The notes under the pieces: generated by a model | What the model was told of the DNA's origin: nothing | The model's input: the letters and a program-made list of their open reading frames with translations, nothing else | Databases searched by the model: none | Assembly (NCBI GenBank): GCA_000773965.1 | Contig: JRUP01000011.1 | Location: 100,034 to 164,033 of the forward strand | Origin: Enterobacter cancerogenus | GTDB taxonomy: Bacteria > Pseudomonadota > Gammaproteobacteria > Enterobacterales > Enterobacteriaceae | Direction: 5' to 3' | Length of the DNA: 64,000 bases | Shown: positions 1 to 64,000 of the stretch, in pieces | Layout: the number at the start of each line of letters is the position of its first letter | How positions within the stretch are numbered: the stretch's first letter is position 1 | Made by a program: the position numbers and the translations under genes

Positions 1-228
1 CAGCACCAGCAAGGTGGTATTGAGGAAGTAGCGGGCAAACGGCGCGGCATGCCAGGCCTTGATAAAGTTATCGAAGGTCAGCGGCGAGAAAAGCGAAAAA
101 CTGGCCTGATCCGATGCCGGGTGGATCGCCACCCAAATTGCCACCATAATCGGCAGCAGCCATAGCAGCGCCGCCACCCAGATGGTGAGATTCAGACACC
201 AGCCACCCAAGGCGTTCGTCTTATTCAT
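1..228 (-). CDS. ABC sugar transporter permease, MalG/UgpE type (partial, cut by left edge)
   Basis: Inner-membrane permease of a carbohydrate ABC importer. Only the first 76 codons are in the window. The start ATG (226-228) overlaps the stop of the preceding permease as ATGA, so the two are translationally coupled. The N-terminus carries a hydrophobic helix (VAALLWLLPIMVAIWVAI) followed by the SLFSPLTFDNFIKAW region typical of MalG-like second permeases. Position after a MalF-like permease and a binding protein supports the call. The EAA loop that would confirm the family lies outside the window. Confidence 0.85.
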   Translation of the reverse strand, partial: MNKTNALGGWCLNLTIWVAALLWLLPIMVAIWVAIHPASDQASFSLFSPLTFDNFIKAWHAAPFARYFLNTTLLVL

Positions 229-1136
229 TGATAATGGGCTCGCTTGTCCAGCAACGTAAATTTGATCAGCGCAATCGCCGCGAGGATCACCAATAACACC
301 ACGGTCATGGCCGCAGCAGCAGGCATATCCCAGAAACTGAATGCGGTGCGATAGATATAGAACAGCAGCAGACTACTGCTGTTGTTGGGGCCCCCGTTAG
401 TCATGGCAATCACCTGATCGACAATGCGGAAGGCGTTCATCGAAGCATTGATCAACACAAATAGCGTCGTTGGCATCAACAGCGGCCATTGCACGCGACG
501 GAAAAAGTAGCCGCGTGAAGCCCCTTCAATCGCTGCCGCTTCATTGAGGCGGGGATCGATCTGCTGCAAGGCAGCAAGATAGAAGATCATAAAGAAGCCC
601 GCTTCACGCCAGACAGAAACCGCCATCAGACAATAAAGGGACGTGCCCGGCTCACCGAGCCAGTTCACGGCAGGCAGTGAGAACAGCGCCAGCAACTTAT
701 TCAACAGCCCCAGCTGCGGAGTGTAGAAAAACAGCCACAGGTTGGCGATGGCAATCATGGGGAGCAATGATGGAATAAAAAAAGCCGCGCGGACCAGCGA
801 ATTTGCCGCCAGTCGTCGATTAACGGCCAGCGCCATCATCAAAGCCAGCGTGACGGCCAGCGGAATGGTGATCAGTGCATACAACAAGTTGTTCCAGAGC
901 GACTGGATGAAGATATCGTCATCCAGCAAGGCCATGTAATTATCCAGCCCAACAAAGTGGGCCGGATGATTATTACGGGAAGCGCTGAACAGACTCTCCC
1001 AGATCGTCGCCACCGCGGGATAATGCGTAAACAGCAGCAAAAAACTCAGTGCTGGCAATATCAGCAGGTAACCATAAAGCTGCGTCGACCAGAATGCGGG
1101 ACGACGCTGCGCCGTACTGGCAATTATCGTGCTCAT
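225..1136 (-). CDS. ABC sugar transporter permease, MalF/UgpA type
   Basis: Inner-membrane permease of 303 residues, the usual length for UgpA-like proteins. About six hydrophobic segments are visible, the first at about residues 20-45. The cytoplasmic EAA loop that docks on the ATPase is present near residues 195-215 (EAAAIEGASRGYFFRRVQWP). It forms a heterodimer with the partial permease downstream. It follows the binding-protein gene by 10 bp in the same operon. The substrate is not evident from sequence; sugars, polyols or glycerol 3-phosphate are the usual cargo of this family. Confidence 0.9.
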   Translation of the reverse strand: MSTIIASTAQRRPAFWSTQLYGYLLILPALSFLLLFTHYPAVATIWESLFSASRNNHPAHFVGLDNYMALLDDDIFIQSLWNNLLYALITIPLAVTLALMMALAVNRRLAANSLVRAAFFIPSLLPMIAIANLWLFFYTPQLGLLNKLLALFSLPAVNWLGEPGTSLYCLMAVSVWREAGFFMIFYLAALQQIDPRLNEAAAIEGASRGYFFRRVQWPLLMPTTLFVLINASMNAFRIVDQVIAMTNGGPNNSSSLLLFYIYRTAFSFWDMPAAAAMTVVLLVILAAIALIKFTLLDKRAHYQ

Positions 1137-1146
1137 CGCGCTTCCA

Positions 1147-2424
1147 TTACTGGTAGGACTTCAACAGGCGATCCGCTTGCTTCTGCGCACCTTCAAGCGC
1201 TTCTGCCGGGGTTTTTGCCTGGGTCACCGCTGCTTCGACAGCATGGTTCAACGCATCCTGAATCTGGACGCTATTGTAGGTCGAGAGTTCTGGCTGCGCA
1301 TACTTCAACTGCTCACGCGCGACCAGCGCCTGAGGGACCTCTTTCACGTAATCTTTCATCACCGTGGTGTCCCATGCCGCTGGAGATGTCGCCACATAGC
1401 CGGTCGCGATACTCCAGCGCGCAGCTTGCTCCGGTGAGGTCACCCAACGGATAAATTCCATCGCGGCTTTTTGCTGCTCGGGTGAGGCATTCTTAAAGAC
1501 GTAAAGGTTACCGCCGCCGGTTGGGCTGCCACGCTGGGTTTTCTCTGGCAGCATCGCCACACCAAACGGGAATTTGGCGTTATCGCGCACGTTGGTCAGG
1601 TTACCGGTGGTGGTGACCATCATGGCGGTTTTACCGCTGATAAAGTCTTGTGGCGTGGTGCCCCAGGCGATGGCGCCTTTTGGTGACACTTCTTCTTTTT
1701 GCCCGAGGTCGGTCAGCCATTGTAGTGTTTCAACGTTACCAGGGGTGTTGAAATGTACGGCCGTGCCTTTACCGTTATCCAGACGACCGCCATTGGTGGC
1801 AGAGAGTCCCTGGAAGTTCCAGTAACCGTTTGGCGTGGACGGAATCTCGATGCCCCACTGGCTCACGCCGTTAGCATCTTTGATAGTCAGTTTTTTACTG
1901 AACTCCACCACCTGCTGCCAGTTGGCCGGCGGTGTGTCGCCATTCAAGCCAGCTTTCTCGAAGGCCTGTTTATTCCAGTACATCACCACGGTTGAACGCT
2001 GGAACGGCACACCCCAGACCTTGCCATCAATGTGACGCAGAAATGCCGGGTAAAAACCGTCGATCCATTTTTTACCTTCATCACCGGTCGCCAGATCGCT
2101 GGCGGCGACAATCGCGCCCGCATCAATCAGGGAATAAGCCTCAATGTCGCCGATCACCGCCAACTGCGGTGCATTGCCACCCCGAAACGCGGTCAGTGCT
2201 TTAGTGACGGTTGTCGCATAATCACCGGTATACACCGGCTGAATGCTCACTTCCGGATGCACTTTTTCGAAATCAGCCACCAGCGCGTCAACGGTGTGGC
2301 TGACTTTGCCACCGACCGCGATCGGATAGTACATCTGCAATTTAACCGGATCGGCGGCAAAAGCGGAAACCGTAGTACAGAGCAGTAAAGCAGAGGCCAG
2401 GCGTGAGTAACGAATCGCAGACAT
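1147..2424 (-). CDS. ABC transporter periplasmic substrate-binding protein, UgpB-like
   Basis: Extracytoplasmic solute-binding protein of 425 residues (family 1, UgpB/MalE-like). The start is set at 2424 because AAGGGA lies 6 bases upstream and the protein then opens with a Sec signal peptide ending at about SAFAAD. A longer ORF to 2448 lacks this. The AFRGGNAPQLAVIGD stretch is typical of the glycerol-3-phosphate/sugar group. The C-terminus has the family's FIRWVTSPEQAARWSIATGY segment. It lies 27 bp after the ATPase gene and just before both permeases. The ligand is unknown. Confidence 0.88.
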   Translation of the reverse strand: MSAIRYSRLASALLLCTTVSAFAADPVKLQMYYPIAVGGKVSHTVDALVADFEKVHPEVSIQPVYTGDYATTVTKALTAFRGGNAPQLAVIGDIEAYSLIDAGAIVAASDLATGDEGKKWIDGFYPAFLRHIDGKVWGVPFQRSTVVMYWNKQAFEKAGLNGDTPPANWQQVVEFSKKLTIKDANGVSQWGIEIPSTPNGYWNFQGLSATNGGRLDNGKGTAVHFNTPGNVETLQWLTDLGQKEEVSPKGAIAWGTTPQDFISGKTAMMVTTTGNLTNVRDNAKFPFGVAMLPEKTQRGSPTGGGNLYVFKNASPEQQKAAMEFIRWVTSPEQAARWSIATGYVATSPAAWDTTVMKDYVKEVPQALVAREQLKYAQPELSTYNSVQIQDALNHAVEAAVTQAKTPAEALEGAQKQADRLLKSYQ

Positions 2425-2451
2425 GATTATCCCTTGGGCGAAAAACAACGG

Positions 2452-3555
2452 TTAAACAGCGTATTTTTTCTGTGAAACAAACATCTGTTGCTCGGCAGAC
2501 AAACAGCGCTTGCCGGTCGTGGTGGAAAACAGATATTGACGGGTTGCGGACCACTGCAAGCCGACCTGGCTGTCCTCGACAAAATGCTGCATGCCGGGCA
2601 CTTTCACGGTGATGGCATCGGACAGACCCGCGAGTTGGCACACCAGCAAGGTATCAGCACCCATGTATTCGTAGCTGATCACTCTGGCCTTTAAGGCAGC
2701 GTGTTCAGGTGAGATCAGCTGAATATCTTCCGCTCGTAAACCGAGACTCAATGCCACCTCATCGCAATGCTCAACCACCGGCGCCGGTAAGTGGCTCAGG
2801 TAATGACGGTTTTCTTTGTTGTGCAACGGCAGGATATTCATGGGTGGCGCGCCGATAAACTGCGCGGCAAAAACCGTGGCGGGGTTGTTATAGAGATCGT
2901 TTGGTGTGCCTTGCTGCTCGATGTGGCCGTCATTAAGCAGAATAATGCTGTCCGCCATGCTCATCGCTTCGGTCTGGTCGTGCGTGACATACAGCATGGT
3001 GAGCCCCAGCTTCTTCTGTAAGGCACGAATCTCACGGCGCATGCTTTGGCGCAGCTTGGCATCGAGGTTAGACAGTGGTTCATCCATCAGACACAGGTTG
3101 TTATTCGCGATAACCGCCCTTCCCAGCGCGACACGTTGCTGTTGGCCACCAGACAGTTGCGACGGCAGGCGATCAAGCAACTTATCCAGTTCCATCAGCT
3201 TGCTGACGTCATCCAGTCTGGCCGTAAAAGTCTGCTTATCTTCACCGCGTGCCTTTAAACCAAACAGCAGGTTCTCACGGACATTCAGATGCGGAAAGAG
3301 CGCATAGGATTGAAACACCATCGAGAGCTTGCGCTGCGAGGGCGGTAGATGAGTGATTTCAGCGTGTTTAAAGTGGATCTCGCCGCGGTCGGCGGTTTCC
3401 AGCCCGGCAATGGTGCGCAGCAGAGTTGATTTCCCACAACCGGAGGGCCCAAGCAGCGCAACAAAGCTCCCTTCTGCGGCATCAAAGGTAATGTCATTGA
3501 GGGCAATTTTTTCCCCCCAGGCTTTAGTGATGTGATGTAGCGAAAGGTGGCTCAT
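2452..3555 (-). CDS. ABC transporter ATP-binding protein, UgpC/MalK type
   Basis: ATPase of 367 residues that energises the adjacent permeases. Walker A is GPSGCGKST near residue 37, the Q-loop region is VFQSYALFPH, the signature is LSGGQQQRVALGRA and Walker B is LCLMDEPLSNLD. After about residue 235 a C-terminal regulatory (TOBE/OB) extension follows, as in MalK and UgpC. It is the first gene of the four-gene operon, unlike E. coli ugpBAEC where the ATPase follows the permeases. The upstream region (3556-3680) has no convincing promoter that I could identify. Confidence 0.9.
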   Translation of the reverse strand: MSHLSLHHITKAWGEKIALNDITFDAAEGSFVALLGPSGCGKSTLLRTIAGLETADRGEIHFKHAEITHLPPSQRKLSMVFQSYALFPHLNVRENLLFGLKARGEDKQTFTARLDDVSKLMELDKLLDRLPSQLSGGQQQRVALGRAVIANNNLCLMDEPLSNLDAKLRQSMRREIRALQKKLGLTMLYVTHDQTEAMSMADSIILLNDGHIEQQGTPNDLYNNPATVFAAQFIGAPPMNILPLHNKENRHYLSHLPAPVVEHCDEVALSLGLRAEDIQLISPEHAALKARVISYEYMGADTLLVCQLAGLSDAITVKVPGMQHFVEDSQVGLQWSATRQYLFSTTTGKRCLSAEQQMFVSQKKYAV

Positions 3556-3711
3556 GCATCCGCAGTCCTGAAAACAGAATGGCGGTAAGCTAGCTCAGGG
3601 AAATGAAGGATTTATGTTGCTGGGGTGACGGTTGGGTGACTGGAACAGGCTACCCTGCTGTTATAAGGGAGTGAAAAAACCTGCCGTGCAGTTTATATAA
3701 AGTCAAAAGGG

Positions 3712-3727
3712 CGGCGATAATTGCCGT
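3712..3727. promoter_or_regulatory. Upstream palindrome of the abiE promoter (operator copy 1)
   Basis: CGGCGATAATTGCCGT, an imperfect palindrome with CGGC/GCCG arms. The identical 16-mer recurs at 3784-3799, 72 bp downstream. A half-site (TGCCGTGCA) lies at 3682-3690, matching the right flank of this copy (3722-3730). AbiEi antitoxins are known to autorepress by binding inverted repeats in their promoter, so this is a likely AbiEi site. Confidence 0.6.
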
Positions 3728-3764
3728 GCAACTCAAACACAACAAACCAAAACTTCCATCTGGT

Positions 3765-3793
3765 TTGCTTAATTTGAAATTAACGGCGATAAT
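3765..3793 (+). promoter_or_regulatory. Predicted sigma-70 promoter of abiEi-abiEii
   Basis: TTGCTT at 3765-3770 and GATAAT at 3788-3793 are separated by exactly 17 bp. The -10 matches consensus in five of six positions, the -35 in only three. Transcription would start near 3800, giving a leader of about 28 bases. The weak -35 and the operator over the -10 fit an autorepressed toxin-antitoxin promoter. Confidence 0.5.
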
Positions 3794-3799
3794 TGCCGT
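3784..3799. promoter_or_regulatory. Downstream palindrome of the abiE promoter (operator copy 2)
   Basis: Exact second copy of CGGCGATAATTGCCGT. It contains the predicted -10 hexamer GATAAT, so a protein bound here would block RNA polymerase. It ends 28 bases before the abiEi start codon. Confidence 0.62.
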
Positions 3800-3827
3800 C
3801 ATATGACCATTATGCAAACCAAAAGCA

Positions 3828-4604
3828 ATGTTGAACGCTGAAAGTCGTCAAAGGCTGAAACAGATACTTCCTGCGGGACTACTCGCAACTAAACCCTGGT
3901 TGGTGACACAGGGTTTAAATCCGCACTTCATTGATAACGCGGTCAAAAGCCAAACCCTGCTGACACTGACCCCTGGGGTGTACGTCCGCGAAACATCGCA
4001 GGTTAGCTGGAAAGGCGTTGTCACCTCATTGCAAAGAATGAGTCTCTTCCCCGTCCTTGTCGGCGGATTGAGCGCACTCGATCTGGAAGGACTCGCACAT
4101 TATCAATCACGTAGCAAACATATCCACATCGAGCTATACGCAGAAACGGCATTGCCTGCATGGCTGAATAAAATTGACAGCAACATTCATTTTGCATGGC
4201 ACAGCACCCGCCGGTTATGGCCAGCTTCACTGATGCAGGAAATACGCTATCTTCGTGAAGATCACTGGCGAGAGTCACTTCCGCCCTTGCTCTACTCTAC
4301 ACCCGAAAAAGCGATTCTTGAGGCCCTGGCCGGGGTTCCAACAGCAATGAGCTTTGAACATGCCGATCAACTGATGCAGAGCTTGCCTACTCTATCGCCC
4401 AAAAAAGTGGATGCGCTTTTGCGTGCCAGCTCCAGCATCAAGAGCAAACGATTATTTTTATGGCTGTCTCAGCAGCATAATCATGCCTGGTTCAAATACC
4501 TTAAGCCGGAAGAATATGATTTAGGTGTGGGTAAACGTGAAATAGCACGTGGCGGCAGAATGGATAAAACATGGAATATTACCGTCCCCAAGGAGTCGAA
4601 TTAA
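3828..4604 (+). CDS. abiEi: Type IV TA system antitoxin, AbiEi family
   Basis: Antitoxin and transcriptional repressor of 258 residues, a normal length for AbiEi. The N-terminal part is a winged-helix-like region (LPAGLLATKPWLVTQGLNP, then LLTLTPGVYVRETSQVSW). The C-terminal part holds the family pattern STPEKAILEALAGVP, KSKRLFLWLSQQHNHAW and DLGVGKREIARGG. In characterised AbiE systems AbiEi counters the AbiEii toxin without direct contact and represses the operon through promoter repeats; such repeats lie just upstream here. The only in-frame ATG is at 3828, with no strong ribosome site. Its stop overlaps the toxin start as TAATG. Confidence 0.88.
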   Translation: MLNAESRQRLKQILPAGLLATKPWLVTQGLNPHFIDNAVKSQTLLTLTPGVYVRETSQVSWKGVVTSLQRMSLFPVLVGGLSALDLEGLAHYQSRSKHIHIELYAETALPAWLNKIDSNIHFAWHSTRRLWPASLMQEIRYLREDHWRESLPPLLYSTPEKAILEALAGVPTAMSFEHADQLMQSLPTLSPKKVDALLRASSSIKSKRLFLWLSQQHNHAWFKYLKPEEYDLGVGKREIARGGRMDKTWNITVPKESN

Positions 4605-5524
4605 TGGACCGCCAAAGTGTTTATTATCAGCAAGTACAGCTATTGTTACAGGTCCTGCCGATTGTCTCACAGCATGACTGCTTCGCGCTGAAAGGCGGCA
4701 CGGCAATAAATCTCTTTATTCGTGATTTACCCCGTTTATCCGTCGATATTGATCTGGTTTTTCTGCCGGTGATGGACCGTCAGCAATCGCTCATGACTAT
4801 CCGCTCAAAGTTGGATCAAATCACAAAAGACATCAGTGCGAGAATAACTGACAGCAAAGTGATTAAATCTTACGAAGACAAAATGGATGCATTACGACTC
4901 ACGGTCACGCGAAGTGGCATACAGATAAAAATTGAGTTATCTCCCGTGTTGCGTGGCACGGTTTATGAGCCCTCGGTTATCTCAGTGAGTGATTCCGTTG
5001 AGAACGAATTTGGTTTCGCAGAAACGTTCGTGGTCGCTTTTGCTGATCTGTATGCCGGGAAAATATGTGCTGCTTTGGATCGTCAACATCCGCGTGATTT
5101 GTTTGATGTTAAATTTTTGCTCGATAATGAAGGGCTGACAGAAGAATTGCGCAAAGCACTGCTGGTCTATTTGGTCAGCCACCCTCGCCCATTGTCAGAA
5201 TTGTTAAGGCCACAGTTAAAAGACATTTCCGGTGTGTATGAGGGTGAATTTCGTAATATGGCGGAGGTTGATGTCCCAAGGAATGAACTGGAAGCAGCTA
5301 GAGTTCAATTAATTGAGACAATTAATCGCTCAATTACCGAGCAAGAGCGCCAATTCCTGCTGACATTCAAGGAGGGAACACCAGACTGGGCCCTGTTGGG
5401 ATTAACAGGTGTTGAGCAGTTACCCGCCGTTCGATGGAAATTACATAATTTATCTAATATGCAGCCATCTAAACACACTGAGGCGCTGGCGAAACTCAAA
5501 GAGGTATTGCTAATAACCACTTAG
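4604..5524 (+). CDS. abiEii: Type IV TA system toxin, AbiEii/AbiGii nucleotidyltransferase family
   Basis: Toxin of 306 residues with the polymerase-beta-like nucleotidyltransferase fold. The nucleotide-binding motif is KGGTAINL (about residues 31-38) and the metal-binding acidic pair is DIDLVF (about 49-54). Further family motifs are ADLYAGKICAALDRQHPRDLFD near residue 155-175. The start is ATG at 4604, eight bases after AGGAG, sharing its A with the antitoxin stop. Known AbiEii proteins are bacteriostatic and can give phage resistance by abortive infection. All key motifs look intact, so the toxin is probably functional. Confidence 0.88.
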   Translation: MDRQSVYYQQVQLLLQVLPIVSQHDCFALKGGTAINLFIRDLPRLSVDIDLVFLPVMDRQQSLMTIRSKLDQITKDISARITDSKVIKSYEDKMDALRLTVTRSGIQIKIELSPVLRGTVYEPSVISVSDSVENEFGFAETFVVAFADLYAGKICAALDRQHPRDLFDVKFLLDNEGLTEELRKALLVYLVSHPRPLSELLRPQLKDISGVYEGEFRNMAEVDVPRNELEAARVQLIETINRSITEQERQFLLTFKEGTPDWALLGLTGVEQLPAVRWKLHNLSNMQPSKHTEALAKLKEVLLITT

Positions 5525-5548
5525 CTAAGCCATGCAGCATGGCTTAGC
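5524..5548. terminator. Long hairpin between abiEii and the SorC-type regulator
   Basis: GCTAAGCCATGC (5524-5535) and its exact complement GCATGGCTTAGC (5537-5548) form a 12-bp-arm palindrome directly after the abiEii stop and before the convergent regulator stop at 5562. It could end transcription from both sides. There is no good T-run on either strand, so a purely rho-independent role is uncertain. Confidence 0.5.
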
Positions 5549-5561
5549 CACGGAATAGGAT

Positions 5562-6527
5562 TTACTGCGACATACTCAAAATCGTCCGAATATTTTGCGC
5601 CGTGGTCGCCACAATGTCGATCGCCCCGGTACGCAGTGCGCCGAGTAGTGCCATCGCTTTGGTATTCTCGGAGGCAATGGCAATCACGCAGGGAATTTTA
5701 CGTAATTCCTCGATGCTAAGACCAATCACCCGGTCATTCATCACCGTATCCACATGCTGTCCCTGGGCATTGAAGAAGTCGTAACCCGCGACATCCCCGG
5801 TGACGCCCTGATTCACATGCGCATCGATGATCTCATGCGGCGTAAACCAACCGAGTTTCACCATATAGCTGTTTTCATTCATATCACCGATGCCCACCAG
5901 CGCCACATCGGCCTTACGTGCGCGATCGAGCGTCTCTTTGATGGTGCCGTTCTGCATAAAGGCATCGCGCAGTGCGCGGTTCTCGACATAGGCAGGTGCG
6001 TACAGGGTTTCACTGATACCACCAAATTTCTTGGCGAGTCGACGGCTGATGTGATCGGCGTTAATCGCATCACCAGGACGATGTGTTCCACCAATACCAC
6101 TGATAAACAGACAATTACGCGTCGGCACCTGGCCAGGATAATCGGCAACAGCGGCGACGTTGCGCCCCTGACCTACAGCAACAATCGCATTGTCTTTTAA
6201 TGATTGTGCCAGATGGGCTGAGACTAGTGCCGCTACCTGACGACGCTGTTCTTCATCGTCCGGCGAATCCAGTGCGATGAGAGCACGTTGCAGTTGAGGG
6301 AAACGGTTTTGCAGCTGTTGTTCAAGACGCGTACTGAACACCGGATGGTAGCGCACATTAATTTCGACGATGCCCTCTTCACGCGCACGTTTGAGCAGTC
6401 GGCCAACCTTAATGCGGGATATCCCAAACTTACGCGCAATCTCCTCCTGGGTGATTTCGTCCTGATAATAGGCCACCGCAATTTCTGTCAGCAGCTCGGA
6501 GTCCTGAGAAAGCGTGTTTTTTTCCAT
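5562..6527 (-). CDS. SorC/DeoR-family sugar-binding transcriptional regulator
   Basis: Regulator of 321 residues. The N-terminal helix-turn-helix is DEITQEEIARKFGISRIKVG (about residues 24-43), followed by a sugar-phosphate-binding domain (VAVGQGRNVAAV, LFISGIGGTHRPGDAINADH, VALVGIGDMNENS, VIGLSIEELRKIP). SorC proteins respond to phosphorylated sugars. It lies just downstream of the D-apionate genes on the same strand and is the obvious local regulator; an erythrulose phosphate or erythrose 4-phosphate would be a logical effector. That link is inferred from position. Confidence 0.85.
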   Translation of the reverse strand: MEKNTLSQDSELLTEIAVAYYQDEITQEEIARKFGISRIKVGRLLKRAREEGIVEINVRYHPVFSTRLEQQLQNRFPQLQRALIALDSPDDEEQRRQVAALVSAHLAQSLKDNAIVAVGQGRNVAAVADYPGQVPTRNCLFISGIGGTHRPGDAINADHISRRLAKKFGGISETLYAPAYVENRALRDAFMQNGTIKETLDRARKADVALVGIGDMNENSYMVKLGWFTPHEIIDAHVNQGVTGDVAGYDFFNAQGQHVDTVMNDRVIGLSIEELRKIPCVIAIASENTKAMALLGALRTGAIDIVATTAQNIRTILSMSQ

Positions 6528-6584
6528 CCGTTACCTGTCTTGTATCGTGACACCTGATTTAGGGAAGGAGTTATATCATTGATA

Positions 6585-6619
6585 CGACTCGCTTCGCCAG
6601 ACAGCAGCGAGGCGAGTCG
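6585..6619 (-). terminator. Hairpin after apnO
   Basis: CGACTCGC (6585-6592) and GCGAGTCG (6612-6619) are complementary 8-base arms. They sit 16 bp downstream of the apnO stop and upstream of the SorC gene start at 6527. No T-run follows on the minus strand, so it may be a weak terminator or an RNA-stabilising stem that separates the regulator from the catabolic genes. Confidence 0.4.
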
Positions 6620-6634
6620 CAGGTTGCGTCACGC

Positions 6635-7492
6635 TTAACGCTTGATGGCGTCGATTTTCAGCATGCGAGCAATCACGATATCCAGCTCTTTCTGATCGAA
6701 GATCTGTTTCCAGTCTGGCTTCACAATCTTCTCGCGACCGTATTCCATGGCGATCATACAGGCATCAGAGAACGGGTTGGTGGCGCGGAAGGCCACGGCC
6801 AGTGCGATCTGAATATGGCCATACAGCATCGCTTTGGCCGCTTCTTCCGGCACGCCGCTGTGCTTAACGGTCTCATCCAACGCTTCTTTCATGAAAGCGC
6901 CCACCATGCAGGCTACGGTTTCTACCAGCGTCGGCTCAAGGTAGGCCAATTGCGTGACGGTAACCCAATGCACTTCTTCAACCGGGCCGTACATCACGCT
7001 GATCACTTTGCTCAGCTCAGCTTTCTGCGCATCGGAGCCGGTTTCATACGAAGCCGCGACGTGCTGTACCGCAGCGATACCACCGAAGGCATCCGCGTGC
7101 TCTTCTTTGGTGTAGCGCTCGAGGAATACGGATGGATGGCAAGGGTGCGCCACCGCATATTCGATGCCATCACGATGGGCGATCAGGTTTGCATAGGCTG
7201 CAGCCGGGTCCAGCGTCAGCAGGATCGCACCGGCCTTCATCTGTGGCACCACGCCCTCAGACACTTTGCCCAGCACGATATCCGGTACCGCCAGAATCAC
7301 CACGTCACTGACCGGCACAACGGAAGCGGCATCAGACAACTCACGACCTTGCGCCGTCACTTGCTCCTGCGCCTTCGGTGAGTTCTCGACGTAAAACACC
7401 TGGTAGTCGCTTTTCTGGAAGTTAGCAGAAATGCGCATACCCATTTTGCCGCCTGCGCCAATTACGGTGATGGTTTTCAATGCATTGCTCAT
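6635..7492 (-). CDS. apnO: D-apionate oxidoisomerase
   Basis: Cytoplasmic NAD-dependent dehydrogenase of 285 residues, 6-phosphogluconate dehydrogenase-like fold. The Rossmann motif is VIGAGGKMGMRIS at about residues 10-22. AVAHPCHPSVF and LAYLEPTLVETVACMVGAF mark the group often labelled phosphogluconate dehydrogenase but assigned experimentally in Pectobacterium as ApnO. It converts D-apionate to 3-oxo-isoapionate. The assignment rests strongly on context: the next genes encode OiaC, LerI and LerK homologues, the known continuation of this route. Its start overlaps the oiaC stop by four bases. Confidence 0.8.
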   Translation of the reverse strand: MSNALKTITVIGAGGKMGMRISANFQKSDYQVFYVENSPKAQEQVTAQGRELSDAASVVPVSDVVILAVPDIVLGKVSEGVVPQMKAGAILLTLDPAAAYANLIAHRDGIEYAVAHPCHPSVFLERYTKEEHADAFGGIAAVQHVAASYETGSDAQKAELSKVISVMYGPVEEVHWVTVTQLAYLEPTLVETVACMVGAFMKEALDETVKHSGVPEEAAKAMLYGHIQIALAVAFRATNPFSDACMIAMEYGREKIVKPDWKQIFDQKELDIVIARMLKIDAIKR

Positions 7493-8307
7493 TGGTATAA
7501 CTCCTGATCTTGTTTACTACGTAAGAATTCAACGGTACGGCGCGTCCATTCGGCTTCGCGCTCGCAGGTCAACGCGGCATCGTCCTGCCACGGCAACCAG
7601 TGTTCGACAATTTGGTTAATCTCTCTTTCGGCCGGACGTACGCTGGCGATCATCCGGTCATAATCCAGCAGGCCTTCGCCCATCAGGCAGCCAGCATAGG
7701 TAAAGCCGACCCAGCCATCACGACGCGTAAAGGCAAAGTCTTTAATGTGCAGATTGCCGACGCGTGCGGCGGTGTTGGCAATCACTTGCTCTGGCAATTC
7801 CAGGCCAGCCACGCAGTTAGCGGGATCGAGACACACGCACAACCACGGCGACAGAAACTTGTTAATGACCGACATCATCGCGCCGCTGTTGACCTGTTCA
7901 TAGGTCTCCAGGCACAGACGCACCTGCTGACGGGCGAAATCAGGCAACACCGCACCAATCAACTCTGCCGCTTCATCCAGTGACGGACGGTGATCGGCGG
8001 TGTAGAACATGGAGCGCACCACATGGGCATCAAGAATGTTCGCCATATGCAGATAGCGACGCAGATGCGCAGTGCCTAAGCCACGTGTGCCTAACTCCAG
8101 TGTGATGCCCAGCTTGTCGGCCAATTGCCGAAGGTCCTGCAACTGCGCATCAGACCAACTTTCAATCGCCGGATAATCACATATCTGGAATACCGACACA
8201 TCCATCTCGGCGGTCTGCTGCAGCATCTGCTCCAGCGTCAGCGGATTGGGCACTTTGCTGGACATGCGCCAGAAAAAGGCATAGGTACTGAGTCCGATAC
8301 GGCTCAT
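7489..8307 (-). CDS. oiaC: 3-oxo-isoapionate decarboxylase
   Basis: Sugar-phosphate isomerase/epimerase-like TIM barrel of 272 residues (xylose isomerase/AP endonuclease 2 superfamily). Likely metal-site elements are LETYEQ, CLDPANCV, LHIKDF and GEGLLDYD. In the D-apionate pathway OiaC decarboxylates 3-oxo-isoapionate to L-erythrulose, which is the substrate of the kinase encoded two genes upstream. The start overlaps the lerI stop by one base and the stop overlaps apnO, giving tight translational coupling. Other functions of this broad fold cannot be excluded from sequence alone. Confidence 0.78.
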   Translation of the reverse strand: MSRIGLSTYAFFWRMSSKVPNPLTLEQMLQQTAEMDVSVFQICDYPAIESWSDAQLQDLRQLADKLGITLELGTRGLGTAHLRRYLHMANILDAHVVRSMFYTADHRPSLDEAAELIGAVLPDFARQQVRLCLETYEQVNSGAMMSVINKFLSPWLCVCLDPANCVAGLELPEQVIANTAARVGNLHIKDFAFTRRDGWVGFTYAGCLMGEGLLDYDRMIASVRPAEREINQIVEHWLPWQDDAALTCEREAEWTRRTVEFLRSKQDQELYQ

Positions 8308-9083
8308 TAACGGATCTCCTTCGCCAGCACGCTGGCCTCTTCAATGATTTGCGCCAGTGCATTCGGGTCATGGGCAAAACGCCCCAGGAAAAGACCATGA
8401 ACGTCTGACCCCAGGCGCTGAATCAGCCCCGGTCCGGCGCTGCCGCCGTAAATAATTTTTAAGGTGATACCCTCCGGCGTTTTCAACTGTTGCAGGCCCG
8501 AACACACTGCGCGGATATAGCTATCCGGTGCAGGTTGTGGTGCACCAATCGCCCACTGCGGCTCATAGGCAAAGAACACCTCGCCTTTTAGACCTTGTTG
8601 CACTGCATCAGCCAATGCTTCCGCCAGTTGCTGTTCGCAGAGTGCGATAGCCTGATCCGGCCCGGCCTGCTGTTCTTCGCCGATGCACAATACCGGCGTT
8701 AATCCGTGACGCAGTGACATGGCGACTTTCGCGGCGATCTGCGCTTTGTCTTCATGAAAATGGCGACGACGTTCGGCGTGACCGATTTCTGCCAGTGAGC
8801 AGCCCAGCTCCTGCAACATGCTGGCGCTGACCTCACCGGTCCAGGCGCCGTTCTCAGCCTGGCAAACATCCTGGCCGCCATAGCGAACCGCTGTTTTTGC
8901 GAAAATGTCAGCCACAGCAGGAATAGCCGGATAAGCGGGCAGTACAAACAACCCGACATCACCGTTTTTCACCGCCGGCAACTGAGCCAATCCGGCGACT
9001 TTGCGGCACCAGTCCAGTGTCTGCTGGTAACCGAAATACATTTTCAGGCTGACGCCGAGCCAGATTTTGGGCTGAGACATCAT
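8307..9083 (-). CDS. lerI: L-erythrulose-1-phosphate isomerase (triose-phosphate isomerase family)
   Basis: TIM-family protein of 258 residues. Catalytic residues of the family are visible: Lys in LKMYFG, His in EIGHAERRR and Glu in AYEPQWAIG; the phosphate loop IIYGGSAGPG is present. Location between an erythrulose-type kinase and OiaC, rather than among glycolytic genes, points to conversion of L-erythrulose 1-phosphate to D-erythrulose 4-phosphate (LerI/EryH role). Two ATGs are adjacent (9083 and 9080) after AAGGAG; the first overlaps the lerK stop by one base. Confidence 0.82.
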   Translation of the reverse strand: MMSQPKIWLGVSLKMYFGYQQTLDWCRKVAGLAQLPAVKNGDVGLFVLPAYPAIPAVADIFAKTAVRYGGQDVCQAENGAWTGEVSASMLQELGCSLAEIGHAERRRHFHEDKAQIAAKVAMSLRHGLTPVLCIGEEQQAGPDQAIALCEQQLAEALADAVQQGLKGEVFFAYEPQWAIGAPQPAPDSYIRAVCSGLQQLKTPEGITLKIIYGGSAGPGLIQRLGSDVHGLFLGRFAHDPNALAQIIEEASVLAKEIR

Positions 9084-10828
9084 TACGCTCCTTGCTGAGA
9101 GGCTTTATGTTCTTTAAGCAGTTCGCCAACGGTATTGACGATCATCGCCAGTGAAATGGCTCCCGCATCTGGCGTACCGACACTTTTTTCGGCTAGCGGA
9201 CGCGCACGACCCATTTTCGGCACCAGCTGAGCGGTGTCTTGTGCGGCCTTATCGGCTACCTGCGCCGCCGCCAACCAGGCATCGGTCAGTGAAGCACCCT
9301 CTGCGACTGCAGCGTTAAGGCTGTCGCTAAACGGCACCAACACATCGACCATGGTTTTATCGCCCACCTTCGCTTTGCCAAAGTGCATAATGCCCTCTTT
9401 GGCTTCGCGTACGCCGGTTGCGACGCGTTGCGCATTCGGTGACTGCTGATCGCCAATGGCCGTTCCCAGCGCAGTCAATGCCACGCCCCACAGTGCACCC
9501 GAGGTGCCGCCAGCTTTATCGGCCCAGGCATCCGCAGCACGGCACAACAGGCTGCCTGCACCTGCACCACGCGCAGCCACTTCACGCGCCTTCTCCACCG
9601 CGCCCAGCACGCCACGTTCCATACCGATACCGTGGTCACCGTCACCGGCCACTGCATCGATATCACCTAATTTTTTCGCGTTACGCTGTAACAAATCTGC
9701 CACTGATTCCAGGATATGTAACACGCGCTGTGCGCTCTGCTGTGACTCAGCTGAAGCCTGCGGCAATGCTTCTTCCGTGCTCTCTTCACGCTCTTCCGCA
9801 CTTAGCGGTTCCGCGATCAGCACGCTTCCTTTGCGATAGGCTGGTGCATTCGCCGGCGCACACCACAGTGTCTCCAGCTCATCGTCCAGCCACATCAGCG
9901 TCAGCGATGCGCCCGCCATGTTGAAGCTGGTAACAAACTCACCGACATCGGGCTGAACCACTTTAAGTCCTGCAGCGTCCAGCAGTTGTGCCACGCGGCG
10001 ATACACCACGAACAACTCTTCATACTTCACGGAACCCAAACCGTTGAGGATCACCGCCACGCGATGACCTTCAATCTGTTTGACGTCGGCAGGCACTTCG
10101 CCTAGCAGACGTTCAACAAACAACTCGGCCAATTCATCGGCACTGGGCACATCAGTCTCACTGATACCCGGCTCACCATGGATGCCCAGACCGAGCGCCA
10201 TGCGCCCTTTCTCGACTTCAAATAACGGATGCGTGGCACCCGGCAAAGTACATCCGGCAAATGCCACCCCGAAAGTTCGCGTACGATCGTTAGCGTGTTG
10301 TGATTTCTTCAGCACGGTCGCTAAATCATCACCTGCCTCGGAAGAGGCGCAGGCAGCTTTAAACACGCACAAATCCCCGGCCACACCACGGCGCTTCGCC
10401 AGTTCGTCTTTGCTGGCGCTGGAGATATCATCCGTCACCGCCAGAATTTCACAGGCAATACCTTCGGCACGCAGGCGTTCGCAAGCCTGGCCGAAGTGCA
10501 GTACATCGCCCGCATAGTTTCCGAACATCAGCAACACGCCCGCGCCGTTATGCGCCGCTCTTGCCACGTTGTAGATCTGCTGAGCAGACGGCGAAGCAAA
10601 CAGGTTCCCCATGGCTGCGCCGTGTGCCAGACCTTGTCCAACCAACCCGGCGAAGGCCGGATAATGACCGGAACCGCCGCCCACAATCACCGCAACCGTA
10701 TTCGGTTGGCTGCGCGTGCTGCGCACCACACCACCGGTGACCTGACGAACTTTATCGGCGTTGGCGGCGACAAAGCCTTCAATGAGTTCAGCAGCAAAGG
10801 CTGAAGGTTGGTTAAACAGGTACGTCAT
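9083..10828 (-). CDS. lerK: L-erythrulose kinase (fused DhaK-DhaL dihydroxyacetone kinase type)
   Basis: ATP-dependent ketose kinase of 581 residues. Residues about 1-330 are a DhaK domain with VGGGSGHYPAFAGLVGQG and the GIHGEPGI loop, whose His forms the hemiaminal with the substrate carbonyl. Residues about 365-575 are a DhaL domain with VAGDGDHGIGMERG for Mg-ATP. Fusion of both domains marks ATP-using rather than PTS-type enzymes. In this cluster the expected reaction is L-erythrulose to L-erythrulose 1-phosphate. Dihydroxyacetone use cannot be excluded. It follows the transporter gene by one base. Confidence 0.82.
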   Translation of the reverse strand: MTYLFNQPSAFAAELIEGFVAANADKVRQVTGGVVRSTRSQPNTVAVIVGGGSGHYPAFAGLVGQGLAHGAAMGNLFASPSAQQIYNVARAAHNGAGVLLMFGNYAGDVLHFGQACERLRAEGIACEILAVTDDISSASKDELAKRRGVAGDLCVFKAACASSEAGDDLATVLKKSQHANDRTRTFGVAFAGCTLPGATHPLFEVEKGRMALGLGIHGEPGISETDVPSADELAELFVERLLGEVPADVKQIEGHRVAVILNGLGSVKYEELFVVYRRVAQLLDAAGLKVVQPDVGEFVTSFNMAGASLTLMWLDDELETLWCAPANAPAYRKGSVLIAEPLSAEEREESTEEALPQASAESQQSAQRVLHILESVADLLQRNAKKLGDIDAVAGDGDHGIGMERGVLGAVEKAREVAARGAGAGSLLCRAADAWADKAGGTSGALWGVALTALGTAIGDQQSPNAQRVATGVREAKEGIMHFGKAKVGDKTMVDVLVPFSDSLNAAVAEGASLTDAWLAAAQVADKAAQDTAQLVPKMGRARPLAEKSVGTPDAGAISLAMIVNTVGELLKEHKASQQGA

Positions 10829-10829
10829 T

Positions 10830-12164
10830 TTAGTGCTCCTGTGCGATAGAGGTCGGCTGAGACTGCGGGCGCTGGCGATTCAATAACAGCATAAGGACGG
10901 CTGACAGCAGCATGAAGCCACCGACCACGAACATCGGTAACACATAGCTGTTGGTGGCGTCGTGCAGTGCGCCAGTGATGTAGCCCGCGGAGAAGCCCGC
11001 CACGTTTCCTAAGGTGTTGATAAGTGCGATAGCCGCTGCGGCTGACGCGCCGGTCAGGAACTGCGTTGGCAGCGTCCAGAAGTTAGGCAAGGCAGCAAAG
11101 ATGGAACTGGCAGTAATCGCGATCACCATGATGGTGGTGAACGGTGAATCCATATACAGCGCCAATGGCACGCTGATACCACCGGCCAGCGCTGGAATCG
11201 CGATGTGCCAGGTTTTGCAACCACGACGGGTGGCATCTTTTGACCAGAAGTACATCACCACAGCCGCAATCAGGTATGGCACGCCGGTGATCAATCCCTT
11301 CTGCATCACGTTAAAGGTAGTGCCGAACTGCTGCTGGAAGCCGCCGATAATGGTTGGCAGGAAGAAGGCCAGCGCATACAGGCCATAGATAAAGCCGAAG
11401 TAGATCAGGCACAGCGTCCACACACGGCCGTTGCCCATGACGGAGCGCAGGCTATGTTTCTTATGGCCCTGCTTCTGTTGATGCTCCGCTTCCAGCTCGT
11501 TGGTCAGCCAGGTCTTCTCATCTGCGGTTAACCATTTCGCCTGACGCGGTGAATCCACCAGCCAGAACAGCGCCACAATACCGATCAGAATCGCTGGGAT
11601 CGAAACACCCAGGAACATCACGCGCCAGCCATCCAGACCAAACAGACCGTGTTGCTCAATCAAACCTGCCGCCAGGGGCGCACCGAATACGACGGTCAGC
11701 GGCTGTGCCAGATAGAACAAGGACAGGATTTTGCTGCGATGACGGCCCGGCACCCACATGCTCAGGTACAGAATCGCACCCGGGAAGAAGCCTGCTTCAG
11801 CGATACCCAGTAACAGGCGCAGCGTATAGAGGCCTTCGACACTGCTCACCCAGGTGAACAGCAGCGAGACGATACCCCAGCTGATCATGATGCGTGCCAG
11901 CCAGCGACGTGCGCCGAACTTATGCAACGCCAGGTTGCTCGGCACTTCCAGCAGGATATAACCGATAAAGAAGATGCCGGATGCCAAACCGAACTGCACA
12001 CCTGTCAGACCGAGGTCCTGCGTCATGCCATTTGGGCCAGCAAAAGAAATTGCGGTGCGGTCAAGGAAGTTAATAAAGAACATCAGTGCCACGAAAGGCA
12101 CCAGACGCCAGGAGATTTTGCTGATAGCGGATTTCTCAACCGCCGTCATGTTTTGCTGACTCAT
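10830..12164 (-). CDS. MFS transporter, anion:cation symporter type (probable D-apionate importer)
   Basis: Inner-membrane permease of 444 residues with about 12 hydrophobic helices. NFLDRTAISFAGPNGM near the N-terminus and RIMISWGIVSLLFTWV are hallmarks of the ACS group that imports sugar acids such as galactonate, glucarate and hexuronates. GGAGG lies six bases before the ATG at 12164. It is the first gene of the minus-strand operon, so it probably imports the pathway substrate, a sugar acid; D-apionate fits this chemistry. Substrate assignment is by context. Confidence 0.82.
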   Translation of the reverse strand: MSQQNMTAVEKSAISKISWRLVPFVALMFFINFLDRTAISFAGPNGMTQDLGLTGVQFGLASGIFFIGYILLEVPSNLALHKFGARRWLARIMISWGIVSLLFTWVSSVEGLYTLRLLLGIAEAGFFPGAILYLSMWVPGRHRSKILSLFYLAQPLTVVFGAPLAAGLIEQHGLFGLDGWRVMFLGVSIPAILIGIVALFWLVDSPRQAKWLTADEKTWLTNELEAEHQQKQGHKKHSLRSVMGNGRVWTLCLIYFGFIYGLYALAFFLPTIIGGFQQQFGTTFNVMQKGLITGVPYLIAAVVMYFWSKDATRRGCKTWHIAIPALAGGISVPLALYMDSPFTTIMVIAITASSIFAALPNFWTLPTQFLTGASAAAAIALINTLGNVAGFSAGYITGALHDATNSYVLPMFVVGGFMLLSAVLMLLLNRQRPQSQPTSIAQEH

Positions 12165-12372
12165 AACGCACCTCCGTGACGTGCGTGGTTAAAGCTGCTG
12201 TTTGGTGTTGACCAGACGCGAAATGAGCGCTGGCTGCAGGTGTACTGAGAGGTACGGTGTAAATGACACATGTTCGAGTCCTCAAGGGGTCTTCTTGTAC
12301 ATTGGTATCGTTATGCGAACAAATGAACACTACACGTATAAATGTACATCCCTCAACTGCAATGATTGAAAA

Positions 12373-12388
12373 TGTGAGCCTGCTCATG
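12373..12388. promoter_or_regulatory. Possible CRP site
   Basis: TGTGA, six bases, then TCATG. The left half-site is perfect and the right matches TCACA in three of five positions. Position midway between the divergent genes and the catabolic role of the locus fit carbon-catabolite control. Confidence 0.35.
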
Positions 12389-12496
12389 AGATTTGATTTT
12401 GGCCCTGAATCGGAAAAATACGCAGAAATGCGGCGCAATCCGCGCGGTATCAGCGCCCTTCGCGCTTTGCATCACAACATCAGCACGCAAGACATA

Positions 12497-12547
12497 TGAA
12501 CAACCATTGAACATATGATTGAGTTTGTGGCAGGCTATCGATGAACA
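12497..12547. promoter_or_regulatory. Cluster of TGAACA words upstream of derI
   Basis: TGAACA occurs at 12497-12502, 12508-12513 and 12542-12547, with another at 12324-12329. Spacings of 11 and 34 bp are close to whole helical turns. The cluster ends 60 bp before the derI start and could be the SorC-family operator of the locus. Confidence 0.35.
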
Positions 12548-12607
12548 TCTTCTCGCCTGCATAACAAACGTTCAGGCGTCAGAACTAAACCCTGCTGGAG
12601 AATGACG

Positions 12608-13066
12608 ATGAAAACTATCGCAATTGGCGCCGATGATGCGGCTATCGAAATGAAAAACATCATTAAAAAACTGCTTGAAGAGAAAGACTTTCAAGTGACG
12701 GACTACACCAATGACGCACAAAATGACCGTCCGATGTACCCGGATGTGGCATTTGCGCTGGCAACCGCTATCCAGAAGAATGAATTTGAGCGCGGCATCC
12801 TGCTGTGCGGCACCGGTATCGGCGTGGCAATCGTGGCCAACAAAGTGGAAGGCGTGCGTGCGGCACAGTGCCATGACACCTTCTCTGCTGAACGTGCCCG
12901 TAAAAGCAACAATGCTCAGATCATGACCATGGGCGCACGCGTTATCGGTCCAGAACTGGCGAAGAACATCGTCAATGCCTGGCTGGCCTCAGAGTTTGAA
13001 GGTGGTGGCTCCACCGCCAAAGTCGAGAAGATCGGTTACTACGAACAAGTTTCACATACTAAATAA
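12608..13066 (+). CDS. derI: D-erythrulose-4-phosphate isomerase (RpiB/LacAB family)
   Basis: RpiB-fold isomerase of 152 residues. The catalytic Cys lies in [11 protein letters not shown] and the phosphate-binding region in [18 protein letters not shown]. The start at 12608 is preferred over ATG 12602 because GGAG at 12597-12600 is then seven bases upstream, and the protein begins [10 protein letters not shown]. In erythritol and apionate pathways this family (EryI/DerI) makes D-erythrose 4-phosphate from D-erythrulose 4-phosphate. Linkage to lerK, lerI and a transketolase supports that over ribose 5-phosphate isomerisation. Confidence 0.82.
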
Positions 13067-13095
13067 TCACCGACTTCTTACCTCTGGAGAACCTT

Positions 13096-15087
13096 ATGTC
13101 AACACGCCGGGAAAGAGCCAACGCCATCCGTGCTTTAAGCATGGATGGCGTACAACAAGCCAAGTCAGGTCATCCGGGTGCCCCGATGGGCATGGCGGAT
13201 ATAGCGGAAGTTTTATGGCTCGACTTTTTACAGCACAATCCAAACAATCCTAAGTGGGCTAACCGCGACCGCTTCGTCCTGTCGAATGGCCACGGTTCGA
13301 TGCTGATTTACAGCCTGCTGCACCTGAGCGGTTATGATCTGCCACTCAGCGAACTGAAGAATTTCCGTCAGCTGCACTCTAAAACACCCGGTCATCCGGA
13401 ATACGGTTATACGCCAGGCGTTGAAACCACCACCGGCCCGCTGGGTCAGGGCATCGCCAATGCCGTCGGCTTCGCGATTGCCGAACGTACGCTGGCGGCG
13501 CAGTTTAATCGCCCTGGCCACGACATCGTTGATCACCATACCTATGTGTTTATGGGCGATGGCTGCATGATGGAGGGCATTTCGCACGAAGTCTGCTCCA
13601 TCGCCGGGACGCTGAAGCTGGGGAAACTGGTGGCCTTCTATGATGACAACGGCATCTCTATTGATGGTCACGTTGATGGCTGGTTCACCGACGATACCGC
13701 CGCCCGTTTCGAAGCGTACGGCTGGCACGTGGTGCGTGACGTAGACGGTCATGACGGCGACGCGATTAAGAAAGCGGTTGAAGCAGCCAAAGCGGTTTCG
13801 GACAAGCCTTCTCTGCTGATGTGCAAAACCGTGATTGGTTTTGGCTCACCGAATAAAGCGGGTACCCATGATGTGCATGGCGCACCACTGGGCGACGACG
13901 AAATTGCACAGACCCGTCAACAGCTGGGCTGGCACCACGCGCCGTTCGAAGTCCCTTCAGAACTTTATGCGCAGTGGGATGCGAAAGAAGCCGGCCAGGC
14001 GAAAGAGTCCGCGTGGGAGGCAAAAGTCGCGGCTTATGCCGAGGCTTACCCGGAACTTGCGGCGGAGTTTAACCGTCGTATCAAAGATGCGTTGCCGGAT
14101 AACTGGGAAACTGAGTCGCAACAGTTTATCGAGCAGCTGCAGGCCAATCCGGCGAAAATTGCCAGCCGTAAAGCGTCGCAAAATGCGATTGAAGCCTTCG
14201 GCAAGATTCTGCCGGAATACCTTGGGGGTTCCGCTGACCTGGCACCCAGCAACCTGACGATGTGGTCGGGTTCTAAGCCGATCAATGAAGATCCCGCGGG
14301 GAATTACATTCATTACGGCGTGCGGGAATTCGGTATGACCGCGATCGCCAACGGTATCGCGCTGCACGGTGGTTTCCTGCCTTACACCGCCACCTTCCTG
14401 ATGTTTGTCGAGTACGCACGCAATGCGGCACGTATGGCGGCGTTGATGAAAGTGCGTCAGATCATGGTCTACACCCATGACTCCATCGGCTTAGGCGAAG
14501 ATGGCCCCACCCACCAGCCGGTTGAGCAGATGGCAAGCCTGCGCGTGACGCCAAACATGAGCTTATGGCGTCCGTGTGATCAGGTCGAGTCTGCGGTGGC
14601 ATGGAAATACGCGATTGAGCGTGTCAACGGCCCTACTGCCTTAATCTTCTCGCGTCAGAATCTGGCGCAGCAAGATCGTACTGCTGAACAGTTGGCTAAC
14701 GTGGTGCGCGGCGGTTATGTGTTGAAAGACAGTGAAGGGGTTCCAGAGCTGATCCTCATCGCCACCGGTTCAGAAGTTGAGCTGGCGGTTGCTGCGTATG
14801 AGCAATTGACGGGCGAGGGCCGTAAGGTGCGCGTGGTTTCGATGCCGTCTACCGATGCCTTCGACAAGCAGGACGCGGCTTACCGTGAATCTGTGCTCCC
14901 TAAAGCGGTGGCCGCGCGTGTGGCGATCGAAGCGGGTATCGCCGATTACTGGTTCAAGTACACCGGTCTGCACGGCGCGATTGTCGGCATGACCACTTTC
15001 GGCGAATCCGCGCCAGCGGAGCTGCTGTTCAAAGAGTTTGGTTTCACCGTGGAAAACGTGGTTCAAACGGCGAAATCGATTCTGTAA
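13096..15087 (+). CDS. tkt: Transketolase
   Basis: Thiamine-diphosphate enzyme of 663 residues, the length of E. coli TktA/TktB. Active-site features are SGHPGAPMG near residue 24-32, GPLGQG, the TPP/Mg motif starting GDGCMMEG at about residue 153 and reaching DDN, and [15 protein letters not shown] in the pyrimidine domain. It uses D-erythrose 4-phosphate as acceptor to form fructose 6-phosphate, which links the isomerase gene 29 bp upstream to the pentose phosphate pathway. CTGGAG precedes the start. A terminator follows. It is probably a pathway-dedicated paralogue. Confidence 0.93.
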
Positions 15088-15144
15088 ATGGTCAACGCCA
15101 AAAATGGCGTGCGCCTGGCTACATAAGATGTGAGATGCCCCCAG

Positions 15145-15169
15145 GGGCGGCAGGAATGCCGCCCTTTTT
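15145..15169 (+). terminator. Intrinsic terminator after transketolase
   Basis: GGGCGGCA (15145-15152), loop GGAA, TGCCGCCC (15157-15164) and a run of five T. A stable 8-bp stem with a tetraloop and U-tract, 58 bp after the tkt stop. Confidence 0.92.
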
Positions 15170-15340
15170 CAGCCATTTCAACACAGCATCGATTTTTCGC
15201 TCGGCGTGACATCATCAATGGCGTCCTCTGGTTGCAGGATGCGTACCTGACTCAACACGAAAATCACTCCGCTTATCTTTGCATCCGAATCAGCGTATTC
15301 TGTCCTCCGCTTGCCCTTTTCTCACGGAACTGGAGGAAAC

Positions 15341-16357
15341 ATGTCCACCCTACGTTTGCTGATCTCTGATTCACACGATCCCTGGTTTAACCTCGCGGTG
15401 GAAGAGTGCATCTTCCGTCAGATGCCCACCACGCAGCGCGTATTATTCTTATGGCAAAACGCTGAAACGGTGGTGATTGGCCGAGCACAAAACCCGTGGA
15501 AAGAGTGCAACACGCGTCGGATGGCGGAAGATGGCATTAAACTGGCGCGACGCAGCAGCGGCGGCGGTGCGGTGTTTCATGATTTGGGCAACGCCTGTTT
15601 CACCTTTATGGCCGGCAAACCGGAGTATGACAAAACCGTCTCAACGGCAATCATTTTGCAGGCGCTGGAAAAACTGGGCATGCCCGCCGAAGCCTCGGGG
15701 CGCAACGATATCGTGGTCAATGTGAATGGCGAGATGCGCAAGATTTCCGGTTCCGCCTATCGCGAAACGCCGGATCGCGGTTTTCACCACGGCACTTTCC
15801 TGATGAGCGCTGATCTGTCGCGCCTTGCCGATTACCTCAACCCGGACATCAAAAAGCTGCAGGCCAAAGGGATCACCTCGGTGCGTTCACGCGTCGCTAA
15901 CATCGCGGATTTTATTCCTGATATCCGTTTTGCAGACATCCGTCGTGAGGTGATTGCGGCTTACTTCGCGCATTACCATGAAACCTGCGAGCCCGAGTTT
16001 ATTTCACCGGAAGCGCTGCCTGACCTTCCCGGCTTTAAGGAGCAGTTTGCACGCCAGAGCAGCTGGGAGTGGAATTTTGGTCAGGCGCCCGATTTCTCAC
16101 ATCTGCTGCAAGAGCGTTTTGTCTGGGGTGGTGTTGAGATTCACTTTGACGTTGAGCGTGGCACCATTACCCGCAGTCAAATTTTCACCGATAGCCTCAA
16201 TCCCGCACCGCTAGAAACGCTGGCGATGCAGCTGCAAGGTGTGGCGTATCGCCCGGAGTCACTGCAGGCTGAACTGCAGAAACTGATTGCGGCGTTTCCG
16301 GAACAGCAGAAGGAACTCACCGAACTGACAAACTGGCTGGTGAACAGCATCAGATAA
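15341..16357 (+). CDS. lplA: Lipoate-protein ligase A
   Basis: Ligase of 338 residues, exactly the E. coli LplA length. It activates free lipoate (or octanoate) to the adenylate and attaches it to lipoyl domains of 2-oxoacid dehydrogenases and GcvH. The substrate motif [15 protein letters not shown] lies at about residues 70-84 and the catalytic Lys in RKISGSAYR near residue 133. The C-terminal accessory domain (residues about 255-338) is present. The start at 15341 follows TGGAGGAAAC. Its 3' end overlaps the convergent tetR gene by eight bases. Confidence 0.95.
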
Positions 16358-16928
16358 GGTGGCGCTGCACCAGCGCCTCAATCAGTCCCTGCAATTCTTT
16401 TACGCCATCCAGTTGTCGTATATCGCCACACACCACAGCGTTTGAGAGGGCGTCTGCCGCGCCCAGTAAGCCCCACAGGCTGGATTGCGGCAGCTTCGCC
16501 TCAGTAAACCACAGACGAAGCTTTGCCATAAAATCGAGTTGGTATTTGCGCTTCACTTCAGCCAGTTCAGGCGAGCTATTGAGTGCTGACAGCACATCGG
16601 GAATTTCGCGCCCTTGTGTCAGTACACAGTTCACGTAACAAGCGGCTACCGTGCTGGCGCGTTCTGCCAGATCGTCTCCCGCTTTTGCCATCGCCGCGTC
16701 AATGACAGCGTTTTGCCGCACATCGAAGTCCTCATACAGCGCAGCGAGCAAACCGTGGCGGGTGCCAAAATGCTCATATACCACCGGCTTGCTAACACCC
16801 GCTTCGATCGCCACTCGGCCTAGGGTCAGGGCATCGCTGCCGTGCTCTCGCACCAGATTCCATGCTGTGCCAATCAGCTGCTCGCGGCGGGCATTAAAGG
16901 TCATACGCTGGCGCGTCGGTGAGTTCAT
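16350..16928 (-). CDS. TetR-family regulator of the adjacent quinone oxidoreductase
   Basis: Repressor of 192 residues. The N-terminal helix-turn-helix is [20 protein letters not shown] (about residues 41-60). The C-terminal ligand domain resembles the TetR_C group. Its start codon overlaps the stop of the oxidoreductase gene as ATGA, so both belong to one operon. The 29-bp palindrome upstream of that operon is the likely autoregulatory site. Ligand unknown, probably an electrophile or quinone given its partner. Confidence 0.85.
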
Positions 16929-17521
16929 GCAGATTCCTTCACAGTAAAAAGTCGCTGCCCCAGTTGCCGGGCAAGCGCGTAATGCGCATCAGGATAACCC
17001 TCATCGGAAGGCAACAACAGTTCGCTGGTGACTACCGGCGCGCCGCAATAACCAAATATTCCCTCATCGATCTGATTGCGCATACTGCTGAAATAGCCGC
17101 GACGCAGGTAAGTGCGCGTATTGGCCGCACCCAGTGCCAGCAGATGCACCTGCAGATGCCCCAACTTTTTGATCACCTTTTCGCCGGTATCGTCATACGC
17201 CCAACCCTGAGTAAACACGCGGTCAATCCACCCTTTTAACTGTGCCGGGAAAGACCACCAGTAAATCGGATACACCAATACCAGCGCATCGGCACGATTC
17301 AGACGCTGCTGTTCGGCCAATACATCCTGAGGCGAAACGGTTCCCGATTTGAACTGATCGACATCCGCCTGATTGAAGCGTGGATCAAAGTGCTCAGCCG
17401 CTAAATCGGCGATTTCAACACTGTGTTGGCCGCTCACTGAAATGCCTTTAACCAGCTGTTCAACCACAGCATGGGTGTGTGAATGGTGGTCAGGATGGGC
17501 CGTAACGATAAGCGTGTGCAT
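16925..17521 (-). CDS. NAD(P)H-dependent oxidoreductase, flavodoxin-like fold (quinone reductase type)
   Basis: FMN/FAD enzyme of 198 residues in the KefF/MdaB/NQO group. The N-terminus MHTLIVTAHPDHHSHTHAV is the flavin phosphate-binding strand-loop. LVLVYPIYWWSFPAQLKGWIDRVF is the central family signature (about residues 80-103). The start at 17521 follows GGAGG by eight bases. The enzyme would reduce quinones by two electrons with NAD(P)H. It is co-transcribed with and probably repressed by the TetR gene that follows. Confidence 0.87.
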   Translation of the reverse strand: MHTLIVTAHPDHHSHTHAVVEQLVKGISVSGQHSVEIADLAAEHFDPRFNQADVDQFKSGTVSPQDVLAEQQRLNRADALVLVYPIYWWSFPAQLKGWIDRVFTQGWAYDDTGEKVIKKLGHLQVHLLALGAANTRTYLRRGYFSSMRNQIDEGIFGYCGAPVVTSELLLPSDEGYPDAHYALARQLGQRLFTVKESA

Positions 17522-17546
17522 GGGGTTAACCTCCGACAATGATTGA

Positions 17547-17575
17547 CCTACTATTGGTAACTTACCAATGGTAGG
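17547..17575. promoter_or_regulatory. 29-bp operator palindrome of the oxidoreductase-tetR operon
   Basis: CCTACTATTGGTAA (17547-17560), one central C, then TTACCAATGGTAGG (17562-17575). The 14-base arms have one mismatch. The centre TTGGTAACTTACCAA is perfect. It lies 26-54 bp upstream of the start codon at 17521, an ideal place for repression by the operon's own TetR protein. Confidence 0.7.
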
Positions 17576-17666
17576 CTGTCAATTATTCATTTGCTGTTGG
17601 ACTTAAGCGTGGGATGACGGCGCAGGCTGTGATTGTCTGGGTGCGCAGGTGATGACGCATTCTGAA

Positions 17667-17846
17667 GCCGCTTAGGGGCTGACGTCCTCACGCCGCTGAC
17701 GCGGTACCCTCACTTCATTCGCCTGCCTGACGGAACGGCGGGGGATGGCACATCCATGTGCCGCCCCGCCTTTCGCCCGCGTCCCTGCGGGCTATCCTGG
17801 CAGACTCACTCTGCTCGGCGCTGCGGATTGCCAGCCCCTAAGCGGC
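17667..17846 (+). repeat. Structured repeat element, copy 1 (15-bp terminal inverted repeats)
   Basis: A 180-bp non-coding element. Perfect 15-base ends GCCGCTTAGGGGCTG (17667-17681) and CAGCCCCTAAGCGGC (17832-17846) enclose three hairpins: CCGC-TGAC-GCGG; a compound stem GGCGGGG/CCCCGCC (17737-17743/17764-17770) around GGCACAT/ATGTGCC (17747-17753/17756-17762); and GCCCGC/GCGGGC (17775-17780/17787-17792). The core 17684-17801 is homologous, in inverted orientation, to 18161-18280. Stems differ in sequence between copies but stay paired, so folding appears to be conserved. No transposase is nearby. Confidence 0.8.
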
Positions 17847-17854
17847 CCCAGCCT

Positions 17855-18090
17855 GCTCATTAACTTCGGTGCGTTCTGCCAAAAGGGCCGCCGGCTTGTT
17901 AGATTTAATGCGTTCTGTACAAAGGCCTGGCTTTCTCGTTTGATTCAGTGTGTGCTGTAAAAGGAAAAACGACCGGCTCGTTTGATTCAATGCGTGTTGT
18001 TGAAGGATTAATCTGCTGGATTGAATCAAGGCATCCTCTCAAATTGACCTAAGTCTGCTCGGAAGCTTCAGTGTGTTTTATCAAAACGGG
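17855..18090. repeat. Degenerate tandem repeat, about six units of 34-46 bp
   Basis: Units begin near 17855, 17894, 17930, 17976, 18015 and 18057, each opening with GCT. The shared core is roughly TTTGATTCAATGCG followed by TTCTGTAAAAGG. Units three and four share CTCGTTTGATTCA. The tract fills the gap between the two inverted structured elements. The repeats are too divergent for a CRISPR array or a recent microsatellite. Confidence 0.6.
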
Positions 18091-18102
18091 CACCATATGA
18101 AT

Positions 18103-18309
18103 GGCCGTAGCACCTCTGATGCTGCAAGGGCTATCCGCAGCGCTGAGGCTTTTACGTTGTGCCAGGAGATCCACGCAGGGATGCGTGGATCAGTTCGGGG
18201 CCGACCAGGGATGGTCGATCCCCGAACGTTCCGTAGGCACGACGTGGAAGCCGAGGGCACCGCGTCAGCGGCGCGAGGACTGCCCGGCAGCAGCAGAGGT
18301 GCTACGGCC
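18103..18309 (-). repeat. Structured repeat element, copy 2 (16-bp terminal inverted repeats, opposite orientation)
   Basis: A 207-bp element whose ends GGCCGTAGCACCTCTG (18103-18118) and CAGAGGTGCTACGGCC (18294-18309) are perfect complements. Inside are GATCCACGC/GCGTGGATC (18168-18176/18183-18191), GTTCGGGG/CCCCGAAC (18193-18200/18220-18227) and CGACCA/TGGTCG (18202-18207/18212-18217). Read on the minus strand the core matches copy 1 through CGCCGCTGACGCGGT, CGGAACG, GGGGAT, TCCCTGCG, CCTGGC and CGCTGCGGAT. An ORF across it is not considered real. Confidence 0.8.
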
Positions 18310-18382
18310 CGCACCACCACACCAAAAAGCCCAAATGGACCTCGCATTCACAAGCTCTCTCATGATCTATGGCAGCCTGCAC

Positions 18383-19063
18383 TCACACAAGCGTGACACT
18401 GTCACTCACCAAAAAAGCCATCACTGTCGCGTCACGCTCGCCTCGGACTGCAGGCAATTCGCCCTGCTCACTGATCGAATCCCCCTGCAACAGCCGCTCC
18501 TCGCCAACAGTCACAATGCCATCCAGCAAGGTCAGCCATGTTGAGTAACCGGCAAGATGTGGCACCTCAACCTGTGCGCCCCGCTCCACTTTCAGATCAT
18601 AAATAAACACCTCCTGACCCAACGGCAGCGGTGCGTCGCTAGTTTCGGGTCCCGCCAGTAATGTCCAGGCGTTGAGCGCCACCCCATCAGCGCGAGTAAA
18701 ATCCAGGGTGCGTGGTGCACCACCGCTTTTAGCCGGACGGATATAAGCCTGCAACATCTCGGTTTCGACAAAAGGCGCAGACTCTTCATAACGCACGCCA
18801 CTTCCTGCACTCACCACCATGGCGCGTTTAGCATTCAGCGCGGTTTTGTCGCCATTTTCAGCAAGGTGCTGCGCCGAACCACGCCAGACGTAGCTGAAAA
18901 TCTCTTCGTCCTGACGGGTGTGCATCGGTATACGCGCATCCATTTTCAACGACATCTGATCAATAATCGTCAGCGGGCCAAAAGCCTCGCCAGGCCGTTG
19001 CCGGCGGATGGTAAAGGGACCGTATTCAAACAGTTGGTCACGCTGGGCACGCATTACGTTCAT
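18383..19063 (-). CDS. Pirin-family cupin protein
   Basis: Bicupin protein of 226 residues, close to the length of YhaK-type short pirins. The N-terminal cupin carries MHTRQDEEIFSYVWRG, where His and Glu would bind metal, and VVSAGSGVRYEES. The C-terminal cupin begins near LGQEVFIYDLKVERGAQVEV. GAGGAG lies six bases before the ATG at 19063. Pirins can act as quercetinases or redox-sensing cofactors; which applies here cannot be told. It is divergent from a tetR gene and may respond to it. Confidence 0.82.
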   Translation of the reverse strand: MNVMRAQRDQLFEYGPFTIRRQRPGEAFGPLTIIDQMSLKMDARIPMHTRQDEEIFSYVWRGSAQHLAENGDKTALNAKRAMVVSAGSGVRYEESAPFVETEMLQAYIRPAKSGGAPRTLDFTRADGVALNAWTLLAGPETSDAPLPLGQEVFIYDLKVERGAQVEVPHLAGYSTWLTLLDGIVTVGEERLLQGDSISEQGELPAVRGERDATVMAFLVSDSVTLV

Positions 19064-19083
19064 AATTTGCTCCTCAAAATGTG

Positions 19084-19103
19084 GCTATGCTCATCATGAT
19101 AGC
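19084..19103. promoter_or_regulatory. Imperfect palindrome upstream of the pirin gene
   Basis: GCTAT at 19084-19088 pairs with ATAGC at 19099-19103 around a nearly symmetric TCAT/ATGA centre. It lies 20-40 bp upstream of the pirin start, where a repressor site would be expected. Weak evidence. Confidence 0.3.
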
Positions 19104-19250
19104 GACATGAAAATCCCAGAACAGGTGTGCAATTTGCTCACTTAAGTCAAAATTTTTGAACATTGATAACTAACAGCAATAATAAGAAAAAGAAACAATC
19201 TAAAGAACGCGACTATTTAGCATTCAGGATTAGTCAGGCTGCTTGTTTTT

Positions 19251-19263
19251 GCGTAAAATACGC
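19251..19263. promoter_or_regulatory. Short palindrome upstream of tetR
   Basis: GCGTA-AAA-TACGC is a perfect 5-3-5 inverted repeat ending 22 bp before the tetR start at 19286. It could be an autoregulatory operator. Chance occurrence of a repeat this short is possible. Confidence 0.3.
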
Positions 19264-19285
19264 TTTTCCGTGATGAGTAAATAAT

Positions 19286-19849
19286 ATGAATCGCAGCGAA
19301 CAGATTCTTGATGCAGCTGAACAGTGCATGCGCCTAAAAGGGTTTCATCAAACGTCTATTCAGAATATTGCCAGCCAGGCAGATGTTAGCATTGGTTTAA
19401 TTTATAAATATTATAAAAACAAAGATGCCATTATCGAAGCGCTGGTGACCAATGTGGTGCAACGCATGATCGCATTATTAAACGCTGATTTTGAACGAAT
19501 TGCCCATGCGGGAGGCGTCACGCATTCGGTGCAGGACATTGTGCCGCCCGAAGTTGAGCACAGTATTGTCTTGTTGATGGAAGTCTCATCTGAAGCCACA
19601 CGTAACGAGCGTATTCGTCAGATAATGAATGATGCGTGGTTGGTATTAAAAAACAACTTTATTGCTCAGGAGCAGACGCTCAATCCGGCGCTGAAAGCCG
19701 ACGTCATCAACACCCGACTGCATATCATCTCTCTGGTGATTGATGGGATGATCATTCGCCGTTGCATGAAACAACGTGACGTGCCCGACGGATTTATGCC
19801 CTTTTTTGATGCCATCACGCGTGACATCAATCAGCATGATATGGCCTGA
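19286..19849 (+). CDS. TetR-family transcriptional regulator
   Basis: Regulator of 187 residues. Helix-turn-helix IQNIASQADVSIGLIYKYYK lies at about residues 26-45, followed by the usual KDAIIEALV helix. The C-terminal domain is of the AcrR-type ligand-binding kind. It is divergent from the pirin gene and convergent with a second tetR gene, with two bases between the stop codons. The target may be the pirin gene, the RND operon, or both; sequence alone does not decide. Confidence 0.85.
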   Translation: MNRSEQILDAAEQCMRLKGFHQTSIQNIASQADVSIGLIYKYYKNKDAIIEALVTNVVQRMIALLNADFERIAHAGGVTHSVQDIVPPEVEHSIVLLMEVSSEATRNERIRQIMNDAWLVLKNNFIAQEQTLNPALKADVINTRLHIISLVIDGMIIRRCMKQRDVPDGFMPFFDAITRDINQHDMA

Positions 19850-19851
19850 AA

Positions 19852-20436
19852 TCAGCCAAACAAATGATGTGTGAGAATGCCATTGATCCTGCCCTGTTCG
19901 TGATGATCCAGGTTCTTATCACCAAATGCGCGGCAGGCAACACCGTCTACCAGCATTAACAAAAATTGGATACGCTCATTACGCTGCTGTGGACTCACTT
20001 GAGCATACTGGCGGCTAAACGCTTTTTCCAAATCAGCAATCAATAGCTGTTCTTCTTGTGCCAAAACTTCCCGCACAGATTGATTACGCGACGCTTCCGA
20101 ATACATCTCCAGTAATAAGCAGCGGTCCTGATAGGGCCAGTCCTGCCAAAATGGCGATTCCGCATCAATAATATCGCGGGTGCTGCTTTGGTTCGGCAGA
20201 TTATCTTGTAAAAAAACACGCCAACTCGTGGCTATACTTTTAATCGTTTCACTGACGATGAATTCTTTGCTCTCAAAATAACGATATATCTGCCCTGCAC
20301 CCAAACCTGATTCCCGGCTTATATCAGCCATGCTCGCCCCGTGAAAACCGGAGCGACTAAAACATATTTTTGCAGCGGAAATAATTATTTGCTGTCGCTG
20401 TCGCACGAAGGCGTCATTCTCTGATTTGCTCAACAT
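19852..20436 (-). CDS. TetR-family regulator, probable controller of the RND efflux operon
   Basis: Regulator of 194 residues if translation begins at MLSKSEND, where TAGGAG lies just upstream (spacing is short). A longer reading to 20481 adds 15 unlikely residues. The helix-turn-helix is MADISRESGLGAGQIYRYFE. It lies on the same strand as, and 132 bp after, the outer-membrane factor gene, so it may be co-transcribed at low level with the pump or have its own promoter. The TGAACGTTCA palindrome upstream of the pump operon is a candidate target. Confidence 0.85.
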   Translation of the reverse strand: MLSKSENDAFVRQRQQIIISAAKICFSRSGFHGASMADISRESGLGAGQIYRYFESKEFIVSETIKSIATSWRVFLQDNLPNQSSTRDIIDAESPFWQDWPYQDRCLLLEMYSEASRNQSVREVLAQEEQLLIADLEKAFSRQYAQVSPQQRNERIQFLLMLVDGVACRAFGDKNLDHHEQGRINGILTHHLFG

Positions 20437-20568
20437 AACTCCTAAAAGTGGCCGGCGCGTAATTATTGTTTTTCCTATCATACGCGAAGGGATTTATAGC
20501 CGATATGCTGGCTATAAATCCGGTTACATTTTTTCCCTGGTCGCTAACGCATCGACCCGGGGCGATCA

Positions 20569-21993
20569 TCACAGTTTCAGTTCAGATTCTTTCAACGCCG
20601 TACCACCACCCATCACTTTGTAGAAAGTATTGAGGTTCTGGTAGTAAGCCTGCTCAACGCTCACCAGGCTGGTGCGTGCTGTATACAGCGTGCGCTGTGC
20701 AGTTAACGCATTCAGATAGGTATCCACACCATTTTGATAGCGCAGATCCGCCAGGTGGTAATAGGTTTGCGAAGCAGCAACATTATTACGCTGACTGGTC
20801 AGCTGATCGTTGATGGTGCCGCGTCGTGCCAACGCATCGGCCACTTCTGAGAACGCCGTTTGGACCGCCTTCTCATACACCGCCACGTAATACTCTTTCT
20901 GCGCTTTGGTGTAGTTGAGGTAGGAAACGTTGTAGCCGCCTTTGAAAATCGGCAGCGAGATACTTGGGGCAAACGACCAGATTCCCGCACCGTTCTTGAA
21001 CAGCGAAGACAAATCTGAACTGCCCACCCCACCGCTGGCGGTGAGGGAGATGCTTGGGAAGAAGTTAGCGCGTGCCGCCCCGATATTGGCATTAGCGGCT
21101 TTTAAGTTGTGCTCTGCCTGCAACACGTCCGGGCGATTATTCAGTGCATCCGATGACACGCCAGCAGGTACGGCTTTCAATGCATCGCCAATGGACTCAA
21201 TGCTTTCAGGCAACAAATTATCTGGCACGCTTTTGCCTACCACCAGATCCAGCGCGTTTTTATCCTGCGCCACGCTGGTGGTGTAACTGGCCACATCCGC
21301 CTGAGCAGATTGATAAGTGGTCTCTGCTGACGCGACATCCACCATCGAATCCACACCGTTCTGCAGACGCTTGCGCGTCACTTCCAGTGACTGACGCGCA
21401 CTCTCTGCCGTCTCTTTAGCGATCGCCAGATTGCTGCGATCGGCGGCCAGCTGCAGCCAGTAATCCACGGTGTTATACAGCACCGTCAGGCGCGTACTGC
21501 GGGCGCCCTCCAGCGTGCCGAGATAAGTTTCATACTGCTGGCGCGACAGACTCTGGTTCTTGCCAAACAGATCCAATTCAAACGAGCTGACGCTGCCCTC
21601 GGCTGAATAGGTATTGCTGAGCGCAGTTTGATTTCCCTCCCCGGTTAGCGCGCGTGAACGTGTGCCGCTCACGCCAGCGCTCAGGCTGGGGAACAAATCG
21701 GCACGCTGCTCACCATACTGAGCATGAGCCGATTTCACACTGGCCACCGCTTCACGCAGATCGCGGCTGCTGTCCAGCGCCATCGTCACCACCTGGCGCA
21801 GCTTCGCATCCAGCACATAATCCTGCCAGCTGATATCACGATAGTTAGCCGGTGTGCCTTGTAACGTCCGATAGGCATCGCCGGTGGGCGCGGTGGTATT
21901 CACCGCATCCTTTGGCCGATCGTAATGCGGATCGAGAGATACGCAACCCGCAAGGAAACACGGCAAAAACACCATTAAAAGTTTTGCAGACAT
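20569..21993 (-). CDS. RND efflux outer-membrane factor lipoprotein (OprM/NodT family)
   Basis: Outer-membrane channel of 474 residues. The signal peptide ends in the lipobox LAGC at about residues 14-17, so the mature protein is lipidated. Two repeated outer-membrane-efflux domains follow; each has the long helical hairpin pattern (DLRQAV-like RDLREAVASVKSAHAQYG and RPDVLQAEHNLKAANANIGAARANFFPSISL split over the second repeat). It forms the trimeric exit duct for the adjacent AcrB-type pump. GGAGGAG precedes the start and only one base separates it from the pump gene stop. Confidence 0.92.
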   Translation of the reverse strand: MSAKLLMVFLPCFLAGCVSLDPHYDRPKDAVNTTAPTGDAYRTLQGTPANYRDISWQDYVLDAKLRQVVTMALDSSRDLREAVASVKSAHAQYGEQRADLFPSLSAGVSGTRSRALTGEGNQTALSNTYSAEGSVSSFELDLFGKNQSLSRQQYETYLGTLEGARSTRLTVLYNTVDYWLQLAADRSNLAIAKETAESARQSLEVTRKRLQNGVDSMVDVASAETTYQSAQADVASYTTSVAQDKNALDLVVGKSVPDNLLPESIESIGDALKAVPAGVSSDALNNRPDVLQAEHNLKAANANIGAARANFFPSISLTASGGVGSSDLSSLFKNGAGIWSFAPSISLPIFKGGYNVSYLNYTKAQKEYYVAVYEKAVQTAFSEVADALARRGTINDQLTSQRNNVAASQTYYHLADLRYQNGVDTYLNALTAQRTLYTARTSLVSVEQAYYQNLNTFYKVMGGGTALKESELKL

Positions 21994-21994
21994 A

Positions 21995-24900
21995 TTACTC
22001 CTCCGCCTTCACAGCAGATTCGGTTGACTGTGCATCGTCATGCGGAATCGCCGGGAAAACGCGACGGACCAGAACAAAGAACAGCGGTACAAAGAAGATG
22101 GCCAGCAAGGTCGCGGTCAGGGTGCCGCCGATAATTCCGGTGCCGATAGCGATACGGCTGTTCGCCCCCGCACCGGTGGAAATCGCCAATGGCAGTACCC
22201 CAGCGGTAAACGCCAGCGAAGTCATGATGATCGGACGCAAACGCATGGTGGCGGCATGCACCGCGGCTTTCACCAGGTTCTCACCCTTGCGATAGTTCTC
22301 CTCAGCGAATTCCACGATCAAAATCGCGTTCTTGGCCGAGAGTCCAATGATGGTCAATAGCGCGACCTGGAAATAGACGTCGTTTTCCAGACCGCGTAGC
22401 GTAATGGCCAGCAAGGAACCGATGACGCCCAACGGCACCACCATCATCACCGAGAACGGCACTGACCAGCTCTCATACAGCGCGGCGAGACACAGGAACA
22501 CCACAATCAGGGAGATGCCATACAACGACATCGCCTGGTTGCCGGAGAGTTTTTCCTGATAAGAGAGGCCGCTCCATGCATAGGTGGTACCGGTTGGCAG
22601 TTTGGCCGCCAGTTTTTCCATAGCGGTGATGGCATCGCCCGAACTCTTGCCCGATGCTGACGATCCTTCAATCTCATAGGAAGCCAGGCCGTTATAACGT
22701 GACAGCACATCTGGACCGTAAGCCCATTTTGAGGAGGCGAACGACGAGAACGGCACCATGGTGGTGTTGCTGCTGCTATCCGTTCCGCGCACGTACCATT
22801 GATCGATATCTTCAGGCTTACTGCGGAACTGCTGATCGCCCTGCATGTAAACCTTCTTCACGCGACCACGATCGGTGAAGTCGTTGACGTAACTGCCGCC
22901 AATCGCTGCACTCAAGGTGGTGTTGATGTCACTGATGGTCAGGCCCAGTGACTGCGCTTTGGCATCATCAATACTCACATCCAGCTGAGGCAAATCGGGT
23001 AACGAGTTGGCACGCACCGCGCTCAACACCGGATCCTGATTGGCTTCAGCGATCAGCTGGTTACGCATCTTCAGCAGTTGGTCACGATCGGTTGCGCCGC
23101 GCGCTTGCAGTTCAAAGGTAAAGCCGTTGGACTGGCCCAGTCCCGAGACAGAAGGCGGTGACAACACGAAAATCTGTGCATCACGAATACTGGACAGCGC
23201 AGCCATGGCGCGTCCTGCTATCGCATCGGCGCTGTTCTCTGTGCCTTTACGCTCACTCCAGTTTTTCAGCGAAATAAAGCCAATACCGGCGTTCTGTCCG
23301 CTGCCCGCAAAGCTGAAGCCGTTAACCAGCATGCTGACGTTAACGTTATCTTTCTCTTTGGTCGCGAAATACTGCTGAACCTGCTGACGGACTTCACTGG
23401 TGCGGTTTTCCGTGGCACCCGGTGCCAGCTGATACTGCACCATGATATAGCCCTGATCTTCGGTCGGCAGGAAGCCGGTCGGCAGGCGCAGATACAGCAC
23501 CGCACATCCGATCAACAACACGCCGTACAGCAGCAGATAACGTACTGAACGGTGCACCACATGGCCGACGCCGTTTTGATAGCGCCCCTGTACTTTTTCA
23601 TAGCTACGGTTAAACCAGCCAAAGAAGCCTTTGGTGCCGCTTTCGTGGTTATGCGGTTTCAGCAAGGTGGCACAGAGTGCCGGCGTCAGCGTCAGCGCGA
23701 CAATCACCGACAGCACCATCGACGACACAATGGTAATGGAGAACTGGCGATAAATGACGCCAGTTGAGCCACTGAAGAAGGTCATCGGCAGGAACACCGC
23801 CGACAGCACCAGGGCAATACCGACCAGCGCCCCCGTAATCTCTTTCATCGATTTTTCGGTGGCCTGTCGCGGTGGTAATCCCTCTTCGCGCATCACACGC
23901 TCAACGTTTTCCACGACGACAATCGCATCATCGACCAGCAAGCCGATGGCGAGCACCATGCCGAACATGGTTAAGGTGTTAATCGAATAACCAAACAGCG
24001 ACAGCACGCCAAAGGTGCCCAGTAACACGACCGGCACGGCAATCGCCGGGATCAGTGTGGTACGAATGTTCTGCAGGAACACGAACATCACGATGACCAC
24101 CAGAATCACCGCTTCGATCAGCGTTTTCACCACTTCTTCAATCGAGATTTTTACAAAGTCGGTACTGTCGAGCGGATAAGCGATCTCATAGCCCGCAGGC
24201 ATACTGCTGCGGAACTCATTGATGGTGGATTTCACCTGTTCGGCGGTGGAAAGCGCATTGGCACCCGACGCCAGCTGAACCGCGATACCCGAAGCGGGAT
24301 GGCCGTTCGCCAACACGTTGGCACTGTAATCCTCATCACCCATCTCGACGCGCGCCACATCACTCAGGCGCACCACGGAACCGTCAGACTGGCTTTTCAG
24401 TACAATATTACGGAACTGTTCTGGCGTTTGCAGACGTGAACGCGAACGCACCGTTGCCACCAGTTGCTGCTCTTTACTGGCAGGCTGCGCACCCAACTGG
24501 CCGGAAGAGACCTGGGTATTTTGGCTCTCCAGCGCGGTGGTGACATCCGACGGCATCAGCGAATAGGAGGCGAGTTTGCTCGGGTCTAACCAGATACGCA
24601 TCGCGTACTCTGCACCAAATACCTGCACGCTCCCGACGCCGCTGACACGCGCCAGCGTATCTTCCATATTACTGACCATATAGTCAGCCACATCGGAAGA
24701 ACTGCTTTTATTGGTTTTATCGTACACCGCAAGGATCAGCAGGAAGTCGCTCTGCGCTTTTTCCACGGTGACACCCTGTGTGGTCACGGCGGTAGGCAGA
24801 CGGCTTTCTGCCTGCTGAACCTTATTTTGTACCTGAACCTGAGCGATATCGGGGTCAGTGCCTTGCTGGAAGGTCACATTGATTTTTACCTGACCGGTTG

Positions 24901-25156
24901 ACGCCGTGCTGGTGGAGTTGAAATAGAGTAAACCATCCAACCCGGTCAACTGCTGCTCAATCACCTGGGTGACACTGCTCTCCAGCGTTTCCGCCGAGGC
25001 ACCAGTGTAGGTGGCCTGAATGCTGATCTGTGGCGGCGCCACATCGGGATATTGCGCCACGGGCAGGCTGTTAATACTTAGTAAACCGAACATCATAATG
25101 CAGATGGCGATAACCCAGGCAAACACCGGCCGACGAATAAAGAACTGAGCCAACAT
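21995..25156 (-). CDS. RND multidrug efflux transporter, AcrB/MexB (HAE1) family
   Basis: Inner-membrane drug/proton antiporter of 1053 residues, full family length. The proton-relay aspartates lie in [17 protein letters not shown] (about residues 402-418) and the matching Lys in [11 protein letters not shown] near residue 940. The N-terminus [18 protein letters not shown] is the first membrane helix. Two large periplasmic loops and twelve helices are inferred from hydrophobicity. It works with the fusion protein encoded one base upstream and the channel encoded downstream. Substrates are likely amphipathic drugs or plant antimicrobials. Confidence 0.95.
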
Positions 25157-25157
25157 A

Positions 25158-26306
25158 TCAGTTGCCCTCGCTGGTCGCGGCTTTATCGTTTGGCGTCACT
25201 TCTACGGCTTTAACACTCATGCCCGCCTGCACTTTACCGGTACCTTCAACAATCAGTTTGTCGCCGCTGTTGAGACCAGAGGTAATCAGCCACTTATTGC
25301 CGATCACGCGATCGGCCACTACTTCACGGCTCTCGACTTTGTTCTCTTTATCGACCACCAGCGCGGTGGCATTGCCTTTGGCGTCACGCGTAATACCCTG
25401 CTGCGGCGCGAGGATCGCATCGGTTTTAACGCCGTTAGTCACATTGGCGCGCACATACATGCCCGGCAACAGCTCATGTTGCGGGTTAGGGAAAATCGCG
25501 CGCAGCGTCACGGTGCCCGTCGCTTCATCTACCGACACTTCTGTCAGTTCCAGTTTGCCCGGATGGGCATAAGCACTGCCATCTTCGAGTTTCACCGTCA
25601 CCGGCACGGCATCCGTGCTCTGCTGCAAGGAAGCCTGCTGACGTTTCAGCTTCAGCAGTTGAACGCTGGATTGGGTGAGATCGACATAAATAGGATCGAG
25701 CGCGCGAATGGTCGCCAGCGCGGTGGTCTGGCTGGCAGTCACCAGCGCACCTGGCGTCACGGAGGAAATGCCAATGCGTCCACTGATTGGGGCTTTGATC
25801 TGCGTGTAATTCAGGTTGATGCGTGCGCTTTCAACCGCAGCACGATACTGATCCACGGATGCGACATTTTGTTGGTAAGTGGCTAACGCGTCATCTGCAT
25901 CCTGGCGCGACACGCCGTTCTCTTTCACCAGTGCTGCATAGCGCTCCGCTTTGAGTTTGCTGCTTTTCACCAATGCCTGAGCATTCTTTAATTGTGCCAA
26001 AGCCTGATCGTAACTGGCCTGATAGCTGGCCGGATCGATTTGATATAGCACCTGACCGGCTTTCACTTCATCCCCTTCGGTAAACAGGCGCTTCAAAATA
26101 ATCCCTTCAACCTGGGGGCGCACTTCTGAGGTCATACTGCCCGTCACACGGCCCGCGAGCTGGCTGTCCAGCGCCACTGACTCGCTTTGCAAGGTTTTAA
26201 CACCCACTTCGGTGGTCGGAGTGGCGGCTTGTTGACTGCTGTTTTGATCGCAGGCGGCGACTAACATCACCAGCCCGGCGATCACACTGCGCTGAAAATT
26301 CTTCAT
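25158..26306 (-). CDS. RND efflux periplasmic adaptor (AcrA/MexA-type membrane fusion protein)
   Basis: Adaptor lipoprotein of 382 residues. The signal ends in a lipobox-like VAAC before DQNSS. The split lipoyl/hairpin architecture is seen: [19 protein letters not shown] at about residues 61-79, a coiled-coil hairpin rich in Ala, Gln and Lys to about residue 165, then [16 protein letters not shown]. Beta-barrel and membrane-proximal domains follow. First gene of the three-gene pump operon, with a perfect palindrome 15 bp before its start. Confidence 0.93.
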
Positions 26307-26320
26307 GAATTACCCTGTAG

Positions 26321-26330
26321 TGAACGTTCA
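26321..26330. promoter_or_regulatory. TGAACGTTCA palindrome upstream of the RND operon
   Basis: A perfect 10-bp palindrome 15-24 bp upstream of the adaptor start codon. Its position near the likely transcription start suits repression by a TetR-family protein; two tetR genes lie at the other end of the operon. Confidence 0.5.
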
Positions 26331-27102
26331 TTCTCAGTGTGCAGTCTAACAAATCATCCTGAGATCGACTGTCAGGAAAATGAAAAGAGAGCGATTGTCG
26401 CTAAGCTTAATGTGCGGCGGTGCAGAGGGAGCATAGAGAGAGGAGAAACCCATTCAGGTATCATTTGGAAACATGAACAAAATCGAACCAAAGAATGAAA
26501 GATTGTCATGTTACAAAACAACAACAGATATTAACGGAAACTACTGTGTTATTGATATTTTTCTGATGATATTTGCCTTATGTCGATCAAATCATCTATG
26601 CTAATTTCATCGTGACTTTTGGAAAGGCAATTCTCAATAAATAACCCACTGGTAAAGTCACTGCTGACATCTTCCCAAATTAATATCATCACCCGCCGCT
26701 ATATTCCCTGACATGTATCCTTAAGCGAAACGTCTATTTCGTCATAATAAAAATTTATTTTTCGCTTCAAATTAAAGTCATATGAAAAATACAGCTTTCA
26801 ATGACCACCGCGCAAGCCAATAAATATAAGGCCTGCGCTATTTGTCATACTAAAGATGACAATTTTAATTGATGCGTTATGTTTTCGTTAACAAAACGTT
26901 TAGGAAGTTTCTTATCTTCACAGAGTCCAGCAAATAATATAAAAACATCGAAAGATTTGTAAATTCGACAAATAACAAGGCGCTTCTGCTTAGGCAGAAT
27001 TAATTGCGCCAAAGATTTTTATTGCCAATTTATTTCAGGATGCAAAATAGAGATTTTGCGATCCGTGCGGTAGCCATGCCGAAATAAAAAGAAAGGGTCA
27101 TT
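26331..27102. other. AT-rich gene-free region between the efflux and T6SS loci
   Basis: About 770 bp with no credible ORF and clearly lower GC than either flank. It must contain the RND promoter (minus strand) and the T6SS promoter (plus strand). TTGTCAT/ATGACAA arms occur at 26842-26848/26856-26862. No sigma-54 site was found by eye. Such AT-rich leaders are typical H-NS targets, which is an inference only. Confidence 0.55.
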
Positions 27103-29394
27103 ATGGATCGTGTCGTCGTTGCGCATTCTCCTTTAGGTGAATCACTGTTATTCAAGAGCATGACGGGCCATGAAGCGCTGTCCTGCGTTTATCAATATGA
27201 TATTGAATTTCTTTGCAAAGATAACAGCATCTCTCTACCAGACCTGCTGGGTAAACCGATCACGTTAGTGCTGAATCCACGCCCTGGCGTTACCCGCTAT
27301 TTGAGCGGTATTGTCACTCGGATGGCCTTTCTCGGACATGAAAAACACCGCGAAGAATATTATACCTATCGTGCGGAGGTCAGACCTGAAATATGGTATC
27401 TGACTCAAAATCGAGGTTTTCGTATTTGGCAGAAACAAACGGTGAAGCAGATCATCGAAATGGTCCTGAATGACGCAGGCATTATCTTTGAGGACCGACT
27501 GACTGGCACCTATCGCGAATGGGAATTCTGCGTGCAGTATCAGGAGACCTCGTTAGATTTCATTCAGCGGTTGATGGAACATGAAGGGATCTATTTTTAT
27601 TTTGAACACGCGATGGATAAACAAACGCTGATTCTGGTGGATGATCCCTCCGTGCATAAGCCTTTTCCCGGCTACGACAGCATTGAATATCATCAGGCCG
27701 CTGCGGGTGGCTATGTGAATCATGAAAGCATCAATATCTGGCAAGCCACTGCCGCCATTTCTCCCAGTCTTTATCAGCACGATGATTACAATTATCTGGA
27801 AAGTAATGCTGATCTTTCCGCAAATGGGCAAATCAGCCAGTCGCATGCGGAGAAAACGGCGACCCAGCGTGAATGGCCGGGACAATACCCGCAGCAAGGT
27901 GATGGGCAAAATTATGTCACGGTGCGTCAACAGGAGTTTGCGGCGCGCCAACTGGAGTCCGATGGCGTGGGTGATGCCTTTGGACTGGCACCCGGTTATA
28001 CCTTCGCGTTGACTAAAGCTCCGCGCGCCAGTGATGAAGGCCAATCATTCTTAATTACCGCCGTAGATTATCAACTGGTGGAGAACAGCTACGCCAGTAA
28101 CGACGAAGACTTCACACGGCACTGCTTTCAGTTTCGCGTGGTGCCGGCCACGGTTAACTGGCGCCCTGCTCGCACGACTCGCTGGCCACGTACCAGCGGG
28201 CCGCAAACCGCCGTGGTCATCAACGCTCCCGATGCCAGCAAAGGCGATAACAGTACGGTAGCCACCGACGAATACGGCCGCGTGCGGGTGAAATTCCTGT
28301 GGTTTAAACCGGATAACGAGCAGGATCTTTACTCCTGCTGGTTACGCGTAGCCAGTGGCTGGGCGGGCAGCCAGCAAGGTTATTATCAGATTCCGCGCGT
28401 CGGCGAAGAAGTGGTGGTGGACTTTATCAACGGCGATCCGCATCTGCCGGTGATTACGGGTCGCGTTTACAACAATCTGCAAACCCAGCCGGTAGGCGAA
28501 AGCCTGTTAACCATTGGCAGCGAGAGCGATGTCGCTGACAGCGATACCATCACCGCTGAAGCCGCCTCATCCTGGTCATGGTCGAAAAGCGGTTTCTGGA
28601 CACGCTCCGTGGGCAATAGCGATGCCAGCAATGGCAACTTTATCTCGTTCGAAGATTTGTCCGGCGAAGAATCGCTGGATATTCATGCGCAAAAAGATCT
28701 CAACCTGTCAGCAAACAATGCCATCAAAATTTATGCCGCCAAAGAGGGTGACGGCGCACTGAAAATCTGGGCGCCCGGTAAAGTCACCATCCATAGCAAT
28801 GACACGGTTTCAACCAGCGCACCCACCACCTATCACACCTCGCGTGGCAGCTACTACACAGTCACCGGCGCGAACTTCACCACCACCGGTATCGGCCTGA
28901 CCATCAATGGCGTCAACGGAACGGTGAATGCGGTGAGCAACGTCGCGGCCACCACCACCGATTTTGCGGTGAAGGGCTTGAGCATGGATTACACCTACAT
29001 CAAGCGCAGCAAAACCCAGGTCGAGTACAAAGCCGACTTGCAGCGCTTCGAGCAGGTGCCCTTTTACACCCTGCGCACCAACATGATGTCGATCATGAGC
29101 GGTGCGGTGAGCGAAGGCCTCGGCAATACCCTGCAAGAGAAGATCAAAAAGCTCACCGATGAGCGCGATGCACGTAAAACCATCAAACAAGAAGCCGACG
29201 ACAAGAAGAAAACCGACTGGGAAAAACAGCGCGAAGAGAAGGTGACGCAGAAAAACAATCCGCAGACGCGTGAGCAGGCCGAACGACAGAATAACCGCGA
29301 CGGACAAGACAACAACAACAACAACAACAACCAGAATAACGACCCGCCGGCAGATGAAAACGATCCGACCTTCAATCCATGGGCGGACGCATAA
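27103..29394 (+). CDS. vgrG: T6SS spike protein VgrG (TssI) with coiled-coil, Asn-rich C-terminal tail
   Basis: Trimeric puncturing spike of 763 residues. Residues about 1-480 are the conserved gp27/gp5-like core (QYQETSLDFIQRLMEHEGIY, TDEYGRVRVKFLW, PRVGEEVVVDFINGDPHLP). A beta-rich needle follows to about residue 640. From about 683 the chain becomes a charged coiled-coil-like segment, then a short Asn run (residues 737-743, AAC repeats) and ends PTFNPWADA. No toxin domain is seen. The tail may serve cargo or adaptor docking. It is the first gene of the T6SS locus and its stop overlaps the DUF2169 gene. Confidence 0.94.
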   Translation: MDRVVVAHSPLGESLLFKSMTGHEALSCVYQYDIEFLCKDNSISLPDLLGKPITLVLNPRPGVTRYLSGIVTRMAFLGHEKHREEYYTYRAEVRPEIWYLTQNRGFRIWQKQTVKQIIEMVLNDAGIIFEDRLTGTYREWEFCVQYQETSLDFIQRLMEHEGIYFYFEHAMDKQTLILVDDPSVHKPFPGYDSIEYHQAAAGGYVNHESINIWQATAAISPSLYQHDDYNYLESNADLSANGQISQSHAEKTATQREWPGQYPQQGDGQNYVTVRQQEFAARQLESDGVGDAFGLAPGYTFALTKAPRASDEGQSFLITAVDYQLVENSYASNDEDFTRHCFQFRVVPATVNWRPARTTRWPRTSGPQTAVVINAPDASKGDNSTVATDEYGRVRVKFLWFKPDNEQDLYSCWLRVASGWAGSQQGYYQIPRVGEEVVVDFINGDPHLPVITGRVYNNLQTQPVGESLLTIGSESDVADSDTITAEAASSWSWSKSGFWTRSVGNSDASNGNFISFEDLSGEESLDIHAQKDLNLSANNAIKIYAAKEGDGALKIWAPGKVTIHSNDTVSTSAPTTYHTSRGSYYTVTGANFTTTGIGLTINGVNGTVNAVSNVAATTTDFAVKGLSMDYTYIKRSKTQVEYKADLQRFEQVPFYTLRTNMMSIMSGAVSEGLGNTLQEKIKKLTDERDARKTIKQEADDKKKTDWEKQREEKVTQKNNPQTREQAERQNNRDGQDNNNNNNNQNNDPPADENDPTFNPWADA

Positions 29395-31688
29395 TGCAGG
29401 TCATCAAACCTTCGCACCTCAGTGTGCTCTCACGCCCCTACCGCTGGCAGCAGCAGGATTATCTCGGTGTAGCGGTGATCGCACTGCTGGATATGGCACC
29501 CCAGCCTGCACTGCGCGATGAGCAAACACTGTGGCAGCGCGTCAGTGAGGTGCTGCAATCGCCCGATGGCGTGCTGGATATGGCGATACCCAAACAGTGC
29601 GCAGAATTCCTCGCCAGCGGTTATGGCTATGCTGCCGCTGACCAATCTGAGTGTGAAGTGGGGATTCAGGTGGCGGAGTTGCGTAAACAGCTGGCCGTGG
29701 GTTCGGGTCAAGTGGCACCGTTGCACGCCCTTTCCATTGATCATCCGATGCGTCAGGCCTTAATAGGCAAAAATTACGATGACCAGTGGCTGCAGCACGA
29801 TTACCCCGGGTTTGCGCGTGATACCGACTGGCGGGTATTCAATCAGGCCCCGGCAGATCAGTGGTGGTCGGAACGCGATAGCCTGCCGCGCGGCGCGGCG
29901 TGGCGCATTGAGAACATGCATCCCGACCAGCCGTTGCAACAGGGAAAATTACCGCTGTGGCAGGCTCGTGCCTTTGTCACCCGCCAGCGTCAGGATGCGT
30001 TGATATTTGAAACACTGGTGATGCGAGCCACCACCCTGCACTTTCTGCCGCACTGCAACGAGCTGATACTGATTTGGCATGGCCATTGCGCCATTAACGA
30101 AGATGATGCGTTTGATGTGCAGTCACTGATGGTGGCGCTGGAGCGGGATGAAGCACCGCGAGGAGATGAGCACTATCGCCACATCCAGCAGCTGCGCACC
30201 ACCGATGCCGATGCCGCCCTGCATGCGCTCCGCGAATGCGATTTAATTGATGGAGAGATTCTCGCCAACACCAGTACCCCAGAGATCAATCGCGATCCCG
30301 GCCCCCTGGTGCATAACCTTAATCGCTATGAACAGCAGCAGCGCCAGCAGTTTGATCAGCCAGTAGCGGCGAGTGCGCTCAGCGATTTCAAGGTGGAAGC
30401 GGATATAGCGGCGCAACTGGCGCGTCAGGAAGCTGAAAGTGAGCAACAGTATGAGCAGATGATGGCGCGCTATCAGCAGGAGTCGCAGCGCAGCGATGCG
30501 ACAACGCTGCCGATGCCCGATGGTGCCACGCAGTATCGCCAACAGCGGGATGAGCTGCATGCCAACCGCCATCTGCTTGGGCCCCGTGCGAGCGATATTT
30601 CGCGCAGCGAGCAGGCGTTGCTCGACAGTTATCGCCTGACCGCACAGCAGCAAAAATCCGCTATCCGCCTGACGCTCAGCGAGTCAGAGGCACATCGTCA
30701 GTCGCTGATGGCCTGTATGGCCCGCGATAAAGATGCGCGCGGCTGGGATCTCACCGGCGCCGACCTCTCTGGCTTAGATTTGCGCGGCATGGATCTCGAA
30801 AATGCCCTGCTGGAAAACGCCGACCTTAGCCACTGCCAGCTGGACGGTGCCGATATGCGTGGCGCGGTACTGGTGCGGAGCGAACTGCATCACAGTAGCC
30901 TGACGCACTGCTTACTCGATGGCGCCAATCTGGCGCAGGCGCAATGCTGGCACAGTGATTTCAGTGACAGCAGCCTCACCAGCGTCGAGCTGGAGGAGAC
31001 TGAGATTGAGCACTGCCGCTTTGAACGCGCCCTGCTGCGCCAGCTGTTTGTGCAACAGGCAACGATCAAGCACTGCAACCTGCAGCATGCCCTGCTGGAT
31101 CGCTGCGATCTGCTGGATTTAACCCTTGAAGCGCTCGATTTCAGCCACGCGCAGTTCAGCCAGTGCAACCTGATTCGCTGTGAGTTGCGTGCCGTGCAAT
31201 TTAACCATGTCACGGCGCAAGGGCTGTCGCTGGTGACCTGCCAGTCACAGGATCTTTGCTTTGACGACGCCAGACTGACCCGCTGCCTGTTTACCGCGCA
31301 CAGCCAATTGCCGCATGCGCGCTTTCGCCGCACGACGCTGCTGGAATGCAATCTGCGTGACATCGATCTTCAGGCGGCAAACTTTGATCACGCCTCGCTA
31401 GACAACAGCGATCTGAGTGGCGCCGATTGCCGCCATGCCAGCCTGCGCCTATTACGCACCCGATTAAGCCGCTTTGTGCTTAGCGATCTGCGTCAGGCAC
31501 GCTTTAACGGCAGCCTGTTACTGGGGGCTGACCTGCAAAAAAGCCAGCTTGCAGGCTGTGACTTCAGCGACTGCAACCTGTTTCGCGCCGATTTATCGCA
31601 AACCCTCACTGATACGCACACGCGCTTCAACGATGCGCTGACCGACAGCATGAAAACGCTGCCGCGTCGCCGCGAACAGCAGGTATAG
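29394..31688 (+). CDS. T6SS DUF2169 adaptor fused to a pentapeptide-repeat domain
   Basis: Protein of 764 residues starting at MQVIKPSHLS (the ATG shares its A with the vgrG stop). Residues about 1-310 match the DUF2169 adaptor type (YDDQWLQHDYPGFARDTDWR, FNQAPADQWW, LPLWQARAFV). A helical Gln-rich linker follows. From about residue 450 to 755 there are many A(D/N)LXX-type repeats (LTGADLSGLDLRGMDLENAL), predicting a right-handed beta-helix. DUF2169 proteins load PAAR-like effectors onto VgrG in other bacteria, e.g. with DUF4150 proteins in Agrobacterium. The repeat domain's role is unknown. Confidence 0.82.
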   Translation: MQVIKPSHLSVLSRPYRWQQQDYLGVAVIALLDMAPQPALRDEQTLWQRVSEVLQSPDGVLDMAIPKQCAEFLASGYGYAAADQSECEVGIQVAELRKQLAVGSGQVAPLHALSIDHPMRQALIGKNYDDQWLQHDYPGFARDTDWRVFNQAPADQWWSERDSLPRGAAWRIENMHPDQPLQQGKLPLWQARAFVTRQRQDALIFETLVMRATTLHFLPHCNELILIWHGHCAINEDDAFDVQSLMVALERDEAPRGDEHYRHIQQLRTTDADAALHALRECDLIDGEILANTSTPEINRDPGPLVHNLNRYEQQQRQQFDQPVAASALSDFKVEADIAAQLARQEAESEQQYEQMMARYQQESQRSDATTLPMPDGATQYRQQRDELHANRHLLGPRASDISRSEQALLDSYRLTAQQQKSAIRLTLSESEAHRQSLMACMARDKDARGWDLTGADLSGLDLRGMDLENALLENADLSHCQLDGADMRGAVLVRSELHHSSLTHCLLDGANLAQAQCWHSDFSDSSLTSVELEETEIEHCRFERALLRQLFVQQATIKHCNLQHALLDRCDLLDLTLEALDFSHAQFSQCNLIRCELRAVQFNHVTAQGLSLVTCQSQDLCFDDARLTRCLFTAHSQLPHARFRRTTLLECNLRDIDLQAANFDHASLDNSDLSGADCRHASLRLLRTRLSRFVLSDLRQARFNGSLLLGADLQKSQLAGCDFSDCNLFRADLSQTLTDTHTRFNDALTDSMKTLPRRREQQV

Positions 31689-31690
31689 CC

Positions 31691-32776
31691 ATGACGCCAA
31701 CTGAGATTCAGCAAGCGATCAAGTCGGGCAGCATCATTCATGCCGTTGCCCCTGAACAACGCAACTTTGCCGGTATGGACCTCTCTGGCGGCAGTTTCAT
31801 CGCCGTCGACCTGATGGGCGCTGATTTTCGCGGCTGCAATCTGCACGAGACCCAGTTCAGTGAATGCGCACTGTCTGGCGCGCAGTTTGATGACGCACAA
31901 CTGCGCGGCACCCTGTTCAGCCAGTGCCGCATGGTCGCCACGCAGTTTAGCGGCTGCACGCTGACCGACTGCCTGTTCAATCAGTGTCAGTTAATGGAGA
32001 GCGACTTCAGCGAAAGTATTCATATCAACAGCCAGTTCAATAAAGGCGACCTCAGCGACAGCAGTTTCCTGCTCGCGTCGCTGTATCAAAGCGGTTTTAT
32101 CGAATTACCCGTGCACCAGTGGCTGCTGCGCCATGCCAGCCTGGAGCAATGCACACTAATGAGTCTTGACCTGCAACGTAGCGATCTGCACAGCGCTGGC
32201 TTCGCCCTGTGTACTTTCTACCAATGCGATCTGCGCGGTGGCGATTATCGTCGGCAACGTTTTGCACGCAGCCAGTTCACCGCCAGCAAGCTGGAAGAAG
32301 CGAGTTTCTTTGGTGCTGAACTCACACAATGCAATTTCAGCCAGGTGTCTCTGCGGGCGGCTGATCTGCGTCAGACCCAGGCCAGCCAGGCGTTATTCAC
32401 CGGCAGCGATTTGCGTGAAGCGCGTTGCTCGGAGGCAAATTTCAATCAGGCAATCTTGATGCAGACACAGCTGGATGAGGCCGATTTCAGCCATAGCCAG
32501 CTATCACGTGCGGTGCTGCAGCAGGCCCACGCGCCACGCGCCAATTTCCAGCGCAGCCAGTTGCAATACGCCGACCTCTCTTACGCCACGCTGGATCATG
32601 CCGATTTCCGTGATGCGCACTTTACTCACACGCGTCTGCATCGTGCCAGCCAGCAGCAAAGTCACTTTTCCAGCCGTGACGGCATTATCGAACAGGACGA
32701 AGCGCTGTATGCCGCTGAAAACTGGCGACCGCACACGCGCTTAACACCGCACGAGGACCACCATGAATCACGCTGA
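31691..32776 (+). CDS. Pentapeptide-repeat protein of the T6SS adaptor module
   Basis: Protein of 361 residues made almost wholly of pentapeptide repeats (FAGMDLSGGSFIAVDLMGAD, FRGCNLHETQFSEC, DLREARCSEANFNQ). It should fold as a long negatively charged beta-helix. Many repeats carry Cys or Gln at variable positions, as in the C-terminal half of the preceding protein, so the two may be related by duplication. No signal peptide or toxin domain. It starts two bases after the preceding stop and overlaps the next gene by 14 bases. Function unknown; a structural spike component or cargo are both possible. Confidence 0.8.
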   Translation: MTPTEIQQAIKSGSIIHAVAPEQRNFAGMDLSGGSFIAVDLMGADFRGCNLHETQFSECALSGAQFDDAQLRGTLFSQCRMVATQFSGCTLTDCLFNQCQLMESDFSESIHINSQFNKGDLSDSSFLLASLYQSGFIELPVHQWLLRHASLEQCTLMSLDLQRSDLHSAGFALCTFYQCDLRGGDYRRQRFARSQFTASKLEEASFFGAELTQCNFSQVSLRAADLRQTQASQALFTGSDLREARCSEANFNQAILMQTQLDEADFSHSQLSRAVLQQAHAPRANFQRSQLQYADLSYATLDHADFRDAHFTHTRLHRASQQQSHFSSRDGIIEQDEALYAAENWRPHTRLTPHEDHHESR

Positions 32777-33371
32777 AAAAACCGTTGCGATCCCGCTGGA
32801 TTTACCGCTACAGGCGGAGGGACAGGTGCTGGCGCTTGACACCGATTATGGCGTGCAGGTGCTGATCGACGGGCGTCGCTGGCACTGCCAACGTGCCGCC
32901 AGTTGCCTGCTGTCGCCGCAAGTCGATGACCGCGTGCTGGTGAGCCGGGCCGGGGAACAACTGTGGTTGTTAGCCGTACTGGTGCGCGCCCAGCCAGAAC
33001 AGACCGCTGAGCTGCACTGTGAGGGCAAATTGACCCTAAGCAGCAGCCAATCATTAAGCCTGCGCAGTCCGCAGTTTCAGCTGGAAGCAGAGCATGGCGA
33101 CTGCCAGGTCACTGAGATGAGCTATCGCGGTGAAAAGGTTTCCGCCTGGGTCACGCTCAGTCGCGTGTTCGGTAAACGTTGCGAAAGCCTGTGGGAGAGC
33201 CTGAGCCAAATCAGCCATCACCTGCTGCGCCGCACCACCCATACCGAGCAGGTGCGCGCCGGTCAACTCGACATCAAAACCAGCCAGCTTACCCGTCTGC
33301 ATGCACCCACCACGCTGATCAGCAGCGAATCGCTAACGCGTGTCGACGGTAAACAGATTCACATGGGTTAA
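32763..33371 (+). CDS. DUF3540-type T6SS accessory protein
   Basis: Protein of 202 residues resembling DUF3540 proteins that sit between DUF2169 and DUF4150 genes in other T6SS loci. It has an N-terminal small beta-barrel-like part (VLALDTDYGVQVLIDGRRWHCQRAASCLL), a beta-strand-rich middle and a C-terminal stretch (LDIKTSQLTRLHAPTTLISS) like the VgrG needle repeats. It may cap or extend the spike. GAGGA precedes the start, within the end of the previous gene. No catalytic motif was recognised. Confidence 0.68.
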   Translation: MNHAEKTVAIPLDLPLQAEGQVLALDTDYGVQVLIDGRRWHCQRAASCLLSPQVDDRVLVSRAGEQLWLLAVLVRAQPEQTAELHCEGKLTLSSSQSLSLRSPQFQLEAEHGDCQVTEMSYRGEKVSAWVTLSRVFGKRCESLWESLSQISHHLLRRTTHTEQVRAGQLDIKTSQLTRLHAPTTLISSESLTRVDGKQIHMG

Positions 33372-33382
33372 GAGGAAACAGC

Positions 33383-33763
33383 ATGTTTGCAAATTGTCAG
33401 TGTGGTGGCACCGATCAGGCCGTCGCCGATGTGTGTAAAACCCCGGCCCCGGTGACTTTCGTCAACCTGGCGCTCGGCAATACCGCAGTGCCGACCGCCA
33501 GCACCGTACTGTTTACCGGGATGCCGGCGCATAACCTCTCCACGATCACGCCAATCACCCAGGGCGATGAAGCGGGCGTGCTGGGCGGTGTGGTTTCAGA
33601 AACTTTTATGGGCCTCTCGCGCCATCTGACCGGCTGTAATTCGCTGCTGATCAATGGCATGCCCGCTACCCGCATGGGTAGCGTGACGCAGCAGAACGTT
33701 GCGAACGCACCCGGCGTACGTATCACCCCGAGTCAAACCACGGTGGCATTGCTGGCGACATAG
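33383..33763 (+). CDS. DUF4150 PAAR-like tip protein without toxin extension
   Basis: Small protein of 126 residues, PAAR-like (DUF4150). Features are MFANCQCGGTDQAVADVCKT at the N-terminus, TVLFTGMPAHNLSTITPITQGDEAG and LLINGMPATRMG. It would sharpen the VgrG tip. Many DUF4150 proteins carry C-terminal toxin domains; this one ends right after the fold, so it is not itself an effector. It completes the VgrG-DUF2169-DUF3540-DUF4150 set. GAGGAAAC precedes the start. Confidence 0.82.
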   Translation: MFANCQCGGTDQAVADVCKTPAPVTFVNLALGNTAVPTASTVLFTGMPAHNLSTITPITQGDEAGVLGGVVSETFMGLSRHLTGCNSLLINGMPATRMGSVTQQNVANAPGVRITPSQTTVALLAT

Positions 33764-33896
33764 CCATGCACATGACGACACAGCCCGGCAAAACGCGCGA
33801 TCAACAGTGCTGCTTACGGCGCATAGCGTCACCGCACGCCGCGACCACTGCTACCCCTTTTGAAGACTGATGTTTTTACACAGGACGTTGATAAAA

Positions 33897-34400
33897 ATGA
33901 CAACACTGCACAGCAAACTGCCCTTTCTCGCTGCCCTTTTTGCCACCGCCATCACGGCGGGCTGCAAAGCGCCGCCTCCCATTGTGACGGCGGACACCCT
34001 TGAAACCAGCACCGTCAACGCGGTGCCGCTGGTGCATATGCACATCATCCAACCCCCACAGCAGTTCACACCGGTCAACGCCGCTTATCGCACCCTTTAT
34101 CCGGCATCACTCATGAACCGTCCCGACTTCAGTGGACTGCGTATGGAGACGCTGGAAGCCGGTGCCACGCTGCAAGTTCTGGGCGAAGTGGAGAACAGCT
34201 GGCTGGCCGTTTCGACGCAAGATAATGGCCAGCTCAGCGGCTATATCCCTTATCGCGCAGCCGTGACGGCCGATCGCTACAGCGCCACGGTGAAAGCCCA
34301 GGCGGCACGTCCTCGTCGCGCCCAGCAGCAGTGTATTGGCGTCGGCGAAGGTGACAAAGCCTGCCGCAAAGGCAGCTCATCAACCTGGATTATTCAGTAA
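33897..34400 (+). CDS. T6SS-associated SH3-like lipoprotein
   Basis: Predicted lipoprotein of 167 residues. The signal peptide ends ITAGC with Cys at about residue 23. The mature part contains a bacterial SH3-like segment (LEAGATLQVLGEVENSWLAV, then GQLSGYIPYRAAV). The tail is basic and Cys-bearing. SH3 folds often bind peptidoglycan, so it may anchor or position the membrane complex. It overlaps tssJ by one base, suggesting a link with the TssJLM complex. The start at 33897 rather than 33870 is chosen because it yields a proper signal peptide. Confidence 0.7.
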   Translation: MTTLHSKLPFLAALFATAITAGCKAPPPIVTADTLETSTVNAVPLVHMHIIQPPQQFTPVNAAYRTLYPASLMNRPDFSGLRMETLEAGATLQVLGEVENSWLAVSTQDNGQLSGYIPYRAAVTADRYSATVKAQAARPRRAQQQCIGVGEGDKACRKGSSSTWIIQ

Positions 34401-34891
34401 TGAGCGCGCGCATCGCAGGATTGTTCGGACTGCTGCTGTTGCTCTCGGGCTGCATGTCATCGTCACGTCAGGTGCCGGCAAACTGGCAGTTAACGCTCAA
34501 CAGCGACGCTAGCGCCAATGCGGGCGCGCCGCTGAAAGTCCGGGTGTTCGTGCTGCGCTCTGATGCCAATTTCCAGTCAGCTGACTTCTATTCGCTGCAA
34601 AACAACGCCTCTGCGGTGCTGGGCGGTGATTTGCTGGATACCCAGCAGCGTTTCCTCACCACGCAGCAGCCGCAACAGGTGCTGAACGGCAATCCGTCGC
34701 TGGAGGCGCACTATCTCGGCGTGATGGCTGAATACGCCAATATCAACGGCAAGGCCTGGCGCGTGGTCGTGCCGCTGCCCGCCCCCACTGAAACCAATTT
34801 CTACAAGTTCTGGCAGTTCTCGCCCGACGCGCTGCATGGCCGTATCAACGCCACCGCAGCCGGGCTGCATCTCACCGCTAATGACGAATAA
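34400..34891 (+). CDS. tssJ: T6SS outer-membrane lipoprotein TssJ
   Basis: Lipoprotein of 163 residues. The lipobox LLSGC places the lipidated Cys at residue 18. The mature domain shows the TssJ beta-sandwich pattern with LKVRVFVLRSDANFQSADFY, the loop region that contacts TssM, and YKFWQF near the end. It anchors the TssL-TssM complex to the outer membrane. It lies between the SH3 lipoprotein (one-base overlap) and tssK. Confidence 0.9.
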   Translation: MSARIAGLFGLLLLLSGCMSSSRQVPANWQLTLNSDASANAGAPLKVRVFVLRSDANFQSADFYSLQNNASAVLGGDLLDTQQRFLTTQQPQQVLNGNPSLEAHYLGVMAEYANINGKAWRVVVPLPAPTETNFYKFWQFSPDALHGRINATAAGLHLTANDE

Positions 34892-34910
34892 ACGAACTCA
34901 GGAAGGCGCT

Positions 34911-36254
34911 ATGCACACCGCAGACAAGGTGATTTGGAGTGAAGGGATGTTTTTGCGTCCTCACCATTTTCAACAGTCGGAACGCTGGTTAGAGGCGTAC
35001 AGCCGCAGCTGGGGCAAATTGCAGTGCCCGTGGCACTGGGGTTTTATGACCCTCAGCATCGATCAGGCGCTGCTACGCCAGGGCAAACTGGCGATTGCCG
35101 AGGCCAGTGGCCTGCTACCTGATGGCACGCCGTTTTCCATCACTGGCGCGGATAACGCCCCGCCACCGCTGGCCTTCAGCGATATTCAAGAGCCGATCGA
35201 TGTGGTGCTGGCACTCCCGGAGCAGCGTCAGGGACAAACCGAAGTCATCTTCAGCGATGCCAGTGATTCCCTGGCACGCTACCTGAGCCAGGATCGCGAA
35301 GTCGACGATCTCAACGCCTCTTCAGTGGGCCGTGCGCCGATGCAGTTTGGCCGCCTGCGCCTGTGTCTGATGCCTGCTGCTGATTTAAATGCCGAATGGA
35401 CCGCCATCGGCGTGGCACGCGTTAAAAGCAGCGGCAACGATCGCGCGTTGGTTCTCGACAGCGACTACATCCCACCGCTGCTCAATGGTCACGTTTCCCC
35501 GGCCATCAATGCCTTTCTTAACGATATGCACGGTCTGCTGCAGCAGCGCAGCGAGCAGATGGGCGAGCGTTTGCAACAGGCGGGACGCGGTGGCAACACC
35601 GAGATGATCGATTTCATGCTGCTGACGCTCATCAACCGCTACATCGGTCAGGTGGCGCACAGCCGCCGTTTGCCACAGCTGCATCCGGAACGCCTGTTCA
35701 GTGAATGGCTGCAATTTGCCACCGAACTCGCCAGCTGGTCGCCATCACGCCGCCCCAGCGAACAGCTGCCGGTGTATGACCACGATAATCTTTACCTCAG
35801 CTTCAGCCGCCTGATGATTCAGCTGCGCCAAAGTTTGTCACTGGTGATGGAAGAAAACGCACTCCAGCTCACGCTCACCGAACGCTCGCACGGACTCTAT
35901 GTCGCCACCGTTTCCGACGTCAGTCTGATCCGCGATTACGGTTTTGTGCTGGCGGTGCGCGCCGATTTACCCGGCGAAATGTTGATCACCCACTTCCCGG
36001 CACAGATGAAAATCGCGCCTGTGACGCGCATCCGCGACCTGGTGCAACTTCAGCTTCCCGGTATTGGCTTGCGGGTGATGCCAGCCGCACCACGCCAGAT
36101 CCCGTGGCACTCCGGTTATGTCTACTTCGAACTCGAGCGCAGTGGCGAGCTTTGGCAACAGATGGCGAAAGCGGAAGCCTTTGCCCTGCATCTGGCCGGT
36201 GAGTTTCCCGGCCTCGACCTGCAACTTTGGGCATTGCGCCACGCACGCAGCTAA
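34911..36254 (+). CDS. tssK: T6SS baseplate protein TssK
   Basis: Baseplate component of 447 residues that links the TssFG wedges to the membrane complex. The N-terminus KVIWSEGMFLRPHHFQQSER is the family signature. The start at 34911 follows GGAAGG; the longer ORF from 34836 is inside tssJ. The C-terminal membrane-complex-binding head (LERSGELWQQMAKAEAFALH) is complete. Confidence 0.95.
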   Translation: MHTADKVIWSEGMFLRPHHFQQSERWLEAYSRSWGKLQCPWHWGFMTLSIDQALLRQGKLAIAEASGLLPDGTPFSITGADNAPPPLAFSDIQEPIDVVLALPEQRQGQTEVIFSDASDSLARYLSQDREVDDLNASSVGRAPMQFGRLRLCLMPAADLNAEWTAIGVARVKSSGNDRALVLDSDYIPPLLNGHVSPAINAFLNDMHGLLQQRSEQMGERLQQAGRGGNTEMIDFMLLTLINRYIGQVAHSRRLPQLHPERLFSEWLQFATELASWSPSRRPSEQLPVYDHDNLYLSFSRLMIQLRQSLSLVMEENALQLTLTERSHGLYVATVSDVSLIRDYGFVLAVRADLPGEMLITHFPAQMKIAPVTRIRDLVQLQLPGIGLRVMPAAPRQIPWHSGYVYFELERSGELWQQMAKAEAFALHLAGEFPGLDLQLWALRHARS

Positions 36255-36272
36255 GCACGGAGAGAAGCGACC

Positions 36273-37499
36273 ATGATGCAGCCGCAGTCACTTAATGGCG
36301 AACTGGAAGCCAGCACGCAGCATGAAAATCCGCTGGTGGCGATTGCCAATCCCTTGATCAACTCCATTGCCCAGCTACGCCATTCGGTCTCCCACGACAA
36401 TCCGGCGGGCCTGCGTCAGCAGTTAATCGATCTGGTGCGGCGCTTTGAGGTGGCGTGCCAGCAGGCACAACTGCCGTATGAAACCATTGTCGGGGCGCGT
36501 TACTGCCTTTGCACTTCACTGGACGAGGCAGCAGCACTGACGCCGTGGGGCAGCCGCGATGTCTGGCCGCGCAGCGGATTGCTGGTGACCTTCCATAACG
36601 AAACCTGGGGCGGCGAGAAGTTCTTTCAGCTGTTGGCGCGCCTGTCACAGCATCCGCAGCAAAACATCCTGCTGCTGGAGCTGATGAACGCCTGCCTGCT
36701 GCTGGGCTTCGAAGGGCGTTACCGCATCATGGAAAACGGCCGCACGCAGCTGGAAACCCTGAAGTTGCGTCTGCTGCAGTTGATTCGCTCGGTGCGTGGC
36801 CCCTACCCACCACCGCTTTCGCCACAACCACTGGATGAACCGGTGCTGCAGAAATTATGGAAGCCGCTGATTCCACTGTGGAGCTTTGCTGCGCTGCTGG
36901 CGCTGCTGGGATGCGCGGTCTACATCACGCTGAACTGGCGCCTAAATCATTTTACCGCACCGGTGCTCTCGGCCATTTATCAAACCGACCTGCCGAAAGT
37001 CGATATCGCGCGCCCTGCGGCTCCCGCTGCACCGGCACTCGACTTACGTCATTTCCTTGCGCCGGAGATCGCTGAGGGACTGGTCACGGTCAACGATGAA
37101 GCCACCCGCAGCGTGGTGCTGCTGCGCGGCGACGGTCTGTTTGACTCTGCGGCCACCACTATCCGCGATCGCTACCGCCCGGTGATCCGCCGCATTGCAC
37201 AGGCGATGGACAACGTTAACGGTCAGATTCGCGTCAGTGGTTACACCGATAACGTTCCGATCCGCAGCGCGCGCTTTAACTCTAACTACGCGCTGTCACT
37301 GGCGCGCGCTCAGTCGGTGCAGGAGATGCTGGCCCAGGATCTGCGCCAGCCACAGCGCATCATCGTTGAGGGACGCGGAGAGAGCAATCCGCTGGCAGCG
37401 AACGATTCCGCTGCCAATCGTGCGCGCAACCGCCGTGTTGAAATCACGCTGCTGGTCGCGCCGAAACAGACTGAATCTGAACTCAACAGCGTGCATTAA
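36273..37499 (+). CDS. tssL: T6SS inner-membrane protein TssL with C-terminal OmpA domain
   Basis: Protein of 408 residues. Residues about 1-195 are the DotU/IcmH cytoplasmic domain (GARYCLCTSLDEAAALTPWG, WGGEKFFQLL). One membrane helix lies at about 198-220. The periplasmic part ends in an OmpA-like peptidoglycan-binding domain from about 285 (GDGLFDSAAT, VSGYTDNVPI, RNRRVEITL). The fused OmpA domain replaces a separate TagL protein. It partners with TssM and TssJ. Confidence 0.94.
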   Translation: MMQPQSLNGELEASTQHENPLVAIANPLINSIAQLRHSVSHDNPAGLRQQLIDLVRRFEVACQQAQLPYETIVGARYCLCTSLDEAAALTPWGSRDVWPRSGLLVTFHNETWGGEKFFQLLARLSQHPQQNILLLELMNACLLLGFEGRYRIMENGRTQLETLKLRLLQLIRSVRGPYPPPLSPQPLDEPVLQKLWKPLIPLWSFAALLALLGCAVYITLNWRLNHFTAPVLSAIYQTDLPKVDIARPAAPAAPALDLRHFLAPEIAEGLVTVNDEATRSVVLLRGDGLFDSAATTIRDRYRPVIRRIAQAMDNVNGQIRVSGYTDNVPIRSARFNSNYALSLARAQSVQEMLAQDLRQPQRIIVEGRGESNPLAANDSAANRARNRRVEITLLVAPKQTESELNSVH

Positions 37500-37510
37500 A
37501 AGGAATAGCC

Positions 37511-40500
37511 ATGATTCGCACTGTCTTTTCCATCGCCACCAGCCGTCTGATGTGGAGCGGCCTGGGCATTACAGCACTCTGTTTGCTGATCTGGACCGTG
37601 GGTCCACTGGTGGCGATTGGGGATTATCGTCCGCTAGAGTCGGCGCTGTATCGTTACATCGCCATCGCCGTGCTTTACGCACTGTGGATTAGCTACCGCG
37701 TCGTCCCTCGTTTGTGGCGTCGCTGGCAGAACCGTCGCCTGGTGCAAAAAATGGCACCGGCGCCAACGGCAACTGACGAGCACGATGAGATGTCAGCCGA
37801 ACACCCACTGGCCGAGCGATTCAGTGAGGCAACGCAACTGCTGCGTCAGGCGCGTTTCAACCGTCCGGAGAGCCGCCGCTGGCCGCGCTGGATGCAGAAG
37901 CTCAATCGCCAGTATCTCTATCAATTGCCGTGGTACATGCTGATTGGCGCACCGGGTGCAGGTAAAACCACCGCGCTGGTCAACTCGGGTCTGCACTTCC
38001 CGCTGGCCGCGCAGTTTGGCAAAACCGCACTGCGTGGCGTCGCCGGTACGCGTCACTGTGACTGGTGGTTCACCGACGAAGCGATTCTGCTGGACACCGC
38101 CGGCCGCTACACCACGCAAGAGAGCGACCGTCAGCAGGATGCGCAAGAGTGGCGCAGCTTTATGGGATTGCTGAAAAAGTATCGCCCACGCCAGCCGGTG
38201 AATGGCGCGATCATCACCATCAGCGTCGGCGATTTACTTAGCGAGTCCGAAGAAGCGCGCCACCAGCAGGCCAGCGCCCTGCGTAAACGCCTGCTGGAAT
38301 TACGCGATCAGCTGGCAATCCCCTTCCCGGTTTACGTATTGGTCACCAAATCTGATCTGCTCAAAGGGTTTACCGCCAGTTTTGGGGCGATGAACAAGGC
38401 TCAGCGCGATCAGATTTGGGGCTTTACCTGGCCATGGAGCGATCAGCAACTGGCGGTGGGAAGCGAATTCGAGCCGCAGTTTGACCGCTTGCATCAGCGT
38501 CTGGATGCCGGTCTGGCAGATCTGATGATCCACGAACATGACAGCGTAAAACGCGCCGAAATGTATCTGTTCCCACAAGAGTTTCTCGCCCTGAAACCCT
38601 TGTTGAAACACTACCTCGACGTGGTGTTTGCCACCTCCGGCTATGATGCAAAGCTGATTCCGCGCGGCGTCTACTTCACCAGCGGCACCCAGGAGGGCCT
38701 GCCGTTTGACCGCGTGATGGGCCAGATGAGCCGCGCGCTGGGCTTGCCCGCGCTGCGAGCCGCCAACAACGAACCGGCGCAACCCGGCCACGGTCAGAGT
38801 TTCTTCCTGCATCAAATGCTGACCGAAGTGGTGTTCAAAGAAGCCGGTCTGGCGGGCATCAATCGCTGGTGGGCGGTGCGAAATCGCCTGGTGCATCTGA
38901 TCACCTACGGCGTGCTGGCACTGCTGCTGTTGCTGGCGCTGATCGCCTGGTTTACCAGCTATCACCACAACAAGGGTTATCTGGCTGACGTGCAGCAGCG
39001 TGTCCCAGACATTGAGAAGCAGAGCAAGGCGCTGTCCCCGCTCAATGGCGAAAACATCTTCTCACAGTTGCCGTTCCTTAATAGCCTGGCGGGCCTGCCC
39101 AACAGCGACAAGCTTACCGATTTGCAACAGCCGCCACTTAGCTGGCGTGCTGGCTTGTATCGCGGTGAAGAGGTCTCCACCGCGTCGGATTCGCTCTATC
39201 AGCGTGCGCTGGAACAGATGCTGCTGCCGGTGATTGCCCGCAACATCACCGACTGGCTGCGCAGCGACAACGGCAGTGACGTCGATTACAGCTATGAAGC
39301 GCTGAAAGCCTATCAGATGCTGTATCTGCCGCAGCATTACGACGGCAAGTTCCTCCACGCCTGGGTAATGCTCAACGTGCAGCGCACCCAGGGTGCCAAT
39401 GCGCCACAGGCACAGCTCAAAGCGCTGGATTATCACCTCGGCCAACTGCTTGATGACAAGATCAACGCTTCACCGTTTGAGCGCGATGAACCCCTGGTAG
39501 TGCGACAGATCGAGATGATCAGCCGTTCCCCACTCTCCACGCGGGTTTACGGTCGCCTCAAACGCCTGCTGATGCCGCGTGTTAATCCGGGTGTTAGCGT
39601 AATCAACCTGAGTGGTGCGCAGACCGAGCTGGTGTTCAGCCGCAAAAGCGGGCAACCGCTGACCGAAGCGATTCCCGGCTTCTTCAACCCTGCCGGTTAC
39701 TGGGGACCGTTCAACAGCAACATCAAGAATGTGGCAGCCAGTTTGTTACAGGAAGATCGCTGGGTGCTGACCCGTCGTGAAAGTGCTGATGAGCAAAACA
39801 CCCTCGAAGAGACGGTGCGCCGACTTTACCTCGACGACTATATGCGTCAGTGGGATGCGCTGCTGCAGGATATTCAGCTGCAGCCAATCAATAACCTCGG
39901 CGAACGCATCAACACCGCACGCCTGCTATCGGGACGGACTTCACCCCTGCGCCAGCTGATCATTAACCTCAGCCGCAACCTGACGTTGACGCCACCGGAA
40001 GATGAAAAAGAGAAACAGGATAAGCCGTCGCTGCTGGAACGCAGCACCCACTATGTGAATAACAACGCCACCGCCACGCTGCAGGCGCTGTTCCGCGCAC
40101 GCAAAGCGGCGCAGAGCGGCAACATTGAAGCGCCGGAACAGCGGGTCATGGCGCACTACGCCAGCATTATTGAACAGGCGCAGGTGAGCGACCCGAAAGA
40201 GAGCAGTATCCCGTTTGATGCGCAGTTGAAAGATATCGACGACCTGTATAGCTATCTCACTGCGGTGCAGGATGCCAGCAACAGCGGCATGTCGCCTCCT
40301 GACAGCAGCATCATTTCACGGATGCAGGCCGATGCCGGACGCCAGCCAGAGCCGTTCCGCACGCTGCTGCTGGAGCTGGCGGTCGGTGCCAGCAGCGACA
40401 CGCAAAAGCGCACCATGAGCAATATGCAGAAGCGGGCGGGCGTGGAAGTCGGCAGCTTTTGCCGCAGCGCGATTGCCGGACGCTATCCGTTTAATCACAA

Positions 40501-41104
40501 CTCCGGCACCGATGTCACCCCCGACGATCTGGCACGGATGTTCGCGCCGGGAACCGGGCTGATGGACAGCTTCTTCCGCGATAATCTCGCCAGCAAGGTG
40601 GACACCACCCACAGCAACTGGCGCTACGCTCCTGGCGTCGATGGAAAAACGTTACCCGGTGGCACCACGCTGTTGCGCCCGTTCCAGCAGGCGCAGGCGA
40701 TTCGTGAAGCCCTGTTTGCCAATGGGTCGAACACGCCGTCCTATCGCCTGACCATCACGCCAATCAGCATGGACAACAGCATTCTCAATCTGACGCTGGA
40801 TGTTGACGGCCAAATCATCCGTTACAGCCATGGCCCGCAAACCCCTCAGGTGGTGAACTGGCCCGGTAACGGTAATACCCAACAGGTGCGTATGCAGATT
40901 GGTCTGACCGACGGCACCACTAACACCCTGAATACCAGCGGACCCTGGGCGCTTAATCGCCTGTTCGACAAAGCCAGCCTGCATCCGGGCAGCAGTCAGC
41001 GTCAGCAGGCAACCTTCTCGCTCGGCGGCCATCAGATTGTATTGGCGTACACCCCTAACAGCGTGCGTAACCCGCTGCAACTGCCGGGGTTTAGCTGCCC
41101 ATGA
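37511..41104 (+). CDS. tssM: T6SS inner-membrane protein TssM (IcmF)
   Basis: Large membrane-complex component of 1197 residues. Two N-terminal membrane helices lie at about residues 14-58. The cytoplasmic NTPase-like domain has Walker A GAPGAGKTT at about residues 146-154 and a DTAGRY motif near 196. A third membrane helix at about 460-482 leads to the large periplasmic region that meets TssJ. Walker residues look intact, unlike some IcmF proteins. The stop overlaps the tagF start as ATGA. Confidence 0.95.
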   Translation: MIRTVFSIATSRLMWSGLGITALCLLIWTVGPLVAIGDYRPLESALYRYIAIAVLYALWISYRVVPRLWRRWQNRRLVQKMAPAPTATDEHDEMSAEHPLAERFSEATQLLRQARFNRPESRRWPRWMQKLNRQYLYQLPWYMLIGAPGAGKTTALVNSGLHFPLAAQFGKTALRGVAGTRHCDWWFTDEAILLDTAGRYTTQESDRQQDAQEWRSFMGLLKKYRPRQPVNGAIITISVGDLLSESEEARHQQASALRKRLLELRDQLAIPFPVYVLVTKSDLLKGFTASFGAMNKAQRDQIWGFTWPWSDQQLAVGSEFEPQFDRLHQRLDAGLADLMIHEHDSVKRAEMYLFPQEFLALKPLLKHYLDVVFATSGYDAKLIPRGVYFTSGTQEGLPFDRVMGQMSRALGLPALRAANNEPAQPGHGQSFFLHQMLTEVVFKEAGLAGINRWWAVRNRLVHLITYGVLALLLLLALIAWFTSYHHNKGYLADVQQRVPDIEKQSKALSPLNGENIFSQLPFLNSLAGLPNSDKLTDLQQPPLSWRAGLYRGEEVSTASDSLYQRALEQMLLPVIARNITDWLRSDNGSDVDYSYEALKAYQMLYLPQHYDGKFLHAWVMLNVQRTQGANAPQAQLKALDYHLGQLLDDKINASPFERDEPLVVRQIEMISRSPLSTRVYGRLKRLLMPRVNPGVSVINLSGAQTELVFSRKSGQPLTEAIPGFFNPAGYWGPFNSNIKNVAASLLQEDRWVLTRRESADEQNTLEETVRRLYLDDYMRQWDALLQDIQLQPINNLGERINTARLLSGRTSPLRQLIINLSRNLTLTPPEDEKEKQDKPSLLERSTHYVNNNATATLQALFRARKAAQSGNIEAPEQRVMAHYASIIEQAQVSDPKESSIPFDAQLKDIDDLYSYLTAVQDASNSGMSPPDSSIISRMQADAGRQPEPFRTLLLELAVGASSDTQKRTMSNMQKRAGVEVGSFCRSAIAGRYPFNHNSGTDVTPDDLARMFAPGTGLMDSFFRDNLASKVDTTHSNWRYAPGVDGKTLPGGTTLLRPFQQAQAIREALFANGSNTPSYRLTITPISMDNSILNLTLDVDGQIIRYSHGPQTPQVVNWPGNGNTQQVRMQIGLTDGTTNTLNTSGPWALNRLFDKASLHPGSSQRQQATFSLGGHQIVLAYTPNSVRNPLQLPGFSCP

Positions 41105-41778
41105 TGACCTTAAACGACGCCTCTTTTGGCTGGTACGGCAAATTACCCGGCAGCGGAGACTTTATGCGCCGCCGCCTGCCGACGCGGCTGGTTAACAGCT
41201 GGGCACAATGGTTTCAAAGCAGTCTGCCACGTCTGGCGCAGCAGCCAGCAACCGGACGCGCGCCGGTGTGGAATTTCATTGTCCCTGCCACGCTCGGTGT
41301 CCCCATGATTCAGATGGGCTGCTTGTTGCCCACCCGTGATCGCGTCGGTCGCCAGTACCCGCTTTGCGCCATGCAGTTGTTTACCCCGGAACACTGGCAC
41401 AACCTGCAGCTACACACGGCGGGCGACTGGTATTACCAATTGGGTAAAACCCTGACGCTGGCGGTGCAAAATCGCTACAGCGGCGATCAGCTGGATGCCG
41501 CCCTCAATGCCTTGCCGCCGCAACTGGCGCGGCCGCCGCAGTCAGATGTGTTTGATGTGATTGGCTACCAGGACACCCCTTGCACTCTCAACTGGCCGCA
41601 GGTGGTCCACTACTTCGATCCGGCGCAATACAGCAGCTTTTGGTGGAGTAATCAGAGCGACGGCAGTGCGTTTTATAGCCATTCACACAGCGGCAACTTC
41701 ACTACCCAACTTTTTCTGCGCCTGTTCAATCCACCCCACGCCAGCCGCGGCGAACCGCCGCTGTTTGGCCAGTTTTAA
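41101..41778 (+). CDS. tagF: T6SS post-translational regulator TagF
   Basis: Cytoplasmic protein of 225 residues with the TagF signature FGWYGKLPGSGDFMRRRLP at the N-terminus. TagF represses T6SS firing, in Pseudomonas by sequestering Fha, independently of the kinase pathway. The FHA, PppA and PpkA genes are all in this locus, so both control routes may coexist. Coupled to tssM by a four-base overlap. Confidence 0.9.
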   Translation: MMTLNDASFGWYGKLPGSGDFMRRRLPTRLVNSWAQWFQSSLPRLAQQPATGRAPVWNFIVPATLGVPMIQMGCLLPTRDRVGRQYPLCAMQLFTPEHWHNLQLHTAGDWYYQLGKTLTLAVQNRYSGDQLDAALNALPPQLARPPQSDVFDVIGYQDTPCTLNWPQVVHYFDPAQYSSFWWSNQSDGSAFYSHSHSGNFTTQLFLRLFNPPHASRGEPPLFGQF

Positions 41779-41789
41779 CGGTGAAAAAC

Positions 41790-42809
41790 ATGAATGTCGA
41801 TGCCCTTCTTGAACCGCTGCGTGACGATGCCCCCTGTGGCGATGACCTGGAATATGACGCGGCCTTTATGGCGCTGGAACAGGCGCGCAGCGGCAAAGCC
41901 GAGCAGCAGTTTGGCAACACTATCATCCCCGCTGAGCCGCCAGACTGGCAGCAGGTGGCACAGCAGGCAGAACAGTTACTGACCCGCACCCGCGATATCC
42001 GTTTGTTGCTGATCCTCAGTGAAGCCTGGACGCACACCAAAGGCCTGAGCGGATGTGCCGCAGGACTCACGCTGCTGAGTGAAGCGCTGACTCGCTACTG
42101 GCCGACGCTGCATCCGGCGCTGGAGTTTGATGGCGAGCCGGATCTGCTGATGCGCGTCAGTGCCCTGGCTGCGCTCGGGCCGCAGTCGGGTTTCAGCCGT
42201 GCGCTGCGCAACTGTTGGTTGATCAAAAGCAGCACCGGCGAGATCACCCTGCGTGATGCCATTGCCCTGCTGGACGGCAGCAAAGCCGAAGTCAGCGATT
42301 TTCCTGGCGGCGTGCCGCGCCTGCGTGAGTCATTACAGCAACCTGACCACGCCAGCGCTGCCGCTATTCGCACCCTGGCGCAACACTTCACCACATTGCG
42401 CCTCTGTCTTGAGCAGCATCTGGATACCGCCGATATGCCCGACCTGGCCGCCACGGAGAAGGCGCTGGCGCTGCTACTGCCGTTGTTGCCGACACAAGCA
42501 GCATCGCCAGTGGAGGAGACCCCGGCGCCTGACACTGTGCAGGCAGAACCCGAGCATTCCACCCAATCGGCGCCCCTGTCCGCCGCGCTGAACTGGCAAC
42601 AGGTGCCACTCAACTCCCGCGCGGATGCGGAACTGATGCTGGAAAAAGTGCGCCTCTACTTTCAGCAGCACGAACCGAGCCATCCGGCCCCGATCATGCT
42701 GGAGCGCGTGCAGCGCCTGATTCAGCTCGATTTCCTCGACATTATTCGTGACCTGGCGCCCGACGCCGTCACCCAACTGCAGGGCCTGTTTGGCCGTGCG
42801 GGCGAATAA
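41790..42809 (+). CDS. tssA: T6SS baseplate/tail-assembly protein TssA
   Basis: Protein of 339 residues. The N-terminal ImpA domain is clear (LLEPLRDDAPCGDDLEYD, DIRLLLILSEAWTHTKGLSG, YWPTLHPALEFDGEPDLLMR). A Pro/Glu/Ala-rich linker near residues 235-265 leads to a C-terminal domain ending RVQRLIQLDFLDIIRDLAPD. TssA primes baseplate and sheath assembly. Translation may begin at ATG 41790 or GTG 41781; the former is preferred for codon and spacing reasons. Confidence 0.9.
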   Translation: MNVDALLEPLRDDAPCGDDLEYDAAFMALEQARSGKAEQQFGNTIIPAEPPDWQQVAQQAEQLLTRTRDIRLLLILSEAWTHTKGLSGCAAGLTLLSEALTRYWPTLHPALEFDGEPDLLMRVSALAALGPQSGFSRALRNCWLIKSSTGEITLRDAIALLDGSKAEVSDFPGGVPRLRESLQQPDHASAAAIRTLAQHFTTLRLCLEQHLDTADMPDLAATEKALALLLPLLPTQAASPVEETPAPDTVQAEPEHSTQSAPLSAALNWQQVPLNSRADAELMLEKVRLYFQQHEPSHPAPIMLERVQRLIQLDFLDIIRDLAPDAVTQLQGLFGRAGE

Positions 42810-42847
42810 AACGCCTGATGTCAGGCACATAACTCATGGAGAACACT

Positions 42848-43408
42848 ATGGCTAACTTCCCCACCATTAAACGCGCCCGCAGTGGACAGAAGTTCATCTC
42901 GCGCAACCGTGCGCCACGCGTGCAGATTGAGTATGACGTGGAGATCTACGGCTCAGACCGCAAGGTTCAGCTGCCTTTCGTGATGGGCGTGATGGCTGAT
43001 TTAGTGGGGCAACCCATCGAAGATCAGCCGGAGATCGCCGAGCGTAAGTTCCTTGAAGTGGATATCGATAACTTCGATGAGCGCATGAAAGCGTTGAAGC
43101 CCCATCTGGCGTATCACGTTGATAACACTCTGACCGGCGAAGGAAAAGTCGGTGTGGATCTGACCTTCAACAGCATGGACGACTTCCTGCCCGATGCCAT
43201 TGTGCGCCGTGTTGAGCCGCTCAATGAGCTGCTGGAAGCGCGTACGCAACTCTCCAACCTGCTCTCTTACATGGATGGCAAAAACGGTGCTGAAGCGCTG
43301 ATCGCCGAAGTGCTTCAAAACCCGACCTTAATGAAATCGTTGGCCACCGCACCAAAGCCAGCCACCGCCTCAAATCAAGACAGCGAAACGGAGAAACACG
43401 ATGAGTAA
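42848..43408 (+). CDS. tssB: T6SS contractile sheath small subunit TssB
   Basis: Sheath protein of 186 residues (VipA). RVQIEYDVEIYGSDRKVQLP and FVMGVMADLVG at the N-terminus are the family signature, and the C-terminal helix region LNELLEARTQLSNLLSYMDG is complete. It pairs with TssC to form the sheath. GGAGAAC precedes ATG 42848. It overlaps tssC by eight bases. Confidence 0.96.
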   Translation: MANFPTIKRARSGQKFISRNRAPRVQIEYDVEIYGSDRKVQLPFVMGVMADLVGQPIEDQPEIAERKFLEVDIDNFDERMKALKPHLAYHVDNTLTGEGKVGVDLTFNSMDDFLPDAIVRRVEPLNELLEARTQLSNLLSYMDGKNGAEALIAEVLQNPTLMKSLATAPKPATASNQDSETEKHDE

Positions 43409-44900
43409 TACCGCATCCCAAAGTGCACGCCTGCAAACGGAAACCGTCACGCAGAGCGACTTCAGTGCGCTGTTAAACAAAGAGTTTCGCCCGAATAACG
43501 ACCAGGCGCGTGATGCCATCTCGCAGGCAGTTCAAACCCTGGCTGAACAGGCGTTAGAAAACAGCCTGCCGGTGTCCGACGACGCCTACCGCACGATTCA
43601 GGCACTGATCGCCGAGATCGACGCCAAATTGTCGCAGCAGGTCAACGCCATTATGCACCACGAGAGTTTTCAGCAGCTCGAAGGCGCCTGGCGCGGCCTG
43701 CACTATCTGGTGAACAACACCGAAACCGACGAGATGCTGAAAATCCGCGTGATGAGCATCAGCAAACGTGAGTTGAGCCGCACGCTGAAGCGCTACAAAG
43801 GCGTGGGCTGGGATCAGAGCCCGCTGTTCAAGAAAATCTACGAAGAAGAGTACGGTCAGTTTGGTGGCGAGCCGTATGGCTGTCTGGTGGGCGATTACTA
43901 TTTCGACCACAGTCCACCAGATGTTGAACTGCTGGGCGAACTGGCAAAAATTGGCGCCGCCGCGCACTGTCCGGTGATCACCGGTGCGGCACCGAGTGCA
44001 TTGCAAATGGAGTCGTGGCAAGAGCTGGCGAACCCACGTGATATCACCAAAATCTTCTCCAACACCGAATACGCCGCCTGGCGCACGCTGCGTGAAAGTG
44101 AAGATACCCGCTACCTCGGCCTGGTGATGCCGCGCTTCCTGGCTCGTTTGCCGTATGGCGTGCGCACCAATCCAGTGGATAGCTTCGACTTCACTGAAGA
44201 CACCGAAGGCGCCACCCACAAGAATTACACCTGGGCCAACGCGGCTTACGCAATGGCGGCCAATATTAACCGCTCATTCAAACAGTTTGGCTGGAGCACC
44301 TCGATTCGCGGCGTCGAGTCCGGCGGTTCGGTGGAGAACCTGCCGTGCCACGTGTTCCCGACCGATGACGGCGGCGTGGACATGAAATGCCCGACGGAAA
44401 TCGCTATCAGCGATCGTCGTGAAGCGGAACTGGCGAAAAACGGTTTCATTCCACTGGTGCATCGCAAGAACTCTGACTTTGCGGCCTTTATCGGCGCGCA
44501 ATCGCTGCAAAAGCCCGAAGATTACTACGATGCTGATGCCGCCGCCAATGCGCAACTGGCGGCGCGCCTGCCGTACCTGTTCGCCTGCTGCCGCTTCGCC
44601 CATTACCTGAAGTGCATCGTGCGCGACAAGATCGGTTCCTTCCAGGAGCGTGCCGACATGGAGCGCTGGCTCAACTCGTGGATTATCCGCTACGTCGATG
44701 GCGATCCGGTTAACTCCACGCAGGAAACCAAAGCGCGTAAGCCGCTGGCCGATGCCCGCGTCACCGTGGAAGAGCAGGAGGACAATCCGGGCTACTACGC
44801 TGCCAAGTTCTTCCTGCGTCCGCATTACCAACTTGAAGGCCTGACGGTATCTCTGCGTCTGGTTTCGAAATTACCTTCGCTGAAACAACAGCAAGGGTAA
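43401..44900 (+). CDS. tssC: T6SS contractile sheath large subunit TssC
   Basis: Sheath protein of 499 residues (VipB). LEGAWRGLHYLVNNTETDEMLKI-type core, FGGEPYGCLVGDYYF and PYLFACCRFAHYLKCIVRDK are family motifs (quoted in part). It follows tssB with an eight-base overlap and GGAG seven bases before its start. A stem-loop with a T-run follows its stop. Confidence 0.96.
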   Translation: MSNTASQSARLQTETVTQSDFSALLNKEFRPNNDQARDAISQAVQTLAEQALENSLPVSDDAYRTIQALIAEIDAKLSQQVNAIMHHESFQQLEGAWRGLHYLVNNTETDEMLKIRVMSISKRELSRTLKRYKGVGWDQSPLFKKIYEEEYGQFGGEPYGCLVGDYYFDHSPPDVELLGELAKIGAAAHCPVITGAAPSALQMESWQELANPRDITKIFSNTEYAAWRTLRESEDTRYLGLVMPRFLARLPYGVRTNPVDSFDFTEDTEGATHKNYTWANAAYAMAANINRSFKQFGWSTSIRGVESGGSVENLPCHVFPTDDGGVDMKCPTEIAISDRREAELAKNGFIPLVHRKNSDFAAFIGAQSLQKPEDYYDADAAANAQLAARLPYLFACCRFAHYLKCIVRDKIGSFQERADMERWLNSWIIRYVDGDPVNSTQETKARKPLADARVTVEEQEDNPGYYAAKFFLRPHYQLEGLTVSLRLVSKLPSLKQQQG

Positions 44901-44908
44901 AACCCTCT

Positions 44909-44934
44909 GGGCGCACGTTCCCGCCCATTTTTTG
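44909..44934 (+). terminator. Hairpin with T-run between tssC and hcp
   Basis: TGGGCG (44909-44914), eight-base loop, CGCCCA (44923-44928) and six T (44929-44934). A short intrinsic terminator-like structure inside the T6SS operon; it may attenuate read-through or mark a separate hcp transcript. Confidence 0.55.
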
Positions 44935-44964
44935 CTTGAAAATGACTAAAGGAGTTCGACCCGC

Positions 44965-45447
44965 ATGACCATCGCAATGTATCTGAAGCCAGAAGGCGTT
45001 GAAGGTGAATCTAAAGACTCGGCGCACACCGGCTGGATCGACATTCTCTCTTTCAACTGGGGTGCCAACCAGCCAAACAACATGAGCGTGGGCGGCGGCG
45101 GCGGTGCAGGTAAAGTGAATTATCAGGATCTGCACGTGCACGCCCGTATCGACAAAGCCACGCCAACGCTGATGCTGTATTGCTCCAACGGTAAGCATAT
45201 CCCTACTCTGGAGTTCCATGTCACCAAAGCCGGTGGCTCACAGATCATCTACAACAAAATCAACCTGACCGAAGTGCTGGTCACCAGCGTGCAGTTCACC
45301 GGTTCACGTGATGACGACACCGTGGGCATCGAGTACTCGTTCCAGGCTGCGCAGGTGGAAGAGATCTACACCCAGCAGTCCGAAGACGGTGCCGCCGGTG
45401 CCGATACCACCTTCGGCTGGAACATCAAAACCAACACCGCGTCTTAA
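44965..45447 (+). CDS. hcp: T6SS tail-tube protein Hcp (TssD)
   Basis: Tube subunit of 160 residues. Typical motifs are MTIAMYLKPEGVEGESKDS, DLHVHARIDKATP, LTEVLVTSVQFTGS and EYSFQAAQVEEIY. AAAGGAG lies upstream with fairly long spacing. Hairpins lie on both sides of the gene, which suits the need for much more Hcp than other components. No C-terminal effector extension. Confidence 0.96.
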   Translation: MTIAMYLKPEGVEGESKDSAHTGWIDILSFNWGANQPNNMSVGGGGGAGKVNYQDLHVHARIDKATPTLMLYCSNGKHIPTLEFHVTKAGGSQIIYNKINLTEVLVTSVQFTGSRDDDTVGIEYSFQAAQVEEIYTQQSEDGAAGADTTFGWNIKTNTAS

Positions 45448-45467
45448 TCGTTTCAAGCTATTTGCAC

Positions 45468-45489
45468 GGGCGTCCCGAACGGGGCGCCC
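45468..45489 (+). promoter_or_regulatory. Stem-loop after hcp
   Basis: GGGCGTCCC (45468-45476) pairs with GGGGCGCCC (45481-45489) through nine positions including one G-T, with loop GAAC. No long T-run follows, so it may protect the hcp 3' end or cause partial termination before the FHA gene. Confidence 0.5.
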
Positions 45490-45516
45490 ACGCAGACAAT
45501 TTTGCAGGTAAAGCCT

Positions 45517-47256
45517 ATGCGATTCACCCTTGTTGAAAGTAAAAACGGCGTGCAGCCGCCGCTGACCAGCGTCGATTTCTATCCGCCAGGCGGCACCATT
45601 GGCCGCAGTGAAGACAATAACTTTATCCTGCCCGACGACAGCCGCACCATTTCACGGCTGCAACTGCTGGTGCACACCTCTGCTGAGGGTGAGTGCCGCA
45701 TTACCAATCGCGGCAACGTGATCAACGTCGATTTTAACGGTATCCCGCTGGAACATGGCCGTCAGGTCGAATTGCAAAGCGGCGATTTACTGGGGATCGG
45801 CGATTACACGCTGGAAGTCAGCGATATCGCGGGAGAAACCCCCGCACCACGCGTCACCGCATCTCAGGCCACGCAAGCCAAACCCTTAGTCCGCAATACC
45901 GAATCTGAAGTCCCTGGTGAGATCTGGGAGAGTTTGTCGCGCGACTTCTCCGCGCCAAAAGTGGCCCCGGCCGCGCCTGAAGCGCATCATCCCTTGACCC
46001 AACCGGCGGCGAAAGCGCTGAATCCAATTGATCCGCTGGCACAGGAAGATCAGCACACCGAGCTATCACAACTGGGCATTCGCGAAAGCGATCCCGCACG
46101 GTTGTTTGCCGAGAATGATCTGTTTCAGCAGCCGACTATTTTGCAGGATGCCACCCCCACCACGCTGCGCGATCAACCGCAGGTGGCGCATCAGCAACCG
46201 CAAACTGAACTCGACCCGCTGGCGCTGTTTGGCAGCAGTGGCAGTACTCATTCAGAAGAGAGCGATCCCTTTGGCCTGATGAATGGTCAGGCGCAGCCGT
46301 TAACCCCGCCTGACCTGTTTCAGCCGGAAGCCGCGCCGGCGATCGCTGCACAGCACACGCCACCCGCCGCTACGGTGGCTGCACCCGCGCCATTAGCAGC
46401 GTTAACGCCATCAGCCCCCACTGCAACATCACCTTCAGTATCAGCATCACCTTTAGCATCAGCTTCAGCAGCACCCATACCCACATCACCCTTGTCAGAA
46501 GTCTCGCCACCTGAGCCCGCGCCAATACCGACACCGCGCGTGCAGCAGGCCAGCCCGGAACACTCTAACGCCAGCCGCGCCAGCGGGCGAATGGGCATCG
46601 ACCCGGTGAGCTACAAAACCGCCGCCCAGCGACGCGCCGCCAACACGCCGGGCGTTGATGCTGAGCTGCTGCAGGCTTTCCTCGACGGCGCTGACCTGGC
46701 AGACATTGATGCCAAGCCGCATCTTGACCAGGAGCAGATGCACCTGCTCGGCCAACTGCTTAGCCTGTTTTCACAGGGCACCGTGGCACTGCTCTCTTCC
46801 CGCACCATGCTCAAGCGCGGCGTCAATGCCGAAATGACCATGATCCTCGAACAGGCTAACAACCCGTTTAAATTGCTGCCCTCCGGCAAAAGTGTGCTGG
46901 TGCAGATGTTCAGCAGCCAGATGCCAGGTTTTATGGAGCCGGAAAAGGCGGTACGCGATGCGCTGGTTGATTTACAGGCGCACCAACTCGGCATGATTGC
47001 CGGTATCCGCGCCATCATCACCGCCATGCTGCAATCCTTTAATCCCGACAATTTGCAGCAGGAAGAGAGCGGCCGTCACCTGTTTTCCGCCTCGCGCAAA
47101 GCGGCACGTTGGGACAGCTTTGTGAAGCGCTACCAAACCATCGCCAGCGAAATTGACGACGATTTCCACACGCTGTTTGGTGAAGCCTTCCTGCATGCCT
47201 ACGACGTCGAAGTGAATCATTACAAAGACCTGCAAACGCAAAAATCGGATAAATAA
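45517..47256 (+). CDS. tagH: T6SS FHA-domain protein (TagH/Fha type)
   Basis: Phosphothreonine-binding scaffold of 579 residues. The FHA domain spans about residues 1-105 (GGTIGRSEDNNFILPDDSRT, ISRLQLLVH). A long Ala/Pro/Ser-rich linker follows, then a conserved T6SS FHA C-terminal domain from about 380 (LLQAFLDGADLADID, GTVALLSSRTMLKRG). PpkA phosphorylates Fha to trigger assembly in Pseudomonas. The kinase and phosphatase are encoded downstream. The stop shares its final A with the PppA start. Confidence 0.9.
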   Translation: MRFTLVESKNGVQPPLTSVDFYPPGGTIGRSEDNNFILPDDSRTISRLQLLVHTSAEGECRITNRGNVINVDFNGIPLEHGRQVELQSGDLLGIGDYTLEVSDIAGETPAPRVTASQATQAKPLVRNTESEVPGEIWESLSRDFSAPKVAPAAPEAHHPLTQPAAKALNPIDPLAQEDQHTELSQLGIRESDPARLFAENDLFQQPTILQDATPTTLRDQPQVAHQQPQTELDPLALFGSSGSTHSEESDPFGLMNGQAQPLTPPDLFQPEAAPAIAAQHTPPAATVAAPAPLAALTPSAPTATSPSVSASPLASASAAPIPTSPLSEVSPPEPAPIPTPRVQQASPEHSNASRASGRMGIDPVSYKTAAQRRAANTPGVDAELLQAFLDGADLADIDAKPHLDQEQMHLLGQLLSLFSQGTVALLSSRTMLKRGVNAEMTMILEQANNPFKLLPSGKSVLVQMFSSQMPGFMEPEKAVRDALVDLQAHQLGMIAGIRAIITAMLQSFNPDNLQQEESGRHLFSASRKAARWDSFVKRYQTIASEIDDDFHTLFGEAFLHAYDVEVNHYKDLQTQKSDK

Positions 47257-48032
47257 TGAATATAACGTTCGCGTCCATCAGCCATCAGGGCAAACGCAGT
47301 AGCAATCAGGATCGACTGGCGAACGCATTGGGCGCACGTGCCGCCTGCTTCGTGATGTGTGACGGCATCGCGGGAGAGCACGGCGGCGACACCGCAGCGC
47401 GTCTGGCGTGCGACACCATCATCACCCAGTTCGACGGTGACCATCATCTTGATGCCCAGCGTATTCGCGGCTATATCGCTGCCGCCAATCACGCCATTAA
47501 ACAGCAGCAGCGCAACCACGACACCCTGAAGAACATGGGCACCACGCTGGTGAGCCTGTTTATCGATCGGGATTATCAACTCGCCTATTGGGCACACGCC
47601 GGCGACAGTCGCTTGTACCATTTTCGTCGCGGCTATCTGCTGGAGATGACGCGCGATCACAGCCTGGCGCAACGCATGCAGGACGCGGGCTACCCCACGG
47701 ATGCGATCAATCACAACCTGCTCTATTTCGCGCTGGGGATGAAAGAGGAACGCGAAGCCAGCTACAGCGACGTTCTGGCGCTGGAAGATGGCGACGTGTT
47801 TCTGCTGTGTACGGATGGCTTCTGGCATGAGATGGACGTCAGCGATTTGGAGCAGACGCTGCGGATGGTGAGTAATCCGCAAGAGTGGCTGGCGCTGCTG
47901 CAGCGGATGAAGCCGGACGACAACGGCGACAACTTCAGCGCCATGGCGGTGTGGATGGGCGATCCGCAGGAGTCCACCTTGCTCAGTTCACTGGGCGATG
48001 CCCAGCGTATTTTGTTGTCGCAGCGTGATTAG
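47256..48032 (+). CDS. pppA: T6SS PP2C-type serine/threonine phosphatase PppA
   Basis: Metal-dependent phosphatase of 258 residues. PP2C motifs are NQDR (about residue 17), MCDGIAGEHGG, GTTLVSLFID, AHAGDSRLY and LLCTDGFW, giving the acidic metal ligands. It would reverse PpkA phosphorylation of the FHA protein and switch firing off. Coupled to the FHA gene through TAATG. Confidence 0.92.
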   Translation: MNITFASISHQGKRSSNQDRLANALGARAACFVMCDGIAGEHGGDTAARLACDTIITQFDGDHHLDAQRIRGYIAAANHAIKQQQRNHDTLKNMGTTLVSLFIDRDYQLAYWAHAGDSRLYHFRRGYLLEMTRDHSLAQRMQDAGYPTDAINHNLLYFALGMKEEREASYSDVLALEDGDVFLLCTDGFWHEMDVSDLEQTLRMVSNPQEWLALLQRMKPDDNGDNFSAMAVWMGDPQESTLLSSLGDAQRILLSQRD

Positions 48033-48042
48033 GGAGGCCGCC

Positions 48043-48927
48043 GTGAAAACTGCTTCTGCAATGCTGCTGTCGCTGCTGCTGTTGCCGCTGGCGAGTGAAG
48101 CTAAAAGCGTGCGCATCGTCTGGTCCCCGACGCTGCGTCTCAGCGCCTGGCTGGATAACGTGGTGGATGGTCGGGTGAAAAGCTGGTGCGACGATAGCGT
48201 GGCCCTGCACTTTGAACCTCAGGGAGAATTAAAACCGGATGCGCTGGAAACCTTTGTGCCGCAGGTCGGCCAGCTGCTAAAACGCCAGTGTCGCGGCCTC
48301 GACACGCTGCACTGGACGCTGATTGACAGTAGCGGTAAAGCGGTGCGCGAAGGCGATGTCACGGCCAAAGAGAACTGGCGTATCCCGCCAAAACTCAAAG
48401 TCGTGACCGCGCAGGCGGATACCACGCCGTGGCAGCGCTTCCGCATCAATGACACCTGCCAGTTGCGCACCTACTGGCCCAGCAGCGGCGATGTCCGTTT
48501 TACCTTTGATCAGCATCCGCAGTGTGACAAGGACGGTTGGATTAGCGGTGCCGGCTCGCTGCATCAGGACGCCACCACCACCGCACTTTGGTTCCTGCAG
48601 GGTTATCCGCTGATCGATCTGCCTGCCGGTGCGCACGATGCTCAGGTGGTGGCAGCGAATAATCAACGGCTGATCCTGGCCAGCGCTACCGACGCACAAA
48701 GCTGGTTACTGCTGCCGTGGGACCCTGCGCATTTGGCCTGGCGTTTTCACGGTGATGTGGTGGTGAAAACCCGCGAGGCGCAGCTGCATGATGACAACAT
48801 CAATGCCCAGTTGATGGCCGATGCGCTACATCGCTGGCAGATCGATGCCAGTGCCAGCCAGCTCAACTGGCATCAGGTTGAGGCGCTGCATTTACAGCAG
48901 CGCGATCCCACGCAACCCGCCAGCTAA
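48043..48927 (+). CDS. Unknown secreted protein of the T6SS locus
   Basis: I do not recognise the family. The 294-residue protein starts at GTG 48043, six bases after GGGAGG, which yields a Sec signal peptide (VKTASAMLLSLLLLPLASEA). The mature part has four Cys (in KSWCDD, KRQCRG, NDTCQL, HPQCDK), enough for two disulfides, and Trp-rich beta-like segments (LHWTLIDSSGKAV, WRFHGDVVVK). No catalytic motif is evident. Position between pppA and tssE, on the operon strand, suggests a periplasmic accessory of the signalling or membrane complex, but this is inference. Confidence 0.7.
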   Translation: MKTASAMLLSLLLLPLASEAKSVRIVWSPTLRLSAWLDNVVDGRVKSWCDDSVALHFEPQGELKPDALETFVPQVGQLLKRQCRGLDTLHWTLIDSSGKAVREGDVTAKENWRIPPKLKVVTAQADTTPWQRFRINDTCQLRTYWPSSGDVRFTFDQHPQCDKDGWISGAGSLHQDATTTALWFLQGYPLIDLPAGAHDAQVVAANNQRLILASATDAQSWLLLPWDPAHLAWRFHGDVVVKTREAQLHDDNINAQLMADALHRWQIDASASQLNWHQVEALHLQQRDPTQPAS

Positions 48928-48991
48928 ACCACGCACTGATGCTGATGAGCCGTTTCGCCCTTTATTCGCATCGAAGTATCAAGGAGCCTGA

Positions 48992-49543
48992 ATGAAACCC
49001 CATCCCGACAGTTTCAACGGCTGGCAGGCGCGCAAACAGCAGCGTGTCACCGCTCAGGATGAGATGCGTCCCAGCCTGCTTGATCGTCTCACCGACGATC
49101 ATCCCGAGCAGCAGAACATTGAGTTGGGGCGCCAGTCAGTGAGTCATCAAACCCTGCGCACCCAGGTTCTGCGCGACCTGCAGTGGCTGTTTAACTGCAT
49201 CAACAATGAAAGCCAGCACGATCTCAAGCCCTGGCCGGAAGCACGTATGTCCGTGATCAACTTCGGACTGACGCCGCTGGCCGGTAAGCGCATGTCAGAG
49301 ATTGAGTGGGACGATGTGCGCACGGCGCTGCGACGCGCCATGCTGCAGTTTGAGCCGCGCATCATCCCGCATGATTTGCAGATTCGCTGCCTGACCGACG
49401 TTAACGCCCTCAACAATCACAACACCCTCTCCATCGAAATCAGCGGCAATTTGTGGTGCATTCCCTGGCCGCTGGCATTTGTGTTTCGCACTGAACTCGA
49501 TCTCGAACACAGCCGTTTTGACCTGAAGGACGCGGACGCATGA
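48992..49543 (+). CDS. tssE: T6SS baseplate protein TssE
   Basis: gp25-like protein of 183 residues. The N-terminal PSLLDRLTDDHPE and the central EARMSVINFGLTPLAGK are characteristic, followed by FEPRIIPHDLQIRC. It begins sheath polymerisation at the baseplate. AAGGAG precedes the start. It overlaps tssF by four bases. Confidence 0.93.
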   Translation: MKPHPDSFNGWQARKQQRVTAQDEMRPSLLDRLTDDHPEQQNIELGRQSVSHQTLRTQVLRDLQWLFNCINNESQHDLKPWPEARMSVINFGLTPLAGKRMSEIEWDDVRTALRRAMLQFEPRIIPHDLQIRCLTDVNALNNHNTLSIEISGNLWCIPWPLAFVFRTELDLEHSRFDLKDADA

Positions 49544-51411
49544 ATCCACATCTGCTTGATTACTACAACCGCGAGTTAAACTATCTGCGCGAAATGGGCG
49601 CCGAGTTCGCCGATCGTTATCCCAAAGTGGCCGGACGTTTGGGCATGCAAGGTATTGAGGTCTCGGATCCTTACATTGAACGCCTGATGGAAGGTTTTGC
49701 CTTTCTCACCTCGCGCGTGCAGCTGAAAATGGACGCGGAGTTTCCCCGCTTCACCGAGCAGTTGCTGGAGATGATCTACCCCAATTATCTGGCGCCCACG
49801 CCTTCCATGGCGATCGTCGAGTTTCAGCCGGATCACATGAAAGGCAAGATCAGCAGCGGCTTCTCCATTCCACGCGGCTCGCTGATTGAAAATCAGGCGA
49901 TGAAAAGCAAAGGCGTCAGCTGCAAATACCGCACCGCGCATGATGTCACGCTGCTGCCACTGCAACTGCGTGAAGTCTCGCTCGGTGGCATCCCGGCTAA
50001 CCTGCCCGTTTCCGCTGCTCAGCTTTCCCAGCGCGGTGCGGTGCGCGCGCTGCGTATCCGGTTGCAAACCACGGGCAACATTCCGCTGCATCAGCTGGAG
50101 ATGGAAGATGTGCGCTTCCATCTTAGCGGAGCCGAGCTGCCTGCCAGTGAGCTGATGGAACTGCTGATGGCGCACTGTGTCGGCGTGCTGTATCGCAGCC
50201 TGGACAACGCTCAACACTTGCTACTGGAACCGGAAGCCCTGCATCAGCAAGGATTCGCTGCCGAAGAGGCGCTGCTGCCCGATGACCTGCGCAACTTCAC
50301 TGGCTATCGCTTATTACAGGAGTACTTCGCGTTTCCGGCGCGTTTCCTGTTCTTCCGCACCAGCGGGTTGCAGCCGTTAGTGAAACAGCTGCGCGGTGCC
50401 ACCGAAATGGAAATCGTGCTGCTGTTGGATAAAGCCGACGACGATCTGGAAAGCGTGGTAGATGTGTCGCATCTGGCGCTGCACTGCACGCCAGCGATCA
50501 ACCTGTTCCCGCGGGTTGCTGAACGTATCCAGCTTACCGAGGGCCGCAATGACTACCACCTGGTGGTCGATAACACCAATCCGCTCGAATATGAAGTGTA
50601 CAGCGTCAATCGCCTGTACGGCAGCGGCCAGTCGTTGCATGAAGAACAGGTATTCCGCCCGTTCTGGCACAGCTTTGGCAGCGATCACGGCAATTACGGA
50701 GCCTACTTTTCGCAACGGCGCGAAGCACGCACGCTGTCGGATCAGGCCAAAATTTACGGTACGCGCACCGGTTACGCCGGTTCAGAGCTGTTCGTTACCC
50801 TGGTGGATGAGCAGCAATCCCCCTGGTCCGAAGCGGTGCAGTATGTGATGGCCGATGTGCTGTGCACCAATCGCGACTTACCGCTGTTGCTCAAACAGCA
50901 AGGTATGGATCAGTTCACCCTGCCCACCTCAGCGCCGGTGCTGGGTATTCATCTGCGCAAAGGACCGAGCGCGCCACGGCCGGCGCTGGCCGCTGGGGCC
51001 ACCGCATGGCGCCTGATCAGTCAACTGCAGCTTAATTACCTCAGCTTGATGGAAAGCGACGGCGATCGAGGTGCGGCCTCACTGCGTCAGCTGCTGTCGC
51101 TGTATGCCGATACCGCAGAAGCCGCCACCTCGCGCCAGATTGAAGGCGTGCGCCATTGTGAAATGCGCCCGGTGTTTCGCCGCGTGCCCGAACCGGGGCC
51201 GATTGTCTTCGCGCGGGGGATTGCCATTACCCTGACCATCGACGAACAAGCGTTTGGTGGTGCCAGTCCGTGGCTGCTCGGCAGCGTGTTAGCCACGCTG
51301 TTCCGCCGCATGGTCGCCATCAACACTTTTACTGAGCTAACGATGAACAGCAGCCAGCGCGGCGAAATAGGTTACTGGCCGCCGCAAATGGGTAGGAGGT
51401 CATTGCTATGA
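49540..51411 (+). CDS. tssF: T6SS baseplate protein TssF
   Basis: Baseplate wedge protein of 623 residues (VasA). The N-terminus LLDYYNRELNYLREMGAEFA and DPYIERLMEGFAFLTSRVQ is the family signature; FYPNYLAPTPSM-like IYPNYLAPTPSM follows. It pairs with TssG. Start overlaps tssE stop; the stop overlaps tssG start as ATGA. Confidence 0.95.
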   Translation: MNPHLLDYYNRELNYLREMGAEFADRYPKVAGRLGMQGIEVSDPYIERLMEGFAFLTSRVQLKMDAEFPRFTEQLLEMIYPNYLAPTPSMAIVEFQPDHMKGKISSGFSIPRGSLIENQAMKSKGVSCKYRTAHDVTLLPLQLREVSLGGIPANLPVSAAQLSQRGAVRALRIRLQTTGNIPLHQLEMEDVRFHLSGAELPASELMELLMAHCVGVLYRSLDNAQHLLLEPEALHQQGFAAEEALLPDDLRNFTGYRLLQEYFAFPARFLFFRTSGLQPLVKQLRGATEMEIVLLLDKADDDLESVVDVSHLALHCTPAINLFPRVAERIQLTEGRNDYHLVVDNTNPLEYEVYSVNRLYGSGQSLHEEQVFRPFWHSFGSDHGNYGAYFSQRREARTLSDQAKIYGTRTGYAGSELFVTLVDEQQSPWSEAVQYVMADVLCTNRDLPLLLKQQGMDQFTLPTSAPVLGIHLRKGPSAPRPALAAGATAWRLISQLQLNYLSLMESDGDRGAASLRQLLSLYADTAEAATSRQIEGVRHCEMRPVFRRVPEPGPIVFARGIAITLTIDEQAFGGASPWLLGSVLATLFRRMVAINTFTELTMNSSQRGEIGYWPPQMGRRSLL

Positions 51412-52451
51412 CCACGCTACGTAAAGGCTGGCGTATTGCCTGCCGCCTGCCGGATGATTTCTGGCAGCAACGCCGGGCGGCCCCTTTCCAGCATGACCTG
51501 TTTCAACTGCTGCGCCGTCTTGATGCGCAAGCGGGCAGCGCGTGGCAACTGGGACGCGCGCCGCTGCCGCGCAATGAACCGCTGCGTCTGGGGCAATCGC
51601 CGTCACTGGCCTTCGCACCGGCGACCTTAGCGGGCATTCGCCAGCGTAGCAGCGATGATCTGCACGAGGTGGATATCTGGAGTTTTGGTCTGTTTGGACC
51701 CAATGGTCCTTTGCCACTGCACCTCACGGAGTATGCCCATGAACGCGTTACCCATTTCGGCGACCGCAGCATGGTGGCCTTCTGTAATCTGTTCCATCAC
51801 CGCCTTATCCTGCTGTTTTACCGCGCCTGGGCGGATGCGCAGCCCGCTATTGCCCTCGATCGTCCAGACCGTCATCAGTTCAATCACTATCTCTCCTGCT
51901 TAACCGGCGTCGGCCAACCGGCGCTGCAGCAGGATCGCGGCAGTCTCAATGAGCATGCGCGCTATGCCCTGGCTGGACACTTCACCCGGCAGACTCACGA
52001 CGGCGAGGGGTTAACCCGCAGCCTGAGCTGGTATCTGCAGGTGCCTGTCGCAATCAAAAACAACATTCCGCAGTGGATGCGCATTGGCGAACGCGAACAG
52101 GCCCAGCTGCGCGCGGGCAAGCATGCGCCGCGCCTCGGTGAAACCGCGTTTCTTGGCGGCGCAGTGCGCGACATTCAACACAAGTTTCGCCTGCGTCTGG
52201 GCCCGCTGCGCCTCAAGGATTATCAGCAACTGCTGCCACGCGCGCGCCATGCCCTGCAGGTGGTGGATTGGGTACGCCACTACCTGGGTAACGAATACAA
52301 CTGGGAAGTGCAGCTGGTACTGCACAAAGACGATGTGACAGGCGTGGCCCTCGGGGGCGAACAACCGCTCGGCTATACCAGCTGGCTCGGTGAGCAGCCT
52401 GATGCACGTCACCGTGATGATTTGATTTACCAGCCAGATGCCCGGCACTGA
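51408..52451 (+). CDS. tssG: T6SS baseplate protein TssG
   Basis: Baseplate wedge protein of 347 residues (VasB). FQLLRRLDAQAG, IWSFGLFGPNGPLPLHLTEY and MVAFCNLFHHRLILLFYRAW are conserved family segments. GGAGG in the end of tssF precedes its start. A GC-rich hairpin (52440-52461) spans its stop codon. Confidence 0.95.
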   Translation: MTTLRKGWRIACRLPDDFWQQRRAAPFQHDLFQLLRRLDAQAGSAWQLGRAPLPRNEPLRLGQSPSLAFAPATLAGIRQRSSDDLHEVDIWSFGLFGPNGPLPLHLTEYAHERVTHFGDRSMVAFCNLFHHRLILLFYRAWADAQPAIALDRPDRHQFNHYLSCLTGVGQPALQQDRGSLNEHARYALAGHFTRQTHDGEGLTRSLSWYLQVPVAIKNNIPQWMRIGEREQAQLRAGKHAPRLGETAFLGGAVRDIQHKFRLRLGPLRLKDYQQLLPRARHALQVVDWVRHYLGNEYNWEVQLVLHKDDVTGVALGGEQPLGYTSWLGEQPDARHRDDLIYQPDARH

Positions 52452-52461
52452 TGAGCCGGGC
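52440..52461 (+). promoter_or_regulatory. Hairpin spanning the tssG stop codon
   Basis: GCCCGGC (52440-52446), eight-base loop, GCCGGGC (52455-52461). The tssG TGA (52449-52451) lies in the loop. The 104-bp gap that follows before clpV may therefore contain a partial terminator or processing site. Confidence 0.4.
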
Positions 52462-52555
52462 GTTTGATCGCACGCCATTCGCCTTTTTCGCCCAAACCTG
52501 TCGGGCCGCTATGTATGGCGCCCCGGGAAAAAATTCGCGTAGATAAGGGAACACC

Positions 52556-55180
52556 ATGTCAGATATTCGTCGCAACGTTCTGTTTAGCAAATTGAATCGC
52601 ACTCTGTTTACCTCACTGGAAAGTGCCACCGCGTTTTGCAAATTACGTGGGAATCCGTATGTCGAACTGGTGCATTGGTTGCATCAACTCTGGCAACAAC
52701 CCAACAGCGACTTACAACAGATTGCGCGACGTTTTGAACTGGATGACGCGCAACTCAGCAGTGATTTGGTCAGCGCTCTGGATCGCCTGCCGCGCGGAGC
52801 CAGTGCCGTGGCCGACCTCGCGGAACATATCGATAACGCCGTGGAACGTGCCTGGATCTACTGCTCGCTCAGCGTGGGAGAGACTCAGATTCGCGGCGGG
52901 CATTTGTTACTCGCCTTGTTGAAAACGGTGGCATTACGTCATGTTGTGATAGCGATCTCCGGCGAATTTGGCCGCATCAGCGCGGATCGTTTGCTGGAGT
53001 CCTTTAGCGATTACGTTCAGTCCAGCGATGAACAGCAGCAGAACGCAAGTGACAACGTCACCCAATCCACATCAGTTAATGCCAGCGGCGAAAATGTGCT
53101 GGCGAAATATGGTCGCGATCTCACCGCCGAAGCGCGCGCCGGGAACATCGATCCAGTGGTCGGCCGCGATGAAGAGATTCGTCAGATGATCGATATCCTG
53201 TTGCGCCGTCGCCAGAACAATCCACTGCTGACCGGTGAAGCTGGCGTGGGTAAAACCGCGCTGGCAGAAGGCCTGGCGCAGTGTATCGCCAGCGGCAGCG
53301 TGCCCCCGCCGCTCCAGCAGGTGCAACTGTGGCTGCTGGATATCGGCTTGCTGCAGGCCGGCGCCTCAGTGAAAGGTGAATTTGAAGCGCGCCTGCAGGC
53401 GGTGATCAACCAGGTGCAGTCCAGCCCACAACCGATTGTGTTGTTTATCGATGAAATCCACACGCTGGTGGGCGCTGGCGGCCAGCAAGGCACGGGCGAT
53501 GCCGCCAATTTGTTGAAACCGGCGTTAGCGCGCGGGCAGCTGCGTACCGTGGGCGCCACCACCTGGGCGGAGTACAAAAAGTACATCGAAAAAGACCCGG
53601 CGCTGACCCGTCGCTTCCAGCCGGTACAGGTGGCCGAGCCAGATGAGCAAACTGCGATTTTGATGCTGCGCCACCTGGCCCATCCCCTGTCGCAACATCA
53701 TCAGGTACTGTTGCTGGATGAAGCGTTACAGAGCGCCGTACGCCTTTCACAACGCTACATCCCGGCCCGCCAGCTGCCCGATAAAGCCATTGCCCTGCTG
53801 GATACCGCTTGCGCCCGCGTAACGGTGAGCTTGCACCATCAACCGCCAGAGTTAGCATTTTGCTGCCAGCAGCTGGCAGCACTGCAACTTGAAATTGACA
53901 TCGCCGAACGTGAAGCCCGCCTCGGCTTCGACTCCGCCCCTGCGCGAATCGCCAAAGCACAACAGCAGCAAGTGATATTGCAAGATGAAGAGCAGCAGTT
54001 GGACCTGCGCTGGCAACAGGCGCTGGCTCTGACCCAGCAGCTGAGTGCGCTGCGTGCAGAGCTGCTGGTCGATCAGGATGCCGAACGCAGCGCGCGCTAC
54101 CAGGCGCTACAGCAGCAACTGGACGACCTGCAAGGCGATACGCCACTGACCTTCCCGGCTGTCGACAGCAGCGTGGTGGCCAGTGTGGTCGCCGACTGGA
54201 CCGGTATCCCACTTGGCCGCATGCTGCAAAGTGAACGCGATGCGGTGCTCAATCTTGCCGATACGCTGGCACAGCGGGTCATCGGTCAGCAATCGGCGCT
54301 CAACGCCATCGCGCAGCGCATCCAGACATCGCGCGCCGGACTCGACGATCCCGGCAAACCCATTGGCGTATTTATGCTGTGTGGCCCATCAGGCACCGGT
54401 AAGACCGAGACAGCACTGGCGCTGGCCGAGACCTTGTACGGCGGCGAACAGAATCTGATCACCATCAACATGAGTGAATTCCAGGAAGCGCACAGCGTCT
54501 CCACGCTCAAAGGCGCACCGCCGGGCTATGTCGGTTATGGCGAAGGCGGTGTGCTCACCGAAGCTGTGCGCCGTCGTCCCTACAGCGTGGTGTTGCTGGA
54601 TGAAATCGAAAAAGCGCACCCCGATGTGCATGAGATCTTCTTCCAGGTATTTGATAAAGGCTGGATGGAAGATGGCGAAGGTCGACGCATCGATTTCCGC
54701 AACACGGTGATCATTCTGACCTCGAACATCGGCAGTGATGAGCTGGCGCACGCCTGCTCTCAGACTGAAGTACAGCCGGACACGGAGACAATGAATCGCC
54801 TGGTGCGCGCGCCGCTGCGCGAAGTCTTCCCCGCTGCACTGCTGGGCCGTCTGGCGGTGATTCCGTACGTGCCGCTCAGCGATGCCATGCTGATCCGCAT
54901 TATCGATCTGCGGCTGACAAAAATTCAGCAGCGCTTACTCGATCGCCACGCCATCACCGCCGAGTTTACCCCGGCCGTGGCACAGCAAATTATGCAGCGC
55001 TGCACCGAAGGGGAATCCGGTGGACGCATGGTGGACGCGGTACTATCGCAGACACTGTTGCCACAAATCAGCTGTCAGTTGTTGAGTGAAGCTGCCGCAA
55101 CGACGCCGCGTCGGCTGCGGGTGGATTATCAACAGACGGCGTTCCAGCTGGAATTCAGTGTGGAGGCAGAACATGAGTGA
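52556..55180 (+). CDS. clpV: T6SS sheath-recycling ATPase ClpV (TssH)
   Basis: AAA+ disaggregase of 874 residues. The N-domain is at about 1-160. Walker A1 GEAGVGKTALAEG lies at about residue 226 with Walker B FIDEIHTLVGAGG; Walker A2 GPSGTGKTETALA lies at about 610 with LLDEIEKAHPDV. A ClpB-like middle region lies between. It disassembles contracted TssBC sheath. GATAAGGGAACACC precedes the start. Its end overlaps ppkA by eight bases. Confidence 0.96.
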   Translation: MSDIRRNVLFSKLNRTLFTSLESATAFCKLRGNPYVELVHWLHQLWQQPNSDLQQIARRFELDDAQLSSDLVSALDRLPRGASAVADLAEHIDNAVERAWIYCSLSVGETQIRGGHLLLALLKTVALRHVVIAISGEFGRISADRLLESFSDYVQSSDEQQQNASDNVTQSTSVNASGENVLAKYGRDLTAEARAGNIDPVVGRDEEIRQMIDILLRRRQNNPLLTGEAGVGKTALAEGLAQCIASGSVPPPLQQVQLWLLDIGLLQAGASVKGEFEARLQAVINQVQSSPQPIVLFIDEIHTLVGAGGQQGTGDAANLLKPALARGQLRTVGATTWAEYKKYIEKDPALTRRFQPVQVAEPDEQTAILMLRHLAHPLSQHHQVLLLDEALQSAVRLSQRYIPARQLPDKAIALLDTACARVTVSLHHQPPELAFCCQQLAALQLEIDIAEREARLGFDSAPARIAKAQQQQVILQDEEQQLDLRWQQALALTQQLSALRAELLVDQDAERSARYQALQQQLDDLQGDTPLTFPAVDSSVVASVVADWTGIPLGRMLQSERDAVLNLADTLAQRVIGQQSALNAIAQRIQTSRAGLDDPGKPIGVFMLCGPSGTGKTETALALAETLYGGEQNLITINMSEFQEAHSVSTLKGAPPGYVGYGEGGVLTEAVRRRPYSVVLLDEIEKAHPDVHEIFFQVFDKGWMEDGEGRRIDFRNTVIILTSNIGSDELAHACSQTEVQPDTETMNRLVRAPLREVFPAALLGRLAVIPYVPLSDAMLIRIIDLRLTKIQQRLLDRHAITAEFTPAVAQQIMQRCTEGESGGRMVDAVLSQTLLPQISCQLLSEAAATTPRRLRVDYQQTAFQLEFSVEAEHE

Positions 55181-56606
55181 AGCCCGCAACAAAAACGCAT
55201 CTCAGGCGCTGCCCATCGGTTATCGCTTTAACGAGTATGAAATCCAGCAGGTGATTGGTGAAGGCGGCTTCGGCATTGTCTATCGCGCCTGGGATAGCGA
55301 GTTGGATCGCACTGTGGCCATTAAAGAGTTTATGCCTGCTTCGATTGCGCTGCGTGATGAGAATCATCATCTGCTGTTACGCAGTGAGCGCTTTATACGC
55401 CTCTATCAAGCGGGTTTAAACAGCTTTATGCAGGAAGCTAAAACCCTCGGGCGCTTTAACCATCCACATCTGTTGCACGTGCTGCGCTTCTGGCAAGCCA
55501 ATGATACCGCCTATATGGTGACGCAGTTCTATCAGGGTGAAACTCTGAAAAGTCGCTACCTGCGTGATTTTACCCCCTGCAGTGAAGCGGCGATGCGCGA
55601 CATGCTGCCGCCACTGCTGAGCGCGTTGAAAACCCTGCATGATCACGACTATCTGCATCGCGACATCGCACCGGACAATATTTTGCTGCAACAGGATGGC
55701 GCGCCGGTGCTGCTGGATTTCGGTTCAGCGTGCAAAACCATCGGACATCTGACGGATAAAACCGAGATCATGCTGAAGCCGGGTTATGCGCCGATTGAAC
55801 AGTACAGCGAAGGACGCGATGGCGATCAGGGCCCGTGGACCGATATCTATGCACTGGGCGCGGTATTGTATACGCTGATTTGCGGCGAAGCACCGCCAGT
55901 GAGCGTGGTGCGTTCGCTGAGTGATAGCTACCAGCCGCTGGCAGAACGAGAGCTGAGCGGTTACTCCCGCGGCTTGCTGCGCACCATCGACCAGATGCTG
56001 GCCTGCGAACCCGAGCAACGCCCGCAGTCAATTGTCGCCCTGCGCGATCTGTTGGTGGAAAACGACCGCGAGGTGCAGTGTGATGCGCCAGAACCGGAAC
56101 TGACCTCTGCCCGCGAAGAAACCTTGTTGCCTGCAGTGGTGGTGCCGGAGATAGCCATCTCTGAACCGGCTGTCGTGACGCCACGCATACGGCGTCCGCT
56201 GTGGATTGGCGGCGGGATAGCCGCGGCGGGATTGGTGACCCTGCTTACGGTGCATGGATTGAAGAACAATAGCCCTCCACACGTGGCGGTCGCCCCCACA
56301 AAACCCTCGGTGGAAGTCGCAGAACAAAAAGTGACACCGTCACCTAAACCCGCTGTCGCGCCTGCCCCTGTTACGCCCGCGCAGATTTATCTGCGCGCAG
56401 CGGATGCCACCCAGCTGACTCAGGTGGAAATCAACGGTAAAGCGCAAAGCACGGATGATCAGGATGGCATGAAAAGGTTGAGTTTAGTTCCGGGGGACTA
56501 TCAGTTGCAGGTGACGCTTAAGCAAGGCGGTCACTGGCAGCATACATTGCATATTGATGAAGGGAGCGGCACCTGGCTGGTGAATGTGCCGACTCCCGCA
56601 GGCTGA
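55173..56606 (+). CDS. ppkA: T6SS membrane Ser/Thr kinase PpkA
   Basis: Hanks-type kinase of 477 residues. GEGGFGIVYRAW is the glycine loop, VAIKEF holds the ATP Lys (about residue 50), HRDIAPDN the catalytic loop (about 161-168) and LLDFGSA the DFG (about 182). The usual Lys after HRDI is Ala. One membrane helix lies at about 343-361 and a Pro-rich linker plus a small periplasmic domain follow. It phosphorylates Fha to activate firing. GGAGG precedes ATG 55173, inside the end of clpV. Confidence 0.92.
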   Translation: MSEARNKNASQALPIGYRFNEYEIQQVIGEGGFGIVYRAWDSELDRTVAIKEFMPASIALRDENHHLLLRSERFIRLYQAGLNSFMQEAKTLGRFNHPHLLHVLRFWQANDTAYMVTQFYQGETLKSRYLRDFTPCSEAAMRDMLPPLLSALKTLHDHDYLHRDIAPDNILLQQDGAPVLLDFGSACKTIGHLTDKTEIMLKPGYAPIEQYSEGRDGDQGPWTDIYALGAVLYTLICGEAPPVSVVRSLSDSYQPLAERELSGYSRGLLRTIDQMLACEPEQRPQSIVALRDLLVENDREVQCDAPEPELTSAREETLLPAVVVPEIAISEPAVVTPRIRRPLWIGGGIAAAGLVTLLTVHGLKNNSPPHVAVAPTKPSVEVAEQKVTPSPKPAVAPAPVTPAQIYLRAADATQLTQVEINGKAQSTDDQDGMKRLSLVPGDYQLQVTLKQGGHWQHTLHIDEGSGTWLVNVPTPAG

Positions 56607-56607
56607 T

Positions 56608-57006
56608 TTATTCGACCACGTTGCCGTTTTCGGAGAACAGCACTTTGTCCCCTTTGGACTGGTGCTGTGAAACCTGTAGCGTCCAGACGTGGTTGTCATC
56701 GTTACCCGCGCCTGCTGCCGGAGACAACACGTAACTGTAATCACCGTTGCGGAAGATGTAGCCACGGAAATCGTGCGACGGGCCAATATTCAGCGTCGAT
56801 CCCTTCAGCGTCAATTGATGGTGATTCTTTTTATTGATCGAGTGATAAACAATGCCATCGCACTCCACATCGCCCTCAACGCATTTGCTGGTATCCAAAA
56901 ACACCTGATAGCTTTTGCTGTCAAAAAACGGTTTTTTGGCAGCAGGCGTCTGTGCCATCGCGTGGAGTGAAAAACAGACCAGTGATAAGGCAAGTAACTT
57001 TTTCAT
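56608..57006 (-). CDS. Small secreted protein, probable immunity to the adjacent lysozyme-like effector
   Basis: Protein of 132 residues with a Sec signal peptide (MKKLLALSLVCFSLHAMAQ). The mature part of about 113 residues has two Cys (SKCVEGDVECDG) likely to form a disulfide and beta-like segments (HQLTLKGSTLNIG, HVWTLQVSQHQSKG). It overlaps the effector gene stop as ATGA, so the two are co-translated. Periplasmic location is right for blocking a cell-wall hydrolase. I do not recognise the family. It ends one base from the convergent ppkA stop. Confidence 0.72.
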   Translation of the reverse strand: MKKLLALSLVCFSLHAMAQTPAAKKPFFDSKSYQVFLDTSKCVEGDVECDGIVYHSINKKNHHQLTLKGSTLNIGPSHDFRGYIFRNGDYSYVLSPAAGAGNDDNHVWTLQVSQHQSKGDKVLFSENGNVVE

Positions 57007-57806
57007 AATTTGATATAAATTCCTTTGTGATATACGTTCAATTCACTTTTTCTGCGATTCACCAATCCCTTCATACGCACGCCGCGCGAATAAACAAACT
57101 GCATCCACGCGCGATCCAAATCCTCTGGCGATTCGCCATTAATCACTTTTAATGCCGTCGAGTAATATAAGCCTTTATGGTTCAGGTTATCACGTGTGCC
57201 AATATTAAACGCCAGCATGACTAATGCATCAAACTCATTTTGAGTCAGCGCGACTTTGGCATACTGTCGCACCGCATCAACAAACTTTTTTAAATCCTGG
57301 GAGAATAACGTTTCAGCAGCCGACTCTGAGATGCCATCTTTAAACTGGTCGAATTCGCTCTGACGACTGATCCAATGTCCGTAACCGATGGTCGCGCCCG
57401 TCGTCCAGCTACTGATGGTGTGAGAACTGTGATCGTCATACGGTAACGTGTGCAGCTGTTCATACTGCATCATCAGTTTAAGTACCTGATAACTCGGGTA
57501 CATGGTCATTGGATTTTTGCGCGCACCGTTGGGGTTACTGCCGGTGGAACCGTGGGCGCGCGGCAAGCCACTACGCTGACCGGAGGACAACTGACTGAAG
57601 GTTTTTTTGCCGGGTGACACCAGGCCATCGGGATGATGATAAAAATGTTTTTGGTAGGTGATAATTGCTTTAGTGGTGTTATTCCCGCAAATGCCATCGA
57701 TTTGTAATTGCGGAAAACCATTTTTATTTAATAATGTTTGCACCAGTTTGACATCTTGCGGTCGATTGGTTCCGCGCAGCCCAACACTTTCCTGAATCGT
57801 TTCCAT
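57003..57806 (-). CDS. Peptidoglycan-binding GH24 lysozyme-like protein, probable T6SS effector
   Basis: Protein of 267 residues starting at METIQESVG (GAGG precedes ATG 57806; a longer reading to 57818 is less likely). Residues about 4-75 are a peptidoglycan-binding domain (DVKLVQTLLNKNG, IDGICGNNTTKAIITYQKHF). After a flexible linker the GH24 domain starts near 100: candidate catalytic residues are E116 (MMQYEQLH), D124/D125 (PYDDH) and T139 (ATIGYGHWI). The Asp-Thr spacing is longer than in T4-type lysozymes. No signal peptide, as expected for T6SS delivery. Its partner is the secreted protein encoded next. Confidence 0.8.
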   Translation of the reverse strand: METIQESVGLRGTNRPQDVKLVQTLLNKNGFPQLQIDGICGNNTTKAIITYQKHFYHHPDGLVSPGKKTFSQLSSGQRSGLPRAHGSTGSNPNGARKNPMTMYPSYQVLKLMMQYEQLHTLPYDDHSSHTISSWTTGATIGYGHWISRQSEFDQFKDGISESAAETLFSQDLKKFVDAVRQYAKVALTQNEFDALVMLAFNIGTRDNLNHKGLYYSTALKVINGESPEDLDRAWMQFVYSRGVRMKGLVNRRKSELNVYHKGIYIKL

Positions 57807-58081
57807 TATTCGCCTCAAAAATTCTTTTCATGTGAGTAATTTTATTGACGCCTGAAGCACGTAGCGGATAATTATGCCGCATTTTTAACCGCAATAATGG
57901 GCTGGAAAGTTCGGATTGTTCTTAAAGTCTTAAATGACAATTACATGACAGTTCATTGTCACCTTTAAATAAAGATGATGCCAAAGAAATGAATTTCCTT
58001 GCTACGAACTTGCACTCTTTTTGGTCCAAAAAATAATCGTGGCGGCAGGCACTGTGTCTTTTCCCACTGCCACGTGTTGTC

Positions 58082-58729
58082 TCAGTGGATGGCGATAACG
58101 GCTTGCAGCGCCAGTGCTGGAATGGTCAACGGCCGGATATCCTCGGGCATGACGTTTGCCGCCGCCGCCATTGAAACCTGCGCCAGTGCTACGTTTTGTG
58201 CGCCCTGCTCGCGTCCCTGTTTTACCGCGTCAGCGATGAGCGCGTGGTAGCGTTGATGATCACCCGCTTTAAATGCGGCCCAGGCGTCAGGAATCAGAGC
58301 GACCTGTGGCTGTTTTTCAGATGGCAACGTTGGTGGACAGAACAACAGACGGGTAGCCGCTAAGGTTGATTCGGCAGCGCAGAGTACCAGCGCAGGCCCT
58401 GCCATTTGATGCAGGTGATCTGCCAGCATCCGATCTGCACGATATACCGGGCAGCCCGATTTTTGCGGCTGGAAGGTGTCGGCTACTGGCCCCAGCGTTG
58501 AACAGGTAATGACTATCGCATCAAACCACGGTCCCATACTGTGCAACAGCTGAGCCAAACGTTGCTGTTGCTCCTGCGTCATACCGCCACTTTGCTCGGC
58601 TTCAGCCAGCAGGTGCGGCATCACAATATGGCTCAGTGTGTGGGGAGGTAATTCAAGGGCGTGTGCCGCGTGATCGACCAGCGCGATATTACTGGCGGCG
58701 GTATGCAGGCAAGCGATGGTCATGGTCAT
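58082..58729 (-). CDS. Asp/Glu/hydantoin racemase-fold protein
   Basis: Cytoplasmic protein of 215 residues. The first half carries the nucleophile motif AIVITCSTLGP with Cys76. The second catalytic Cys of true racemases is not present; the equivalent segment reads NVALAQVSMAAA. So the protein may not be a two-base racemase and its reaction is unknown. AAGGA precedes the start. It is divergent from the LysE gene and not obviously part of an operon. Confidence 0.75.
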   Translation of the reverse strand: MTMTIACLHTAASNIALVDHAAHALELPPHTLSHIVMPHLLAEAEQSGGMTQEQQQRLAQLLHSMGPWFDAIVITCSTLGPVADTFQPQKSGCPVYRADRMLADHLHQMAGPALVLCAAESTLAATRLLFCPPTLPSEKQPQVALIPDAWAAFKAGDHQRYHALIADAVKQGREQGAQNVALAQVSMAAAANVMPEDIRPLTIPALALQAVIAIH

Positions 58730-58849
58730 CCTTATTGTTGTGCTATTTATAGGTCCGCTGAGTCCTGGCGGCGTGATTGCAGTGGTAGATTATTGCTTCA
58801 CCGTCTAATAATATTCAAAATTATTTAACATTTCTCAGCCGTTACCCTC

Positions 58850-59482
58850 ATGAACCTGCATGTGCTCGCCTTTATCATTGCGATCTTACCGGTGGCCCTG
58901 TCGCCTGGGGCGAGTTTCACCCTCGCGATGAATAACACGCTGGTGGCAGGCACGCGCGGGCTGGCGGCGATCATTCTCGGCACGGCTCTGGGTATTTATA
59001 CCCATGCGCTGCTGATTGGTCTGGGCATCAGCGCCCTGCTGGTGCGTTCCCCAATTATCTTTAACCTATTAAGCGTGGCGGGTGCCGCTTATCTGCTGTG
59101 GCTCGGCGTACAGTTGTTGCGTCGAGGTCGTCATATCTCCCAACCTGTCGCCTCTTATCGTAGCGCTCGCATGGGGATTAAAGATGCCTGGCTAGCGAAT
59201 GTGCTCAACCCTAAAGCGGTGATGTTGTATCTCACCGTGGTATCGCAATTCGCCGGGCGCGATCATGCCTTGTTGCATTATCTGCTGCTGGCCTCCATAC
59301 ACGTTGCCATCATGGCACTCTGGCTGGTGATCATCTGTTTTACGCTGCTGACTTCAGCGCGAGTAATCAATATCCGTAAGCTGTCCATCGCCATCAACAT
59401 TGGTGGCGGGCTGATACTGGTGTTTTTTGCTATCAGCAATTTGGTTCAGCTTTTTATGACATTAAAAGGATTTTCATCATGA
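58850..59482 (+). CDS. LysE-family amino-acid exporter
   Basis: Inner-membrane exporter of 210 residues with six hydrophobic segments. The conserved start ALSPGASFTLAMNNTLVAGT and LWLGVQLLRRG, NPKAVMLYLT are typical of the RhtB/LysE superfamily. It would export an amino acid or derivative. The stop overlaps the next gene start, indicating co-transcription with the P-loop protein. Confidence 0.87.
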   Translation: MNLHVLAFIIAILPVALSPGASFTLAMNNTLVAGTRGLAAIILGTALGIYTHALLIGLGISALLVRSPIIFNLLSVAGAAYLLWLGVQLLRRGRHISQPVASYRSARMGIKDAWLANVLNPKAVMLYLTVVSQFAGRDHALLHYLLLASIHVAIMALWLVIICFTLLTSARVINIRKLSIAINIGGGLILVFFAISNLVQLFMTLKGFSS

Positions 59483-60033
59483 TGGCATTAAGCGACTTCG
59501 GCCCACGCATCTGCATTTTGGGGCCTTCAAACAGCGGTAAATCGACGCTGGCTAAGGCCATCGCCAGCAAGACAGCGCGCCCGCTGATCCACCTGGACCA
59601 GCTTTATCATCTCCCGAACACGCACTGGCAAGCCCGTGCTGAAGCAGATTTCCGGCAACTGCATCTCGACGCTATCGCAGGGGAAAGCTGGGTCATGGAC
59701 GGCAATTATGTGCGCACGCTACCGGACCGCTTAACGCGTGCCAGCGGTATCATTCTGCTTGACCTGCCACCGACTCAAAGTTTCTTTCGTTATCTGCGTC
59801 GTACGCTGTTTGATGCCCAGCGCATTGGCGGTGTTGTCCCCTCACATCAGCGCGAGAAGTTGACCTGGGAAATGATGCGTTATCTGCTTATCACCTCCCG
59901 GCGCCATCGCCCGCGTAACCAACGCATGTATGCGGAATGGACCTTGCCCAAGCTGTTGCTTAGCTCCTCAGCAGACATTAACCTGGCCTATCGCGAATGG
60001 GGTCTTCGCTCAGAGCACCCTTCTATACGCTAA
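59479..60033 (+). CDS. P-loop NTPase, shikimate/adenylate-kinase-like (topology modulation protein type)
   Basis: Protein of 184 residues. Walker [10 protein letters not shown] lies at about residues 15-23; [12 protein letters not shown] and [15 protein letters not shown] match the small kinase-like group annotated as DNA topology modulation protein or AAA family. [19 protein letters not shown] follows. The substrate is unknown. It overlaps the LysE gene stop and ends 95 bp before katA. Confidence 0.75.
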
Positions 60034-60128
60034 TTCTGCCCTTCGCTCATCTCCCGCTTCGCCTGCAAGTTTGGCCTGCGCTGCTACCTTTAGTGGGTTG
60101 CATTAACCTTACAAAAGCTGGAGATATT

Positions 60129-61595
60129 ATGAGCAATGACGATCGTAAACCGACCACCACGGATGCTGGCATTCCGGTAGCCAGCGATGAACACTCTCTG
60201 TCAGTCGGGCCAGATGGTCCGCTGGTGCTGCACGATCACTACCTGATTGAGCAGATGGCGAACTTCAACCGTGAGCGCATTCCAGAACGCCAGCCGCACG
60301 CCAAAGGCAGCGGCGCATTTGGCTATTTTGAAGTGACGGACGATGTCAGCCGCTATACCAAAGCTGCGGTATTTCAGCCGGGCACAAAAACTGATGTGGT
60401 GATGCGCTTTTCAACCGTTGCAGGGGAACGCGGCAGTCCCGACACCTGGCGCGATCCGCGCGGTTTTGCCCTCAAGTTTTACACCAGCGAAGGCAACTAC
60501 GACATGGTGGGCAACAACACGCCGGTATTCTTTATTCGTGACCCGATGAAGTTTCAGCACTTTATCCGCTCGCAAAAACGCCGCGCCGACAACAATCTGC
60601 GCGACCACGATATGCAGTGGGATTTTTGGACGCTGTCGCCAGAATCGGCGCATCAGGTCACCTGGCTGATGGGCGATCGCGGTATTCCCAAAAGCTGGCG
60701 TCATATGAACGGCTATTCCAGCCACACCTACATGTGGGTCAACGCGCAAGGTGAGAAGTTTTGGGTGAAATATCACTTCAAAACCGATCAGGGCGTGGAG
60801 TTTCTGGCGCAGGAAAACGCGGATACGTTGGCCGGTCAGGATGGCGACTACCACACCCGCGATCTGTTTAACGCGATTAAAAACGGTGAGTTCCCCAGTT
60901 GGACGCTCTACATGCAGATCATGCCGTTTGCCGAAGCTGAGACCTATCGCTTCAACCCGTTCGATCTCACTAAAGTCTGGCCGCATGCCGACTACCCGCT
61001 GATCAAAGTCGGCAAACTACAGCTAAACCGCAATCCCACTGACAACCATGCACAGATCGAGCAAGCTGCATTTGAGCCAAACAATCTGGTACCGGGCATT
61101 GGTTTGAGCCCTGACAAAATGTTGATTGGTCGTGTATTTGCCTATGCCGATGCGCACCGCGCGCGTTTGGGCGTGAATTACAAACAGATCCCGGTCAATG
61201 CGCCTCATTCTCCGGTGCACAGTTACAGCAAAGACGGTGCGATGCGAATGAATCCGGTCTCCGACCCGGTGTATGCACCTAATTCTAAAGGCGGTCCGGT
61301 GGCGGATGGCGATCGTTATCCCACCGACTCCACCTGGGAATCACAAGGCAACATGGTGCGTGCGCCGTATACGCTGCGCAAGGATGATGATGATTTCGGT
61401 CAGGCGAATACGCTGGTGAATAAAGTGATGGACGATGCGGCACGCGACCGTCTGGTGAACAACGTCAGCGGGCATTTGTTGGATGGCGTGGAAGAACCGG
61501 TGCTGTCACGCGCGTTTGCCTACTGGCGCAACATTGATCAAACCATTGGCGACCGTATTGCACAGCAGGTGCAGAGTGAGCGCGCAAAACGCTAA
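60129..61595 (+). CDS. katA: Monofunctional heme catalase (small-subunit type)
   Basis: Catalase of 488 residues that dismutates hydrogen peroxide. The distal His lies in [16 protein letters not shown] near residue 55, [18 protein letters not shown] follows, and the heme-ligand Tyr lies in [14 protein letters not shown]. The length indicates the small-subunit (KatA/clade 3) type without the C-terminal flavodoxin-like domain of KatE. The start is ATG 60129, after CTGGAG; the longer ORF from 59997 overlaps the previous gene. Confidence 0.94.
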
Positions 61596-61631
61596 ATAAA
61601 AAGGGGCGCCGCTGCGGACAGTGTGCGCCCC
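61595..61631 (-). terminator. Terminator between the PQQ dehydrogenase and catalase genes
   Basis: GGGGCGC (61603-61609) and GCGCCCC (61625-61631) form a 7-bp stem. Read on the minus strand the stem is followed by TTTTTATTTA, a strong U-tract, so it ends the PQQ dehydrogenase transcript. On the plus strand only CTCTTC follows, so it is weaker for katA. Confidence 0.8.
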
Positions 61632-61653
61632 TCTTCATGACTTCACTACCTCA

Positions 61654-64000
61654 TTACTTCAAACGGAATGCCACCACACTGTCACCCGCCTGGGTGCCCA
61701 GCGAACCGTGACCGCCTGCCGCAATCACCACGTACTGCTTACCGTCTTTACCCATAAAGGTCGACGGTGTGGCTTGTGCGCCCGCGCTCAGCTCGGTCTG
61801 CCACAGCAGTTCACCGGTGGTGCTGTCGTAAGCGCGGAAGAAGTTATCCGCGGTTGCGCCATGGAACACCAGGTCACCCGCTGTCAGCAATGGACCACCG
61901 TGTGCCACCATGCCCATCGGGAAGCCGATTGGGAAGCGGCCCGGCAGGAAGCTGGTTTTCAGGTTTTTGGTCACACCCACACGGCGCAACCACTCGGTTT
62001 TCCCGGTTTTCAGGTCTACGCCCACCATACGACCCCACGGCGGTGCGATACACGGAATGCCGAGGCCAGAGGCCAGCTGCTGAATGTGAATCGCGTAGTC
62101 ACCCTGGAAGTTTTCATTCCAGTATGGCTGACCATCTTTGGTGAACAGACGCTGCGTTTCGGTCTGCGGCGTACGCTTGATCAGGTTGTATTTGTAAGCC
62201 AGGCGCACAGGCGCGGCAATCAGCATCTGACGCTGCGGATCAACCGCCACAGAACCCCAGTTGAACACGCCAATGTTACCCGGGAAGATCAGCGAACCGG
62301 CTTCGGTGGCTGGCGTCCATGGGTTGCCATCGTAACGCAGTGAACGGAAGTCCATGCGGCATGACATCTGGTCAAACGGCGTGATGCCCCACATCGATTT
62401 CTCAGTCAGCGGGTCTGGAATGAAGTTCAGGCTCGAAACCGGCTGCGTCGCGGCAAACTTCTCACCCGGCACACCACCTTCAGTGGAAACCTTCACCTGA
62501 TTAACCGGATACACGGGCTGCCCGGTCAGGCGATTCAAGACAAACAGGTTGCCGGTTTTAGTTGGCAGGATCACCACAGGCTGTTTCTGGCCCTGATAAT
62601 CGATATCCAGCAATGACGGCTGTGATGGGTTATCGCGGTCCCACAGATCGTGGTTCGAACTCTGATAACGCCATTTGAACGCACCGGTTTGCAGATCCAG
62701 CGCCACTAATGCATCGCGGAACTTCTCGGTGTTGCTATTGGCATCACGTTCGATACCCACTTCATCCGGTGACGCGTTACCAAACGGCACATACACCAGA
62801 CCATTTTTCAGGTCAGCACTCAGCGTACCCCAGGCGACTGGCGTATCCTGCGGATAATTCTGTCCCGCAGCAATTGGCGCCGTATTTTCTGGGTTCGATG
62901 GATCAAAGTTCCACACCAGACGACCGGTTTCAGCGTCATAAGCACGAATCACACCTGACGGGTTACCACTGTTGAAGCCGTTGTCCATTACTGAACCACC
63001 GACAATCACCAGCTTGCCGGCCACCAGCGGTGCGGCGGTTTGCATCAACGCATGTGGACGTACTTCGCCCATGTTGGCATGCAGATCCACCACGCCATTG
63101 GTGCCGAAATCAGCACAAGGTTTGCCGGTATCGGCATCCAGTGCAATCAGCTGTGCATCGGTGGTGGCGTTGAAGATACGCTTACGGCAGATGGCTGGCG
63201 CTGCAGCAGAATCCTGCGCAGCAACCGGGCTTTGCTCGTAATAGCTCACGCCACGGCAGGTCTGGTGCTGCTGCAGGTAAGAACGATCTTTATTCGGCGT
63301 GTACTTCCACTTCACTGCACCGGTTTCGGGATCAAGTGCGTGCACTTCGTTATGCGGGGTACAGAAATACAGCATGCCGTTGGCTTTCACCGGCGTCGCT
63401 TCGAAGGTGTATTCGCTGGCATCCGCATCCTGACGCAGGTCACCAGTGTGGTAAGTCCAGGCCACTTCGAGGTTTTGCACGTTTTCTTTGGTGATTTGAT
63501 TCAGTGAAGAGAAACGCTGGCCATCAGTGGTGCCGCCGTACGCGGTCCAGTCGTTAGCGGCGCCCTGCTCGCTAGCTTGTTCACGCGCATTGCTAATCGT
63601 GCCCGCCTGCGGTAACGGATCGTAGAAGCACAGACCGATCACCACCACAATCATCACGATCACCGTGCCACCCAGGAAGGTGTGGAAGCGGCGTTCGCCC
63701 TGATACAGCGGTTTCACCACCCACGGCATCGCCAGCCACAGGCCAATCACGCCGAACAGGTCGCCGCGTGGGATCCACTGCCATTTATCAAAGCCCACTT
63801 CCCAGATAATCCAGGCCAGGGTAATCCACATCAGAACCGCATACAGCGCCAGCGCACTACGCTGGTTTCTGAACAGTAAAATGGCGGTGATCAGTAAGCC
63901 CACCGCCATCAATGCATAGAACGCGCTGCCGCCCAGCATCAGCAATTTCCCGCCCATATAGAGCAGTGCCAGTGCCAGAATCGCCAACACGATGCTGGTT
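61654..64000 (-). CDS. Membrane-bound PQQ-dependent dehydrogenase, glucose/quinate/shikimate type (5' end outside window)
   Basis: Quinoprotein that oxidises a sugar or polyol in the periplasm and reduces ubiquinone. The visible part is 782 codons, open to the right edge. Comparison with E. coli Gcd suggests about 10-15 N-terminal residues are missing; the GTG at 63990 is internal. Four to five membrane helices occupy the first 125 residues, with WEVGFDKWQWIPRGD. The PQQ beta-propeller follows (NDWTAYGGTTDGQRFSSLNQ, HQTCRGVSYYEQ, YQSSNHDLWDRDNP, VVIAAGGHGSLGTQAGD). Glucose is the commonest substrate; quinate or shikimate cannot be excluded. Confidence 0.9.
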   Translation of the reverse strand, partial: TSIVLAILALALLYMGGKLLMLGGSAFYALMAVGLLITAILLFRNQRSALALYAVLMWITLAWIIWEVGFDKWQWIPRGDLFGVIGLWLAMPWVVKPLYQGERRFHTFLGGTVIVMIVVVIGLCFYDPLPQAGTISNAREQASEQGAANDWTAYGGTTDGQRFSSLNQITKENVQNLEVAWTYHTGDLRQDADASEYTFEATPVKANGMLYFCTPHNEVHALDPETGAVKWKYTPNKDRSYLQQHQTCRGVSYYEQSPVAAQDSAAAPAICRKRIFNATTDAQLIALDADTGKPCADFGTNGVVDLHANMGEVRPHALMQTAAPLVAGKLVIVGGSVMDNGFNSGNPSGVIRAYDAETGRLVWNFDPSNPENTAPIAAGQNYPQDTPVAWGTLSADLKNGLVYVPFGNASPDEVGIERDANSNTEKFRDALVALDLQTGAFKWRYQSSNHDLWDRDNPSQPSLLDIDYQGQKQPVVILPTKTGNLFVLNRLTGQPVYPVNQVKVSTEGGVPGEKFAATQPVSSLNFIPDPLTEKSMWGITPFDQMSCRMDFRSLRYDGNPWTPATEAGSLIFPGNIGVFNWGSVAVDPQRQMLIAAPVRLAYKYNLIKRTPQTETQRLFTKDGQPYWNENFQGDYAIHIQQLASGLGIPCIAPPWGRMVGVDLKTGKTEWLRRVGVTKNLKTSFLPGRFPIGFPMGMVAHGGPLLTAGDLVFHGATADNFFRAYDSTTGELLWQTELSAGAQATPSTFMGKDGKQYVVIAAGGHGSLGTQAGDSVVAFRLK

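Follow-up and report, generated by a model that had tools for sequence, protein, structure and literature searches.

Two cloverleaf-like sequences, A and B, lie in opposite orientation in the window (the whole stretch of 64,000 nucleotides that was analysed), and the question is what they are. An earlier note on this DNA had offered a mobile structured repeat family, an RNA or a protein-bound cruciform. We think it rather probable that the pair is a non-autonomous IS4-type element (a MITE), decayed in the window, that carries paired CsrA-decoy-like RNAs. Both elements were found again, with the following parts.

17640..17666, no strand: outer flank of A, like the subterminal part of intact copies (by-eye alignment with an intact copy)
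17667..17846, RNA sense on the minus strand: element A, TwoAYGGAY-type structure, with closing arms of 15 bp at 17667-17681 and 17832-17846
17691..17704, minus strand: near-invariant CCGC..GCGG hairpin on the 3′ side of the A core (sequence, conserved alignment columns)
17737..17770, minus strand: hairpin 2 of A, inner GGCACATGGATGTGCC on the sense strand, ATGGAT loop (sequence, core alignment)
17775..17792, minus strand: hairpin 1 of A, GCCCGCAGGGACGCGGGC on the sense strand, AGGGA loop (sequence, core alignment)
17856..18088, no strand: A-B linker, five direct repeats of ~40 bp (repeat search)
18103..18309, RNA sense on the plus strand: element B, TwoAYGGAY-type structure, with perfect closing arms of 16 bp at 18103-18118 and 18294-18309
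18168..18191, plus strand: hairpin 1 of B, GATCCACGCAGGGATGCGTGGATC, AGGGAT loop (sequence, core alignment)
18193..18227, plus strand: hairpin 2 of B, GTTCGGGGCCGACCAGGGATGGTCGATCCCCGAAC, AGGGAT loop (sequence, core alignment)
18260..18273, plus strand: near-invariant CCGC..GCGG hairpin on the 3′ side of the B core (sequence, core alignment)

The arms are as the earlier note had described them. The inverted repeat that closes A is perfect over its 15 bp, and that of B extends from 16 bp to 23 nt at 96%. The shared core in opposite orientation is also real, at 28 nt and 93% in a repeat search and at ~150 bp and 72% by BLAST of the window region against its own genome (E 9e-11). The three internal stems that had been named are present; they differ in sequence between A and B and keep their complementarity in the core alignment. 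A and B are copies of a single structured sequence, inverted and diverged. Judged by the strands of their Rfam matches, the two cores point apart, with the 5′ sides inward. The repeats between them look, by eye, like an expanded A-B linker of other copies. A protein-coding reading was rejected, the ORFs over the elements overlapping on both strands.

The structure is already known in Rfam. A cmscan of 951 bases matched both elements to RF01731, the TwoAYGGAY RNA (described in the available part of PMC2864571), with E-values of 9e-7 for B and 2e-4 for A. With Infernal, B scores 48.9 bits on the plus strand, above the gathering score of 43, and A (17723-17799, minus strand) scores 38.8 bits, below it. 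RF01731 is the sole Rfam family above its gathering score within the window, and no CsrB/Rsm model passes. The likeness to the family lies in the score of B and in two adjacent hairpins with AYGGAY-type loops, which were found in an alignment of 47 sequences that includes both window copies (one short row of the 46 references was left out). The difference is that A and most named relatives tested score below the threshold. Among the matches listed, the threshold caught one of 18 loci not titled Pantoea, in Mixta; as it now stands it misses most named relatives tested. In the available passages on TwoAYGGAY, the RNA is connected neither with a mobile element nor with copies in pairs, and relative to those passages the link to mobility is new. 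No title or abstract start describing the element was found in the literature covered, which left subscription journals largely outside.

The earlier note had called for a search for further copies, and these were found in the window genome as well as in other Enterobacterales. The 5.67-Mb window genome holds 13 RF01731 matches at E up to 0.001, and BLAST found more A- or B-like copies. The A-linker-B composite is present in nine fetched stretches of this genome, the window's included. An RF01731 match was found in 36/60 genomes, the window genome among them (31/36 in its genus, 5/24 outside), and a 636-bp composite query matches 42/60 genomes of that genus. The window region also matches 46 plasmid records, all Pantoea. 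Searches of the window region against phage and E. coli collections gave no DNA match, and a phage or E. coli origin of the pair was set aside on that account. One record titled Escherichia coli strain E69 has a diverged core (L337:3010-3163, 61.1 bits).

The mobile unit is best seen in relatives within the genus, where the element has 18-bp IS4-type terminal repeats and no transposase gene. The intact element is ~563 bp in P. agglomerans, with A-linker-B inside these ends, and two-core copies elsewhere in the same genus are about 520-630 bp. The ends are inverted repeats like TAATGCCAGTCAGTTAAG. Twenty copies from three genomes (G081, G066, G026) have the same two ends and unrelated flanks; one of them, L127, has an internal deletion. 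The copies of G081 are 95-97% alike at different sites, with the same ends. Among P. agglomerans plasmids, a site between MFS-transporter and ABC-transporter genes is polymorphic, with the whole element, none, or deleted forms. In the 60 of 70 matching records that were listed, nine cover 98-100% of the query and two cover 90-91%, and twelve cover 70%, their span in the record being shorter by about 583 bp. Ten alleles were read. Six have the element, three are empty and one has the nudI gene instead; among the six, A is lost between its arms in two and a B hairpin is lost in two, and one has both. The mobility of the element is well supported. It is an IS4-type MITE with a divergent pair of a known structured RNA as cargo. 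The idea of a mobile structured repeat family thus holds as to movement and not as to the unit, which, where intact, is A plus linker plus B within IS4-type ends rather than each cloverleaf. The nudI allele (L057) has that gene in place of the element at the same intergenic site in other P. agglomerans plasmids.

Loci were searched for both ends, TAATGCNNGTCAGTTAAG, with up to 4 substitutions, which gave 59 element rows and 8 IS4 rows; within the 59, L194 is counted three times, with different choices of left end, and some sites recur in several forms. A target duplication was defined as at least 8 bp with one mismatch allowed. Duplications of 10-14 bp flank 32/59 two-ended rows, and 27/59 have none of 8 bp or more. 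When the empty sites were rebuilt, 20/32 rank among the best-folding 5% of flank windows and 23/32 have an A- or T-run. Strong fold and run occur together in 15/32, against a background of 0.2% of 5360 windows. The target is mostly a hairpin apex, often that of a rho-independent terminator. There are exceptions. For L192 and L053 the empty sites fold less well than the median background window, and in L195, L197 and L217 the target is a palindrome with no A- or T-run. At the polymorphic site, a clean duplication is missing from four of the five two-ended forms, and in the fifth, L053, the rebuilt site fails to fold.

A possible source of transposase is found in G068, a related genome. It has nine PF01609 matches, eight of which are 459-aa open frames inside 1421-bp elements (L178, L182, L184-L189), and a 367-aa stretch of the L178 frame matches NF033592, the IS4 family. 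The ends of these eight copies match the query end except at 2 positions, and all eight are flanked by duplications of 10-13 bp. Their empty sites have a best-5% fold in 7/8, an A- or T-run in 8/8 and both in 7/8. According to the available part of PMC2266710, the IS4 subgroup has ends of the form -AATR--------WTW and duplications of 10-13 bp, with strong insertion specificity for some members; the words 'terminator' and 'MITE' are absent from its main text. The ends and duplications of our element fit this description, and the G068 IS4 shares near-identical ends and targets with it. The element differs in that it lacks a transposase gene and that its cargo is a divergent pair of structured sequences. 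Since the IS4 of G068 has nearly the same ends and shares the targets, we infer that an IS4 transposase acting in trans would move the element. PF01609 has no match in the window genome. It was not found in G000, G081, G018 or G009, all of them copy-carrying; the enzyme is thus lacking in genomes whose copies seem recent, and movement in those four would need one since lost or brought in.

By homology of its A-linker-B, the window copy is assigned to this element, and A and B would be two halves of one decayed copy. It has neither ends nor a target duplication; no end lies within 5 substitutions of TAATGCCAGTCAGTTAAG in the copy with 300-bp flanks (L135). By eye, the outer flank of A is like the subterminal region of intact copies and the outer flank of B is unlike it. 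Four other stretches of the window genome keep one weak end (L128, L130, L143, L145), and weak end-like matches in this genome show a modest excess, 95 against 58 in the control. Since its ends are decayed and its linker has turned into a short tandem array, the window copy is probably immobile, with hairpins and GGA loops intact. Tandem arrays of 24-35 bp occur at the outer flank of A in the copies L001, L010, L131 and L132 of the same genome, and their unit resembles the outer end of A. Taken with the repeated linker in the window, these arrays suggest that some portions of the element expand into minisatellites. In L004/L133 an 8-bp tandem repeat, TTAAGCAG, lies outside the outer end of B, as does another short tandem repeat in L132.

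Related cores reach beyond the genus. A covariance model built from the 47 cores matches in 53/198 Enterobacteriaceae genomes (43/154 genera) and, at the level of the order, in 18/197 genomes; of these 18, seven belong to a single genus of another family, and several of the rest match weakly. When named genomes were scanned with a DNA pattern, at least 117 stretches came up, and in 63 of the 80 listed there is a model match at E up to 0.001. The matches listed include records titled Serratia, Pectobacterium, Dickeya, Enterobacter, Klebsiella, Mixta, Tatumella and Erwinia; chance may account for the weakest match, in an actinobacterium (L354). In the relatives examined in other Enterobacteriaceae, the flanking modules are different. 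It is quite possible, if somewhat doubtful, that A and B had their own means of spreading, as cores elsewhere in the Enterobacteriaceae may have, and came to lie between IS4 ends by capture in the genus of the window. Diverged cores with other flanking modules across the family would fit such a history, as would the arrangement of neighbouring cores: the 133 typed rows among the family matches listed have 13 close pairs, 9 tandem and 4 divergent, and one of the 4 divergent pairs is in the window's own genus. Such a history is, however, compatible with the MITE reading of the window pair. Among the matches listed in named loci, adjacent matches are divergent in 32/38 (4 are ++, 1 is -- and 1 is +-), and 28/38 are in Pantoea-titled records. 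The 32/38 had suggested an outward promoter in the linker, which may exist but is doubtful, as no sigma-70-like site was found and tandem close pairs exceed divergent ones among the family matches listed. In L254, L272 and L282-L301, from other Enterobacteriaceae, a GC-rich hairpin follows the related core, and such sites are numerous in each genome.

The earlier note had claimed that the fold is conserved rather than the stem sequence. From 199 distinct cores, 107 were kept after removal of 92 near-duplicates; a crude rule made 59 of them A-like and 48 B-like, with some rows mixed. Doubly changed cells number 217 against a maximum of 93, and 360 against a maximum of 156, in 200 shuffles. The stems do covary beyond the maximum of the shuffles, and this, with the cmscan E-values, rejects a chance origin of the pair.

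Covariation of this kind could also arise if the element were mobile only and A and B were DNA palindromes, kept paired by template-switch repair between the arms and serving no purpose as RNA. Like DNA palindromes, the arms and hairpins are indeed prone to deletion (A is lost in two strains, a B hairpin in two), and a promoter scan found no sigma-70-like promoter in an intact copy or the window region. Repair from arm to arm would be strand-neutral, yet parsimony gains are 40 for G-U and 17 for A-C (p 0.0016, pairs predicted from both strands, RIBOSUM folds). The excess has p 0.054 in the A-group alone and p 0.01 in the B-group. It was not significant in an earlier test with fewer common pairs (p 0.19-0.34), and a strand-neutral fold, which gave a noisy structure, counted G-U 67 against A-C 40 (p 0.006). 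The sense strand folds lower in 45/59 and 42/48 cores. The apical loops are also one-sided. GGA stands in at least one apical loop of the sense strand in 47/47 cores, and in two or more in 39; on the antisense strand the count is 0/47. Among 48 chosen matches outside the window genome's genus, the corresponding numbers are 47, 43 and 0. In addition, CCAGGA, GGTCCG and GAAGG are highly conserved in the core alignment outside the hairpin stems. We consider the palindrome explanation unlikely. The asymmetry of G-U over A-C argues for a TwoAYGGAY strand constrained as RNA, and selection at the RNA level is moderately supported. As between the RNA and the protein-bound cruciform of the earlier note, this asymmetry and the one-strand GGA loops favour the RNA. 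L054, L055 and L056 are alleles of one site that have lost A or one B hairpin, losses of the kind that replication across DNA palindromes would produce.

If the strand is an RNA, the loops may point to CsrA. Rfam clan CL00106 holds RF01731 together with CsrB and RsmW, and the window genome has csrA and one CsrB above the cut-off. The motif CA(N)GGA(T/C)G has a mean of 1.55 copies per core (minimum 0), compared with 0.09 in shuffled sequences. In the available part of PMC7652899, the CsrB repeat is CAGGA(U/A/C)G and the SELEX consensus is RUACARGGAUGU; most SELEX ligands had four or fewer contiguous pairs, and a very stable structure might be a drawback. The stems that flank the loops here often exceed these four pairs. 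The B copy of P. agglomerans L112 scores 31.1 with RsmW, where 52 is needed, and common descent with CsrB is unsupported, as the covariance model scores only 11.1 bits on E. coli csrB. That TwoAYGGAY RNAs bind CsrA is not a new idea, having been proposed in Clostridia (PMC4333381, in the part available). Passages of PMC5864184 and PMC9788540 concern CsrA-related sRNAs. The likeness to CsrB/CsrC and RsmX/Y/Z/W lies in the GGA of the hairpin loops and in the clan common to CsrB and RsmW. The difference is that our element is dispersed in many copies, is a predicted binder and has no known promoter; each element structure has two GGA hairpins, whereas CsrB binds about 18 CsrA subunits. Another parallel is RrA/RrB/RrF of E. 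coli. In the available part of PMC8144298, RrB, a GGA-loop RNA from read-through of the first terminator, binds CsrA in vitro; these RNAs belong to three rRNA operons, and that part mentions no mobility.

For the element, insertion would split a terminator, and upstream transcripts would then run into it. The copy in sense orientation would be transcribed and would fold, and the folded RNA could bind CsrA, a regulator of translation, either as a decoy or as a 3′-UTR site, like the CsrB/Rsm RNAs. A putative function as CsrA decoy is the leading reading of the RNA.

The same insertion sites would suit an RNA element that acts in cis. REP, BIME and REPIN sequences are dispersed intergenic palindromes with units of 20-40 bp in alternating orientation. 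Our copies are likewise dispersed intergenic palindromes in alternating orientation, although their cores of ~150 bp, inside IS4-type ends, are far from 20-40-bp units. As proposed for REP, the element might replace the invaded terminator as a stabiliser or attenuator in the 3′-UTR and not titrate CsrA. Insertions in terminator-like hairpins are in keeping with this, and at the B end of P. agglomerans L112 a hairpin is framed by A- and T-runs and shows a good fold in reverse (z -2.8; forward z -1.0). A pattern scan, however, found no terminator in the intact copy L052, and a role in cis would leave the conserved GGA loops and the clan relation to CsrB unexplained. We regard it as improbable. 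An integron attC site was considered for the likeness of GTTAAGC to the attC core and discarded once IS4-type ends and 10-14-bp duplications were found.

An orphan Rfam RNA family is hereby tied to a moving element, with CsrA as a candidate partner of the RNA and split terminators as its candidate route of expression, both open to test. A broader and more speculative proposal, which we would call doubtful as a whole, is that the family, largely below the Rfam threshold and in 53 of 198 Enterobacteriaceae genomes, may be a mobile CsrA sponge, with transposons multiplying decoys in terminators. If so, copy number would tune a global post-transcriptional regulator. Should the decoy step be true, a genome with tens of copies would be able to set that regulator through a mobile dial dependent on copy number, and differences in copy number between strains could be tested for motility, biofilm and carbon storage.

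Two further observations concern single loci. A CRISPR-DR4 repeat lies near a core copy in another genus (L258:1137-1164). In G013, an inverted repeat with arms of 138 nt (93%) surrounds a TwoAYGGAY-like core (L014:100-442), and this core has the best RF01731 score among the 60 genomes.
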